In this document: positions 1 to 30,632 of the stretch, piece by piece
Layout of the letters: the number at the start of each line of letters is the position of its first letter
Numbering within the stretch: position 1 is the first letter of the stretch
Source: a virus
IMG/VR virus record: IMGVR_UViG_3300025652_000323
Coordinates: 1 to 30,632 of that record
Length of the DNA stretch: 30,632 nt
Direction: 5' to 3' (one strand)
Position numbers and translations under genes: made by a program
Notes under the pieces: model-generated
Database searches by the model: none
The model's input: only the letters and a program-made list of their open reading frames with translations
What the model was told of the DNA's origin: nothing

Positions 1-507
1 GTACATATTGTAGAAAACAAATCTTTGATTTTCCATAATGTAGGTTCTGAAATTACAGGAAATGCAGCGGAAACAATCATAGGAGGTTTTGATGTTAAAT
101 ATCTTGGTGATGGAGAGCCAGTTCCTTATATTGGGGTTGATGCAAGTAAACTTGAAGGATATACTAAATTGACTATTACAGACCCTACTATTGATACAGA
201 CGATTTAGTGAAAGGAACTTGTTCTGCTAACTGTAATGTTTATGCAGCGGTAGCAACAGGAACGCTTACAACTACCTTACAATTTGCGGTCACAGGTCAA
301 ACGTCATGCCTAACATGGCAGTTACACGCTGATTGTTCAAAAGCAACCGTAGGAGGTTCTGACACGGCACAAATTAACCCTATTACTGGTTTAGTTACCG
401 TTACAGCACAATTGGCAAATACACGCAAGAAATACAGAGTGGTTGCAATTAGCGATGCTGGTGTGCTTGGGGAATATTGTCTTGAATTAGTTACTAAAAC
501 AGCTTAA
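1..507 (+). CDS. Partial beta-rich virion-type protein (5' end outside window)
   Basis: The frame is open from base 1 and ends with TAA at 505-507, so the gene is truncated by the window edge; a TTG at 25 is not needed as a start. The visible 168 residues are rich in Thr, Val, Gly and Ala with alternating hydrophobic residues, as in beta-sandwich virion proteins, and contain several Cys. I do not recognise the family. It lies 10 bp before the portal gene in the same direction, which suggests a structural role such as decoration, tail or fibre protein. Function is inference from context. Confidence 0.75.
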   Translation, partial: VHIVENKSLIFHNVGSEITGNAAETIIGGFDVKYLGDGEPVPYIGVDASKLEGYTKLTITDPTIDTDDLVKGTCSANCNVYAAVATGTLTTTLQFAVTGQTSCLTWQLHADCSKATVGGSDTAQINPITGLVTVTAQLANTRKKYRVVAISDAGVLGEYCLELVTKTA

Positions 508-517
508 TTAACTTTTA

Positions 518-2260
518 ATGTTACAAGAGGACGAAATAAAAGAGATTCTTAAGAAACTTAATGATAAGAATCAAAGACACTTTTACTATGATGAATCTGC
601 TATAATAGCGGCTGACATAGCCGAGGTGTTTGGAGATGAATATCCTTCGTTTCTTAAGGTCTTGCGTCCTAATGAGACTAAAAAAGATAAAGAGTATAGA
701 GAAAAGGTTTATCAAAACCCAGTTAAAGGGCATTTAAGTAGAATAACTGATAAACATACAAAGATAGAGCAATCAGAAGGCTTTAGCGTTAATTACCCTA
801 CTTCTGAAAACGGAGAAAATAAGCTAAGAGATTATTGTGAAAAAGGATTTAATGGGTACGGTAATTTAATTAATTACGTATTCACATTAGGCGTTAATAA
901 GTACGTACAAGACCCTAATGCGGTCTTAGTTGTATTAGATAAGAACCCACCACAAAGAACAACAGAAGGATATAAGCCTTATCCTTATATATTCGATTCA
1001 AAAGACGTACTTTTATTTGAAAAAGGTAGATATTGCTTATTACGAGAAAAAAACACGTTACAGACGAATAGGGATATATTTTATTTGGTAGACGATACTA
1101 ATTATTGGATATTCAAGCAAACAGATAAGCTAACACAAGAACTTGAATTTATAGGTGGTATTCCACATTTTTGCGGTGAAATGCCAGCGTTTAAAATTGG
1201 TTTATACATAGAAAAAGAAAACAGCAAAGGGGAGCAGTTATTTAGTTCGGTTGTTACAAATGCTTTGACAGACTTTAAAAAAGCAATTGCAAGAAGTTCT
1301 GATATTGAAATAGAATTAGTACACCATATACATACTTTAGAGTGGAGGATGTCACCTAAAAAATGCAAAAATTGCAAAGGTGAAAAGGTGCTAACAACTC
1401 TAAACGGCAAAATAGAATGTGACGTTTGCAACGGTAAAGGAGTTACTACTTGGGGTGCTTTAGACATATTAGAAGTAGATATGTTTGAAGATAAGTTTTT
1501 GCAAGGGGCAAAGTCCTTTCCTTTTTCAAGTCCAGGGGGTGTTGTCCAAAGAAGCATTGACGCATTAAAAGAATTAAAATCAAGCTATAACGAAAATATA
1601 GATGCGGCTTATGAAAGTATTGATTTTGGCGTATTAAGAAAACGTGAAATAAATACGGCTGAGAGCGGAATATCTAAGCAATACAATAGATTAGAATACA
1701 CACAAAAGATATATTCAGCAGGTAGGCATATAGTAGAAAATATTTGTTTGAATATATATCGCTATATTGATGCTCAATTATTTGGCATTTTTAACGACAA
1801 AAATAATAGAATACCCGAAATAACAACACCTGTTAATTTCGATGTGATGAGTCCTGAAATGATTTTAGAAGAAATCAAATCGGCTTATGAATCGGGAGCA
1901 AGTAAAGAGACAATAGCAGGGTTAGAGGTTAAATATTCTAAGTTAGTATTCGGTGATAAGTCAAGAGAGACTTTAACACTTATAGACGAAACAAATTTAA
2001 ATCCTTTCTTTGGTAAAACATTTGACGAAATACTAACAGTTTATGGCGGAGGTAGCACAAGCGGATTTAGCTTAGTTTCGGAAGTTGATGCAATAATAGG
2101 TGCTAACTTTAAAGGATTTATAGACAGGGCAATGCGCGAAGATTCTAAATGGTTTGAACGTGATGAGACATTTAAATTCGAAAAGTTAAAACAATATGCA
2201 AATGAATTAATTAGTAATAAGCCAAGTTTACCTACTTTGCCAGTTTTAAATAATGCCTAA
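518..2260 (+). CDS. Putative portal protein with an inserted zinc knuckle
   Basis: 580 aa, usual size for a phage portal, the dodecameric ring through which DNA is packaged and to which the tail attaches. It lies directly ahead of a Mu-F-like minor head gene, a scaffold and a capsid gene, which is the classic order. The helix-rich C-terminal half (residues about 345-420, with a YNRLEYTQKIYSAGRHIVEN stretch) fits a portal stem and wing. Unusual: Cys283, Cys286, Cys301 and Cys304 form two CxxC(x)G pairs (CKNCKG and CDVCNGKG) like the DnaJ zinc repeat. It overlaps the next gene by 8 nt. The portal call rests mostly on context and size; the zinc site is seen directly but metal binding is inferred. 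Confidence 0.7.
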   Translation: MLQEDEIKEILKKLNDKNQRHFYYDESAIIAADIAEVFGDEYPSFLKVLRPNETKKDKEYREKVYQNPVKGHLSRITDKHTKIEQSEGFSVNYPTSENGENKLRDYCEKGFNGYGNLINYVFTLGVNKYVQDPNAVLVVLDKNPPQRTTEGYKPYPYIFDSKDVLLFEKGRYCLLREKNTLQTNRDIFYLVDDTNYWIFKQTDKLTQELEFIGGIPHFCGEMPAFKIGLYIEKENSKGEQLFSSVVTNALTDFKKAIARSSDIEIELVHHIHTLEWRMSPKKCKNCKGEKVLTTLNGKIECDVCNGKGVTTWGALDILEVDMFEDKFLQGAKSFPFSSPGGVVQRSIDALKELKSSYNENIDAAYESIDFGVLRKREINTAESGISKQYNRLEYTQKIYSAGRHIVENICLNIYRYIDAQLFGIFNDKNNRIPEITTPVNFDVMSPEMILEEIKSAYESGASKETIAGLEVKYSKLVFGDKSRETLTLIDETNLNPFFGKTFDEILTVYGGGSTSGFSLVSEVDAIIGANFKGFIDRAMREDSKWFERDETFKFEKLKQYANELISNKPSLPTLPVLNNA

Positions 2261-3092
2261 AAGTGAGATTGAAATATTAGAACAGATTGATTTAAAGCTT
2301 GAAAGTTTAGTAGCTAAGTTTGTTGATTCGTATAAAACAAAAGTAAGCAAAGAAATTGAAGAATTAGTTTTAGATTTTATTGATACCTTAGGTCGAGAAA
2401 ATGACTTAACTAAAAGGTTAGAAAGGAATAAGCTGATAAATAAATTTAGGGCAGAATTAGAAAGTAGTATTGTAAAAGGTGTATTGTTTGAAGCCTATAA
2501 AACTTTGATTGTTGAGTATAAAGAATTAGTAACTATATCAAATGAGTATTTTAGTTTGTTAAGCACAAAATACGACAAGTTGCTTTATAAAGAAATATAC
2601 AAAGAATCAATTCTTTTTTTAAAAGAAAGCTTAGTAGGTGCAGGAGTAAGTCAATATATTGTTAATCCGATTGTAGATAAAATATACACTTTAAACAATA
2701 GCGGAATTTCGCATAAAAAGCTGAAAGAGTTTATAAAAGAATATTTCGAAAAAAATAATATAACGCAAAGATATGTTGAACAAGTAACTACTGATTCACT
2801 TTATCAAATTACATCTAACTATCAGATGCAAATATCGGCAGACTTGAATATTAAATATTACTATTATTCGGGTACTAAGATGAAAACAAGTAGGTCTTTT
2901 TGTATTGCCAGATATGGGAAAGCGTTTACAAAAGAAGAGGCTCAAAGTTGGGCTGATTTAGTTTGGCAAGGCAAGATAGTTGGAACAGATAAAAACAGTA
3001 TCTTTTATTACAGAGGGGGATATAATTGCAGACATACACTAAGACCGATAAGTAAGTCGGCTTATAACTATTTAAAAGGAAATGAAAAATAA
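2253..3092 (+). CDS. Minor head protein, Mu F / SPP1 gp7-like
   Basis: 279 aa. Residues 1-200 are mostly helical and charged. The C-terminal region has the signature of phage Mu protein F-like minor head proteins: a Cys in a SRSFCIARYGK segment, a Trp-rich stretch ending WQGKIVG, then GGYNCRH at residues 255-261 followed by LRPI. These proteins are bound to the portal or procapsid and may enter with the DNA. The gene starts 8 nt inside the portal gene and overlaps the following ORF by 11 nt, so translation is probably coupled. The motif and position agree well. Confidence 0.82.
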   Translation: MPKSEIEILEQIDLKLESLVAKFVDSYKTKVSKEIEELVLDFIDTLGRENDLTKRLERNKLINKFRAELESSIVKGVLFEAYKTLIVEYKELVTISNEYFSLLSTKYDKLLYKEIYKESILFLKESLVGAGVSQYIVNPIVDKIYTLNNSGISHKKLKEFIKEYFEKNNITQRYVEQVTTDSLYQITSNYQMQISADLNIKYYYYSGTKMKTSRSFCIARYGKAFTKEEAQSWADLVWQGKIVGTDKNSIFYYRGGYNCRHTLRPISKSAYNYLKGNEK

Positions 3093-3324
3093 TATTATCG
3101 CTTGGAATAAGCAAGTTTTAAAGAAAGCCCAAAGGACTTTTTTTATGGTAAATGAAGCATGGGTAAACGAAAATAAATCGTTTATAAAGCAAAATGGCAT
3201 TGAATTAGAATATCCGAAAGTTATCGAAGAAGTTATTGAGGATATTATAGAAGTTGAGGAAGCCAACGAAGAAGAATCTGAACAATTAGAAACAAAACAA
3301 ACATTTAAACGTAGAAGAAAATGA
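3082..3324 (+). CDS. Small acidic protein of the head operon
   Basis: 80 aa, beginning inside the end of the minor head gene and overlapping the next gene by 4 nt (ATGA). The second half (residues 46-70) is a run of Glu, Asp and Ile/Val, followed by a basic KRRRK tail. No known domain. The position between minor head and scaffold genes suggests a head assembly accessory, but nothing in the sequence proves it. Tight overlaps on both sides make it very likely to be translated. Confidence 0.65.
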   Translation: MKNNIIAWNKQVLKKAQRTFFMVNEAWVNENKSFIKQNGIELEYPKVIEEVIEDIIEVEEANEEESEQLETKQTFKRRRK

Positions 3325-3632
3325 AAAAAGTAGAAGGATTAGTTATCTGTGAGGACATAATTACAGATGGATACGTAGACGAAGAAACAGGCAAAGTGAT
3401 TACACAAGAAACTGTTAAAAAAAGGGTTTTAAATAAAGATTATGCTGAAAGATTAGCCGCTAAGGCAATTAAAGCAAACAAAGCAAAGCCAGCATTTAAA
3501 ATACTTGGAGATGCTTATAAAACTACGGAAAAATACGGTTCTGTAATGAGAACAGTTTACGTTTTGCAAGAAGAAACTAAGAAAGCAGGGAGACCAGCAA
3601 AAGCAGAAAAAGAAAAAGAAGAAACTATATAA
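3321..3632 (+). CDS. Small head-operon protein, unknown function
   Basis: 103 aa, starting in an ATGA overlap with the preceding ORF. A folded-looking N-terminus (residues 1-80) is followed by a Lys/Ala/Glu-rich tail (GRPAKAEKEKEE). I do not recognise the family. It is the last gene before a promoter (3634-3663), so the early head genes appear to end here. It could be an internal head or head-completion factor; that is inference from position only. Confidence 0.65.
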   Translation: MKKVEGLVICEDIITDGYVDEETGKVITQETVKKRVLNKDYAERLAAKAIKANKAKPAFKILGDAYKTTEKYGSVMRTVYVLQEETKKAGRPAKAEKEKEETI

Positions 3633-3633
3633 A

Positions 3634-3663
3634 TTGAAATATCAATATTTTCAATTATATTTG
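3634..3663 (+). promoter_or_regulatory. Promoter for scaffold and capsid genes
   Basis: TTG at 3634-3636, a 19-nt spacer and TATATTTG at 3656-3663 match the Bacteroidota vegetative consensus (-33 TTG, -7 TAnnTTTG). It lies in the 93-bp gap before the scaffold gene, about 60 nt from its ATG, and would give a separate scaffold-capsid transcript ending at the terminator at 5829-5859. That suits the high copy number these two proteins need. Confidence 0.65.
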
Positions 3664-3725
3664 AAACATAGGATAGCAATATCAAAACAAACGGTATTAA
3701 TTTACAAAACAAAAAATTTAAAACA

Positions 3726-4586
3726 ATGGCTAAAAACTTAGCAAACCTCATGACTGCAATACTAAAACGTGCAAATGTAGACGTAGAGCAGAGAAAAACA
3801 ATCAAGGCGGTATTAGATAATGCTGATATTGCAGGAATAGAAATTGACGAAGACGATTATACGGAAGTATTATCTAACCTTCATAATTTAGAAACTGCGG
3901 AAGCTGAACTAAAACCAAAGATTGCTAAAACCGTAAAGGCAGAATATCTAAACGGTGTAGATGCAATGATTCTTGAGATATTAGGCGAAGGAATGGAAGA
4001 TTCAGAACTTGACCTAATCAAAGGAGAAAAGCAAACAGCACCAAAATTAAGGAAATCAGTAGAAATATTGAAATCTAAATTAAAGACTGCAACTAAAAAC
4101 GGTGATGTAGATTTAGAAAAAACGCTAAGAGCGGAAATAACTAAATTAACAAAAGAGTTTAAAGACGCTCAAACTAAGTTTGAGGAAGAGAAACAAGGCA
4201 TTATTGCAAATCATAAAAAACAACTGTTTGAAAAAGATTTAACTTCGAGATTAAAGTCAAGAACTGACATAGCGGAAGAGTTTAAGACGCAAAGACATTT
4301 TGCCGAAAACTTCAAAGCGGATTTAAATTCATTCTTAAATGAAGGTGGAATTGAAATTGATTTTGAAACTAATGAAGTTTTAAACAAAGATTCTAAAACG
4401 CCATATTTAACTAAAACAAAGGATAAAACAGACTTTGATTGGGTTATTGCAAGCGTTATAGACAAGTACGATTACAAAAAGAAAAGTGAACCAGCACCTC
4501 AGGGTGTTATCGCTGACCCTTCGCAAGTTCAAGGTTTTGACTTAAATGCTGCAATACAAAGAACTAAAGCATTAAACGGGATGTGA
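3726..4586 (+). CDS. Putative scaffolding protein
   Basis: 286 aa, highly charged and mainly helical. Residues about 100-165 are a Lys/Glu heptad-like coiled coil, and the C-terminus (residues 255-286) is looser, ending in an FDLNAAIQRTKALNGM segment. Size, charge and position immediately before the capsid gene fit a scaffolding protein that templates the procapsid and then leaves or is cut. No protease is seen next to it. The call is by context and composition, not by a diagnostic motif. Confidence 0.65.
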   Translation: MAKNLANLMTAILKRANVDVEQRKTIKAVLDNADIAGIEIDEDDYTEVLSNLHNLETAEAELKPKIAKTVKAEYLNGVDAMILEILGEGMEDSELDLIKGEKQTAPKLRKSVEILKSKLKTATKNGDVDLEKTLRAEITKLTKEFKDAQTKFEEEKQGIIANHKKQLFEKDLTSRLKSRTDIAEEFKTQRHFAENFKADLNSFLNEGGIEIDFETNEVLNKDSKTPYLTKTKDKTDFDWVIASVIDKYDYKKKSEPAPQGVIADPSQVQGFDLNAAIQRTKALNGM

Positions 4587-4622
4587 TGATATTTTGAGTT
4601 GCTATAATATTAAAAAATTAAA

Positions 4623-5819
4623 ATGGCAACAGAAAAAGCAATAGGAGCTTGCGTTAAAATAGTAAGCGGTTTAGAACCTTCGGTATTAGCAGGAGGTATA
4701 AACATGACCGAAATAGGTCTAATTAAAGCGGCGTTAAGCCCACAAAATGCAAGAATACTAAATGCATTATATCCAGAACGTTCTAACGGAACTGTATCCC
4801 ATACAGTAGTAGGAGGTAATACCGTACCTACTGTAAAAATTGAATGGAGAAAACCAGCGGCAGACAATGAGTTGAAAACTTCTCCTTCATGTTCTGCAAC
4901 AGGTCAATTAGCTACTAAGTATGAAGATACTTATCTAATTAACAAATATCTTGAAGATGGATTCTCTATCAATGAGGCGTCTATAAATATGATATGTGAT
5001 GAATTAGACGCTATGAATGGTTCTTATGCTGCTACAAGAGGTATTAACTCTCCTGTTAGTGGAAAGTTTAAGAACACTATCAATGGCGAACTTACAGACA
5101 AGATACGTAATATCTTGGTAGGGGTGGAATCAGTAGCGGCAGATACTTTAATCGCTGGTATTGGTGTTAATAAGATTTACGGAACTGCTGACGCTCAAGA
5201 TGTGAAATTGTTTAATATGGACGATGCACAACAAGGTCCGTTAAGATTCTTTAAACAAGAATTAGTAAACCTTACACGTAAAAACAAGATGCAAGGTAGA
5301 CCGATTATCATAACAGATTCTACGGATGTATTAAATTGGTTTGAGTTGATGTGTGGTAGTGTATGTTGTTCAGATGCTGGGGTTGATTACTCAAGATTAA
5401 TTAACCAACAATATGAAGTTTACTTCTCAGATAAATTGAGCGAAGCTATTGGAGGTGATGACGAAGGCGGTAATATTATAGTATGTTATCCTGAGACTTT
5501 CGTTATGCTTGCCGTTGATAAGTGGAGAAATGTACAGTTAGCAAATGGTTCTTCAAAAATTGCTAATACTGAATTTGGTAAAATTTCAATCGTTGAGCCT
5601 TCTATGAGAATTTCAGATGCAAACTGTATTGCACAAGGAATTAACCCAAGAATGACATTTGATTTTAGAGTAAAAGAGGTTGATTGTGCTGATGATGCGT
5701 TTTTACCTTCTGTTACTTTCTTGCCTTCTTTACAGTATAATTTCGTAACTGCTCCAGCGGATGCGGATGGAACTACTGGGATATTCCACTACAAAGTAGA
5801 TAACGGAGTTACACCATAA
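4623..5819 (+). CDS. Putative major capsid protein
   Basis: 398 aa, follows the scaffold gene by 36 nt and ends just before a strong terminator. The mixed alpha/beta composition, a central GRPIIITDSTDVLNWF segment (the usual 'retrieve a reference value' strand of capsid proteins) and the late SIVEPSMRISD segment fit an HK97-fold capsid protein. Five Cys lie near LMCGSVCCSDAG and elsewhere, more than usual. With its own promoter and terminator it should be the most abundant product of the region. Confidence comes mainly from order, length and the transcription unit. Confidence 0.72.
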   Translation: MATEKAIGACVKIVSGLEPSVLAGGINMTEIGLIKAALSPQNARILNALYPERSNGTVSHTVVGGNTVPTVKIEWRKPAADNELKTSPSCSATGQLATKYEDTYLINKYLEDGFSINEASINMICDELDAMNGSYAATRGINSPVSGKFKNTINGELTDKIRNILVGVESVAADTLIAGIGVNKIYGTADAQDVKLFNMDDAQQGPLRFFKQELVNLTRKNKMQGRPIIITDSTDVLNWFELMCGSVCCSDAGVDYSRLINQQYEVYFSDKLSEAIGGDDEGGNIIVCYPETFVMLAVDKWRNVQLANGSSKIANTEFGKISIVEPSMRISDANCIAQGINPRMTFDFRVKEVDCADDAFLPSVTFLPSLQYNFVTAPADADGTTGIFHYKVDNGVTP

Positions 5820-5828
5820 TTTAACTTA

Positions 5829-5859
5829 GGGGTTAAGGTAATCTTAGCCCCTTTTTTTT
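5829..5859 (+). terminator. Strong intrinsic terminator after the capsid gene
   Basis: GGGGTTAAG (5829-5837) pairs with CTTAGCCCC (5843-5851) with one G-U pair and a 5-nt loop, followed by eight T (5852-5859). The next base is the A of the endolysin ATG, so terminator and start codon are contiguous. Confidence 0.9.
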
Positions 5860-6411
5860 ATGATAAATAAAGCTATTTTTTTTAAAGAATATCGGGTAAA
5901 ACTCGATAAAACATTAACACAAAAAGAAGTTAATGCGATTGATTTATTTATTGACAATTTAAACGGATATTTCCATTACTTTTCTTTGCAAGAATGGGCG
6001 TATGTTTTAGCTACTGTATACCACGAAACAGCACAAACATTTGAACCTGTTATAGAGGCATTTTGGAAAACAGAAGAGTGGAGAAAGCGTAATTTTCGCT
6101 ATTATCCGTTCTTCGGAAGAGGATTTGTCCAACTCACATGGAAGTTTAACTATGAATATTTCTCTAAAAGGTTAGGACTAGACTTAGTTAATAAACCTGA
6201 CTTAGCTTTAGATTATAATACTTCTTTTAAAATACTAATTATAGGATGTAAGGAGGGTATATTTACTAAGAAAAAATTATCTGATTATATCAAAGATGGA
6301 AAAGCAAACTATACTTTAATGAGGTATGTTATAAACGGAAAAGATAAAAGAGAGTTGATAGCGGATTATGCAAAGGAATTTGAAAGAATATTAAAATTGT
6401 CAATAAAATAA
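5860..6411 (+). CDS. Endolysin, glycoside hydrolase family 19-like
   Basis: 183 aa. Residues 52-57 (TVYHET) contain the likely catalytic Glu56; GRGFVQLTW at 86-94 and the nearby NY are the hallmark of GH19 chitinase/lysozyme-type enzymes, and the LVNKPDLALDY stretch also fits. The family cleaves beta-1,4 bonds in peptidoglycan or chitin; a holin and a spanin follow, so cell-wall lysis is the likely job. No signal peptide is present, so it probably needs the holin. The ATG directly follows the terminator T-tract, so translation depends on read-through or on a start site inside the hairpin. Confidence 0.85.
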   Translation: MINKAIFFKEYRVKLDKTLTQKEVNAIDLFIDNLNGYFHYFSLQEWAYVLATVYHETAQTFEPVIEAFWKTEEWRKRNFRYYPFFGRGFVQLTWKFNYEYFSKRLGLDLVNKPDLALDYNTSFKILIIGCKEGIFTKKKLSDYIKDGKANYTLMRYVINGKDKRELIADYAKEFERILKLSIK

Positions 6412-6442
6412 TTAAATTTGTGTATATGAAAAAAATAATTAT

Positions 6443-6979
6443 ATGAAAACACTATTAAACGACTTAATATCTGATTTTACAGAAGAAATATTTCCTGATG
6501 TAGTTTTATGGGTTGGGAAATTATCACCTTTTTTAGCTACTGTTATATTTACAGAGGTATTTCAAAAATACATATTCTCGGACTTCAACTATCTTATGTT
6601 CTTGGGTGTAGTTGTAGTTTTAGATGTATTATCTAAGTTTTATTATTTATGGGACAATAAAAAACCTTTTGAGTTTAAAAAGTTAGTAGAAAAGTTTACT
6701 TTAAAATTGCTTAAATACTTTATTTTTGTTTCTGCAATGCACGTTTTTTTAAAATTAGAAGTAGAAGGTAGAGTAATGGAGTATGGATTTTATATTAAAT
6801 ACTTAGTTTATTCTCTTTTAATTAGTTCAGACGTTAAAAGTATATTAGGTAATTTAGGGATAACTTTACCTAAAGAAATATCTAAATACTTAGACAAAGA
6901 TAAAGAAGAAGATGTAAAAACTGATTTAAAAACATTTGCAGATGGTGGAGATGTAAACAGCGGAGGAGGAGGAAATTGA
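6443..6979 (+). CDS. Putative holin
   Basis: 178 aa with three or four hydrophobic segments (about residues 24-44, 50-68, 88-106 and 118-132) and a WDNKKPFEFKKL motif after a LDVLSKF helix, reminiscent of the toxin-secretion/phage-lysis holin group (phage_holin_4). The polar tail ends in a Gly-rich GGDVNSGGGGN. It follows the endolysin by 31 bp and precedes further membrane proteins and a spanin. The GGAGGAGGAGG coding for the Gly tail may also act as a ribosome site for the next gene. Confidence 0.65.
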   Translation: MKTLLNDLISDFTEEIFPDVVLWVGKLSPFLATVIFTEVFQKYIFSDFNYLMFLGVVVVLDVLSKFYYLWDNKKPFEFKKLVEKFTLKLLKYFIFVSAMHVFLKLEVEGRVMEYGFYIKYLVYSLLISSDVKSILGNLGITLPKEISKYLDKDKEEDVKTDLKTFADGGDVNSGGGGN

Positions 6980-7329
6980 AAACAAGAAAAACCATATTAG
7001 CAGTATTTTTAATAATATCTATTTTAGAATGGGGTTTACAAGCTACATTTTATAATGGAGAAAAGTATTTTGAGCATATATACCATTTTTCAAGATTAAT
7101 TATAGAGTTTGTTTTAATTACTTACTTATGGTTTTATGAGCGTGATAAATTATTAAAAACTATTCTTTTTTTAGCTTCATTTTCAGTTTGTACACGGATA
7201 TTTTACAGAATTGATAAGTTAGTAAATAACGAGCCTATGTTTACTAATACAAGTGTGTTTTGGATTGGATTGGTATGCTCGTTGTTTGTTATAATTATAA
7301 ATTCACTTATAAAATGGAGATTAAAATAG
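6976..7329 (+). CDS. Four-helix membrane protein of the lysis cassette
   Basis: 117 aa, beginning with TTG (6976-6978) that overlaps the holin stop TGA. The purine-rich GGAGGAGGAGG lies 3 nt upstream, an unusually strong Shine-Dalgarno-like run for a Bacteroidota system. About four hydrophobic segments span residues 6-22, 40-57, 62-80 and 93-113. It could be a second holin or antiholin, or a lysis regulator. No family recognised. Confidence 0.6.
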   Translation: MKTRKTILAVFLIISILEWGLQATFYNGEKYFEHIYHFSRLIIEFVLITYLWFYERDKLLKTILFLASFSVCTRIFYRIDKLVNNEPMFTNTSVFWIGLVCSLFVIIINSLIKWRLK

Positions 7330-7520
7330 CCTCTGTATGTTTATATATTTTAAACGCTTTTTTTAATATTTTAGCTTTTTTGCCTTTATTGATAATTAAC
7401 AATAATGTTGATTATTTACCAGTTGTTATTTTTATGTCGCTGTATTATATAACTATGACAATTATACAAGTTTTGAAATATATAAAAAAAAATAAAGATG
7501 ATAAAGATGTTATTGAATAA
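7314..7520 (+). CDS. Small two-helix membrane protein of the lysis cassette
   Basis: 68 aa. I chose the ATG at 7314 rather than an upstream in-frame TTG at 7260, because it gives a short 16-nt overlap with the preceding gene and a normal N-terminus (MEIKIASVCLYILNAFF). Two hydrophobic segments (about residues 4-26 and 34-54) are followed by a KKNKDDKD tail. Together with the preceding ORF it may form a holin/antiholin pair; this is inference from size and place. Confidence 0.55.
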   Translation: MEIKIASVCLYILNAFFNILAFLPLLIINNNVDYLPVVIFMSLYYITMTIIQVLKYIKKNKDDKDVIE

Positions 7521-7941
7521 GTATGTTTTAAGGTGGGTAGGTTTGATTATCTTAGCTGGGTTAAGTATTTACTTTGGTAGGAAATTATACTTCGCCACGT
7601 GGGATAAAATAGCGTTTAGTAATAAGGCGGTTATAATGTTACAGAAAGAATATGAAATGGTGGTAGCAGATAATACTTTTATTCAGATTGCAAACGATTC
7701 ATTGAACACACAACTAAACAACGAAAGGATATTAAATAGAGGATTGATAGAAGACTTACAAAAAACAATAGACGAATTAAACAAAAGGAAAATAACTTTA
7801 GAAAAGGATAACAAAGAATTGAATAGTACGATAGACCATTTTATTGAGGTTGCACCTTGCAAAGCCGAGGTAAGGGATGGATTTTTAAAGAAAAAGAAAT
7901 GGCAGCTAATTGACTGCGAAACAAATGAAGTAATAAAATAA
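7498..7941 (+). CDS. Rz-like i-spanin
   Basis: 147 aa. One N-terminal membrane segment (residues about 10-26) is followed by a periplasmic coiled coil (about residues 40-115, rich in Asn, Leu, Lys and Glu) and a short C-terminal domain with two Cys. This is the layout of inner-membrane spanins, which bridge to the outer membrane in the last step of lysis of Gram-negative hosts. It starts 23 nt inside the preceding ORF. No separate or embedded o-spanin lipobox was found. Confidence 0.7.
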   Translation: MIKMLLNKYVLRWVGLIILAGLSIYFGRKLYFATWDKIAFSNKAVIMLQKEYEMVVADNTFIQIANDSLNTQLNNERILNRGLIEDLQKTIDELNKRKITLEKDNKELNSTIDHFIEVAPCKAEVRDGFLKKKKWQLIDCETNEVIK

Positions 7942-7946
7942 AAAAA

Positions 7947-7965
7947 GCCCCGAAATAATCGAGGC
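7947..7965 (+). terminator. Weak stem-loop after the lysis genes
   Basis: GCCCCGA (7947-7953) and TCGAGGC (7959-7965) form a 7-bp stem with one C-A mismatch and a 5-nt loop. Only a short GATTT follows, so termination would be weak. Confidence 0.35.
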
Positions 7966-8031
7966 GATTTAAATTATAACGTCTAATCCCGAACAAATAT
8001 AATTATATTTTTTAACTTATTTTTTATTATC

Positions 8032-8472
8032 ATGAAAAAACTTTTTAGTTTACTTTTGCTTACATTTGGCTTTTTTAGTTCATTTGCTCAAGCACCTACT
8101 GGCCCGAAAATTAGATATACCGAAGTTGGTTATCTACTTTCAACACCAACACATTCAAGTACAGATACTTTGACTAACGCTACTGCTAAAAGTCAATACG
8201 GTATCGTACAAGGGTCTAATGTTCACTTGACCGTACAAAGTACACTTACTAAAATAAGTGGAACTGCTGCTGGTACATTAACGCTACAAGGTAGTATTGA
8301 TGGCTTAGTATGGTCTACAATTGGGAGTGCTTACACTATTACAGACGTGTCAAGCCAAACGGCTGCATTTGTTGTAGTTCCAAGCACTTACCAATATTAC
8401 AGAATTTTAGCTGCTCCAAGTGGCACACAAAGCACTAAGTTAGTTAGTAAAGTGCTTACAAGACGAAATTGA
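8032..8472 (+). CDS. Secreted beta-rich protein, possible virion or surface component
   Basis: 146 aa. Residues 1-19 are a standard signal peptide (MKK, then LFSLLLLTFGFFSSFA, cut before QAPTG). The mature part is Thr/Ser/Gly-rich with short strands such as TLTLQGSIDGLVWS and YQYYRILAAPSGTQ, resembling carbohydrate-binding or fibre-like beta domains. A signal peptide is odd in a late phage gene, since virion proteins assemble in the cytoplasm; the product may act in the periplasm or at the cell surface, for example in superinfection exclusion. Family not recognised. Confidence 0.7.
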   Translation: MKKLFSLLLLTFGFFSSFAQAPTGPKIRYTEVGYLLSTPTHSSTDTLTNATAKSQYGIVQGSNVHLTVQSTLTKISGTAAGTLTLQGSIDGLVWSTIGSAYTITDVSSQTAAFVVVPSTYQYYRILAAPSGTQSTKLVSKVLTRRN

Positions 8473-8491
8473 TTGATTGTTTAGTTTAGTA

Positions 8492-8830
8492 TTAAAGGGT
8501 GGACTTATTTGGTCTGCCCTTTTTTTCTTTGTCATGCCTATACTTACTTTCGCTAATAAGAGAAAGTTCATCGAAGTTTTCACAGTTCATTACTTTATGT
8601 GTTTGCTCCTTTATGTAGTCAGTTTGAACGTTCCAAAACTTAGGATTCATAAAGTTATTTTGGCATAGCGTACAAGTGCTATAAAACAGTTCTGTTGCGT
8701 TTTTTTTTGCTTTTTGGAATAATACTACGTCACGTGTCCTTTTCGCCATAAAAACTACGTTAGATAAGTCTGTAAACCTTTTAGATAGACTTCTAACTGG
8801 GTCGATATTGTTTGTAATTGTTTTTTTCAT
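8492..8830 (-). CDS. Unknown small protein, last gene of the leftward block
   Basis: 112 aa, mostly basic and polar, with a possible metal or disulfide pair (STCTLCQNN) near residues 52-57 and a very basic C-terminus (KYRHDKEKKGRPNKS). It follows the helicase-methyltransferase gene by 45 bp in the same direction. The overlapping rightward frame at 8477-8668 starts with TTG and looks like a shadow. No family recognised; a DNA- or RNA-binding accessory is possible from its charge. Confidence 0.65.
   Translation of the reverse strand: MKKTITNNIDPVRSLSKRFTDLSNVVFMAKRTRDVVLFQKAKKNATELFYSTCTLCQNNFMNPKFWNVQTDYIKEQTHKVMNCENFDELSLISESKYRHDKEKKGRPNKSTL
8495..8527 (+). terminator. Intrinsic terminator closing the rightward late block
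   Basis: A 10-bp stem with G-U pairs (AGGGTGGACT with GGTCTGCCCT) and loop TATTT is followed by TTTTTT from about 8521. It overlaps the 3' end of the leftward gene at 8492-8830, so the two convergent transcripts meet here. On the minus strand only TTT follows, so it works mainly rightward. Confidence 0.75.
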
Positions 8831-8842
8831 GTTGTTAAATTT

Positions 8843-8867
8843 AGGTGAGACAATTAATATCCCACCT
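8843..8867. terminator. Intergenic stem-loop below the methyltransferase gene
   Basis: AGGTGAGA (8843-8850) and TCCCACCT (8860-8867) form an 8-bp stem with one G-U pair. On the plus strand TTTT follows; on the minus strand (the gene direction) AAATTT follows. It may attenuate or process the leftward transcript. Confidence 0.35.
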
Positions 8868-8875
8868 TTTTAGTT

Positions 8876-11083
8876 TTAAAATAGTTCTAATTGATTTAAT
8901 TTACTTTCAGCATTTTTTAAGTTTTTTACTGATAGTTCGAAATAGCTTTCTTTTAACTCAACACCTAAATACCTTCTATTATTTTCTACTGAAACGTACC
9001 CTTCAGTGCCTATTCCATTAAAAGGGCTAAATACAAGGTCATTTGGATTTGTATATAATTCTAATAACCTTTTAATTGGTTCTTTTTGAGTTGGTGTCAT
9101 GTGCTTTTCATCTTGTTGTGCTTTTGCCTCACGTACGCTTAATACGTCTCCTGCATCAATCTCTCCTTCAAGCCATACGGGTTCAGCTATCTTACACCAA
9201 TATTCAAAAGGTATTCCGTTATTTTGGTGGTTTACTGGTTCTAAATTGTCTCCTAATTTTTTAAATGTTAATAGATAGTCAGGGAAACCCATTCTATTAA
9301 TAGTTGAATCTCTTTTTGTTGTAGCGTGCAATAATTGCATATTTTTAGTTCTTTGTGCAATAATTTTTGGGTCTTTCCAAATTACTACTTCTGCATGGAA
9401 TAGCCATCCGTATTTTCTCATAGCAGTAATTAAATCACCTCTAAAATCAATTATTTCTAAAAATCCGTCCTTGCCTTTTGATGTAGATAACTGCGTACAG
9501 TGCATAGATAGTAAACGTCCCTCTTTTGTTATCCTTAATAATTCAGGTATCATATACTCAAAGTGTTTAAAGAAATCTTTATAGCTTGAGTTATTGCTCA
9601 AATCACGTGAATCATTAGAGAACATATATAAATCTGAGAATGGTGGCGAGAAAAAAGTGTAGTCTATCGAGCTAGTTTTAATATGTTTTATATATTCTAC
9701 GCTATCACCGTTTATTAATTTCCAATTAGTTCCTGATTCTTCTGTAAATGACGTATTTATATCTTTATCATTTTTTTGAACCTCATTCATTGCTATTTGC
9801 ATTTGTTTTTGCATATTTTCGAATTTTGATTGTTTTTCTTTTATTGATTGTATTACATTGCCCATTGTTTCAACTATCACTAATATTATATTTACTTTAT
9901 TCTTTTGCCCAAATCTCCAACTACGTCTTATAGCTTGATATAATCCTTCAAAACTAAAGTCAAAAGATAAAAATATTTGATTGTTGCAATTTTGAAAGTT
10001 TAATCCAAATTGTGCTATTTTAGTTTTTGTTACTAAAACCCTAAAATCACCACTTGCAAAGCCTAGTAATTTACTTTCTTTTTGTTCATTCTTATCTTTC
10101 CCACTTACTGATATTGCATCTGGGATTAAATCACATATTTCTTTTTGTTCATCATCTGTTTTAACCCAAATTATAAAAGTTTCATTTGAGTTATTAACTA
10201 TTTTGGCTACTTCAATACAACGCTCATTTTGAGTTACACGTAATTCAGAATAAAAGTCGGTAGCACTAACTGAAATATCATTAAACAATTTCCCGTTTTC
10301 TTTTTTATCTACCTCTATTTCTATCTCTTTTATATTTAACTCAGGCAAAATGTAACTATCGCCATTAAATCCAATATCAGAAGGGTTTAATAACATAATT
10401 GACCAACTACTCACCCAAGACCAGAAGTCTTTTGTAGCGTGTTTTTTTAGTCTCCATTTACTTATTGTGTGGTCTTTGTTAAAGGCATCATTTATGAAAA
10501 AAATTGAAACCATTTCTTTTGACCTCATAACGTTTAGAAACTCGGCATGATTACCTAATTCAATGTGGTCATTTGGTGAAGGTGTGGCAGTACAAGCTAA
10601 TTTAAAAGGAGTATCTTTAAATTTTCTAAGTATTAATTCTTTTGTAGCTCCATTGTAGTTTTTTAAACAGCTTGATTCATCTAAGACTATACACCCAAAA
10701 ATAGAAGCATCTATATTTGATAACTGGTCATAATTTGTTATATAAATACCGTACCTATCTTTATCTATGTTTTTATTATGTCTTTCAACATTAATATTAA
10801 ATTTTGCTCCTTCTTTTATTGTTTGTCCTGCTACAGCTAAAGGTGCAAGTATTAAGCTTGGCTTATTTGTTTTTTTTGAAGTTTGATGTGCAAACTCTAA
10901 TTGTTGAAAAGTTTTACCAAGCCCACAATCTTCGAATAATGCGTATCGACCTGCTTTTAGTGCTTTTTTTACACAGAACTTTTGAAAAGGAGCTAATAAA
11001 TGGTTTAGTTCTGATTCTTCTATATCAAACCCTGATTCTATAAAAGTTTTTTGTTTAGTTTTTAAAAATTCTTCGTATGTCAT
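8876..11083 (-). CDS. Fused SF2 (SNF2-like) helicase and beta-class DNA methyltransferase
   Basis: 735 aa in two parts. Residues about 30-410 are an SF2 ATPase: Walker A as DCGLGKT (52-58), Walker B as LDESS (134-138, DESS in place of DEAH), ATPS (166-169) and a motif VI region QAIRRSWRFGQ (383-393). Residues about 450-735 are an amino-methyltransferase: catalytic SPPF at 479-482, then a SAM-binding FSPFNGIGTEG at 685-695 followed by YLGVELKESYF, the order expected for class beta (N4-cytosine or N6-adenine). No restriction nuclease domain or neighbour is seen, so self-protection of phage DNA or a replication role are likelier than a full R-M system. Its ATG overlaps an upstream micro-ORF stop (ATGA). 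Confidence 0.88.
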   Translation of the reverse strand: MTYEEFLKTKQKTFIESGFDIEESELNHLLAPFQKFCVKKALKAGRYALFEDCGLGKTFQQLEFAHQTSKKTNKPSLILAPLAVAGQTIKEGAKFNINVERHNKNIDKDRYGIYITNYDQLSNIDASIFGCIVLDESSCLKNYNGATKELILRKFKDTPFKLACTATPSPNDHIELGNHAEFLNVMRSKEMVSIFFINDAFNKDHTISKWRLKKHATKDFWSWVSSWSIMLLNPSDIGFNGDSYILPELNIKEIEIEVDKKENGKLFNDISVSATDFYSELRVTQNERCIEVAKIVNNSNETFIIWVKTDDEQKEICDLIPDAISVSGKDKNEQKESKLLGFASGDFRVLVTKTKIAQFGLNFQNCNNQIFLSFDFSFEGLYQAIRRSWRFGQKNKVNIILVIVETMGNVIQSIKEKQSKFENMQKQMQIAMNEVQKNDKDINTSFTEESGTNWKLINGDSVEYIKHIKTSSIDYTFFSPPFSDLYMFSNDSRDLSNNSSYKDFFKHFEYMIPELLRITKEGRLLSMHCTQLSTSKGKDGFLEIIDFRGDLITAMRKYGWLFHAEVVIWKDPKIIAQRTKNMQLLHATTKRDSTINRMGFPDYLLTFKKLGDNLEPVNHQNNGIPFEYWCKIAEPVWLEGEIDAGDVLSVREAKAQQDEKHMTPTQKEPIKRLLELYTNPNDLVFSPFNGIGTEGYVSVENNRRYLGVELKESYFELSVKNLKNAESKLNQLELF

Positions 11084-11157
11084 TTTGATATTACGTAAAT
11101 AGTGTAAATAATTAGGCAGCTAAGCCCATAGATTAGAATGATTGCGTTTTTTTTCAT
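11080..11157 (-). CDS. 25-aa membrane micro-ORF coupled to the methyltransferase gene
   Basis: Reads MKKNAIILIYGLSCLIIYTI then YVISK and stop. It is one transmembrane helix with a positive N-terminus. Its ATG overlaps the stop of the ORF upstream (ATGA at 11157-11154) and its stop overlaps the ATG of the helicase-methyltransferase (ATGA at 11083-11080). This double overlap is the main support that it is translated. Function unknown; it may only couple ribosomes to the large gene. Confidence 0.5.
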   Translation of the reverse strand: MKKNAIILIYGLSCLIIYTIYVISK

Positions 11158-11309
11158 TTTTCTGTTATTAAGAATACAATCTTTGTTATTAGTGTTAAAA
11201 TAAAAAATACAAATATTACGGTTAAAATCAAATCCGAGGTAGTTCCGTGCGGTCTACCTTCTTGCCCATAGTAAGGATTCGTAGTTCCTTTGCTGTTTCC
11301 AACTTTCAT
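11154..11309 (-). CDS. Small single-helix membrane protein
   Basis: 51 aa from the ATG at 11309 (MKVGNSKGTTNPYYGQEG); an in-frame ATG at 11342 would give 62 aa but deepen the overlap with the gene at 11254-11643. A polar N-terminus with a Gly/Tyr patch is followed by one membrane helix (DLILTVIFVFFILTLITKIV). Its stop overlaps the next micro-ORF start. It shares 56 bp with the upstream gene in another frame, so one of the two ends may be wrong. Confidence 0.45.
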   Translation of the reverse strand: MKVGNSKGTTNPYYGQEGRPHGTTSDLILTVIFVFFILTLITKIVFLITEK

Positions 11310-11643
11310 TTTCTGTTTCTTCGTATTTCCTACGTGTTTCATCTTTTTCGATTATTATAAATTTATTTTCGTTAAAAAAGTTATCCAATGTTTGTTCAAA
11401 AGACTTATAGTCTGCATTGTCTTTTGTGATTATCACTTCGCCAATTCTTTCTTCGATGTATTCAAACCTTAATTCGATTCTAAGGTTAGATAGTTTTTTG
11501 ATAGTAACTTTTGGTTTATCGAACTCTCCAAAACTATCTAAGTAGTCAGAAAGCACATCTTCTAATCCTTTAAATGTTTCTTCTTCCGCTATTTCAAACG
11601 GCATCTTTTGTGTTAAAAAAAGGTTGTAATCTAATTTGCTCAT
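11254..11643 (-). CDS. Unknown acidic protein, first gene of the methyltransferase operon
   Basis: 129 aa, acidic, mixed alpha/beta (VTIKKLSNLRIELRFEYIEE) with a helical middle and a polar C-terminus ending in WKQQRNYESLLWARR. It lies directly behind a copy of the phage promoter repeat (11667-11702) and heads the set of coupled genes running to the helicase-methyltransferase. No family recognised. The C-terminal third overlaps the small membrane ORF in another frame. Confidence 0.65.
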   Translation of the reverse strand: MSKLDYNLFLTQKMPFEIAEEETFKGLEDVLSDYLDSFGEFDKPKVTIKKLSNLRIELRFEYIEERIGEVIITKDNADYKSFEQTLDNFFNENKFIIIEKDETRRKYEETENESWKQQRNYESLLWARR

Positions 11644-11666
11644 TGTTTAATTATTTAATTGCCTTA

Positions 11667-11702
11667 CAAAAGTACAAAGAAGTTTTGAATAAAAAAACTT
11701 TT
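11667..11702 (-). promoter_or_regulatory. Leftward copy of the repeated phage promoter
   Basis: On the minus strand an AAAAGTTTTTTTATTCAAAA block (11702 downward) is followed after 7 nt by TACTTTTG (plus-strand CAAAAGTA at 11667-11674), matching the -7 TAnnTTTG. It has the same spacing as the rightward copies at 22061, 24784 and 30069. It drives the methyltransferase operon; the ATG is 24 nt further on. Confidence 0.65.
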
Positions 11703-11716
11703 ATCAATAAATAATT

Positions 11717-11743
11717 AAAAAAAATACCAACACTAAGCTGGTA
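11717..11743 (-). terminator. Leftward intrinsic terminator after the glycosidase-like gene
   Basis: On the minus strand TACCAGC and GTTGGTA pair over 7 bp with one G-U pair around loop TTAGT, followed by eight T (plus-strand A run 11717-11724). It separates the glycosidase-like unit from the promoter of the methyltransferase operon. Confidence 0.8.
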
Positions 11744-11764
11744 CTTTAATTTATGGGGGGTTAT

Positions 11765-13264
11765 TTAATACTTTGCAAATTCATCAACCATAGTAGTATC
11801 TATATCACCGTTTACAAGTTTCTTATTCATAAGACAAGTTTTGCCCTGTTCTGAATTTTCGTCTAAATGGCTTACTCTCCAACCTAAATCGGGGTGTGCT
11901 AACTCATTACATAACTCTATCATTTTAGGTAGATTCTGAATTACTGATTCGTGGTCATACCACCAAGTTACGCCAGACTTCCATTGAGCATTACGAGCGG
12001 AGCGGTCTAATCCTAAAGATACGATAGGTAGGTAATCTAAACCGTTTTCTTTTGCTATTCTGTGTTCTTCTCTAAGGTTTTGAGTTCCATCAAAAATTGC
12101 GTTAGGTCTTTGACTACCTATTTCGCCACTATTATAGTACTTAGTAACACAATCGTAATTGCCTTTAAGCCTATTTACGTTAGATAGTCCTATATTTTCA
12201 TTTGCGATTAAATATACTTCAATTCCGTATTCGGTTTTTAAAATATTCTTGACATCAATACCCTTTTGAAAGTCTGCATTATCCGTAAAGCACTCTAAGC
12301 ATGGTTTTCCGTTTACTTTTTTGTACCACTTTGTTTTCATTTTAGATGCAACAAAATCTAAAACGTCTTTTCTGTTTTTGTCAAAAGAAATAGTAAAGTA
12401 GTATTGAAAATCTTTGTCGGCTTTTTCTATGTAATTTATAAATTGGTCTCGCATTGTAACCATACACCCTTCGTTATAGCATAAGAACGTAGCATAGTTT
12501 ATTTTAGCTTTGACAAATTGATGATACAACTCACCTGCTTCTTTTTCTCTAAATATCCATTTTTGGTTTACTGTTGCTAATTCTGTTATATGCTTGTTAT
12601 CTTCTGCTAATAACTGGTTATGGTGTGGTACTTGGTAAGGTTCACAATCTGCTGCGTACCAAGGACGTTGATTACGATACGGCAAATCACTTAAAAACAT
12701 TCTCTCTTGATTGTAATTAAAAGATAAGTCTGATTGCTCGTCTTTGTAATCTCCAAAACCTCCCCAAATGTTTACACCTCTTTGTATTCCTGTTTTAATT
12801 GGTTCTGGAGTAGGTTCTTCTTTTGGTAAATCACCCATGCTTAAGTTTAATATAGGGTGTCTAAAAGTTTCTCTTGATAACATATTAGGGTCATTTTCTA
12901 AGTCTTTTAAAAGACCTTTATAAGCAAAATTAACACTATTTAATTCTAATCCTTGCAAACTCCAGTGCGAAACTCCACTATCAAAAGATTCAAAAATTCT
13001 ACTATTATTATCTTCAAATACAACTAAGTAAAAGGGGTGATTATCTATAAACGTCCCTATCTTATATATACTTTTAATATCATACTTTCCTACCTCTAAA
13101 AATCCATCTTTTTGAATAGAATCTAGTTTGTCTAAGTAACTCTTTGGCTCAGGCTTTGGGTCTGGCGTAGGTATCACAACCTCTCCTTTCTCTAACTTAC
13201 TTAATCTGCTTTCTACCTCAGCTTTCCACTTTAGGTATTCTTTCTCGAAACTTGTTAAACTCAT
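11765..13264 (-). CDS. Multidomain glycoside-hydrolase-like protein with coiled-coil N-terminus
   Basis: 499 aa from the ATG at 13264, which forms an ATGA overlap with the preceding gene; the frame stays open 29 codons further up, but that part is basic and unlike the rest. Residues 5-27 are a short coiled coil, then a Pro-rich linker (31-40), a middle domain (about 45-143), a second linker (146-157) and a large C-terminal domain (160-499) starting RGVNIWGGFGDY with many Trp/Tyr. Segments such as KWYKKVNGKPCLECF and a late LPIVSLGLDRSARNAQW resemble GH99/WbsX-like TIM-barrel sugar enzymes. Possible roles are capsule depolymerase or receptor-binding fibre. The glycosidase call is by resemblance only. 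Confidence 0.6.
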   Translation of the reverse strand: MSLTSFEKEYLKWKAEVESRLSKLEKGEVVIPTPDPKPEPKSYLDKLDSIQKDGFLEVGKYDIKSIYKIGTFIDNHPFYLVVFEDNNSRIFESFDSGVSHWSLQGLELNSVNFAYKGLLKDLENDPNMLSRETFRHPILNLSMGDLPKEEPTPEPIKTGIQRGVNIWGGFGDYKDEQSDLSFNYNQERMFLSDLPYRNQRPWYAADCEPYQVPHHNQLLAEDNKHITELATVNQKWIFREKEAGELYHQFVKAKINYATFLCYNEGCMVTMRDQFINYIEKADKDFQYYFTISFDKNRKDVLDFVASKMKTKWYKKVNGKPCLECFTDNADFQKGIDVKNILKTEYGIEVYLIANENIGLSNVNRLKGNYDCVTKYYNSGEIGSQRPNAIFDGTQNLREEHRIAKENGLDYLPIVSLGLDRSARNAQWKSGVTWWYDHESVIQNLPKMIELCNELAHPDLGWRVSHLDENSEQGKTCLMNKKLVNGDIDTTMVDEFAKY

Positions 13265-13443
13265 TTTATTATTGTTTTTATTATTACTATTAAAGATAAT
13301 ACAACGCCTATGCCGACTAAAAAAGCGACAGGGTACATAAACACTAACCACGATACATTTATAAGTCCTAAAGCTTTAAAAACAGCTAATAAAAGCATAA
13401 TTAAAAATATTAGCTTAGTTGTTTCTTTTGTTACTTCTTTCAT
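13261..13443 (-). CDS. Small two-helix membrane protein before the glycosidase-like gene
   Basis: 60 aa with two hydrophobic segments (about residues 10-26 and 33-56) and a charged MKEVTKETTK start. Its stop overlaps the start of the glycosidase-like gene (ATGA), so the two are probably translated together. The ATG lies 7 bp after a copy of the TAACATA box. It may be an alternative holin or a membrane anchor partner; no family recognised. Confidence 0.6.
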   Translation of the reverse strand: MKEVTKETTKLIFLIMLLLAVFKALGLINVSWLVFMYPVAFLVGIGVVLSLIVIIKTIIK

Positions 13444-13450
13444 TTGTTTG

Positions 13451-13470
13451 TTTAGTTTATATCTATGTTA
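13451..13470 (-). repeat. TAACATA box, copy a
   Basis: On the minus strand TAACATAGATATAAACT matches the box family (CTAACATATATATAAACGAA) with few changes. It lies between the 54-aa gene and the next gene start. It is directly preceded by a stem AAGTAAT/ATTACTT with a 4-base loop (plus 13472-13489). Confidence 0.6.
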
Positions 13471-13483
13471 TAAGTAATGAAAA

Positions 13484-13648
13484 TTACTTGCACTTCTGCT
13501 CCAATAATTCTATTCTATGATTGTAGTCTTTGTTTATTTTTCCAATAATCCAAGAAAACATAGTACACCACATTATCGTAGTTAATGCAAATACTAATAG
13601 TGCATATTCAATTGCTTTTTTTTCTTTCATATTTATTTCAGTTTCCAT
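13484..13648 (-). CDS. 54-aa single-helix membrane protein
   Basis: Starts METEINMKEKKAIEYALLVF and ends HRIELLEQKCK. One membrane helix (about residues 13-34) is followed by a short charged helix, which resembles a very small spanin-like or anchor protein. It begins 11 nt inside the gene upstream, which supports translation. The stop codon lies in a perfect 7-bp stem-loop that precedes the TAACATA box. Function unknown. Confidence 0.6.
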   Translation of the reverse strand: METEINMKEKKAIEYALLVFALTTIMWCTMFSWIIGKINKDYNHRIELLEQKCK

Positions 13649-13886
13649 AATTATTTACCCTTTTGTTTCGTTTATTAAATTCGTTTTCATATAAAAAGCC
13701 TAATTTCTCAACTCTTTGTTTCATGTGTTTTTTTGCTATATCTTTTTTCTTTTGCTCGTTCCAACGTGTGAGGTGATAAAATCCGCACTCGTTGCATTTG
13801 TAGTGATACAGTTTTACTTCTGACTTTTCTTTTATCTTGTTTATTTCTAGTTCAGAAGTGAATTTAGTTTTTTCTTCACACTTCAT
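13638..13886 (-). CDS. Small zinc-ribbon-like protein
   Basis: 82 aa, basic. The central YKCNECGFYHLTRW (residues about 29-42) is a CxxC knuckle followed by a His, and another Cys lies at residue 3; this pattern occurs in small phage and cassette proteins that fetch Cys/His-bound zinc. The ATG follows the second TAACATA box by about 15 nt. It is probably nucleic-acid binding by charge; target unknown. Confidence 0.6.
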   Translation of the reverse strand: MKCEEKTKFTSELEINKIKEKSEVKLYHYKCNECGFYHLTRWNEQKKKDIAKKHMKQRVEKLGFLYENEFNKRNKRVNNYGN

Positions 13887-13900
13887 TTTTTTTAGTTGGT

Positions 13901-13939
13901 TTCGTTTATATATATGTTAGCGGTCATGGCTACCGACCG
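13901..13939 (-). repeat. TAACATA box, copy b, with adjoining hairpin
   Basis: Minus-strand CTAACATATATATAAACGAA is exact at 13920-13901. It directly follows a stem-loop CGGTC/GACCG (13921-13939) placed right after the stop of the 150-aa gene. This ends the leftward cassette run that starts at 14810. Confidence 0.75.
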
Positions 13940-13940
13940 T

Positions 13941-14393
13941 TTAAAATGGCAAATCCTCGTCCGTATGACCATCAGACAAAATATGTTCAACAAGTTTGCT
14001 CACTTCTAAATCTTCAAGTTTGTAATCCAATTCAAAACCAGTAGTTGAATAAAAGACATTTTGCAACTCATGATAGTATTGTATCTTTTTGCTAATACTT
14101 GCATTTCGGCTGCAATACGACAATCCATTACCATCTGAATCAATTACGAATATTCCCCATTCACCAACCTGTTTTTGCAAAAAGGCATGGTCTCCATTAT
14201 CTTCAACCCACCAGCCAAGTTTACCAAGAACAACCCAGTTAATAGGTATCGGCTTAAATATTTCATTGAAACCTTCTGGATTTTCGGATAGCCATTTTAA
14301 ATCCTGCCAATCAATTCTATTTGGAAGCAATCCATCTTCCGAAGATTGGTAGTAAATGACGTTGTCTATTCTTAAATCTGTTTCTTTTATCAT
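13941..14393 (-). CDS. Cassette-borne unknown protein (150 aa)
   Basis: An N-terminus with LRIDNVIYY, then a central PIPINWVVLGKLGWWVEDNG. It resembles a frequent type of small Bacteroidota phage/mobile-region protein ('RIGN..Y ... IPL....L...GF'), function unknown as far as I know. The C-terminus ends in an acidic DEDLPF, similar to SSB-type tails (DDIPF), so contact with a replication protein is possible. It sits between an attC-like palindrome (14438-14526) and a TAACATA box, both in its own orientation. Confidence 0.65.
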   Translation of the reverse strand: MIKETDLRIDNVIYYQSSEDGLLPNRIDWQDLKWLSENPEGFNEIFKPIPINWVVLGKLGWWVEDNGDHAFLQKQVGEWGIFVIDSDGNGLSYCSRNASISKKIQYYHELQNVFYSTTGFELDYKLEDLEVSKLVEHILSDGHTDEDLPF

Positions 14394-14437
14394 TTTTTTT
14401 TAAATTTTAGTTCTTACTAATTACCCGCCACGAACCG

Positions 14438-14526
14438 CTAACATGGTATTGCAAAAAGCGACAGGACACATACTGCGGAATCGGGACTTACTACTTTGCC
14501 GCCTTCGGCAATACCATAACCGTTAT
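14438..14526 (-). repeat. attC-like palindrome between two leftward cassette genes (h1)
   Basis: The outer CTAAC (14438-14442) and GTTAT (14522-14526) flank a perfect 10-bp inverted repeat ATGGTATTGC / GCAATACCAT (14443-14452, 14508-14517). The arms have a 4-base asymmetry and the loop holds a GCCTTCGGC mini-hairpin. It starts 7 bp after the stop of the 56-aa gene. Confidence 0.7.
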
Positions 14527-14533
14527 AAAACAT

Positions 14534-14704
14534 TTAAGAGTTGTGCGGTTGGTTACGCCAAATCCATTCAATCTCATTGCCTGTTAATGTGTTGCAATCT
14601 CTACCTTCTACTGAAAATTTTGTTTGTTTTGCAAGTTCAGTTCTTTCCTGAATGGGTTTTCTGTTCCACCATCTTATTGCTAATTCTCTATCTGTAAGTT
14701 CCAT
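14534..14704 (-). CDS. Cassette-borne 56-aa protein
   Basis: Starts MELTDRELAIRWWNRKPIQE and ends WIWRNQPHNS. Trp-rich, mixed charge, helical at the start (ELAIRWWNRKPIQERTELAKQ). It is followed within 8 bp by the palindrome at 14438-14526 and preceded by a shorter one at 14773-14810, so it looks like a one-gene cassette. The rightward frame at 14443-14697 over the same DNA is Leu/Cys-rich and a shadow. Function unknown. Confidence 0.6.
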   Translation of the reverse strand: MELTDRELAIRWWNRKPIQERTELAKQTKFSVEGRDCNTLTGNEIEWIWRNQPHNS

Positions 14705-14772
14705 AATAAAAACGTTTTATAAAAATATGTATATGTAATATAGTCAATTAACTAAGTATATAATTTGAAAAG

Positions 14773-14810
14773 TATGTGCAAGGCTGTACTACACATAAAT
14801 TCAACGTTAT
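14773..14810 (-). repeat. Left-end palindrome of the leftward cassette run (h0)
   Basis: On the minus strand ATAACGTTGAATT leads into TATGTG, a 13-nt loop and CACATA. The ATAACGTT opening matches those at 24261 and 30554. The far arm is degraded, with no clear GTTAT partner nearby. Confidence 0.45.
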
Positions 14811-14876
14811 CCTACTTTCTTAACACCTCAAAATTAATACTTAAATTTTAAAAAACAAAATAATTTTTAAAATAAT

Positions 14877-14906
14877 AGTTTTTTAAATCAAAACGTTTTA
14901 TATTTG
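14877..14906 (+). promoter_or_regulatory. Repeated phage promoter, copy A (start of rightward early genes)
   Basis: AGTTTTTTAAATCAAAAC (14877-14894) precedes TATATTTG (14899-14906). The upstream block matches copies at 22061, 24784 and 30069, but the gap to the -7 box is 4 nt here instead of 7. The first early ATG is 20 nt downstream. It lies in the 222-bp divergent gap, whose other content is palindrome h0. Confidence 0.7.
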
Positions 14907-14926
14907 CATAAACAAATAACAATAAT

Positions 14927-15145
14927 ATGACAGAAGACAAAAAAGAGTTCTACGACAGATTTAGTAACTACCTTAAAAAAAGAGGTATTAGTAAAAAGGT
15001 ATTTACTAAAGAAATGGGTTTGAATTATATTTATTTTACACAAAGGATAAAGTATAAAGATATGCCAAATAGTTTAAGACAAACAGTAACACTTAAAATT
15101 GATTTAGATGAATGCCGAGGAATTAAAAAAACCAAAAAGCCATAA
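14927..15145 (+). CDS. Small putative DNA-binding regulator, first early gene
   Basis: 72 aa. The order of helices in FSNYLKKRGISKKVFTKEMGLNYIYFTQRIKYKDMPNSL resembles a helix-turn-helix of the Cro/XRE type (helix, turn at GIS, recognition helix LNYIYFTQRI, then a 'P.....' turn), similar in plan to the 51-aa gene at 17910. It is the first gene after the divergent promoter region, a usual site for a switch or anti-repressor. DNA binding is inference. Confidence 0.55.
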   Translation: MTEDKKEFYDRFSNYLKKRGISKKVFTKEMGLNYIYFTQRIKYKDMPNSLRQTVTLKIDLDECRGIKKTKKP

Positions 15146-15380
15146 GGCGGAAGTGTTATATCACTTATTAGTTCATAAACAAGTCAGTTGCAAAGACTTT
15201 CCTTGGATGTCTGGGTTTAGAACTCGGATAAGTGATTTAAAGTTAGAAAACAGCTTACCTATTGATACAAAAATGCATCATGGGATAAGTAAGTACAAAA
15301 ACGTATATAAGTACGCCGTGCATAAGCTAAAATGCGATTTAGAACAAGCAATTAAAATTTACAATAGAATTAATGGATAG
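15108..15380 (+). CDS. Winged-helix-like small protein
   Basis: 90 aa; overlaps the preceding gene by 38 nt and the next by 8 nt. The stretch KAEVLYHLLVHKQVSCKDFPWMSGFRTRISDLKLE looks like a compact winged helix as used for repressors and for short phage regulators (helix 'AEVLYHLL', turn, recognition helix 'FRTRISDL', then a beta wing around NSLPIDTK). No exact family recognised. A regulatory role in early transcription is plausible. Confidence 0.55.
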   Translation: MNAEELKKPKSHKAEVLYHLLVHKQVSCKDFPWMSGFRTRISDLKLENSLPIDTKMHHGISKYKNVYKYAVHKLKCDLEQAIKIYNRING

Positions 15381-15699
15381 AGACGTTTTATACATAAGAG
15401 AAGCAAGGTTGATAACAATAGCTTGCTGTTGCATGATATTGGCAGACAATACAGATGAATATTTAACTGCGGAAAATTCAGAAATTAAAAGATTGGCATC
15501 TGAATTGAATGTGCATTTAATGAAGGTATTAGACATTGAATACAATAGAGATTCGGTAGCTGATGAATTGGTGGAGATAAGTAAGAATGTGGAGAAGTAC
15601 ATGATAGTTCAACAAAAATTACGAGTGCTTAGACAATCAACACAGGCAGAATTTTACGACAAGTTTATGTATTTACTAAAAAAATTTAAACTACTATAA
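15373..15699 (+). CDS. Helical early protein, unknown function
   Basis: 108 aa, almost wholly helical, with an ACCCMILAD stretch near residue 20 and a long amphipathic second half (residues about 45-105) that could dimerise. Its ATG lies 8 nt inside the preceding gene and its stop overlaps the next ATG by one base. No family recognised. It is part of the tight early operon starting at 14927. Confidence 0.6.
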   Translation: MDRDVLYIREARLITIACCCMILADNTDEYLTAENSEIKRLASELNVHLMKVLDIEYNRDSVADELVEISKNVEKYMIVQQKLRVLRQSTQAEFYDKFMYLLKKFKLL

Positions 15700-15908
15700 T
15701 GAACATTAAACACAAGCAGACATCAGACTTAATACATGAGTTTGATGTCGAATTTGAAGGGATAGAGATTAAAGGTATCTTTAGAGTTTATGAGAAAAAA
15801 ATCTATAAGTACGACTTGCAACTTTTAGAAGATTTAGATTTTGAAAGTTATTTCAGCGTAAAGGAGATGTGCGTAGACCTTTTAAAAGCAATGAATATAA
15901 TAGAATGA
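15699..15908 (+). CDS. Small early protein, unknown function
   Basis: 69 aa. A beta-hairpin-like first half (HEFDVEFEGIEIKGIFRVYEKKIYKY) is followed by a helix (VKEMCVDLLKAMNIIE). It overlaps its neighbours by 1 and 4 nt (TAATG and ATGA). I do not recognise the family. Confidence 0.6.
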   Translation: MNIKHKQTSDLIHEFDVEFEGIEIKGIFRVYEKKIYKYDLQLLEDLDFESYFSVKEMCVDLLKAMNIIE

Positions 15909-16219
15909 AACTACACGAAAACTTAATAGCCGCTTGCTCCGCTTATGTATCGGAGTTTGCAAAAATGTACGAATGGGAAAACGAAAACGAGCAAAGAGAA
16001 CCTAATGGAATATATCATTTTGCTGATATGACATTTAGTTTTAATGATATTGTTTATTGTGTGAATAATAACGTACCCAAAGGTATTTTAATTTCTTGGT
16101 ATGATGAGAATTTCAGAAATTTTATTCTAGGGAAAGTTAGTATAAGTCTAAAAAACTATGTACTTTACTTTAAAGGAGAAGTGAATAAATCAATATGCAT
16201 AAAATGCGGAAGTTCTTAG
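15905..16219 (+). CDS. Early protein, unknown function
   Basis: 104 aa from the ATG at 15905, which forms an ATGA overlap with the preceding stop; a longer GTG form at 15869 is less likely. It begins MKLHENLIAACSAYVSEFAK and has a central YHFADMTFSFNDIVYCVNNNV and a C-terminal CIKCGSS pair. No family recognised. It is the last gene before the first rightward attC-like palindrome, 43 bp on. Confidence 0.6.
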   Translation: MKLHENLIAACSAYVSEFAKMYEWENENEQREPNGIYHFADMTFSFNDIVYCVNNNVPKGILISWYDENFRNFILGKVSISLKNYVLYFKGEVNKSICIKCGSS

Positions 16220-16262
16220 CATGGCTTTTATAGAAGACAAATTAAATAAATAGCATTTTTTG

Positions 16263-16390
16263 CTAACGTTTTGGGCTTTGCGTTCGTTGGGAATTTCCAG
16301 CACTAAAGCCAATAGTAGTAACAATTTAAAAATTAAGTACAATGTTTAATCGAAGCACATCAGCCCCCAATGACGCAAAACCCGTGTTAT
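16263..16390 (+). repeat. attC-like palindrome (h2)
   Basis: The left arm opens with CTAAC (16263-16267) and runs through GGGCTTTGCGTTCGTTGGG. The right arm (16363-16390) carries CCCAATGACGCAAAACCC and ends GTGTTAT. The arms pair over about 18 positions with bulges and G-U pairs. Inside sits a second repeat TTGGGCTTT / AAAGCCAA (16271-16279, 16305-16312). A T6 tract in an AGCATTTTTTGCT palindrome precedes it. Confidence 0.7.
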
Positions 16391-16581
16391 CGGAAGGGCT
16401 TCGTTACTGGGTTCAAATTCAGTTCAAAGGTCAATATGGGATTATACGAACTTGGGATATTACGGAGGAAGTAAAAACGCTGAAAGAAGCACAAAGCTAT
16501 AAGTCAATGATTGATAGTAGTGTGAGTAAAGCTCGGATTGTTGATACAGTTACAATGAAAGTTGTCGAACATTGGGTTTAG
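16342..16581 (+). CDS. Cassette-borne small protein
   Basis: 79 aa from the ATG at 16342. That start and the first 14 codons lie in the right arm of palindrome h2, so the true start may be the GTG at 16384, giving a 65-aa protein beginning at LSEGLRYWVQIQFKGQYG. The rest is a beta-rich fold (IIRTWDITEEVKTLKEAQSYKSM), resembling small modulators with a strand-strand-helix plan. It ends 8 bp before a TAACATA box. Function unknown. Confidence 0.6.
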   Translation: MFNRSTSAPNDAKPVLSEGLRYWVQIQFKGQYGIIRTWDITEEVKTLKEAQSYKSMIDSSVSKARIVDTVTMKVVEHWV

Positions 16582-16589
16582 CCTTTCCG

Positions 16590-16609
16590 CCAACATACAT
16601 ATAAACGAA
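16590..16609 (+). repeat. TAACATA box, copy c
   Basis: CCAACATACATATAAACGAA differs from the common form at two or three positions. It lies right after a cassette gene and 24 bp before the next gene. Confidence 0.65.
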
Positions 16610-16632
16610 TAATAATATGAAATCGTAAAATT

Positions 16633-16935
16633 ATGATAGAAGAATTAAAGTTTTATTTTAAAAATACGCCAAGAGAACAGATTTTAGCGGATTGGTATAA
16701 AAGCCAAGAATGCGATAATGTTGGCCCAACTGTTGAGTACTTTATAAAAGACAATAGTTTGAGATTTGAACTAGCTGAGTTATACGGATACATTATGGGA
16801 GCTTTAGAAACAGAAAAAGATTACTTAGTAAAATATAGGTTGCAAGACAAACTAAAAGCAATAGATACTCTTTTATCTCAACTACCATACAACACTAAAA
16901 ACCCGATTGACACATATAAGCAAGCAATAAAATGA
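16633..16935 (+). CDS. Small helical phage protein
   Basis: 100 aa. The N-terminal FYFKNTPREQILADWYKSQECDNVGPTVEYFI resembles a motif common in Bacteroidota phage hypothetical proteins ('TPREQIL.DW......VGPTV'). The C-terminus is helical with a polar tail. A 15-codon frame begins in its stop (ATGA). It likely belongs to the native phage backbone rather than to a cassette, as no palindrome precedes it directly. Function unknown. Confidence 0.6.
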   Translation: MIEELKFYFKNTPREQILADWYKSQECDNVGPTVEYFIKDNSLRFELAELYGYIMGALETEKDYLVKYRLQDKLKAIDTLLSQLPYNTKNPIDTYKQAIK

Positions 16936-16984
16936 AGAGTAAATCATTTAACAATAAGCGATTAACAATAATATATTAAAAACG

Positions 16985-17041
16985 GTGCAATGGGATAAAA
17001 ATAAATTCAAGCCAAGTAAGATATCTAATGTAAAATGGTAG
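16985..17041 (+). pseudogene. Gene-tail fragment ending ...SNVKW
   Basis: An 18-codon frame from GTG (VQWDKNKFKPSKISNVKW, then TAG) reads like the end of a real protein without its body. Its last part is the direct repeat at 17023-17045, present again at 17467-17489 where stops precede it. This suggests a former gene end that was duplicated around a cassette. Short, so uncertain. Confidence 0.3.
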
Positions 17042-17045
17042 TATT
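17023..17045 (+). repeat. 23-bp direct repeat, left copy
   Basis: A perfect 23-bp match to 17467-17489 (begins ATCTAATGTAAAATGG). The two copies lie 444 bp apart and bracket palindrome h3, the DUF551-like gene and box d. The left copy runs straight into TTTTTACTAACG, the start of h3. Confidence 0.8.
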
Positions 17046-17050
17046 TTTTA

Positions 17051-17143
17051 CTAACGAGATTCGGCTATGTGTTCGGGCGGCTATCCTGAACAATCAAATT
17101 AACTACAAATGTTTAACCGCCTGACATATAGCCGATGTTAGGC
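17051..17143 (+). repeat. attC-like palindrome (h3), the most complete copy
   Basis: The outer CTAAC (17051-17055) pairs with GTTAG (17137-17141); next TCGGCTAT pairs with ATAGCCGA, then GGCGG with CCGCC. The right end reads GTTAGGC (17137-17143), which fits the attC R-box GTTRRRY exactly. Extra unpaired bases lie on the left arm as in attC sites. A T6 tract in AGTATTTTTTACT precedes it. Confidence 0.78.
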
Positions 17144-17157
17144 ATCATGTAAAAATT

Positions 17158-17397
17158 ATGGATTGGATTAACGTAAATGACAAATTACCAGAGGACTTTG
17201 AAGAATTAATAATCAAGCCCACTGATGAATTAGACCCTTTCAAAACAAAGAGAGTATTGGCTCTTACTGATACTGGCTCAATAACTGACAATATACGGTT
17301 AAAGATGCAAGTTGGTAATAAGGAATGGAATTGGTTTATGGGATATGAAGGTGAAGAAGTTATTAAGTGGGCGGTGTTTGAAGAACCTACGGAATAA
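17158..17397 (+). CDS. DUF551-like small protein in a cassette
   Basis: 79 aa. The start MDWINVNDKLPEDFEELIIK and the late WAVFEEP match the DUF551 pattern (W..v...LP......V....., then a W near the C-terminus), a small family common in phages and mobile regions, function unknown. It starts 14 nt after the GTTAGGC end of palindrome h3 and ends 10 nt before box d, so this is the clearest one-gene cassette, itself framed by a 23-bp direct repeat. Confidence 0.72.
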   Translation: MDWINVNDKLPEDFEELIIKPTDELDPFKTKRVLALTDTGSITDNIRLKMQVGNKEWNWFMGYEGEEVIKWAVFEEPTE

Positions 17398-17407
17398 TTT
17401 TTATTGT

Positions 17408-17429
17408 GCCTAACATATATATAAACGAA
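17408..17429 (+). repeat. TAACATA box, copy d
   Basis: GCCTAACATATATATAAACG plus AA, followed by ACAGACA as in copy f (27241). The two share 25 of 26 bases. GCCTAAC also fits the attC R-type consensus RYYYAAC. Confidence 0.75.
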
Positions 17430-17466
17430 ACAGACATTTTTATAAGTTTATAACCTTTTAATAAGA

Positions 17467-17489
17467 ATCTAATGTAAAATGGTAGTATT
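17467..17489 (+). repeat. 23-bp direct repeat, right copy
   Basis: Identical to 17023-17045. It lies 38 bp after box d and 14 bp before the next gene, so the cassette with h3 and box d lies between the two copies. Confidence 0.8.
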
Positions 17490-17502
17490 AAAATAGAATA
17501 AA

Positions 17503-17703
17503 ATGAAAGATTTAATAAGCAAAGATATTTCACGCTGTAATGATACAGATTGTTTAATTAATCGCTTTTGTAGGCGGTTTAAACAGTTGGAAATAGACAA
17601 AGAAAACGGAAACGATAGAGTGCCTATAACAAACTTTAATTGGGCTACACAACAGGATGGGTGTAGTTTCTTTATAGACCTTTTTAAAATAAAAATAAAA
17701 TGA
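17503..17703 (+). CDS. Small Cys-rich protein
   Basis: 66 aa with four Cys (SRCNDTDCLINRFCRRF and later DGCSFF), a pattern of a small zinc site or Fe-S-like knot. The middle has RVPITNFNWAT and the end is basic. Its stop overlaps the next start (ATGA). Similar short 'C....C....C' phage proteins are known but without function. The role remains unknown. Confidence 0.6.
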   Translation: MKDLISKDISRCNDTDCLINRFCRRFKQLEIDKENGNDRVPITNFNWATQQDGCSFFIDLFKIKIK

Positions 17704-17873
17704 AATACGAAATAATAGAAACTTGTTATATAGTTAAAGAAAAGGTAATCGCCTTAGTAGACACAGAGAAATCGGAAGCGATTTGCTCGTTTTACATAAA
17801 TGGGAGTTATTCGAAGACGTTAAAAGTCGCTGAGGATATTTGTAAGATGTTGAATAAAAAAAATGAAAGATAA
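17700..17873 (+). CDS. 57-aa small protein coupled to the Cys-rich gene
   Basis: Starts MKYEIIETCYIVKEKVIALV and ends KVAEDICKMLNKKNER; the ATG is in an ATGA overlap with the gene upstream. A beta-beta-beta-helix pattern (YEIIETCYIVKEKVIALVDTEKSEAICSFYING, then a helix) is seen. No family recognised. It ends just before the promoter at 17875-17905. Confidence 0.6.
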   Translation: MKYEIIETCYIVKEKVIALVDTEKSEAICSFYINGSYSKTLKVAEDICKMLNKKNER

Positions 17874-17874
17874 T

Positions 17875-17905
17875 TTGTATTAATTAAAAAATTATAATAT
17901 ATTTG
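17875..17905 (+). promoter_or_regulatory. Promoter directly before the 51-aa regulator
   Basis: TTG (17875-17877), a 20-nt spacer and TATATTTG (17898-17905) fit the Bacteroidota consensus. The ATG at 17910 is only 5 nt after the -7 box, so the mRNA would be leaderless or nearly so. Confidence 0.6.
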
Positions 17906-17909
17906 TAGT

Positions 17910-18065
17910 ATGGATTTGAAAAAAGAAATAAAATCAAGAGGTTTAAAATTTGTTTGGGTAGCAGACCAAATAAACGTTCCAAGAAATTCTTTGACTGTTT
18001 ATTTAAATCACCCTTCATTAATGCCACAGCACGTTGAAGAAAAACTAAAAAAATTTTTAAAGTAG
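17910..18065 (+). CDS. 51-aa helix-turn-helix regulator
   Basis: Begins MDLKKEIKSRGLKFVWVADQ and continues INVPRNSLTVYLNHPSLMPQ. The order 'helix, WVADQINV, recognition helix RNSLTVYLN, then a Pro and helix' is that of a Cro/XRE-type DNA-binding domain in its smallest form. It has its own promoter and would be translated from a leaderless message. It sits just upstream of the replication genes, a usual place for a switch protein. The operator is not known; the box TATATTTG itself is a candidate for autoregulation. Confidence 0.65.
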   Translation: MDLKKEIKSRGLKFVWVADQINVPRNSLTVYLNHPSLMPQHVEEKLKKFLK

Positions 18066-18103
18066 TTTTTTTTGCTTATTAATTAATATAAATATTATAA
18101 TAT

Positions 18104-18457
18104 ATGACATACCAAGAACAATTAAAAAGCCCACTTTGGCAAAGAAAGAGATTAGAGATATTCCAAAGAGATAATTTTACTTGTATTTGTTGTGAAGATA
18201 AAGAATCTACTTTACATATTCATCATGGAGTTTATTTAAAGGGTTTGAAGGCGTGGGAGTATGATAATAAGTACTTGCATACACTTTGCAGTAATTGCCA
18301 TGATTTAGCAGGATTATTTAACGTTGAATTATATAAGCAAATAGGCGAATTAAACCCTAAATTTTTATGGGATTACGAGGTTATTTTTAAATGGCTAAAA
18401 ACTACTGATGCAGAAGAATTAAGGGAATGGATAATTAAAAAAGAAAATAAGATATAA
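18104..18457 (+). CDS. HNH-family nuclease-like protein
   Basis: 117 aa. An RDNFTCICC segment gives a zinc pair (C27, C30), followed by HIHH (H40, H41) and LCSNCH (C62, C65, H66). This is the compact HNH fold seen in many Bacteroidota phages ('SP.W...R..I..RD...C..C....L.VHH..Y....W.Y....L..LC..CH'). It may nick DNA in replication, packaging or homing. It stands 3 bp before the DnaD-like gene, in the same direction. The third catalytic residue (N or H) is not certain. Confidence 0.75.
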   Translation: MTYQEQLKSPLWQRKRLEIFQRDNFTCICCEDKESTLHIHHGVYLKGLKAWEYDNKYLHTLCSNCHDLAGLFNVELYKQIGELNPKFLWDYEVIFKWLKTTDAEELREWIIKKENKI

Positions 18458-18460
18458 ATA

Positions 18461-19213
18461 ATGCAACAAGATGTAAATTACATAAAACACTTAAATACAA
18501 TAAATGCAAAATTTTATGATGAAACAGAAATTACATCTAGTCATATTGCAATTTATAATTCATTATTTCAATTCTGGAACGATAGCTTTTTTGATACCGA
18601 TTTATCAATCAATAGAGGTAGTGTAATGAAACTTGCAAAAATAGGTTCTGTAAATACTTATCTAAAATGCTTAAAAGACTTAGATAGATTAGGTTATTTA
18701 AAGTATAAACCAAGTCATAACCCTCTTATTGGTAGTATAATAAACTTGTTCAGATTTGATACAAGTAGTGATAAAGTAGTGATAAAGTCTAATACAAGTA
18801 GTGATACAAGTAGTGATAAAGTAGTGATACCTTATATAAACATAATAAACAATGAAACAATAAAACTAATAAACAATAACGCTACGCTTGTAAATGGAAA
18901 TATTGAAAAGTGGATTAATGAAGAATTAAATCCTAAAACAAATAAATTTGATTTTAAATCAGAATTGATAAAGTTAGGAGTAGATAAGTCAATAGCATCA
19001 GATTATTTATTAGTAAGAAAGAATAAGAAAGCGCCCAACACTAAAACAGCTTTAGATGCAATTATCAGAGAAATATCAAAAACATCTGATTCAGTTAATG
19101 ACATAATAAAATTATGTGCCGAACGTGGGTGGGTTGGATTTAAAGCATCATGGAATTATAAGACAGAAGACAGTAATAAATCAGCAGGCATAGACATTTC
19201 AAATTATTTTTAA
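18461..19213 (+). CDS. Replication initiator, DnaD-like, with internal iterons
   Basis: 250 aa. Residues about 25-95 are a winged-helix domain (SHIAIYNSLFQFWNDSFF, then RGSVMKLAKIGSVNTYLKCL and DLDRLGYLKYKP) of the kind in phage replication organisers. A low-complexity linker (TSSDKVVI repeats, residues about 100-125) is encoded by tandem 11-bp iterons. The C-terminus (residues about 150-240) with WVGFKASWNYK matches the DnaD-like tail of many Bacteroidota phage proteins. It is followed by the primase-helicase 2 bp on. As with lambda O, the origin may lie inside this gene. The role is inferred from domains and context. Confidence 0.7.
   Translation: MQQDVNYIKHLNTINAKFYDETEITSSHIAIYNSLFQFWNDSFFDTDLSINRGSVMKLAKIGSVNTYLKCLKDLDRLGYLKYKPSHNPLIGSIINLFRFDTSSDKVVIKSNTSSDTSSDKVVIPYINIINNETIKLINNNATLVNGNIEKWINEELNPKTNKFDFKSELIKLGVDKSIASDYLLVRKNKKAPNTKTALDAIIREISKTSDSVNDIIKLCAERGWVGFKASWNYKTEDSNKSAGIDISNYF
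18763..18829 (+). repeat. Five iteron-like 11-bp repeats inside the initiator gene (candidate origin)
   Basis: AAGTAGTGATA occurs at 18763, 18774, 18796, 18808 and 18819, all on the plus strand. Spacings are 11, 22, 12 and 11 bp, close to one or two helical turns. A very AT-rich stretch (18830-18890) follows directly, as expected for a duplex-unwinding site. Confidence 0.65.
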
Positions 19214-19215
19214 AA

Positions 19216-21048
19216 ATGATAATAAGCACATTTAAAAACATAACGTCAGTAAAAGACCCAGTAAACCAAGATATAAATAAAGTTCTTGAATCTTTTAAAA
19301 CAGACGTCAGGGGCATTAAAAAAATGCAAGATGATAAAACCATAGCTGAAAAGAAAAAGGAGTTACCATACGCCTGTTTTAATGGTGTATTTGAATATCG
19401 TTCGTCAAATGGTTTAATACAGTCTAGTGGAATAATGACAATTGACATTGATAAAGTAGATGTTCAATTAGTAAAAAATAAATTTAAAAATAAAGAATGG
19501 GTTTATTCAATGTTCACAAGCCCTAGCGGTAACGGTGTTAAAATATTAGTAAAAATACCAATTGTAAAAAACGACAAAGAATATAAAGAGTATTATAGTG
19601 CTTTTGAGGAAGAGTTTAAAGAAGTAGACGCATCAGGAAAAGATATTTCAAGGGCTTGTTTTTATTCTTATGACCCAGATATTTATATTAACACAAATTG
19701 TAAAGAATGGACTAAGAAAAAAGATGAAGTTATCTCATTCAAAAAAATAAACAATGTAAAAACTGATTATTCGATAGCTAACAGAGTATTAAACATAATC
19801 AGAAATGCAATTGAAGGCGAGAGACACAATAAAGTTTTAAAAGCATCTATTTTAATGGGTGGATATGTTGCCTCTAAAAAAGTAATATATGAGGAAGCTA
19901 TAAGACTTTTAGAACAAGAAGCATACGCCATAGACCCAAGCGACTTTAGAACTAATAAAAAGGCTATTATTGATGGCTTAGAAAATGGGATGCAGAAACC
20001 TATTTTTGATGACCACAAAGAATTAGAAAAAGAAGAAATAGAGTTTAAGCATGGTAAGATTTACTATACATTAAATGATAAGAGAAATGAAATAGACGAA
20101 TTGTATTTAAATGGAGTAGTAAAAGGATATGAATTAAGTTTTAATAATTCTAAAGGCATTATTTCTGTAAAAATGGGGTGTTCTACATATATTTACGGAA
20201 GTCCTGCATCAGGTAAAAGCCAATTTTGGTTTGAATATTTAATAGATTTATCTGTAAATCACGGATTAAGACACGCTATATTTAGTCCAGAGACAGGGAA
20301 GGCAAGCGATATATTTATTGAATTAATGACGATTTATATTAGAAAAGACTTTTATAAAGACTTTAATAATCAGATGTCAGAAAAAGAAAAAGACCAAGCA
20401 TCTAAATTTATTGATGCACATTTTATTGTTATTGACCCAGATGATGAGGTTTTTACGATTGAGGAGTTTTATGATTATGTTGATATTGTAGAAAGAGTTT
20501 ATAATTGCAAAATACATACTACTGTAGCAGACCCTTTTAATGAATTTTCACATGATTTTTCTAAAGATAACGGAAGACAAGATATGTATATTGAAAGAGT
20601 ATTAGGCTACATCAGAAGAAATGCAAGAACTAATAATAGACATAATTGCATTATTACTCACGTTGTAGACCAGAAACAAATAACAAAAGATGGAGTTTCT
20701 TTTTACCCTCCAGCTACATACAGAGAAATAGCAGGAGGTCAAGCATGGTCAAGAAAAGGGGAACAAATGATTTGCGTTTGGCGACCTAATAAGGAATTAA
20801 AAGATAATAACGGTATGCCGTATGAGCCTAACCAAACCGTTGTAATAGTTCAGAAGTCAAAACCAAAAGGAGTAGGTAAAGTTGGCAATATTGATTTATT
20901 TTATGATATAAAAAAACATAGCTATTATGAAATAAGTATTGACGGTGAAATGGTATATCCTGATAGAATTAAAAAAATAGTAGAAGCAGAAAAGAAATAT
21001 TTTGATATTGAGATAAATGAAAACGGATATCCTGCAATGTGGGATTAA
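19216..21048 (+). CDS. Primase-helicase: VirE_N (BT4734-like) domain plus RecA-type helicase
   Basis: 610 aa. Residues about 40-165 hold the BT4734/VirE_N-like primase domain: MTIDIDK with Asp77 and Asp79, a TSPSGNG loop at 101-107 and a later DISRACF. A helical linker (about 180-260) follows. The C-terminal RecA-like domain has Walker A GSPASGKS (328-335), a Walker B-like hydrophobic-Asp region (IHTTVADPF) and an Arg/Gln region near YREIAGGQAWSRKGEQ, as in DnaB/RepA-type hexameric helicases. It would prime and unwind at the phage fork. It lies 2 bp after the initiator gene. Confidence 0.82.
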   Translation: MIISTFKNITSVKDPVNQDINKVLESFKTDVRGIKKMQDDKTIAEKKKELPYACFNGVFEYRSSNGLIQSSGIMTIDIDKVDVQLVKNKFKNKEWVYSMFTSPSGNGVKILVKIPIVKNDKEYKEYYSAFEEEFKEVDASGKDISRACFYSYDPDIYINTNCKEWTKKKDEVISFKKINNVKTDYSIANRVLNIIRNAIEGERHNKVLKASILMGGYVASKKVIYEEAIRLLEQEAYAIDPSDFRTNKKAIIDGLENGMQKPIFDDHKELEKEEIEFKHGKIYYTLNDKRNEIDELYLNGVVKGYELSFNNSKGIISVKMGCSTYIYGSPASGKSQFWFEYLIDLSVNHGLRHAIFSPETGKASDIFIELMTIYIRKDFYKDFNNQMSEKEKDQASKFIDAHFIVIDPDDEVFTIEEFYDYVDIVERVYNCKIHTTVADPFNEFSHDFSKDNGRQDMYIERVLGYIRRNARTNNRHNCIITHVVDQKQITKDGVSFYPPATYREIAGGQAWSRKGEQMICVWRPNKELKDNNGMPYEPNQTVVIVQKSKPKGVGKVGNIDLFYDIKKHSYYEISIDGEMVYPDRIKKIVEAEKKYFDIEINENGYPAMWD

Positions 21049-21092
21049 AACTATAGACATTAAAGACGTAAATTTTTAAACTAAATAATATT

Positions 21093-21443
21093 ATGGAACT
21101 AGAAAAATGGGGAATAAAAGAGGGCTGGTGCTGGAATGATGATAAAAAAGAAGCTAAAAAATGTATTCTTATTAAAGAGTATAAAAATAATAGTACTTTA
21201 AAGTTTTGTTGTAAGATTTTAAATGGTGATGTACTTTCGTGTAGAAACTTCTCCGAAACAGACCCGAACGAAGAAGAGTTAAAAGTAGGCGAGTTTGCTT
21301 ACTTTTGGCATGAAGAGTGGTTGAAAGATAAATATTTTGTGTATGGTAAATTAGAACTTATTGACACAAAATCAAACTTTCCTTTTAAAATTAAAAACTG
21401 GGGAGATTTTAAATTCTGCTCACATAAAAACCCACTTTTATAA
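21093..21443 (+). CDS. Unknown protein between primase-helicase and NinG
   Basis: 116 aa, Trp- and Cys-rich (WGIKEGWCWNDDKKEAKKC, later CCKILNGDVLSC and FAYFWHEEW). It reads like a compact beta domain with a C-terminal FCSHKNPLL tail. Its stop shares one base with the NinG ATG. No family recognised. Its position inside the replication/recombination block suggests a helper of those proteins. Confidence 0.6.
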   Translation: MELEKWGIKEGWCWNDDKKEAKKCILIKEYKNNSTLKFCCKILNGDVLSCRNFSETDPNEEELKVGEFAYFWHEEWLKDKYFVYGKLELIDTKSNFPFKIKNWGDFKFCSHKNPLL

Positions 21444-22045
21444 TGCCACGGTGTAAAATATGCAAGAATAAGTTCGAGGCAAAGTATTTTCTTCAAAAGA
21501 CGTGCTTTGAACCTTCTTGCATAATTTCTTTTAAAGATTTAGTCCAGCAAAAAGAGTGGAACGAAAGGAAGAAAAAACTTAAAATAGAGCTATACCCAAA
21601 AGAAACAAAAAAAGCCCTACAAATAGAAATAAATAAACTTGTAAGGCTAATAGATGCTAAATTTGGGTATACCTGCATAGACTGTAATAAACCATACGGA
21701 AAACAAGTAGATGCAGCACATTATACTTCCGTTGGTTCTAACGATACGATAAGGTTTCACTTAGATAATATTCATTCAGCGGATAGTTATTGTAACAACT
21801 ACAAAAACACTCACATATTAGATTATTATGAAGGTCTTATTTCGAGGTACGGAAAAGAATATGCTGAATACGTTAAAAACGAACTGCCACGTCACAAAAA
21901 AATTAAACTTATGTCTAACGAGGTACATGAGAAAACAACGCTTGTAAGGAAGATTATTAGAGATTTTGACACGTTTAATTTTTCTAATAGTTTGGAAGCA
22001 AGAAGTATATTAAACGGCATTATAGGTATTTACGAAAAAAAATAA
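21443..22045 (+). CDS. ninG: NinG / Rap-like recombination nuclease
   Basis: 200 aa. An N-terminal zinc knuckle (C4, C7, C21, C26), then a basic helix (WNERKKKLK), and the hallmark block GYTCIDCNKPYGKQVDAAHY, SVGSNDTIRFHLDNIH and a Cys-Asn-Asn 12-14 residues later. The C-terminus KLMSNEVHEKTTLVRKIIRD is also typical. NinG (Rap) proteins act on branched DNA and Holliday junctions in phage recombination. It ends 15 bp before the phage promoter copy B. The identification is firm. Confidence 0.88.
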   Translation: MPRCKICKNKFEAKYFLQKTCFEPSCIISFKDLVQQKEWNERKKKLKIELYPKETKKALQIEINKLVRLIDAKFGYTCIDCNKPYGKQVDAAHYTSVGSNDTIRFHLDNIHSADSYCNNYKNTHILDYYEGLISRYGKEYAEYVKNELPRHKKIKLMSNEVHEKTTLVRKIIRDFDTFNFSNSLEARSILNGIIGIYEKK

Positions 22046-22060
22046 TAAAAATAAACCTAA

Positions 22061-22095
22061 AAAGTTTTTTTAATCAAAACAATTAGTTATATTTG
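22061..22095 (+). promoter_or_regulatory. Repeated phage promoter, copy B
   Basis: AAAGTTTTTTTAATCAAAAC (22061-22080), 7 nt, then TATATTTG (22088-22095). The next ATG is at 22121. It drives the SSB-like operon. Confidence 0.7.
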
Positions 22096-22120
22096 CATAA
22101 CATTAAAACAATCAAATAAA

Positions 22121-22276
22121 ATGATAACAATAGTAAAAAACAATCAATTAGAAATGTATAAACTAGGTAACAGATTTTTCATAGTAGAAAATGATGGAAC
22201 TTGTATCTTTGCAAGTTCTTCACAAGTAAAAGTTAAAAACTTTTTTTACAAAACATCTTATAGTAGAGGACTTTAA
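22121..22276 (+). CDS. 51-aa protein leading the SSB operon
   Basis: Begins MITIVKNNQLEMYKLGNRFF and ends KTSYSRGL; 26 nt after the -7 box of promoter B and 20 nt before the SSB-like gene. It is beta-rich with a basic C-terminal part (SSQVKVKNFFYKTSYSRGL). No family recognised. A small early regulator or leader peptide is possible. Confidence 0.5.
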   Translation: MITIVKNNQLEMYKLGNRFFIVENDGTCIFASSSQVKVKNFFYKTSYSRGL

Positions 22277-22296
22277 ACAAAATAAAATAAAAAAAA

Positions 22297-22911
22297 ATGG
22301 CAATAATCGCAAAAAACAATGGGAGTGGAGTAAATTTTGAACCACTACCGGCAGGTTCTTATGCTGCAAGGTGTGTATCTATGATACATATTGGCACGAT
22401 AGAAGAAAATATATTAGGAACAGTAAAAAAACTAAACAAGGTTAGGCTTTCATGGGAGTTGCCTACTGAGTTAAAAGTATTTAAAGAGGAAAACGGTGAA
22501 CAACCATATATATTGTCTAAAGAGTTTACTTTATCAATGCATGAAAAATCAACTTTAAGAAAGTTCTTAGAATCATGGAGAGGCAAAAACTTTACAGAAG
22601 AACAAACTATATCTTTTGATATAACAGTCCTTTTAGGAAAGCCATGTTTATTGTCTGTAAAACATAAAGAAGCTAAAAATGGCAATATTTATGCTGAAAT
22701 ATCAGGGGTAAGCTTAATGCCTAAAGGCATGGAGTGTCCTTTACAGATTAATGAAACACAAGAGTTGTCTTATGATAATTGGAACCAGTCATTATTTGTT
22801 TCATTACCAGATTTTTTAAAAGATAAAATAATGTCAAGTGATGAATATAAACAAATGGAAACGCCAAACCATATAGAGTCAAATGAGGTAGAAGATGAGA
22901 TTCCTTTTTAA
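22297..22911 (+). CDS. Putative single-stranded DNA-binding protein
   Basis: 204 aa. The first half has an OB-fold-like pattern (GSYAARCVSMIHIGTI, then KVRLSWELPTE and KEFTLSMHEKSTLRKFLESWRGK) seen in phage SSB-like proteins near primase-helicase genes. The acidic tail ends in EVEDEIPF, the same type of acidic, hydrophobic tip by which SSBs (DDIPF) dock replication proteins. Start ATG at 22297 (AAAAAAATGG). A copy of the phage promoter is upstream. The fold call is inference; the tail is seen directly. Confidence 0.7.
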   Translation: MAIIAKNNGSGVNFEPLPAGSYAARCVSMIHIGTIEENILGTVKKLNKVRLSWELPTELKVFKEENGEQPYILSKEFTLSMHEKSTLRKFLESWRGKNFTEEQTISFDITVLLGKPCLLSVKHKEAKNGNIYAEISGVSLMPKGMECPLQINETQELSYDNWNQSLFVSLPDFLKDKIMSSDEYKQMETPNHIESNEVEDEIPF

Positions 22912-22917
22912 AATAAA

Positions 22918-23352
22918 ATGAGCGAACTAAGTAAAATATACGAAAACATAAAAATATCTAATTTATCCAAAAAAGATATTTCAAAAATCGCAGAATCTGA
23001 GAGTGAATTTATAAAAGAAAATGGGGGGGCATTAGAAGCCTTCTCATTTCTTAAAAAAGTTGAACACTTAGTAAAAACAACTTTAGACAAAATAAAGGAT
23101 AACGCTTTAAACGATGTTTTAAAGGGCATAGACTATGCTCATGGCGTTAAATGTAGTGCAAGCGGTAAAACTACATATTACTACGATAATGACCGAGTAT
23201 GGTGCGAATTAAGAGACAAGTTAAAAGAACGTGAGAAGCTACTAAGTGGGATAAAATACAGCTTAGAAGTTATAAACGAAGAAACAGGAGAGATAGAAAC
23301 ACTTTACCCTCCTTACTCAAAAGTTAGTGAATACGTAAAGACAGAGTTTTGA
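22918..23352 (+). CDS. Unknown protein after the SSB-like gene
   Basis: 144 aa, lysine-rich and helical up to residue about 75, then a beta segment (CSASGKTTYYYDNDRVWCELRDKLKEREKLLS) and a second beta segment ending TLYPPYSKVSEYVKTEF. It lies 6 bp after the SSB-like gene and ends inside the first bases of palindrome h8. Similar proteins accompany SSB genes in other Bacteroidota phages, as far as I recall, but without known function. Confidence 0.6.
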   Translation: MSELSKIYENIKISNLSKKDISKIAESESEFIKENGGALEAFSFLKKVEHLVKTTLDKIKDNALNDVLKGIDYAHGVKCSASGKTTYYYDNDRVWCELRDKLKEREKLLSGIKYSLEVINEETGEIETLYPPYSKVSEYVKTEF

Positions 23353-23353
23353 A

Positions 23354-23400
23354 ATAACACCCTGATTCACGAAGTTTTAATTTCGTGAATCTAATGTTAT
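23354..23400 (+). repeat. Compact attC-like palindrome (h8)
   Basis: The outer ATAACA (23354-23359) pairs with TGTTAT (23395-23400). The inner stem GATTCACGAA / TTCGTGAATC (23364-23373, 23382-23391) is 10 bp and perfect, with an 8-nt loop. At 47 bp it is much shorter than the others, but it has the same ATAAC ... GTTAT ends. It begins 2 bp after a stop codon. Confidence 0.65.
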
Positions 23401-23414
23401 AAAATGAAAACAAA

Positions 23415-23762
23415 ATGAAAGACTTTGAAAAGCAAATATTTGAACTTACTGGATTAGTTAGAGAATATTATATGTCTGCATCAAATGATGGTGCAAAGTT
23501 AAATGAGATATTAAAAAAAATAAGTGCATTGCTATTTTACCTAGTTACAATACGAGCCGAAATACATGATGCATTTCAACAGTTAATATACGACAAAACA
23601 AAAGATAAGGGCATGAGTGTTGCAAGAGCCGAAAATGAGGCTCATGTTACTTATCCTCAAATGTACCAGTTAAGGCATATAATTGATAGTGCAAATGAAG
23701 TAGTAGGAGCAATAAGAACAAATATAAGCTACTTAAAAAAAGAAATTGATTTAAGTAAATAA
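23415..23762 (+). CDS. All-helical unknown protein
   Basis: 115 aa, four predicted helices (FEKQIFELTGLVREYY, LNEILKKISALLFYLVTIRAEI, VARAENEAHVTYPQMYQLRHII and ANEVVGAIRTNISYLKK). It follows palindrome h8 by 14 bp, so it may be a cassette gene or native. The middle 'VARAENEAHVTYPQMYQLR' resembles a phage family found beside SSB/recombinase genes; function unknown. Confidence 0.6.
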   Translation: MKDFEKQIFELTGLVREYYMSASNDGAKLNEILKKISALLFYLVTIRAEIHDAFQQLIYDKTKDKGMSVARAENEAHVTYPQMYQLRHIIDSANEVVGAIRTNISYLKKEIDLSK

Positions 23763-23766
23763 AAAT

Positions 23767-23786
23767 ATTACCCTCGGTTGGGTGAT
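23767..23786 (+). terminator. Short stem-loop after the helical gene
   Basis: ATTACCC (23767-23773) pairs with GGGTGAT (23780-23786) with one G-U pair and a 6-nt loop. Only TT follows. It is the first of two successive hairpins in this gap. Confidence 0.4.
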
Positions 23787-23804
23787 TTCAAAAAGTACAT
23801 TAAA

Positions 23805-23824
23805 AAGGGGTGTAAAAGCCCCTT
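23805..23824 (+). terminator. GGGGTGT/GCCCC stem-loop, first copy
   Basis: AAGGGG (23805-23810) pairs with CCCCTT (23819-23824) around TGTAAAAG. The T-run is missing (GATAGTGTTTT follows), so it may be a regulatory hairpin more than a terminator. The sister copy at 27336-27357 has the same stem and TGTrrAAG loop. Confidence 0.5.
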
Positions 23825-23847
23825 GATAGTGTTTTAAAATTAAAGTT

Positions 23848-24012
23848 ATGGAAGAAAAAACAAAACAAGAATTATTAGAAGAACTTACAAAAGTTTACGA
23901 AGAAATGGAACTTGCAATAGATAATCTAAAGCAAAAACAAGCTGATTATTTTGTAGCACAAAGAGCCATATTTGATTACGATAAAAGAAACGAAAATGTA
24001 CCGAGTAAATAA
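23848..24012 (+). CDS. 54-aa helical protein
   Basis: Starts MEEKTKQELLEELTKVYEEM and ends KRNENVPSK; one long Lys/Glu helix, with a QAD YFVAQRAIF continuation, likely a coiled coil. It overlaps the next gene by 17 nt in another frame. It lies 24 bp after a GGGGTGT hairpin. Function unknown. Confidence 0.6.
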   Translation: MEEKTKQELLEELTKVYEEMELAIDNLKQKQADYFVAQRAIFDYDKRNENVPSK

Positions 24013-24175
24013 AGATATAGTAAGCAGCATAAAGGGGAAAATTTACGCTAAAAAAGGAGATATAGTTGATGTATTTGTGAACAACGGAGACTTAGTAATG
24101 TGCGACCATATCATAAACGGAAAGCGTAAAATGGAAACGTTTTACTGCAATAAGCAAGACATTGAAAAGATTTAG
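23996..24175 (+). CDS. 59-aa SH3-like small protein
   Basis: 59 aa from the ATG at 23996, preferred to an upstream TTG at 23972. MYRVNKDIVSSIKGKIYAKK and GDIVDVFVNNGDLVMC form a small beta barrel as in SH3/KOW-like proteins, with a final HIINGKRKMETFYCNKQ. It may bind nucleic acid or a partner protein. It is the last gene before the structured element at 24198-24252. Confidence 0.6.
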   Translation: MYRVNKDIVSSIKGKIYAKKGDIVDVFVNNGDLVMCDHIINGKRKMETFYCNKQDIEKI

Positions 24176-24197
24176 ATTAATTTGATTGTAGTATAAA

Positions 24198-24252
24198 TAG
24201 ACGCTACCCGTTTGAGGTAGTAGTCTACTAATCGCTAAGGCGAATAAAGTTC
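24198..24252 (+). ncRNA. Two-hairpin element ending AATAAAGTTC, copy E1
   Basis: Hairpin 1: TAGAC, G, CTACC, a 7-nt loop, GGTAG, TA, GTCTA (24198-24227). After 5 nt comes hairpin 2: CGC TAAG GCG (24233-24242), then AATAAAGTTC (24243-24252) and a T-run. The stems differ in sequence from copies E2 and E3 but keep position and pairing. Eight bases on begins palindrome h4. Confidence 0.6.
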
Positions 24253-24260
24253 TTTTTTAA

Positions 24261-24386
24261 ATAACGTTTCCGCTATGAGTAGTGGAGGTTTTGGAACTAC
24301 TCACTATCAATTCAGCACAAATGACAATAGAAAGTACAGAATATAAAGAAAGCACTAACCCGCCATTACTTATAGCGAGTGTTAGC
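24261..24386 (+). repeat. attC-like palindrome (h4)
   Basis: The left arm (24261-24288) opens ATAACGTTTCCGCTATGAGT; the right arm (24360-24385) begins CCGCC and ends GTGTTAG. Pairing includes CGCTAT/ATAGCG, AGTA/TACT and TGG/CCA with G-U pairs between. An inner perfect 8-bp stem TGAGTAGT / ACTACTCA (24276-24283, 24296-24303) competes. The right end GTTAGCG lies inside the next annotated gene. Confidence 0.7.
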
Positions 24387-24503
24387 GGTAGTGTTTTTAA
24401 AGGAGATTGTGATAAAAATATTCATTGGTACGTTGGTGTTTATTCACAAGGACAATGGATTTATAATGAATGTTCATATTGTAAAAAAAGACAAAATGTG
24501 TAA
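24321..24503 (+). CDS. Cassette-borne small protein (W- and Cys-containing)
   Basis: 60 aa from the ATG at 24321 (MTIESTEYKESTNPPLL); an upstream GTG at 24282 lies in hairpin DNA. The first 20 codons are inside the right arm of palindrome h4, so the mature start could be further in. The rest, DKNIHWYVGVYSQGQWIYNE then CSYCKKRQNV, has a beta-hairpin and a CxxC. It overlaps the next gene by 8 nt. Function unknown. Confidence 0.5.
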   Translation: MTIESTEYKESTNPPLLIASVSGSVFKGDCDKNIHWYVGVYSQGQWIYNECSYCKKRQNV

Positions 24504-24735
24504 TATAGTAGTAATAAATAAAGGGGAAAAGGAAATAGAAACTCCAAGACAGTTTTTAGAACACTTTGGATTTATGCCTGAAAAAGAATTTGGACACAAT
24601 AAAATTGAATTGGATTATTGCCTTTGTCAATGTGATTTTGAACAAGCGTTGATTGATAATAATATCCCGTTCAAAAAAGATTGTGGCGATGTTTATGTTG
24701 GGATGTTAGAAGATATTGTCGGTGATGACGATTAA
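24496..24735 (+). CDS. Cassette-borne acidic protein
   Basis: 79 aa from the ATG at 24496, overlapping the preceding stop; the frame is open further up but that part is unlike a protein start. Starts MCNIVVINKGEKEIETPRQF, has DYCLCQCDFEQALIDNNIPF and ends in an acidic EDIVGDDD. Cys-rich centre, possible metal site. It ends 9 bp before box e, so with the previous gene it fills the cassette h4 to e. No family recognised. Confidence 0.6.
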   Translation: MCNIVVINKGEKEIETPRQFLEHFGFMPEKEFGHNKIELDYCLCQCDFEQALIDNNIPFKKDCGDVYVGMLEDIVGDDD

Positions 24736-24743
24736 CATTACCG

Positions 24744-24763
24744 CTAACATATATATAAACGAA
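24744..24763 (+). repeat. TAACATA box, copy e
   Basis: CTAACATATATATAAACGAA, identical to minus-strand copy b, and preceded by ACCG in both. It ends the h4 cassette and stands 20 bp before promoter C. Confidence 0.75.
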
Positions 24764-24783
24764 TAAATAAAAATATTTCTCTA

Positions 24784-24819
24784 AAAAGTTTTTTTAATCA
24801 AAACTTTCTACTATATTTG
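24784..24819 (+). promoter_or_regulatory. Repeated phage promoter, copy C
   Basis: AAAGTTTTTTTAATCAAAAC (24785-24804), 7 nt, then TATATTTG (24812-24819); same spacing as copies B and D. It drives the operon beginning at 24861. Confidence 0.7.
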
Positions 24820-24860
24820 TATCAAGATAACGGCAATCAAATTTAAACAATCAAAAAAAA

Positions 24861-25022
24861 ATGAAAATAACATTTGTATCAAACGACATAATCGAAGTAA
24901 AAACTAAAATATCTTCAAAAAAAGACATAGATAGCCAAATAGAAAGATTTAGGATTGATATGTTAGCAAAGCACGATTTGCTTTTTACTAAAGCACCTCA
25001 TTACATAAAAATAAATTATTAA
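24861..25022 (+). CDS. 53-aa small protein, first gene after promoter C
   Basis: Begins MKITFVSNDIIEVKTKISSK and ends TKAPHYIKINY. One helix (KKDIDSQIERFRIDMLAKHD) lies between two short strands, a plan known for small anti-repressors or toxin inhibitors, but no family is recognised. The ATG is 41 nt after the -7 box. Confidence 0.55.
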   Translation: MKITFVSNDIIEVKTKISSKKDIDSQIERFRIDMLAKHDLLFTKAPHYIKINY

Positions 25023-25070
25023 TACTAATAGCCCGAAACGAAAGGAGTAGGGCATAAACAATCAAATACA

Positions 25071-25313
25071 ATGATAATAGATTCAAACTACTCAATAGAG
25101 GTGACAAAAGATTCGGTAAACTTAAAATATGTTTCTGAATACGTAAACGACAAAGGTAAAACAGTAAAACAAAAAGACAATTGGTATTACCCAAATATTA
25201 AACTTGCTTTAAAAAAGTATGTCTATGAGGTTAGTTCAGATACTACTGAAATTTCTAAAATAATTTCTAAGTTAGAAGAAATAGAAAGCACTATTAATAA
25301 TCTAAAGTTATGA
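25071..25313 (+). CDS. 80-aa unknown early protein
   Basis: Starts MIIDSNYSIEVTKDSVNLKY and is beta-rich for the first 45 residues, then a C-terminal coiled coil (ISKIISKLEEIESTINNLKL). The stop overlaps the next ATG (ATGA). It may form dimers or trimers through the coiled coil. The 48-bp gap before it has a small GCCC/GGGC hairpin (25031-25053). Confidence 0.6.
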   Translation: MIIDSNYSIEVTKDSVNLKYVSEYVNDKGKTVKQKDNWYYPNIKLALKKYVYEVSSDTTEISKIISKLEEIESTINNLKL

Positions 25314-25456
25314 CTAAGCCAGAATACAAAAAGAGATATTACATAACAGTAGTTACAGTCGCAGTATTTTGCACGTACTGTTTTTTCAAGGGTCTTATTA
25401 TGACAGCACAGACTGTTTTTAACTATGTTTTAGAACTAATCAAATTAATACAATGA
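25310..25456 (+). CDS. 48-aa membrane protein
   Basis: Starts MTKPEYKKRYYITVVTVAVF and ends YVLELIKLIQ; a basic N-terminus and one membrane helix (about residues 11-30), then an amphipathic helix. It is joined by ATGA overlaps to the genes on both sides, which makes translation very likely despite the small size. Possible envelope-active phage protein. Confidence 0.6.
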   Translation: MTKPEYKKRYYITVVTVAVFCTYCFFKGLIMTAQTVFNYVLELIKLIQ

Positions 25457-25746
25457 AAGAACTAATAAAGAAACTAACCGAGCATTACGCTTGGTGCATA
25501 GAGAATATGCCAGAGGAAAACTGGCTTATGTTCACTTTAGACAATGATATTATTAAAGGAATTTGTTTATGTGCATCTGATAGATTCAATTTAGAAATTT
25601 ATGGAAGTAAATTTGTTGAAGATTTTAGAAAAGGATTTCTTTATTTGTGTCAAACTCCAAGCCATTGCGAAACCTTCAAAGAAGCATTAGAAACATTAAG
25701 GATACGCCACAAACGTCTGCTAGAAATGGCAGACTATGTAGAATAA
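25453..25746 (+). CDS. 97-aa unknown protein before palindrome h5
   Basis: Starts MKELIKKLTEHYAWCIENMP. Helical with several Trp/Cys (HYAWCIENMPEENWLMF, GICLCASDRFN), and a C-terminal helix (LRIRHKRLLEMADYVE). The stop TAA is the core of the ATAAC that opens palindrome h5 (25743), so gene and palindrome are fused. No family recognised. Confidence 0.6.
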   Translation: MKELIKKLTEHYAWCIENMPEENWLMFTLDNDIIKGICLCASDRFNLEIYGSKFVEDFRKGFLYLCQTPSHCETFKEALETLRIRHKRLLEMADYVE

Positions 25747-25835
25747 CGAACAAATACATGAGCAGGCGGGCTATGCTCTTCAAACCCGCAATACTAAGTG
25801 AAGTATCAAGCCCGCTTGCTTATGTATATTGTTAT
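25743..25835 (+). repeat. attC-like palindrome (h5)
   Basis: Left arm 25743-25771 and right arm 25810-25835. ATAAC/GTTAT, ATACAT/ATGTAT, AGCA/TGCT and GCGGGC/GCCCGC pair in register, with single extra or mismatched bases between. The inner loop holds ATACT/AGTAT. The opening ATAAC contains the stop of the preceding gene. Confidence 0.78.
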
Positions 25836-25853
25836 AGGGCGTTTTTTACGACA

Positions 25854-26132
25854 ATGAACAAAGGATTAACGATTTTAGCAAGATTAGGTACAAGTGAAAG
25901 AATGGTGGTTTTTATAGACCCAACTCAAAACGATATTCTTAAAATAATAAATGAGAAATACGGAAAAGATTGGGTAAAGGTTAATGAGTTATGTGTGGGG
26001 GATGTTTTGCGGTTTGATGCCGAACAAATATATCGTGGTTTTGACCCTCAAAAAAATGATGACAATTATTGTGAAGGGTGCTTGGAGCAAGGTGTATTAA
26101 AAGAATATGTTAAACCAAAACTGTATGCTTAA
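25854..26132 (+). CDS. Cassette-borne protein with a CEGC knuckle
   Basis: 92 aa from the ATG at 25854; the frame is open upstream but that part lies in palindrome h5. MNKGLTILARLGTSERMVVF, then a helix (ILKIINEKYGKDW) and a strand-rich LCVGDVLRFD, with DDNYCEGCLEQG near the end. No family recognised. It starts 18 nt after the GTTAT end of h5. Confidence 0.6.
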   Translation: MNKGLTILARLGTSERMVVFIDPTQNDILKIINEKYGKDWVKVNELCVGDVLRFDAEQIYRGFDPQKNDDNYCEGCLEQGVLKEYVKPKLYA

Positions 26133-26320
26133 TTGGAAATTTCACAATGTTGTGATAAACAAAAAAAACAGTTGAAAGGCACTATAAGTGTCAAAATACT
26201 GGTGCATGGAAATGTAAGGAATTTAAAAAAGGGGGTGGTTTAAAGGAAGTTTCTTTTGCCTTGCCAAAATCTGATGATTATAATATTGAGACAGAGGATG
26301 CTCTTTTAAATGCCCTATAA
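26133..26320 (+). pseudogene. Frame-broken small zinc-type protein
   Basis: TTG at 26133, adjacent to the preceding stop, opens LEISQCCDKQKK in one frame. After the eight-A tract at about 26160-26168 the reading continues only in the -1 frame as TVERHYKCQNTGAWKCKEFK, then KKGGGLKEVSFALPKSDDYN and IETEDALLNAL, with stop in the ATAAC of palindrome h5b. The combined C, C, C, C pattern makes one protein of about 62 aa. It could be a pseudogene, a sequencing slip or programmed -1 frameshifting. Confidence 0.45.
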
Positions 26321-26389
26321 CGTTAAAAATAAACGATGACAGCCTATACACAAACACGCTTTCGGCTGTTATTGTTTATTGATTGTTAC
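26317..26389 (+). repeat. attC-like palindrome (h5b)
   Basis: ATAAC (26317-26321) opens and GTTAC (26385-26389) closes. Arms AATAAAC / GTTTATT and ACAGCC / GGCTGT pair, with short bulges between. It begins in the stop codon of the frame-broken gene. Confidence 0.7.
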
Positions 26390-26439
26390 CTGCTGTTTAT
26401 TTTTTTTGTAATTATTTTTAAAATATTTATATAAAACCC

Positions 26440-26469
26440 TTGTTTATGTAAATATTAGTTGTATCTTTA
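26440..26469 (+). promoter_or_regulatory. Promoter inside a cassette
   Basis: TTG (26440-26442), 19-nt spacer, TATCTTTA (26462-26469), one base off the -7 consensus. It lies between palindrome h5b and its genes, so the cassette carries its own promoter. Confidence 0.5.
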
Positions 26470-26506
26470 CACCATAGAAACAAACAATAATCTAAAAACA
26501 GAAATT

Positions 26507-26704
26507 ATGAAAACTTTACTAAACGAAACAACAACAATTAGAGAAATTAAATTAAACATTGGAATGTTAGAATTAGATTTAGAGAGATTTATGGATGCTG
26601 ATTTATCAAATGATAATACAAGAAAAGAAATGAGAGAAATTTTAAATATGATTTCATCTTTAGAAAACAAATTATCAAATTTTGTAAAATCAATAGAATT
26701 ATAA
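26507..26704 (+). CDS. Cassette-borne coiled-coil protein (65 aa)
   Basis: From the ATG at 26507: MKTLLNETTTIREIKLNIGM followed by one long helix to the end (LELDLERFMDADLSND, MISSLENKLSNFVKSIEL). Likely a small helical hairpin or coiled coil. The TTG start at 26459 falls in the promoter and is rejected. No family recognised. Confidence 0.55.
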   Translation: MKTLLNETTTIREIKLNIGMLELDLERFMDADLSNDNTRKEMREILNMISSLENKLSNFVKSIEL

Positions 26705-26706
26705 TT

Positions 26707-26871
26707 ATGCAAAGAAAAAACGCAATTATAATAATTTCCCCGACTATTGAATGTTGGGGAAATTTCAAAAAAATGTGTGAAGCAAAAGGGTTGCCTTACC
26801 ATTCTTTAAAGATGCTAAAATTTCCAATCACCTACAAAGATTCGATTATTTACAAAGTCGAGTTTAAATAG
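26707..26871 (+). CDS. Cassette-borne 54-aa protein
   Basis: Starts MQRKNAIIIISPTIECWGNF. The part CWGNFKKMCEAKGLPYHSLK with KMLKFPITYKDSIIYKVEF after it resembles a recurrent small Bacteroidota protein ('N.K.LC...gL.Y..L....FP....g..I.K..F') with a helix-turn-helix-like core, perhaps DNA-binding. The ATG is 2 bp after the preceding stop; palindrome h6 starts 3 bp after its own stop. Confidence 0.6.
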   Translation: MQRKNAIIIISPTIECWGNFKKMCEAKGLPYHSLKMLKFPITYKDSIIYKVEFK

Positions 26872-26874
26872 CAG

Positions 26875-26932
26875 GTAACGACCTGTGTATGTTATCGGCT
26901 GAGGCACGAAGCTGGAATATACACCTTGTTAT
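26875..26932 (+). repeat. attC-like palindrome (h6)
   Basis: GTAAC (26875-26879) and GTTAT (26928-26932) are the ends; GTGTAT / ATACAC (26885-26890, 26919-26924) is the main stem. The right end reads GTTATGC. An overlapping second repeat, GGCACGAAGC / GCTTTCGTGC, offers an alternative fold. Confidence 0.65.
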
Positions 26933-26964
26933 GCTTTCGTGCTTTAATTAAAAAAAATAAGACA

Positions 26965-27243
26965 ATGCGTAAAATGAAATCAAACGCCCTTGCAATGTTA
27001 GCAATGGCAGCAGGAATGAGTGAAGGAAGTAGTATGATGTTTACTGGAAGCGGTGAAGATGATGCAAGGGTATTTATACCTAAAGAACCAATGCCACCAA
27101 AAGGCACAAAGGAATATTTTTTTAATAGCGTTGGCGAATTTTCGACTGAACAAATGCTAAAGACTGAAACTGTTTTTAAATGCTATGCTATAAATGATAA
27201 AAACGCCTTGCGAAAATTCAAGCGTTGGCAGCATGAAGCATAA
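26965..27243 (+). CDS. Cassette-borne unknown protein ending in box f
   Basis: 92 aa from the ATG at 26965 (an in-frame TTG at 26926 is inside the palindrome). A Met/Ala-rich N-terminus (SNALAMLAMAAGMSEGSSMM) and then PKGTKEYFFNSVGEFSTEQM and VFKCYAINDKNALRKFKRW. I have the impression this is a recurrent Bacteroidota phage protein, function unknown. The stop TAA is the start of box f (TAACATA). Confidence 0.65.
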   Translation: MRKMKSNALAMLAMAAGMSEGSSMMFTGSGEDDARVFIPKEPMPPKGTKEYFFNSVGEFSTEQMLKTETVFKCYAINDKNALRKFKRWQHEA

Positions 27244-27260
27244 CATAGATATAAACGAAA
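27241..27260 (+). repeat. TAACATA box, copy f
   Basis: TAACATAGATATAAACGAAA then CAGACA; 25 of 26 bases shared with copy d (17411). It includes the stop codon of the preceding gene and ends the cassette run h5-h5b-h6. Confidence 0.75.
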
Positions 27261-27335
27261 CAGACAGTTTAAAATAAATTAATAACCAGCTAATATGCCT
27301 ATGCAAAAACAGTAAAAAAAACGGAAAACTACTTT

Positions 27336-27357
27336 AGGGGTGTGGAAGCCCCTTTTT
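27336..27357 (+). terminator. GGGGTGT/GCCCC stem-loop, second copy, with T-run
   Basis: AGGGG (27336-27340) pairs with CCCCT (27349-27353) around TGTGGAAG, followed by TTTT. Compared with 23805-23824 the stem and loop are kept, and here the T-run makes termination likely. The next ATG is 20 nt on. Confidence 0.6.
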
Positions 27358-27376
27358 AAACTAAACTAAAAAAACA

Positions 27377-27871
27377 ATGGCAACAATACATATAGAGCAA
27401 TACAGAGGATACGATATAATGTTTAATACTAATTCAGAAAAATTTCAATCTGATATAGACAATGGGAAAGATAAAAATAGCTTATCGTCAGCCAGAAAAG
27501 AAATAGACGATTACATGAAAAATAATCAAAATTTTAAACCAGTAAAGGTTTTTAATTCATATTCATTTGAAATAAATCAATATAATTATAAAGCAGAGGT
27601 AAAGACAATAGTTTCTTTAAGAAAAGATAATGCATTTCAATTTTCCGATAAAACACTATTATCAAATTATGATATAGAGAAATCTGGAAATTGGTTTCTG
27701 TTGGATGAAACGTATTACAAGGATATTATGCATATATTAGACAATCTACGTATTGAGAGGGATAAATTAATGAACGAAGTTAAAATTATAGAAAACAAAT
27801 CTATATCTTTTGTCGAAAAATTAAAAGGTCAATCAGTTAAAGAATTTAGAGATAAACTATTAGGACAATGA
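27377..27871 (+). CDS. Unknown 164-aa protein
   Basis: Starts MATIHIEQYRGYDIMFNTNS. The first half is beta-rich, with KIVS-like strands, and the second half is a long helix (MHILDNLRIERDKLMNEVKI) with a final SFVEKLKGQSVKEFRDKLLG. The stop overlaps the ATG of the interrupted ORF (ATGA). No family recognised. Confidence 0.65.
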   Translation: MATIHIEQYRGYDIMFNTNSEKFQSDIDNGKDKNSLSSARKEIDDYMKNNQNFKPVKVFNSYSFEINQYNYKAEVKTIVSLRKDNAFQFSDKTLLSNYDIEKSGNWFLLDETYYKDIMHILDNLRIERDKLMNEVKIIENKSISFVEKLKGQSVKEFRDKLLGQ

Positions 27872-28137
27872 CAGAAATAGAAAGATGATACCAAGAGTTT
27901 TACGACAAACTACCAGAACCACAAAGAAGCCAAGCAAAGCAAAATTTTGCACTATGTGAAGCAATAGGTCAGCCAATGCCTACGAAGCTATCAGAAGCGA
28001 TTGGGCGAGGTTTTACGGCATCAAGGACACCACAAGGCACAAGCTATTGGGGAAATATTAAAAAATATATCAGAATTAAAGAGGATAAAGAAGAAAAACT
28101 AAACAAGAAAAAACAGAACGAGAGAGTATATTTTTAA
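27868..28137 (+). pseudogene. Small protein gene with an in-frame TGA at codon 7
   Basis: ATG in an ATGA overlap, then MTEIER, TGA (27886-27888), then YQEFYDKLPEPQRSQAKQNF and 63 further codons to a TAA. The part after the stop reads as a good protein (ALCEAIGQPMPTKLSEAIGR, ending EKLNKKKQNERVYF). A TGG-to-TGA change would explain it (ERWYQEF). Other genes here use TGA as stop, so a general recoding is excluded. It may be a mutation, a base error, a restart at the ATG of MPTKLSEA, or rare read-through. Confidence 0.55.
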
Positions 28138-28152
28138 TTTTTTAGTGAAATA

Positions 28153-28185
28153 GTTTTGATAATAAAGAAAAGTTTTGTAATTTTG
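28153..28185 (+). promoter_or_regulatory. Promoter of the structured leader RNA
   Basis: TTTTG (28153-28157), a 20-nt spacer and TAATTTTG (28178-28185) fit the -33 / -7 pattern. Transcription would begin near 28190, just before the folded region. Confidence 0.6.
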
Positions 28186-28189
28186 GGTA

Positions 28190-28319
28190 AGGTTAATAGC
28201 CAAAATACACAGATTAAAAATATTTTAGACAAGTAAAAGAGGTGGTATCCTTTTACGTGTCATAGAAAGGTAACACTTTCAACACGAGCCGAGAAGATAC
28301 CACCTTCTTGGCTTTTTTT
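28190..28319 (+). ncRNA. Structured leader or small RNA with terminator
   Basis: Stem P1 GGTGGTATC / GATACCACC (28241-28249, 28296-28304) is 9 bp and perfect; inside it P2 CGTGT / ACACG (28256-28260, 28282-28286) and P3 GAAAG / CTTTC (28265-28269, 28276-28280). The 3' strand of P1 is the loop of the terminator hairpin (28288-28312), so the two folds compete. Its own promoter and terminator point to an independent RNA of about 130 nt or a transcription attenuator of the HNH gene. I could not match it to a known riboswitch. Confidence 0.55.
28288..28319 (+). terminator. Intrinsic terminator just before the HNH gene
   Basis: GCCGAGAAG (28288-28296), loop ATACCAC, CTTCTTGGC (28304-28312), then seven T (28313-28319). 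The HNH ATG is at 28324. Confidence 0.85.
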
Positions 28320-28323
28320 ATTT

Positions 28324-29007
28324 ATGAAGATAATAAAAGGAAGAGTAAAATATGAGCAAACATTTTTTAGGTTTTTAGAATATTTTGCACAAGTAAAAGC
28401 AGCTTCATTAAAAAGGCCATTAATAGCAAAAAAAGCTTTTGATAATTTATGTAATAAAGAATATTTTGAACCATATATATCAGATGGTTCATCAATGAGT
28501 AATTTGTATTCTTTTTATTCTGACTTTAAAGATAGAGGAGAATTAAAGGATTTTTTTAATCATAGAAAACTTAAATTAGATAATAAGCCACAAATAAGTT
28601 CATATAAAAAAGTTACTGGTAAAAGTTACCATAAATTTTATGAAACTAAAGAGTGGATTAGTTTATCTTCAACAGTTAAAAAGATTTATGGTAAAAAATG
28701 CATGAAATGTGGAGATAGTAAGTCTATAATGCATACAGACCATATAATACCAAGAAGCTTAGATATATCAAAAGAACTAGATATAAAAAATATGCAAGTT
28801 CTTTGTGAAAACTGCAATATAGAAAAGTCAAATTTAAATTGCAATGATTATAGAACAGAAAGAGATAAGTTAAAACTAGAAGCACATATTAATAAAAAAG
28901 TTTTTATTGAGCCAGATATAACTTTTAAATCTTGGTTAGATTTAAACAGAAAAAAAATAGGAAAGAAACAAGTTGATATATTAATCGAATTATGGGATAG
29001 AAAATGA
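28324..29007 (+). CDS. HNH endonuclease, possibly a homing enzyme
   Basis: 227 aa. The HNH block is at residues about 115-175: C126 and C129 (CMKCG), HTDHIIPRSLD with D139-H140, N156 (KNMQVLC), C161/C164 (CENCN). The N-terminal 100 residues are helical and lysine-rich, likely for DNA contacts; the C-terminal tail is helical. Only a 4-nt gap separates the start from a terminator T-run, so expression is probably regulated by read-through. The stand-alone HNH next to small genes suggests a homing nuclease, but a packaging or defence role is not excluded. Confidence 0.8.
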   Translation: MKIIKGRVKYEQTFFRFLEYFAQVKAASLKRPLIAKKAFDNLCNKEYFEPYISDGSSMSNLYSFYSDFKDRGELKDFFNHRKLKLDNKPQISSYKKVTGKSYHKFYETKEWISLSSTVKKIYGKKCMKCGDSKSIMHTDHIIPRSLDISKELDIKNMQVLCENCNIEKSNLNCNDYRTERDKLKLEAHINKKVFIEPDITFKSWLDLNRKKIGKKQVDILIELWDRK

Positions 29008-29082
29008 TTATTTTGGTTTCCTTTAAGAGAATCTTCGTTTCCAAGTGTTATTAATTAAGTAGTATTAAAGTAAATAATTAAA

Positions 29083-29841
29083 ATGTCATTTTTAGATAAA
29101 GTTGGATTAAAAAGAACTTATGATGGTAGGTCTAAACACGTACTATATAAACATTGGCGGTCAATGATGAATTTGTCTTATGGTATGGGTAGAGATATTA
29201 CAGTAGATGAAAGATGGCATAACTTCTGGAATTTTGTTAATGACTTAAAAGATATGTACGATAAAAAGTATAAATATCTATGTAGGATAGATGCTTCAAA
29301 GCCTTTTATGTTGGGTAATGTTTGGTTTACTAATTCAGGAAGAAAGGCTAACTATGGTAGAACAACGACACACAAAGTAAAGGTGGGAAATATTAAAATG
29401 ACTACTTCACAGATTAAAAGAGAGTTGGAATCAAAAGGTATTTATTTTAATCAGCAGACTCTAACTATTAAAGTAGCAAAAGGTAAAGAATTGATTGAAA
29501 AAAATAAACATCAATTATATGAATATAAAGGCAAATTATGTTCGTTAAAATCAATTTCAGAAAAAGAGAATATTATTTATCATTCTTTAAAGTATTTCGC
29601 AGCCAATAATTCAATATTAGATGCAATAAAACTTAGTAGGGAAAGTAATAAAACAAGGGTTTATAATTACGATGGGAATACATTTAATCAGACAGAATTA
29701 GCAAAATATTTACATATAAAGAATCCAGAATTAACAGTAGGTGGAATTAGAAATAGATTAAAGAAAGGGTTAAGTATAGAAGAATGCTTAAAGCCATTAA
29801 AGTCAGTTTCTTTTAAATCTAATTATCTCGATAATATATAG
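29083..29841 (+). CDS. Homing-type HNH/AP2-like protein with NUMOD-like repeats
   Basis: 252 aa. The N-terminal HVLYKHWRSMMNLSYGMGRD, ITVDERWHNFWNFVNDLKDM, then LCRIDASKPFMLGNVWFTN is the pattern of phage homing proteins ('HPLY.TW..M..RC.....GI.V...W..F..F..DM.....LDRID....Y...N.RW'). The usual catalytic His/Asn signature is weakened (CRIDASK, NVWF). The C-terminal half has two NUMOD/IENR1-like helix-turn-helix segments (LCSLKSISEKENIIYHSLKY and TFNQTELAKYLHI, then GGIRNRLKKGLSIEECLK). Probably a homing nuclease or a domesticated DNA-binding derivative. Confidence 0.68.
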   Translation: MSFLDKVGLKRTYDGRSKHVLYKHWRSMMNLSYGMGRDITVDERWHNFWNFVNDLKDMYDKKYKYLCRIDASKPFMLGNVWFTNSGRKANYGRTTTHKVKVGNIKMTTSQIKRELESKGIYFNQQTLTIKVAKGKELIEKNKHQLYEYKGKLCSLKSISEKENIIYHSLKYFAANNSILDAIKLSRESNKTRVYNYDGNTFNQTELAKYLHIKNPELTVGGIRNRLKKGLSIEECLKPLKSVSFKSNYLDNI

Positions 29842-29866
29842 GAACAAACATTAAAACAATAAAAAA

Positions 29867-30058
29867 ATGAAAAAGATTTTAAAAGAACTTACCGTGTTAG
29901 GTGTTATTATTTTTATACTATTATCTTTATTTGATATAGTAGAATACTTATTTAACTTAAACATAAATCCGCTATTAAAAGGTTATTGTATTGGTTCGAT
30001 AATCGGGCATATTAATATGGCTTATCTCATTAGCTTAGAGGATAAAAAAAATAAATAA
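29867..30058 (+). CDS. Small two-helix membrane protein
   Basis: 63 aa, MKKILKELTVLGVIIFILLS, with a second hydrophobic segment (LKGYCIGSIIGHINMAYLI) and a charged EDKKNK end. It is placed between the homing-type gene and promoter D. No family recognised. Confidence 0.6.
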   Translation: MKKILKELTVLGVIIFILLSLFDIVEYLFNLNINPLLKGYCIGSIIGHINMAYLISLEDKKNK

Positions 30059-30068
30059 ATTTTGCCTT

Positions 30069-30104
30069 AAAAGTTTTTTTATTCAAAACTTTATACTATC
30101 TTTG
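30069..30104 (+). promoter_or_regulatory. Repeated phage promoter, copy D
   Basis: AAAAGTTTTTTTATTCAAAA plus C, 7 nt, then TATCTTTG (30097-30104). The upstream block is the same ATTC variant as the minus-strand copy at 11667-11702. The ATG follows at 30139. Confidence 0.7.
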
Positions 30105-30138
30105 TAATAGAAAGTTAAACAATCAAATAAACAAGACA

Positions 30139-30387
30139 ATGACACAAGAGAAGTTAATATCTTATTACGAAAAAAATTTAGAAAAAGTAAAATCAGCTCA
30201 TAGTATCAATGATTTTAAAGGGAGAAGGTATGTTATTTATGCAATGTGGCAATTAAGAGCTGTAAAAAATGGTAGAAAATGGTAGTATACAAAAGAGGTA
30301 GTAAGCTATTGGTCTATGCCTTTTTTTAAAGAAAATAATTATAGTTCAGGCTACTTTTTTAATGTTTGGGCGGAAGATTTAGATTGA
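30139..30387 (+). pseudogene. Small protein gene with an in-frame TAG
   Basis: MTQEKLISYYEKNLEKVKSA leads to VKNGRKW, TAG (30283-30285), and the same frame goes on YTKEVVSYWSMPFFKENNYS then SGYFFNVWAEDLD and TGA. The part after TAG is protein-like (Trp, Tyr, Phe spaced as in a folded domain), so a single 82-residue gene is likely. The interruption sits in a small tandem repeat AAAATGGTAG. Either a nonsense mutation, a base error, two coupled peptides or read-through. Confidence 0.5.
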
Positions 30388-30413
30388 TAGTTTATTTTTA
30401 AGGTTGAATAATA

Positions 30414-30468
30414 CAATAGCGTCGGACATTCTGGCGTCTATTGCACGTCGCAAAAGCGAATAAAGTTC
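30414..30468 (+). ncRNA. Two-hairpin element ending AATAAAGTTC, copy E2
   Basis: Hairpin 1 is closed by CAATAG / CTATTG (30414-30419, 30438-30443); after 5 nt comes hairpin 2 CGC AAAA GCG (30449-30458), then AATAAAGTTC (30459-30468). Same order and spacing as E1, different stem sequence. Confidence 0.6.
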
Positions 30469-30490
30469 ATAAGTAAAAATTGTTAATTAA

Positions 30491-30546
30491 TAGACTACTA
30501 CTGCTATGCGGTTTTAGTCTACCAACTGCGAAAGCGGGTAAAGTTC
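30491..30546 (+). ncRNA. Two-hairpin element ending GTAAAGTTC, copy E3
   Basis: Hairpin 1 is closed by TAGACTA / TAGTCTA (30491-30497, 30515-30521), 7 bp; after 4-5 nt comes hairpin 2 CTGC GAAA GCGG (30526-30537), then GTAAAGTTC and TTTTT. Eight bases after GTTC begins palindrome h7, as E1 precedes h4. Confidence 0.6.
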
Positions 30547-30553
30547 TTTTTGT

Positions 30554-30590
30554 ATAACGTTAAGGCTATGTTTCGTTGCCTAAAAGCGAA
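30554..30590 (+). repeat. Left arm of a further attC-like palindrome (h7), cut by the window end
   Basis: ATAACGTTAAGGCTATG matches the opening of h4 (ATAACGTTTCCGCTATG) and stands at the same distance from a two-hairpin element. The right arm would lie past base 30632. A short inner TTCG/CGAA pair is visible. Confidence 0.5.
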
Positions 30591-30614
30591 GCTAATTAAT
30601 AACTAAAAAAGATT

Positions 30615-30632
30615 ATGAGCAATGATAATGTA
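30615..30632 (+). CDS. Start of a further cassette gene (cut by window end)
   Basis: ATG at 30615 reads MSNDNV to the window edge, 57 nt after the ATAAC of palindrome h7. In h2 and h4 the annotated ATG likewise lies 56-75 nt after ATAAC. Too short for any functional statement. Confidence 0.35.

Follow-up and report, generated by a model that had tools for sequence, protein, structure and literature searches.

Replication of ColE1 plasmids is governed by two separate RNAs, RNA I and RNA II, which meet through fully paired 7-nt loops and control the replication primer. Two-hairpin kissing-loop riboswitches, such as guanidine-II, bring leader hairpins into contact through their loops. In pT181-type attenuators, the loop is contacted by an antisense RNA that is a molecule of its own, and an antiterminator element becomes sequestered (PMC4878617). 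In the immunity system of satellite phage P4, premature termination by leader RNA pairing controls phage replication genes; the processed CI RNA pairs with seqA and seqC, and the terminator loop is not described as a partner (PMC4825925).

We analysed an IMG/VR virus record of 30,632 bases (the whole stretch, hereafter the window), whose proteins include ones of portal, replication-initiation-like and primase/helicase type. A candidate leader RNA (28233-28319, plus strand; about 87 nt if terminated, with ends deduced from a promoter box and a terminator) lies in the interval from the end of a degraded open frame, near 28137, to an HNH gene at 28324. The leader resembles pT181-type attenuators in its 5′ hairpin with a kissing loop, its intrinsic terminator, which in most relatives, though not in the window with its HNH gene, precedes a replication gene, and loop letters that would set specificity. 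It differs in that both partner loops reside in one leader and one of them is the terminator loop itself. The 7-nt fully paired loops, in which changes would define compatibility classes, recall ColE1, although here there is a single leader RNA with a terminator. Guanidine-II likewise has two leader hairpins that touch by their loops, whereas here the partner is a terminator loop, the contact spans 7 bp, covariation occurs at three to four positions and Rfam gives no match. The P4 CI system is unlike this family in both sequence and architecture. With kissing-loop RNAs in general, the leader shares two hairpins joined by a covarying loop-loop helix.

The leader is compactly organized. Hairpin 1 (28233-28256, plus strand) has arms at 28233-28239 and 28250-28256, a bulged A at 28240 and the loop strand GGTGGTATC at 28241-28249, with a 7-nt kissing core at 28242-28248. 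The intrinsic terminator (28287-28319, plus strand) has arms at 28287-28296 and 28304-28313 and a T-run of seven T (28313-28319), and its loop strand GATACCACC (28296-28304, plus strand; core 28297-28303) is complementary to 28241-28249. Between the two kissing hairpins, the minimum free energy (MFE) fold, which also yields hairpin 1, places a small variable hairpin, GAAAG-GTAACA-CTTTC (28265-28280, plus strand); L302 and L306, which are closely related to the window RNA, also have a short hairpin here, but by inspection a different one. The HNH start codon follows 4 nt past the end of the T-run. Over the 1.7 kb from 27500 to 29200, this terminator is the sole terminator-like site on either strand (0.3 expected). 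Folding energies fall 4.85 s.d. below dinucleotide shuffles for 28178-28340 and 4.90 s.d. below shuffles for 28229-28318, with 0 of 200 shuffles as good in each case.

The first-pass annotation of this DNA had described a folded leader and terminator ahead of a gene, in which a long-range helix (P1) and the terminator use the same bases, 28296-28304, with a pseudoknot as the other option. We found both P1 arms at 28241-28249 and 28296-28304, the shared bases and the leader-terminator arrangement as described, and the pseudoknot proved to be the correct option: in the MFE fold of 28178-28340, the loop of hairpin 1 holds the first 9-mer and the terminator loop the second, giving a loop-loop pair. 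Each loop strand can use its outermost bases to close its own hairpin, leaving exactly 7 nt exposed per loop, and these are perfectly complementary, so the loops could kiss with both hairpins intact.

Promoter evidence places the 5′ end at hairpin 1. The TAnnTTTG promoter previously assigned to the segment does exist as an exact consensus match (TTTG-N19-TAATTTTG, 28155-28185, plus strand; predicted start about 28190), but matches of this type in the AT-rich window occur at chance level (3 found versus 1.9 expected). The more likely promoter is the −7 box TATTTTAG (28221-28228, plus strand), 11 nt upstream of the bulged A. A TAnnTT(T/A)(G/A) box precedes hairpin 1 in 32 of 33 members, against a background of 4% per 20 nt, and its distance to the bulged A is 10-12 nt in most members and 17-18 nt in some. 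Published Bacteroidota spacing puts the G of the box at −5 (PMC6847099), which, applied to the window, would put the start at 28233, where hairpin 1 begins; the transcript thus probably starts at or just before hairpin 1. With this start, a predicted length of about 87 nt replaces the free RNA of about 130 nt proposed earlier, and an attenuator that senses translation, another of the earlier suggestions, becomes unlikely as far as a leader peptide is concerned because no ATG occurs between the probable start and the terminator. On the minus strand of the window, 28319-28828 contains no TAnnTT(T/A)G box that could drive an antisense RNA, this being the only promoter type sought. In L302 and L306, a tRNA gene lies immediately upstream of the leader instead, and the leader 5′ end there may be made by tRNA processing; the tRNA at L306 (6805-6875, minus strand) matches RF00005 at 60 bits, has a CAT anticodon by eye and was missed by ARAGORN.

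The leader with loop-loop complementarity is, judged from sequence comparison, a real RNA family. A search for homologues, a check put forward with the first-pass annotation, returned 79 loci (70 distinct RNAs) in IMG/VR that keep the paired arms and mostly precede genes other than HNH. The family was collected by pattern scans of viral contigs and by a protein-based search free of any loop sequence requirement. The initial pattern, two window arms 30-60 nt apart in viral contigs, retrieved loci where one arm belongs to a 5′ hairpin and the other to a terminator loop that a start codon follows directly, while stem sequences and downstream genes differ entirely; a relaxed pattern added loci with the compensatory changes GGTCGTATC/GATACGACC and GGTAGTATC/GATACTACC. 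To escape pattern bias, we used as query the DUF6291 protein found downstream of several leaders; of the 49 loci recovered, about half carry the RNA, with loop pairs that include GGTAGTAGC/GCTACTACC, GGTAGAATC/GATTCTACC, GGTCGAATC/GATTCGACC, GGTCGAAGC/GCTTCGACC and ACTGGAATC/GATTCCAGC. A scan with degenerate letters yielded 57 new loci, 48 of them complementary at the pattern-free positions where 1/16 is expected (P about 1e-48, if loci are independent); the remaining nine lack hairpin 1 and look like chance matches. A terminator-type stem and T-run are present in all members. Applied to 2.7 Mb, the loop descriptor found 55 consensus cores in the forward sequence versus none in the reversed sequence, and a generic descriptor for other loop codes gave no excess over reversed sequence.

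Neither the window RNA nor its relatives match Rfam 15 above the gathering threshold, and a permissive search returned chance matches only. Among sequenced phages, DNA similarity gave no match for the window and only chance, coding or no matches for seven further leaders (L175, L145, L210, L286, L276, L298 and L299); one candidate copy, H21, lay outside any such leader and was rejected as due to chance. No convincing copy turned up in sequenced phages of Riemerella, Cellulophaga and Porphyromonas that have related replication genes. In bacterial genomes, searched with the window loop code only, we counted 15 matches versus about 14 expected by our own estimate, none of which, on inspection, had hairpin 1 and a T-run.

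Covariation supports both stems and the helix between the loops. In a set of 21 distinct rows, assembled by structural element and aligned by hand, pairing holds at 93% in hairpin 1, 99.5% in the kissing helix and 96% in the terminator stem. All seven stem pairs of hairpin 1 show two-sided changes, every pair of the terminator stem covaries, and four of the nine pairs of the kissing helix have changed on both sides with no one-sided standard change. None of 500 shuffles reaches the observed covariation scores, and no slid register comes near. The 7-bp loop pairing is unbroken in 70 of 70 distinct RNAs, with the consensus GUVGWAK in hairpin 1 against its exact complement MUWCBAC in the terminator. 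These results refute an ordinary terminator with a chance repeat: repeats are plentiful in AT-rich windows, but covarying complementarity at 79 loci and the empty reversed-sequence control leave this explanation with practically no probability.

The unconstrained best fold beats the best P1-containing fold in 33 of 33 members, by 0.4-12.6 kcal/mol with any kissing bonus excluded, and we therefore favour a kissing contact over long P1. The P1 arms are paired and conserved in homologous loci, as first annotated, but mainly as a contact between the loops of two hairpins. A two-state switch, in which P1 acts as an antiterminator that a ligand or protein toggles against the terminator, would make sense of the bases that P1 and the terminator share; the best P1 fold of the window is within about 2-3 kcal/mol of the unconstrained, terminator-containing fold (2.9 in the 33-member comparison), that of L128 is only 0.4 kcal/mol worse, and a short 90-nt form does fold with P1. 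In most members, however, the P1-free fold wins by 4-12 kcal/mol, again excluding kissing; L205 keeps exactly the seven core pairs and one outer pair and has lost the other outer pair; and neither a conserved ligand-type junction nor an Rfam match was found. We regard such a switch as improbable in general, though a simple form of it could operate in single members such as L128. The terminator itself comes in two shapes: a simple hairpin with the pairing strand as its loop (the window, L012, L077, L146 and L302) and a larger form in which GAG and an additional small hairpin precede the pairing strand (L128, L145 and L175, among others).

The genes behind the leader are mostly of phage replication types (DUF6291, Lin1244_N, primase and helicase, with the primase and replicative helicase types assigned by sequence), and others are ParB-like or helicase genes; the operon starts within some to tens of nucleotides past the T-run. 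In the window, the downstream gene (28324-29007, plus strand) encodes an HNH endonuclease-like protein of 227 aa (PF01844, E = 7.5e-10; phrog_144). HNH-type genes follow the leader at only three loci, namely the window, L146 (judged by sequence) and L299 (NUMOD4). The HNH gene is thus incidental, since relatives mostly precede replication, helicase, ParB-like and other genes. Relatives of the HNH protein, followed as a route to the RNA, led to one distant locus only, at which we saw no such RNA. Three known classes were rejected for this leader: a T-box, as relatives have UAG or UCG in place of the UGG in the window loop and there is no Rfam T-box match; an HNH-associated guide RNA of the HEARO or IscB type, as the 227-aa protein has an HNH domain only and most relatives have no HNH gene; and a type III toxin-antitoxin system, as the leader has no repeats and is followed by varied genes with no ToxN match.

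Among close relatives, loop letters change in pairs. Leaders with no more than 2-7 differences outside the loops frequently carry unlike loop codes, and the letters have then changed on both sides every time (L173 versus L209, for example). In 40 close comparisons, which are mutually non-independent and in which recombination could have moved loops between phages, the 280 cells of kissing pairs contain 30 double changes and not one that is one-sided, compared with 14 double and 68 one-sided or broken changes in 840 stem cells. On a tree of the downstream gene, in which most branches are weakly supported, the loop code has changed at least 13 times, and 11 of the 12 possible letter combinations at loop positions 4, 6 and 8 occur. 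These data agree with selection that maintains perfect pairing while the code itself turns over, and because the loop letters switch on both sides while stems hardly change, they suggest selection on loop identity. We tentatively propose, though we would sooner expect it to be wrong than right, that diversifying selection acts on the loop letters as a code for recognition, by which the terminated leader of each phage would control early or replication transcription of all genomes with its code in the cell, so that codes would amount to incompatibility or superinfection classes of phages, comparable to those that loop changes create among plasmids.

Part of the loop does not vary at all. Core positions 2, 4 and 6 (U, G and A) are constant, partly owing to the search patterns but also in the protein-based set, and together with the bulged A and the closing G-C they hardly vary between members whose stems are unrelated. 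Pairing alone, as a code, does not account for this constancy, which hints at a further binding partner. The fixed core letters and the bulged A may be bound by a protein; such a phage or host protein, or one that recognizes the kissing complex, could set read-through while the loop letters drift neutrally by compensation. Under neutral drift, however, one would expect some intermediates with G-U or mismatched pairs, and stems that change at least as fast as loops; close relatives show neither, so we treat this reading as a genuine but minority possibility.

A rather unlikely alternative makes the RNA of about 87 nt the product itself, a stable small phage RNA with a hairpin at either end whose loops act in trans on the RNAs of co-infecting or resident relatives, with incompatibility-like classes and read-through secondary. 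The double changes of loop letters among near-identical leaders, the wide use of the possible codes and the position of hairpin 1 at the predicted 5′ end are all compatible with it. So is one 62-kb contig, G010 (loci L201 and L206), which carries two leader copies of different loop code, 38 kb apart at 5479-5559 and 43838-43920, but this contig may join two genomes or may come from a phage that has a pair of orthogonal copies. Early-operon start codons lie close behind the terminator in nearly all members, as expected for control in cis. Contigs carry one leader in 19 of 20 searched, and these single copies do not on their own show action in trans.

Our favoured reading, held with moderate confidence, is that these leaders form an apparently undescribed family of phage RNAs that attenuate transcription of early operons through loop-specific RNA contact, in keeping with the role as attenuator or short free RNA first suggested for the segment. 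Transcription would start on or close to the first nucleotide of hairpin 1, which would fold at once and present the covarying 7-nt loop GUVGWAK. Late in the leader, a strong intrinsic terminator would form with the complementary loop MUWCBAC, and the two loops, whose pairing the covariation shows, would form a 7-bp kissing complex of presumed geometry. From its position, the terminator is expected to cut expression of the following operon, and whatever occupies hairpin 1 or the terminator loop would set the level of read-through. The most likely controlling partner would recognize the loop sequence itself, because loop letters switch among near-identical phages and stems do not, and could be another copy of the same RNA. 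In that case, the terminated leader could serve as a count of the genomes being transcribed, much as antisense RNAs serve plasmids, and such control of early operons would be akin to that of pT181 attenuators and P4 immunity. The kissing contact may, alternatively, only stabilize the RNA.

Attenuators and kissing loops are known parts; what seems to be new is that both occur in one leader, where the terminator loop serves as the partner and the codes are interchangeable. We found the family described in none of the freely readable papers searched; the thousands of microbiome RNA candidates that still lack curation (PMC8040213) lie outside that search. So far, the family occurs in uncultured phages, most of them with Bacteroidota-type promoters, in which gene control is poorly known, and it offers a ready set of naturally diversified attenuators. 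The loop code predicts that matched RNAs cross-talk and mismatched RNAs do not; if true, phages would use plasmid-style RNA copy control.

Several further features were observed. In the window, a second HNH-endonuclease-like protein (phrog_3377) is encoded at 29083-29841, downstream of the first. The open frame at 27868-28138 has an in-frame TGA after six codons (MTEIER*YQEFYDKLPEPQ...) and could be a pseudogene, contain a recoded codon or reflect a sequencing error. Two plus-strand 9-mers, at 5123-5131 and 7659-7667, equal loop codes of relatives (GGTGGAATC and GGTGGTAGC), and one-mismatch matches to the loop number 7 in the window versus 2.1 expected, with the two arms included; these 9-mers are probably a coding coincidence. 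At L223 and L224 (1390-1520), a leader without hairpin 1 precedes a DUF6291-like gene and has a terminator-loop strand, GTGAGAGC, complementary to GCTCTCAC at its predicted 5′ end, possibly a cousin architecture.
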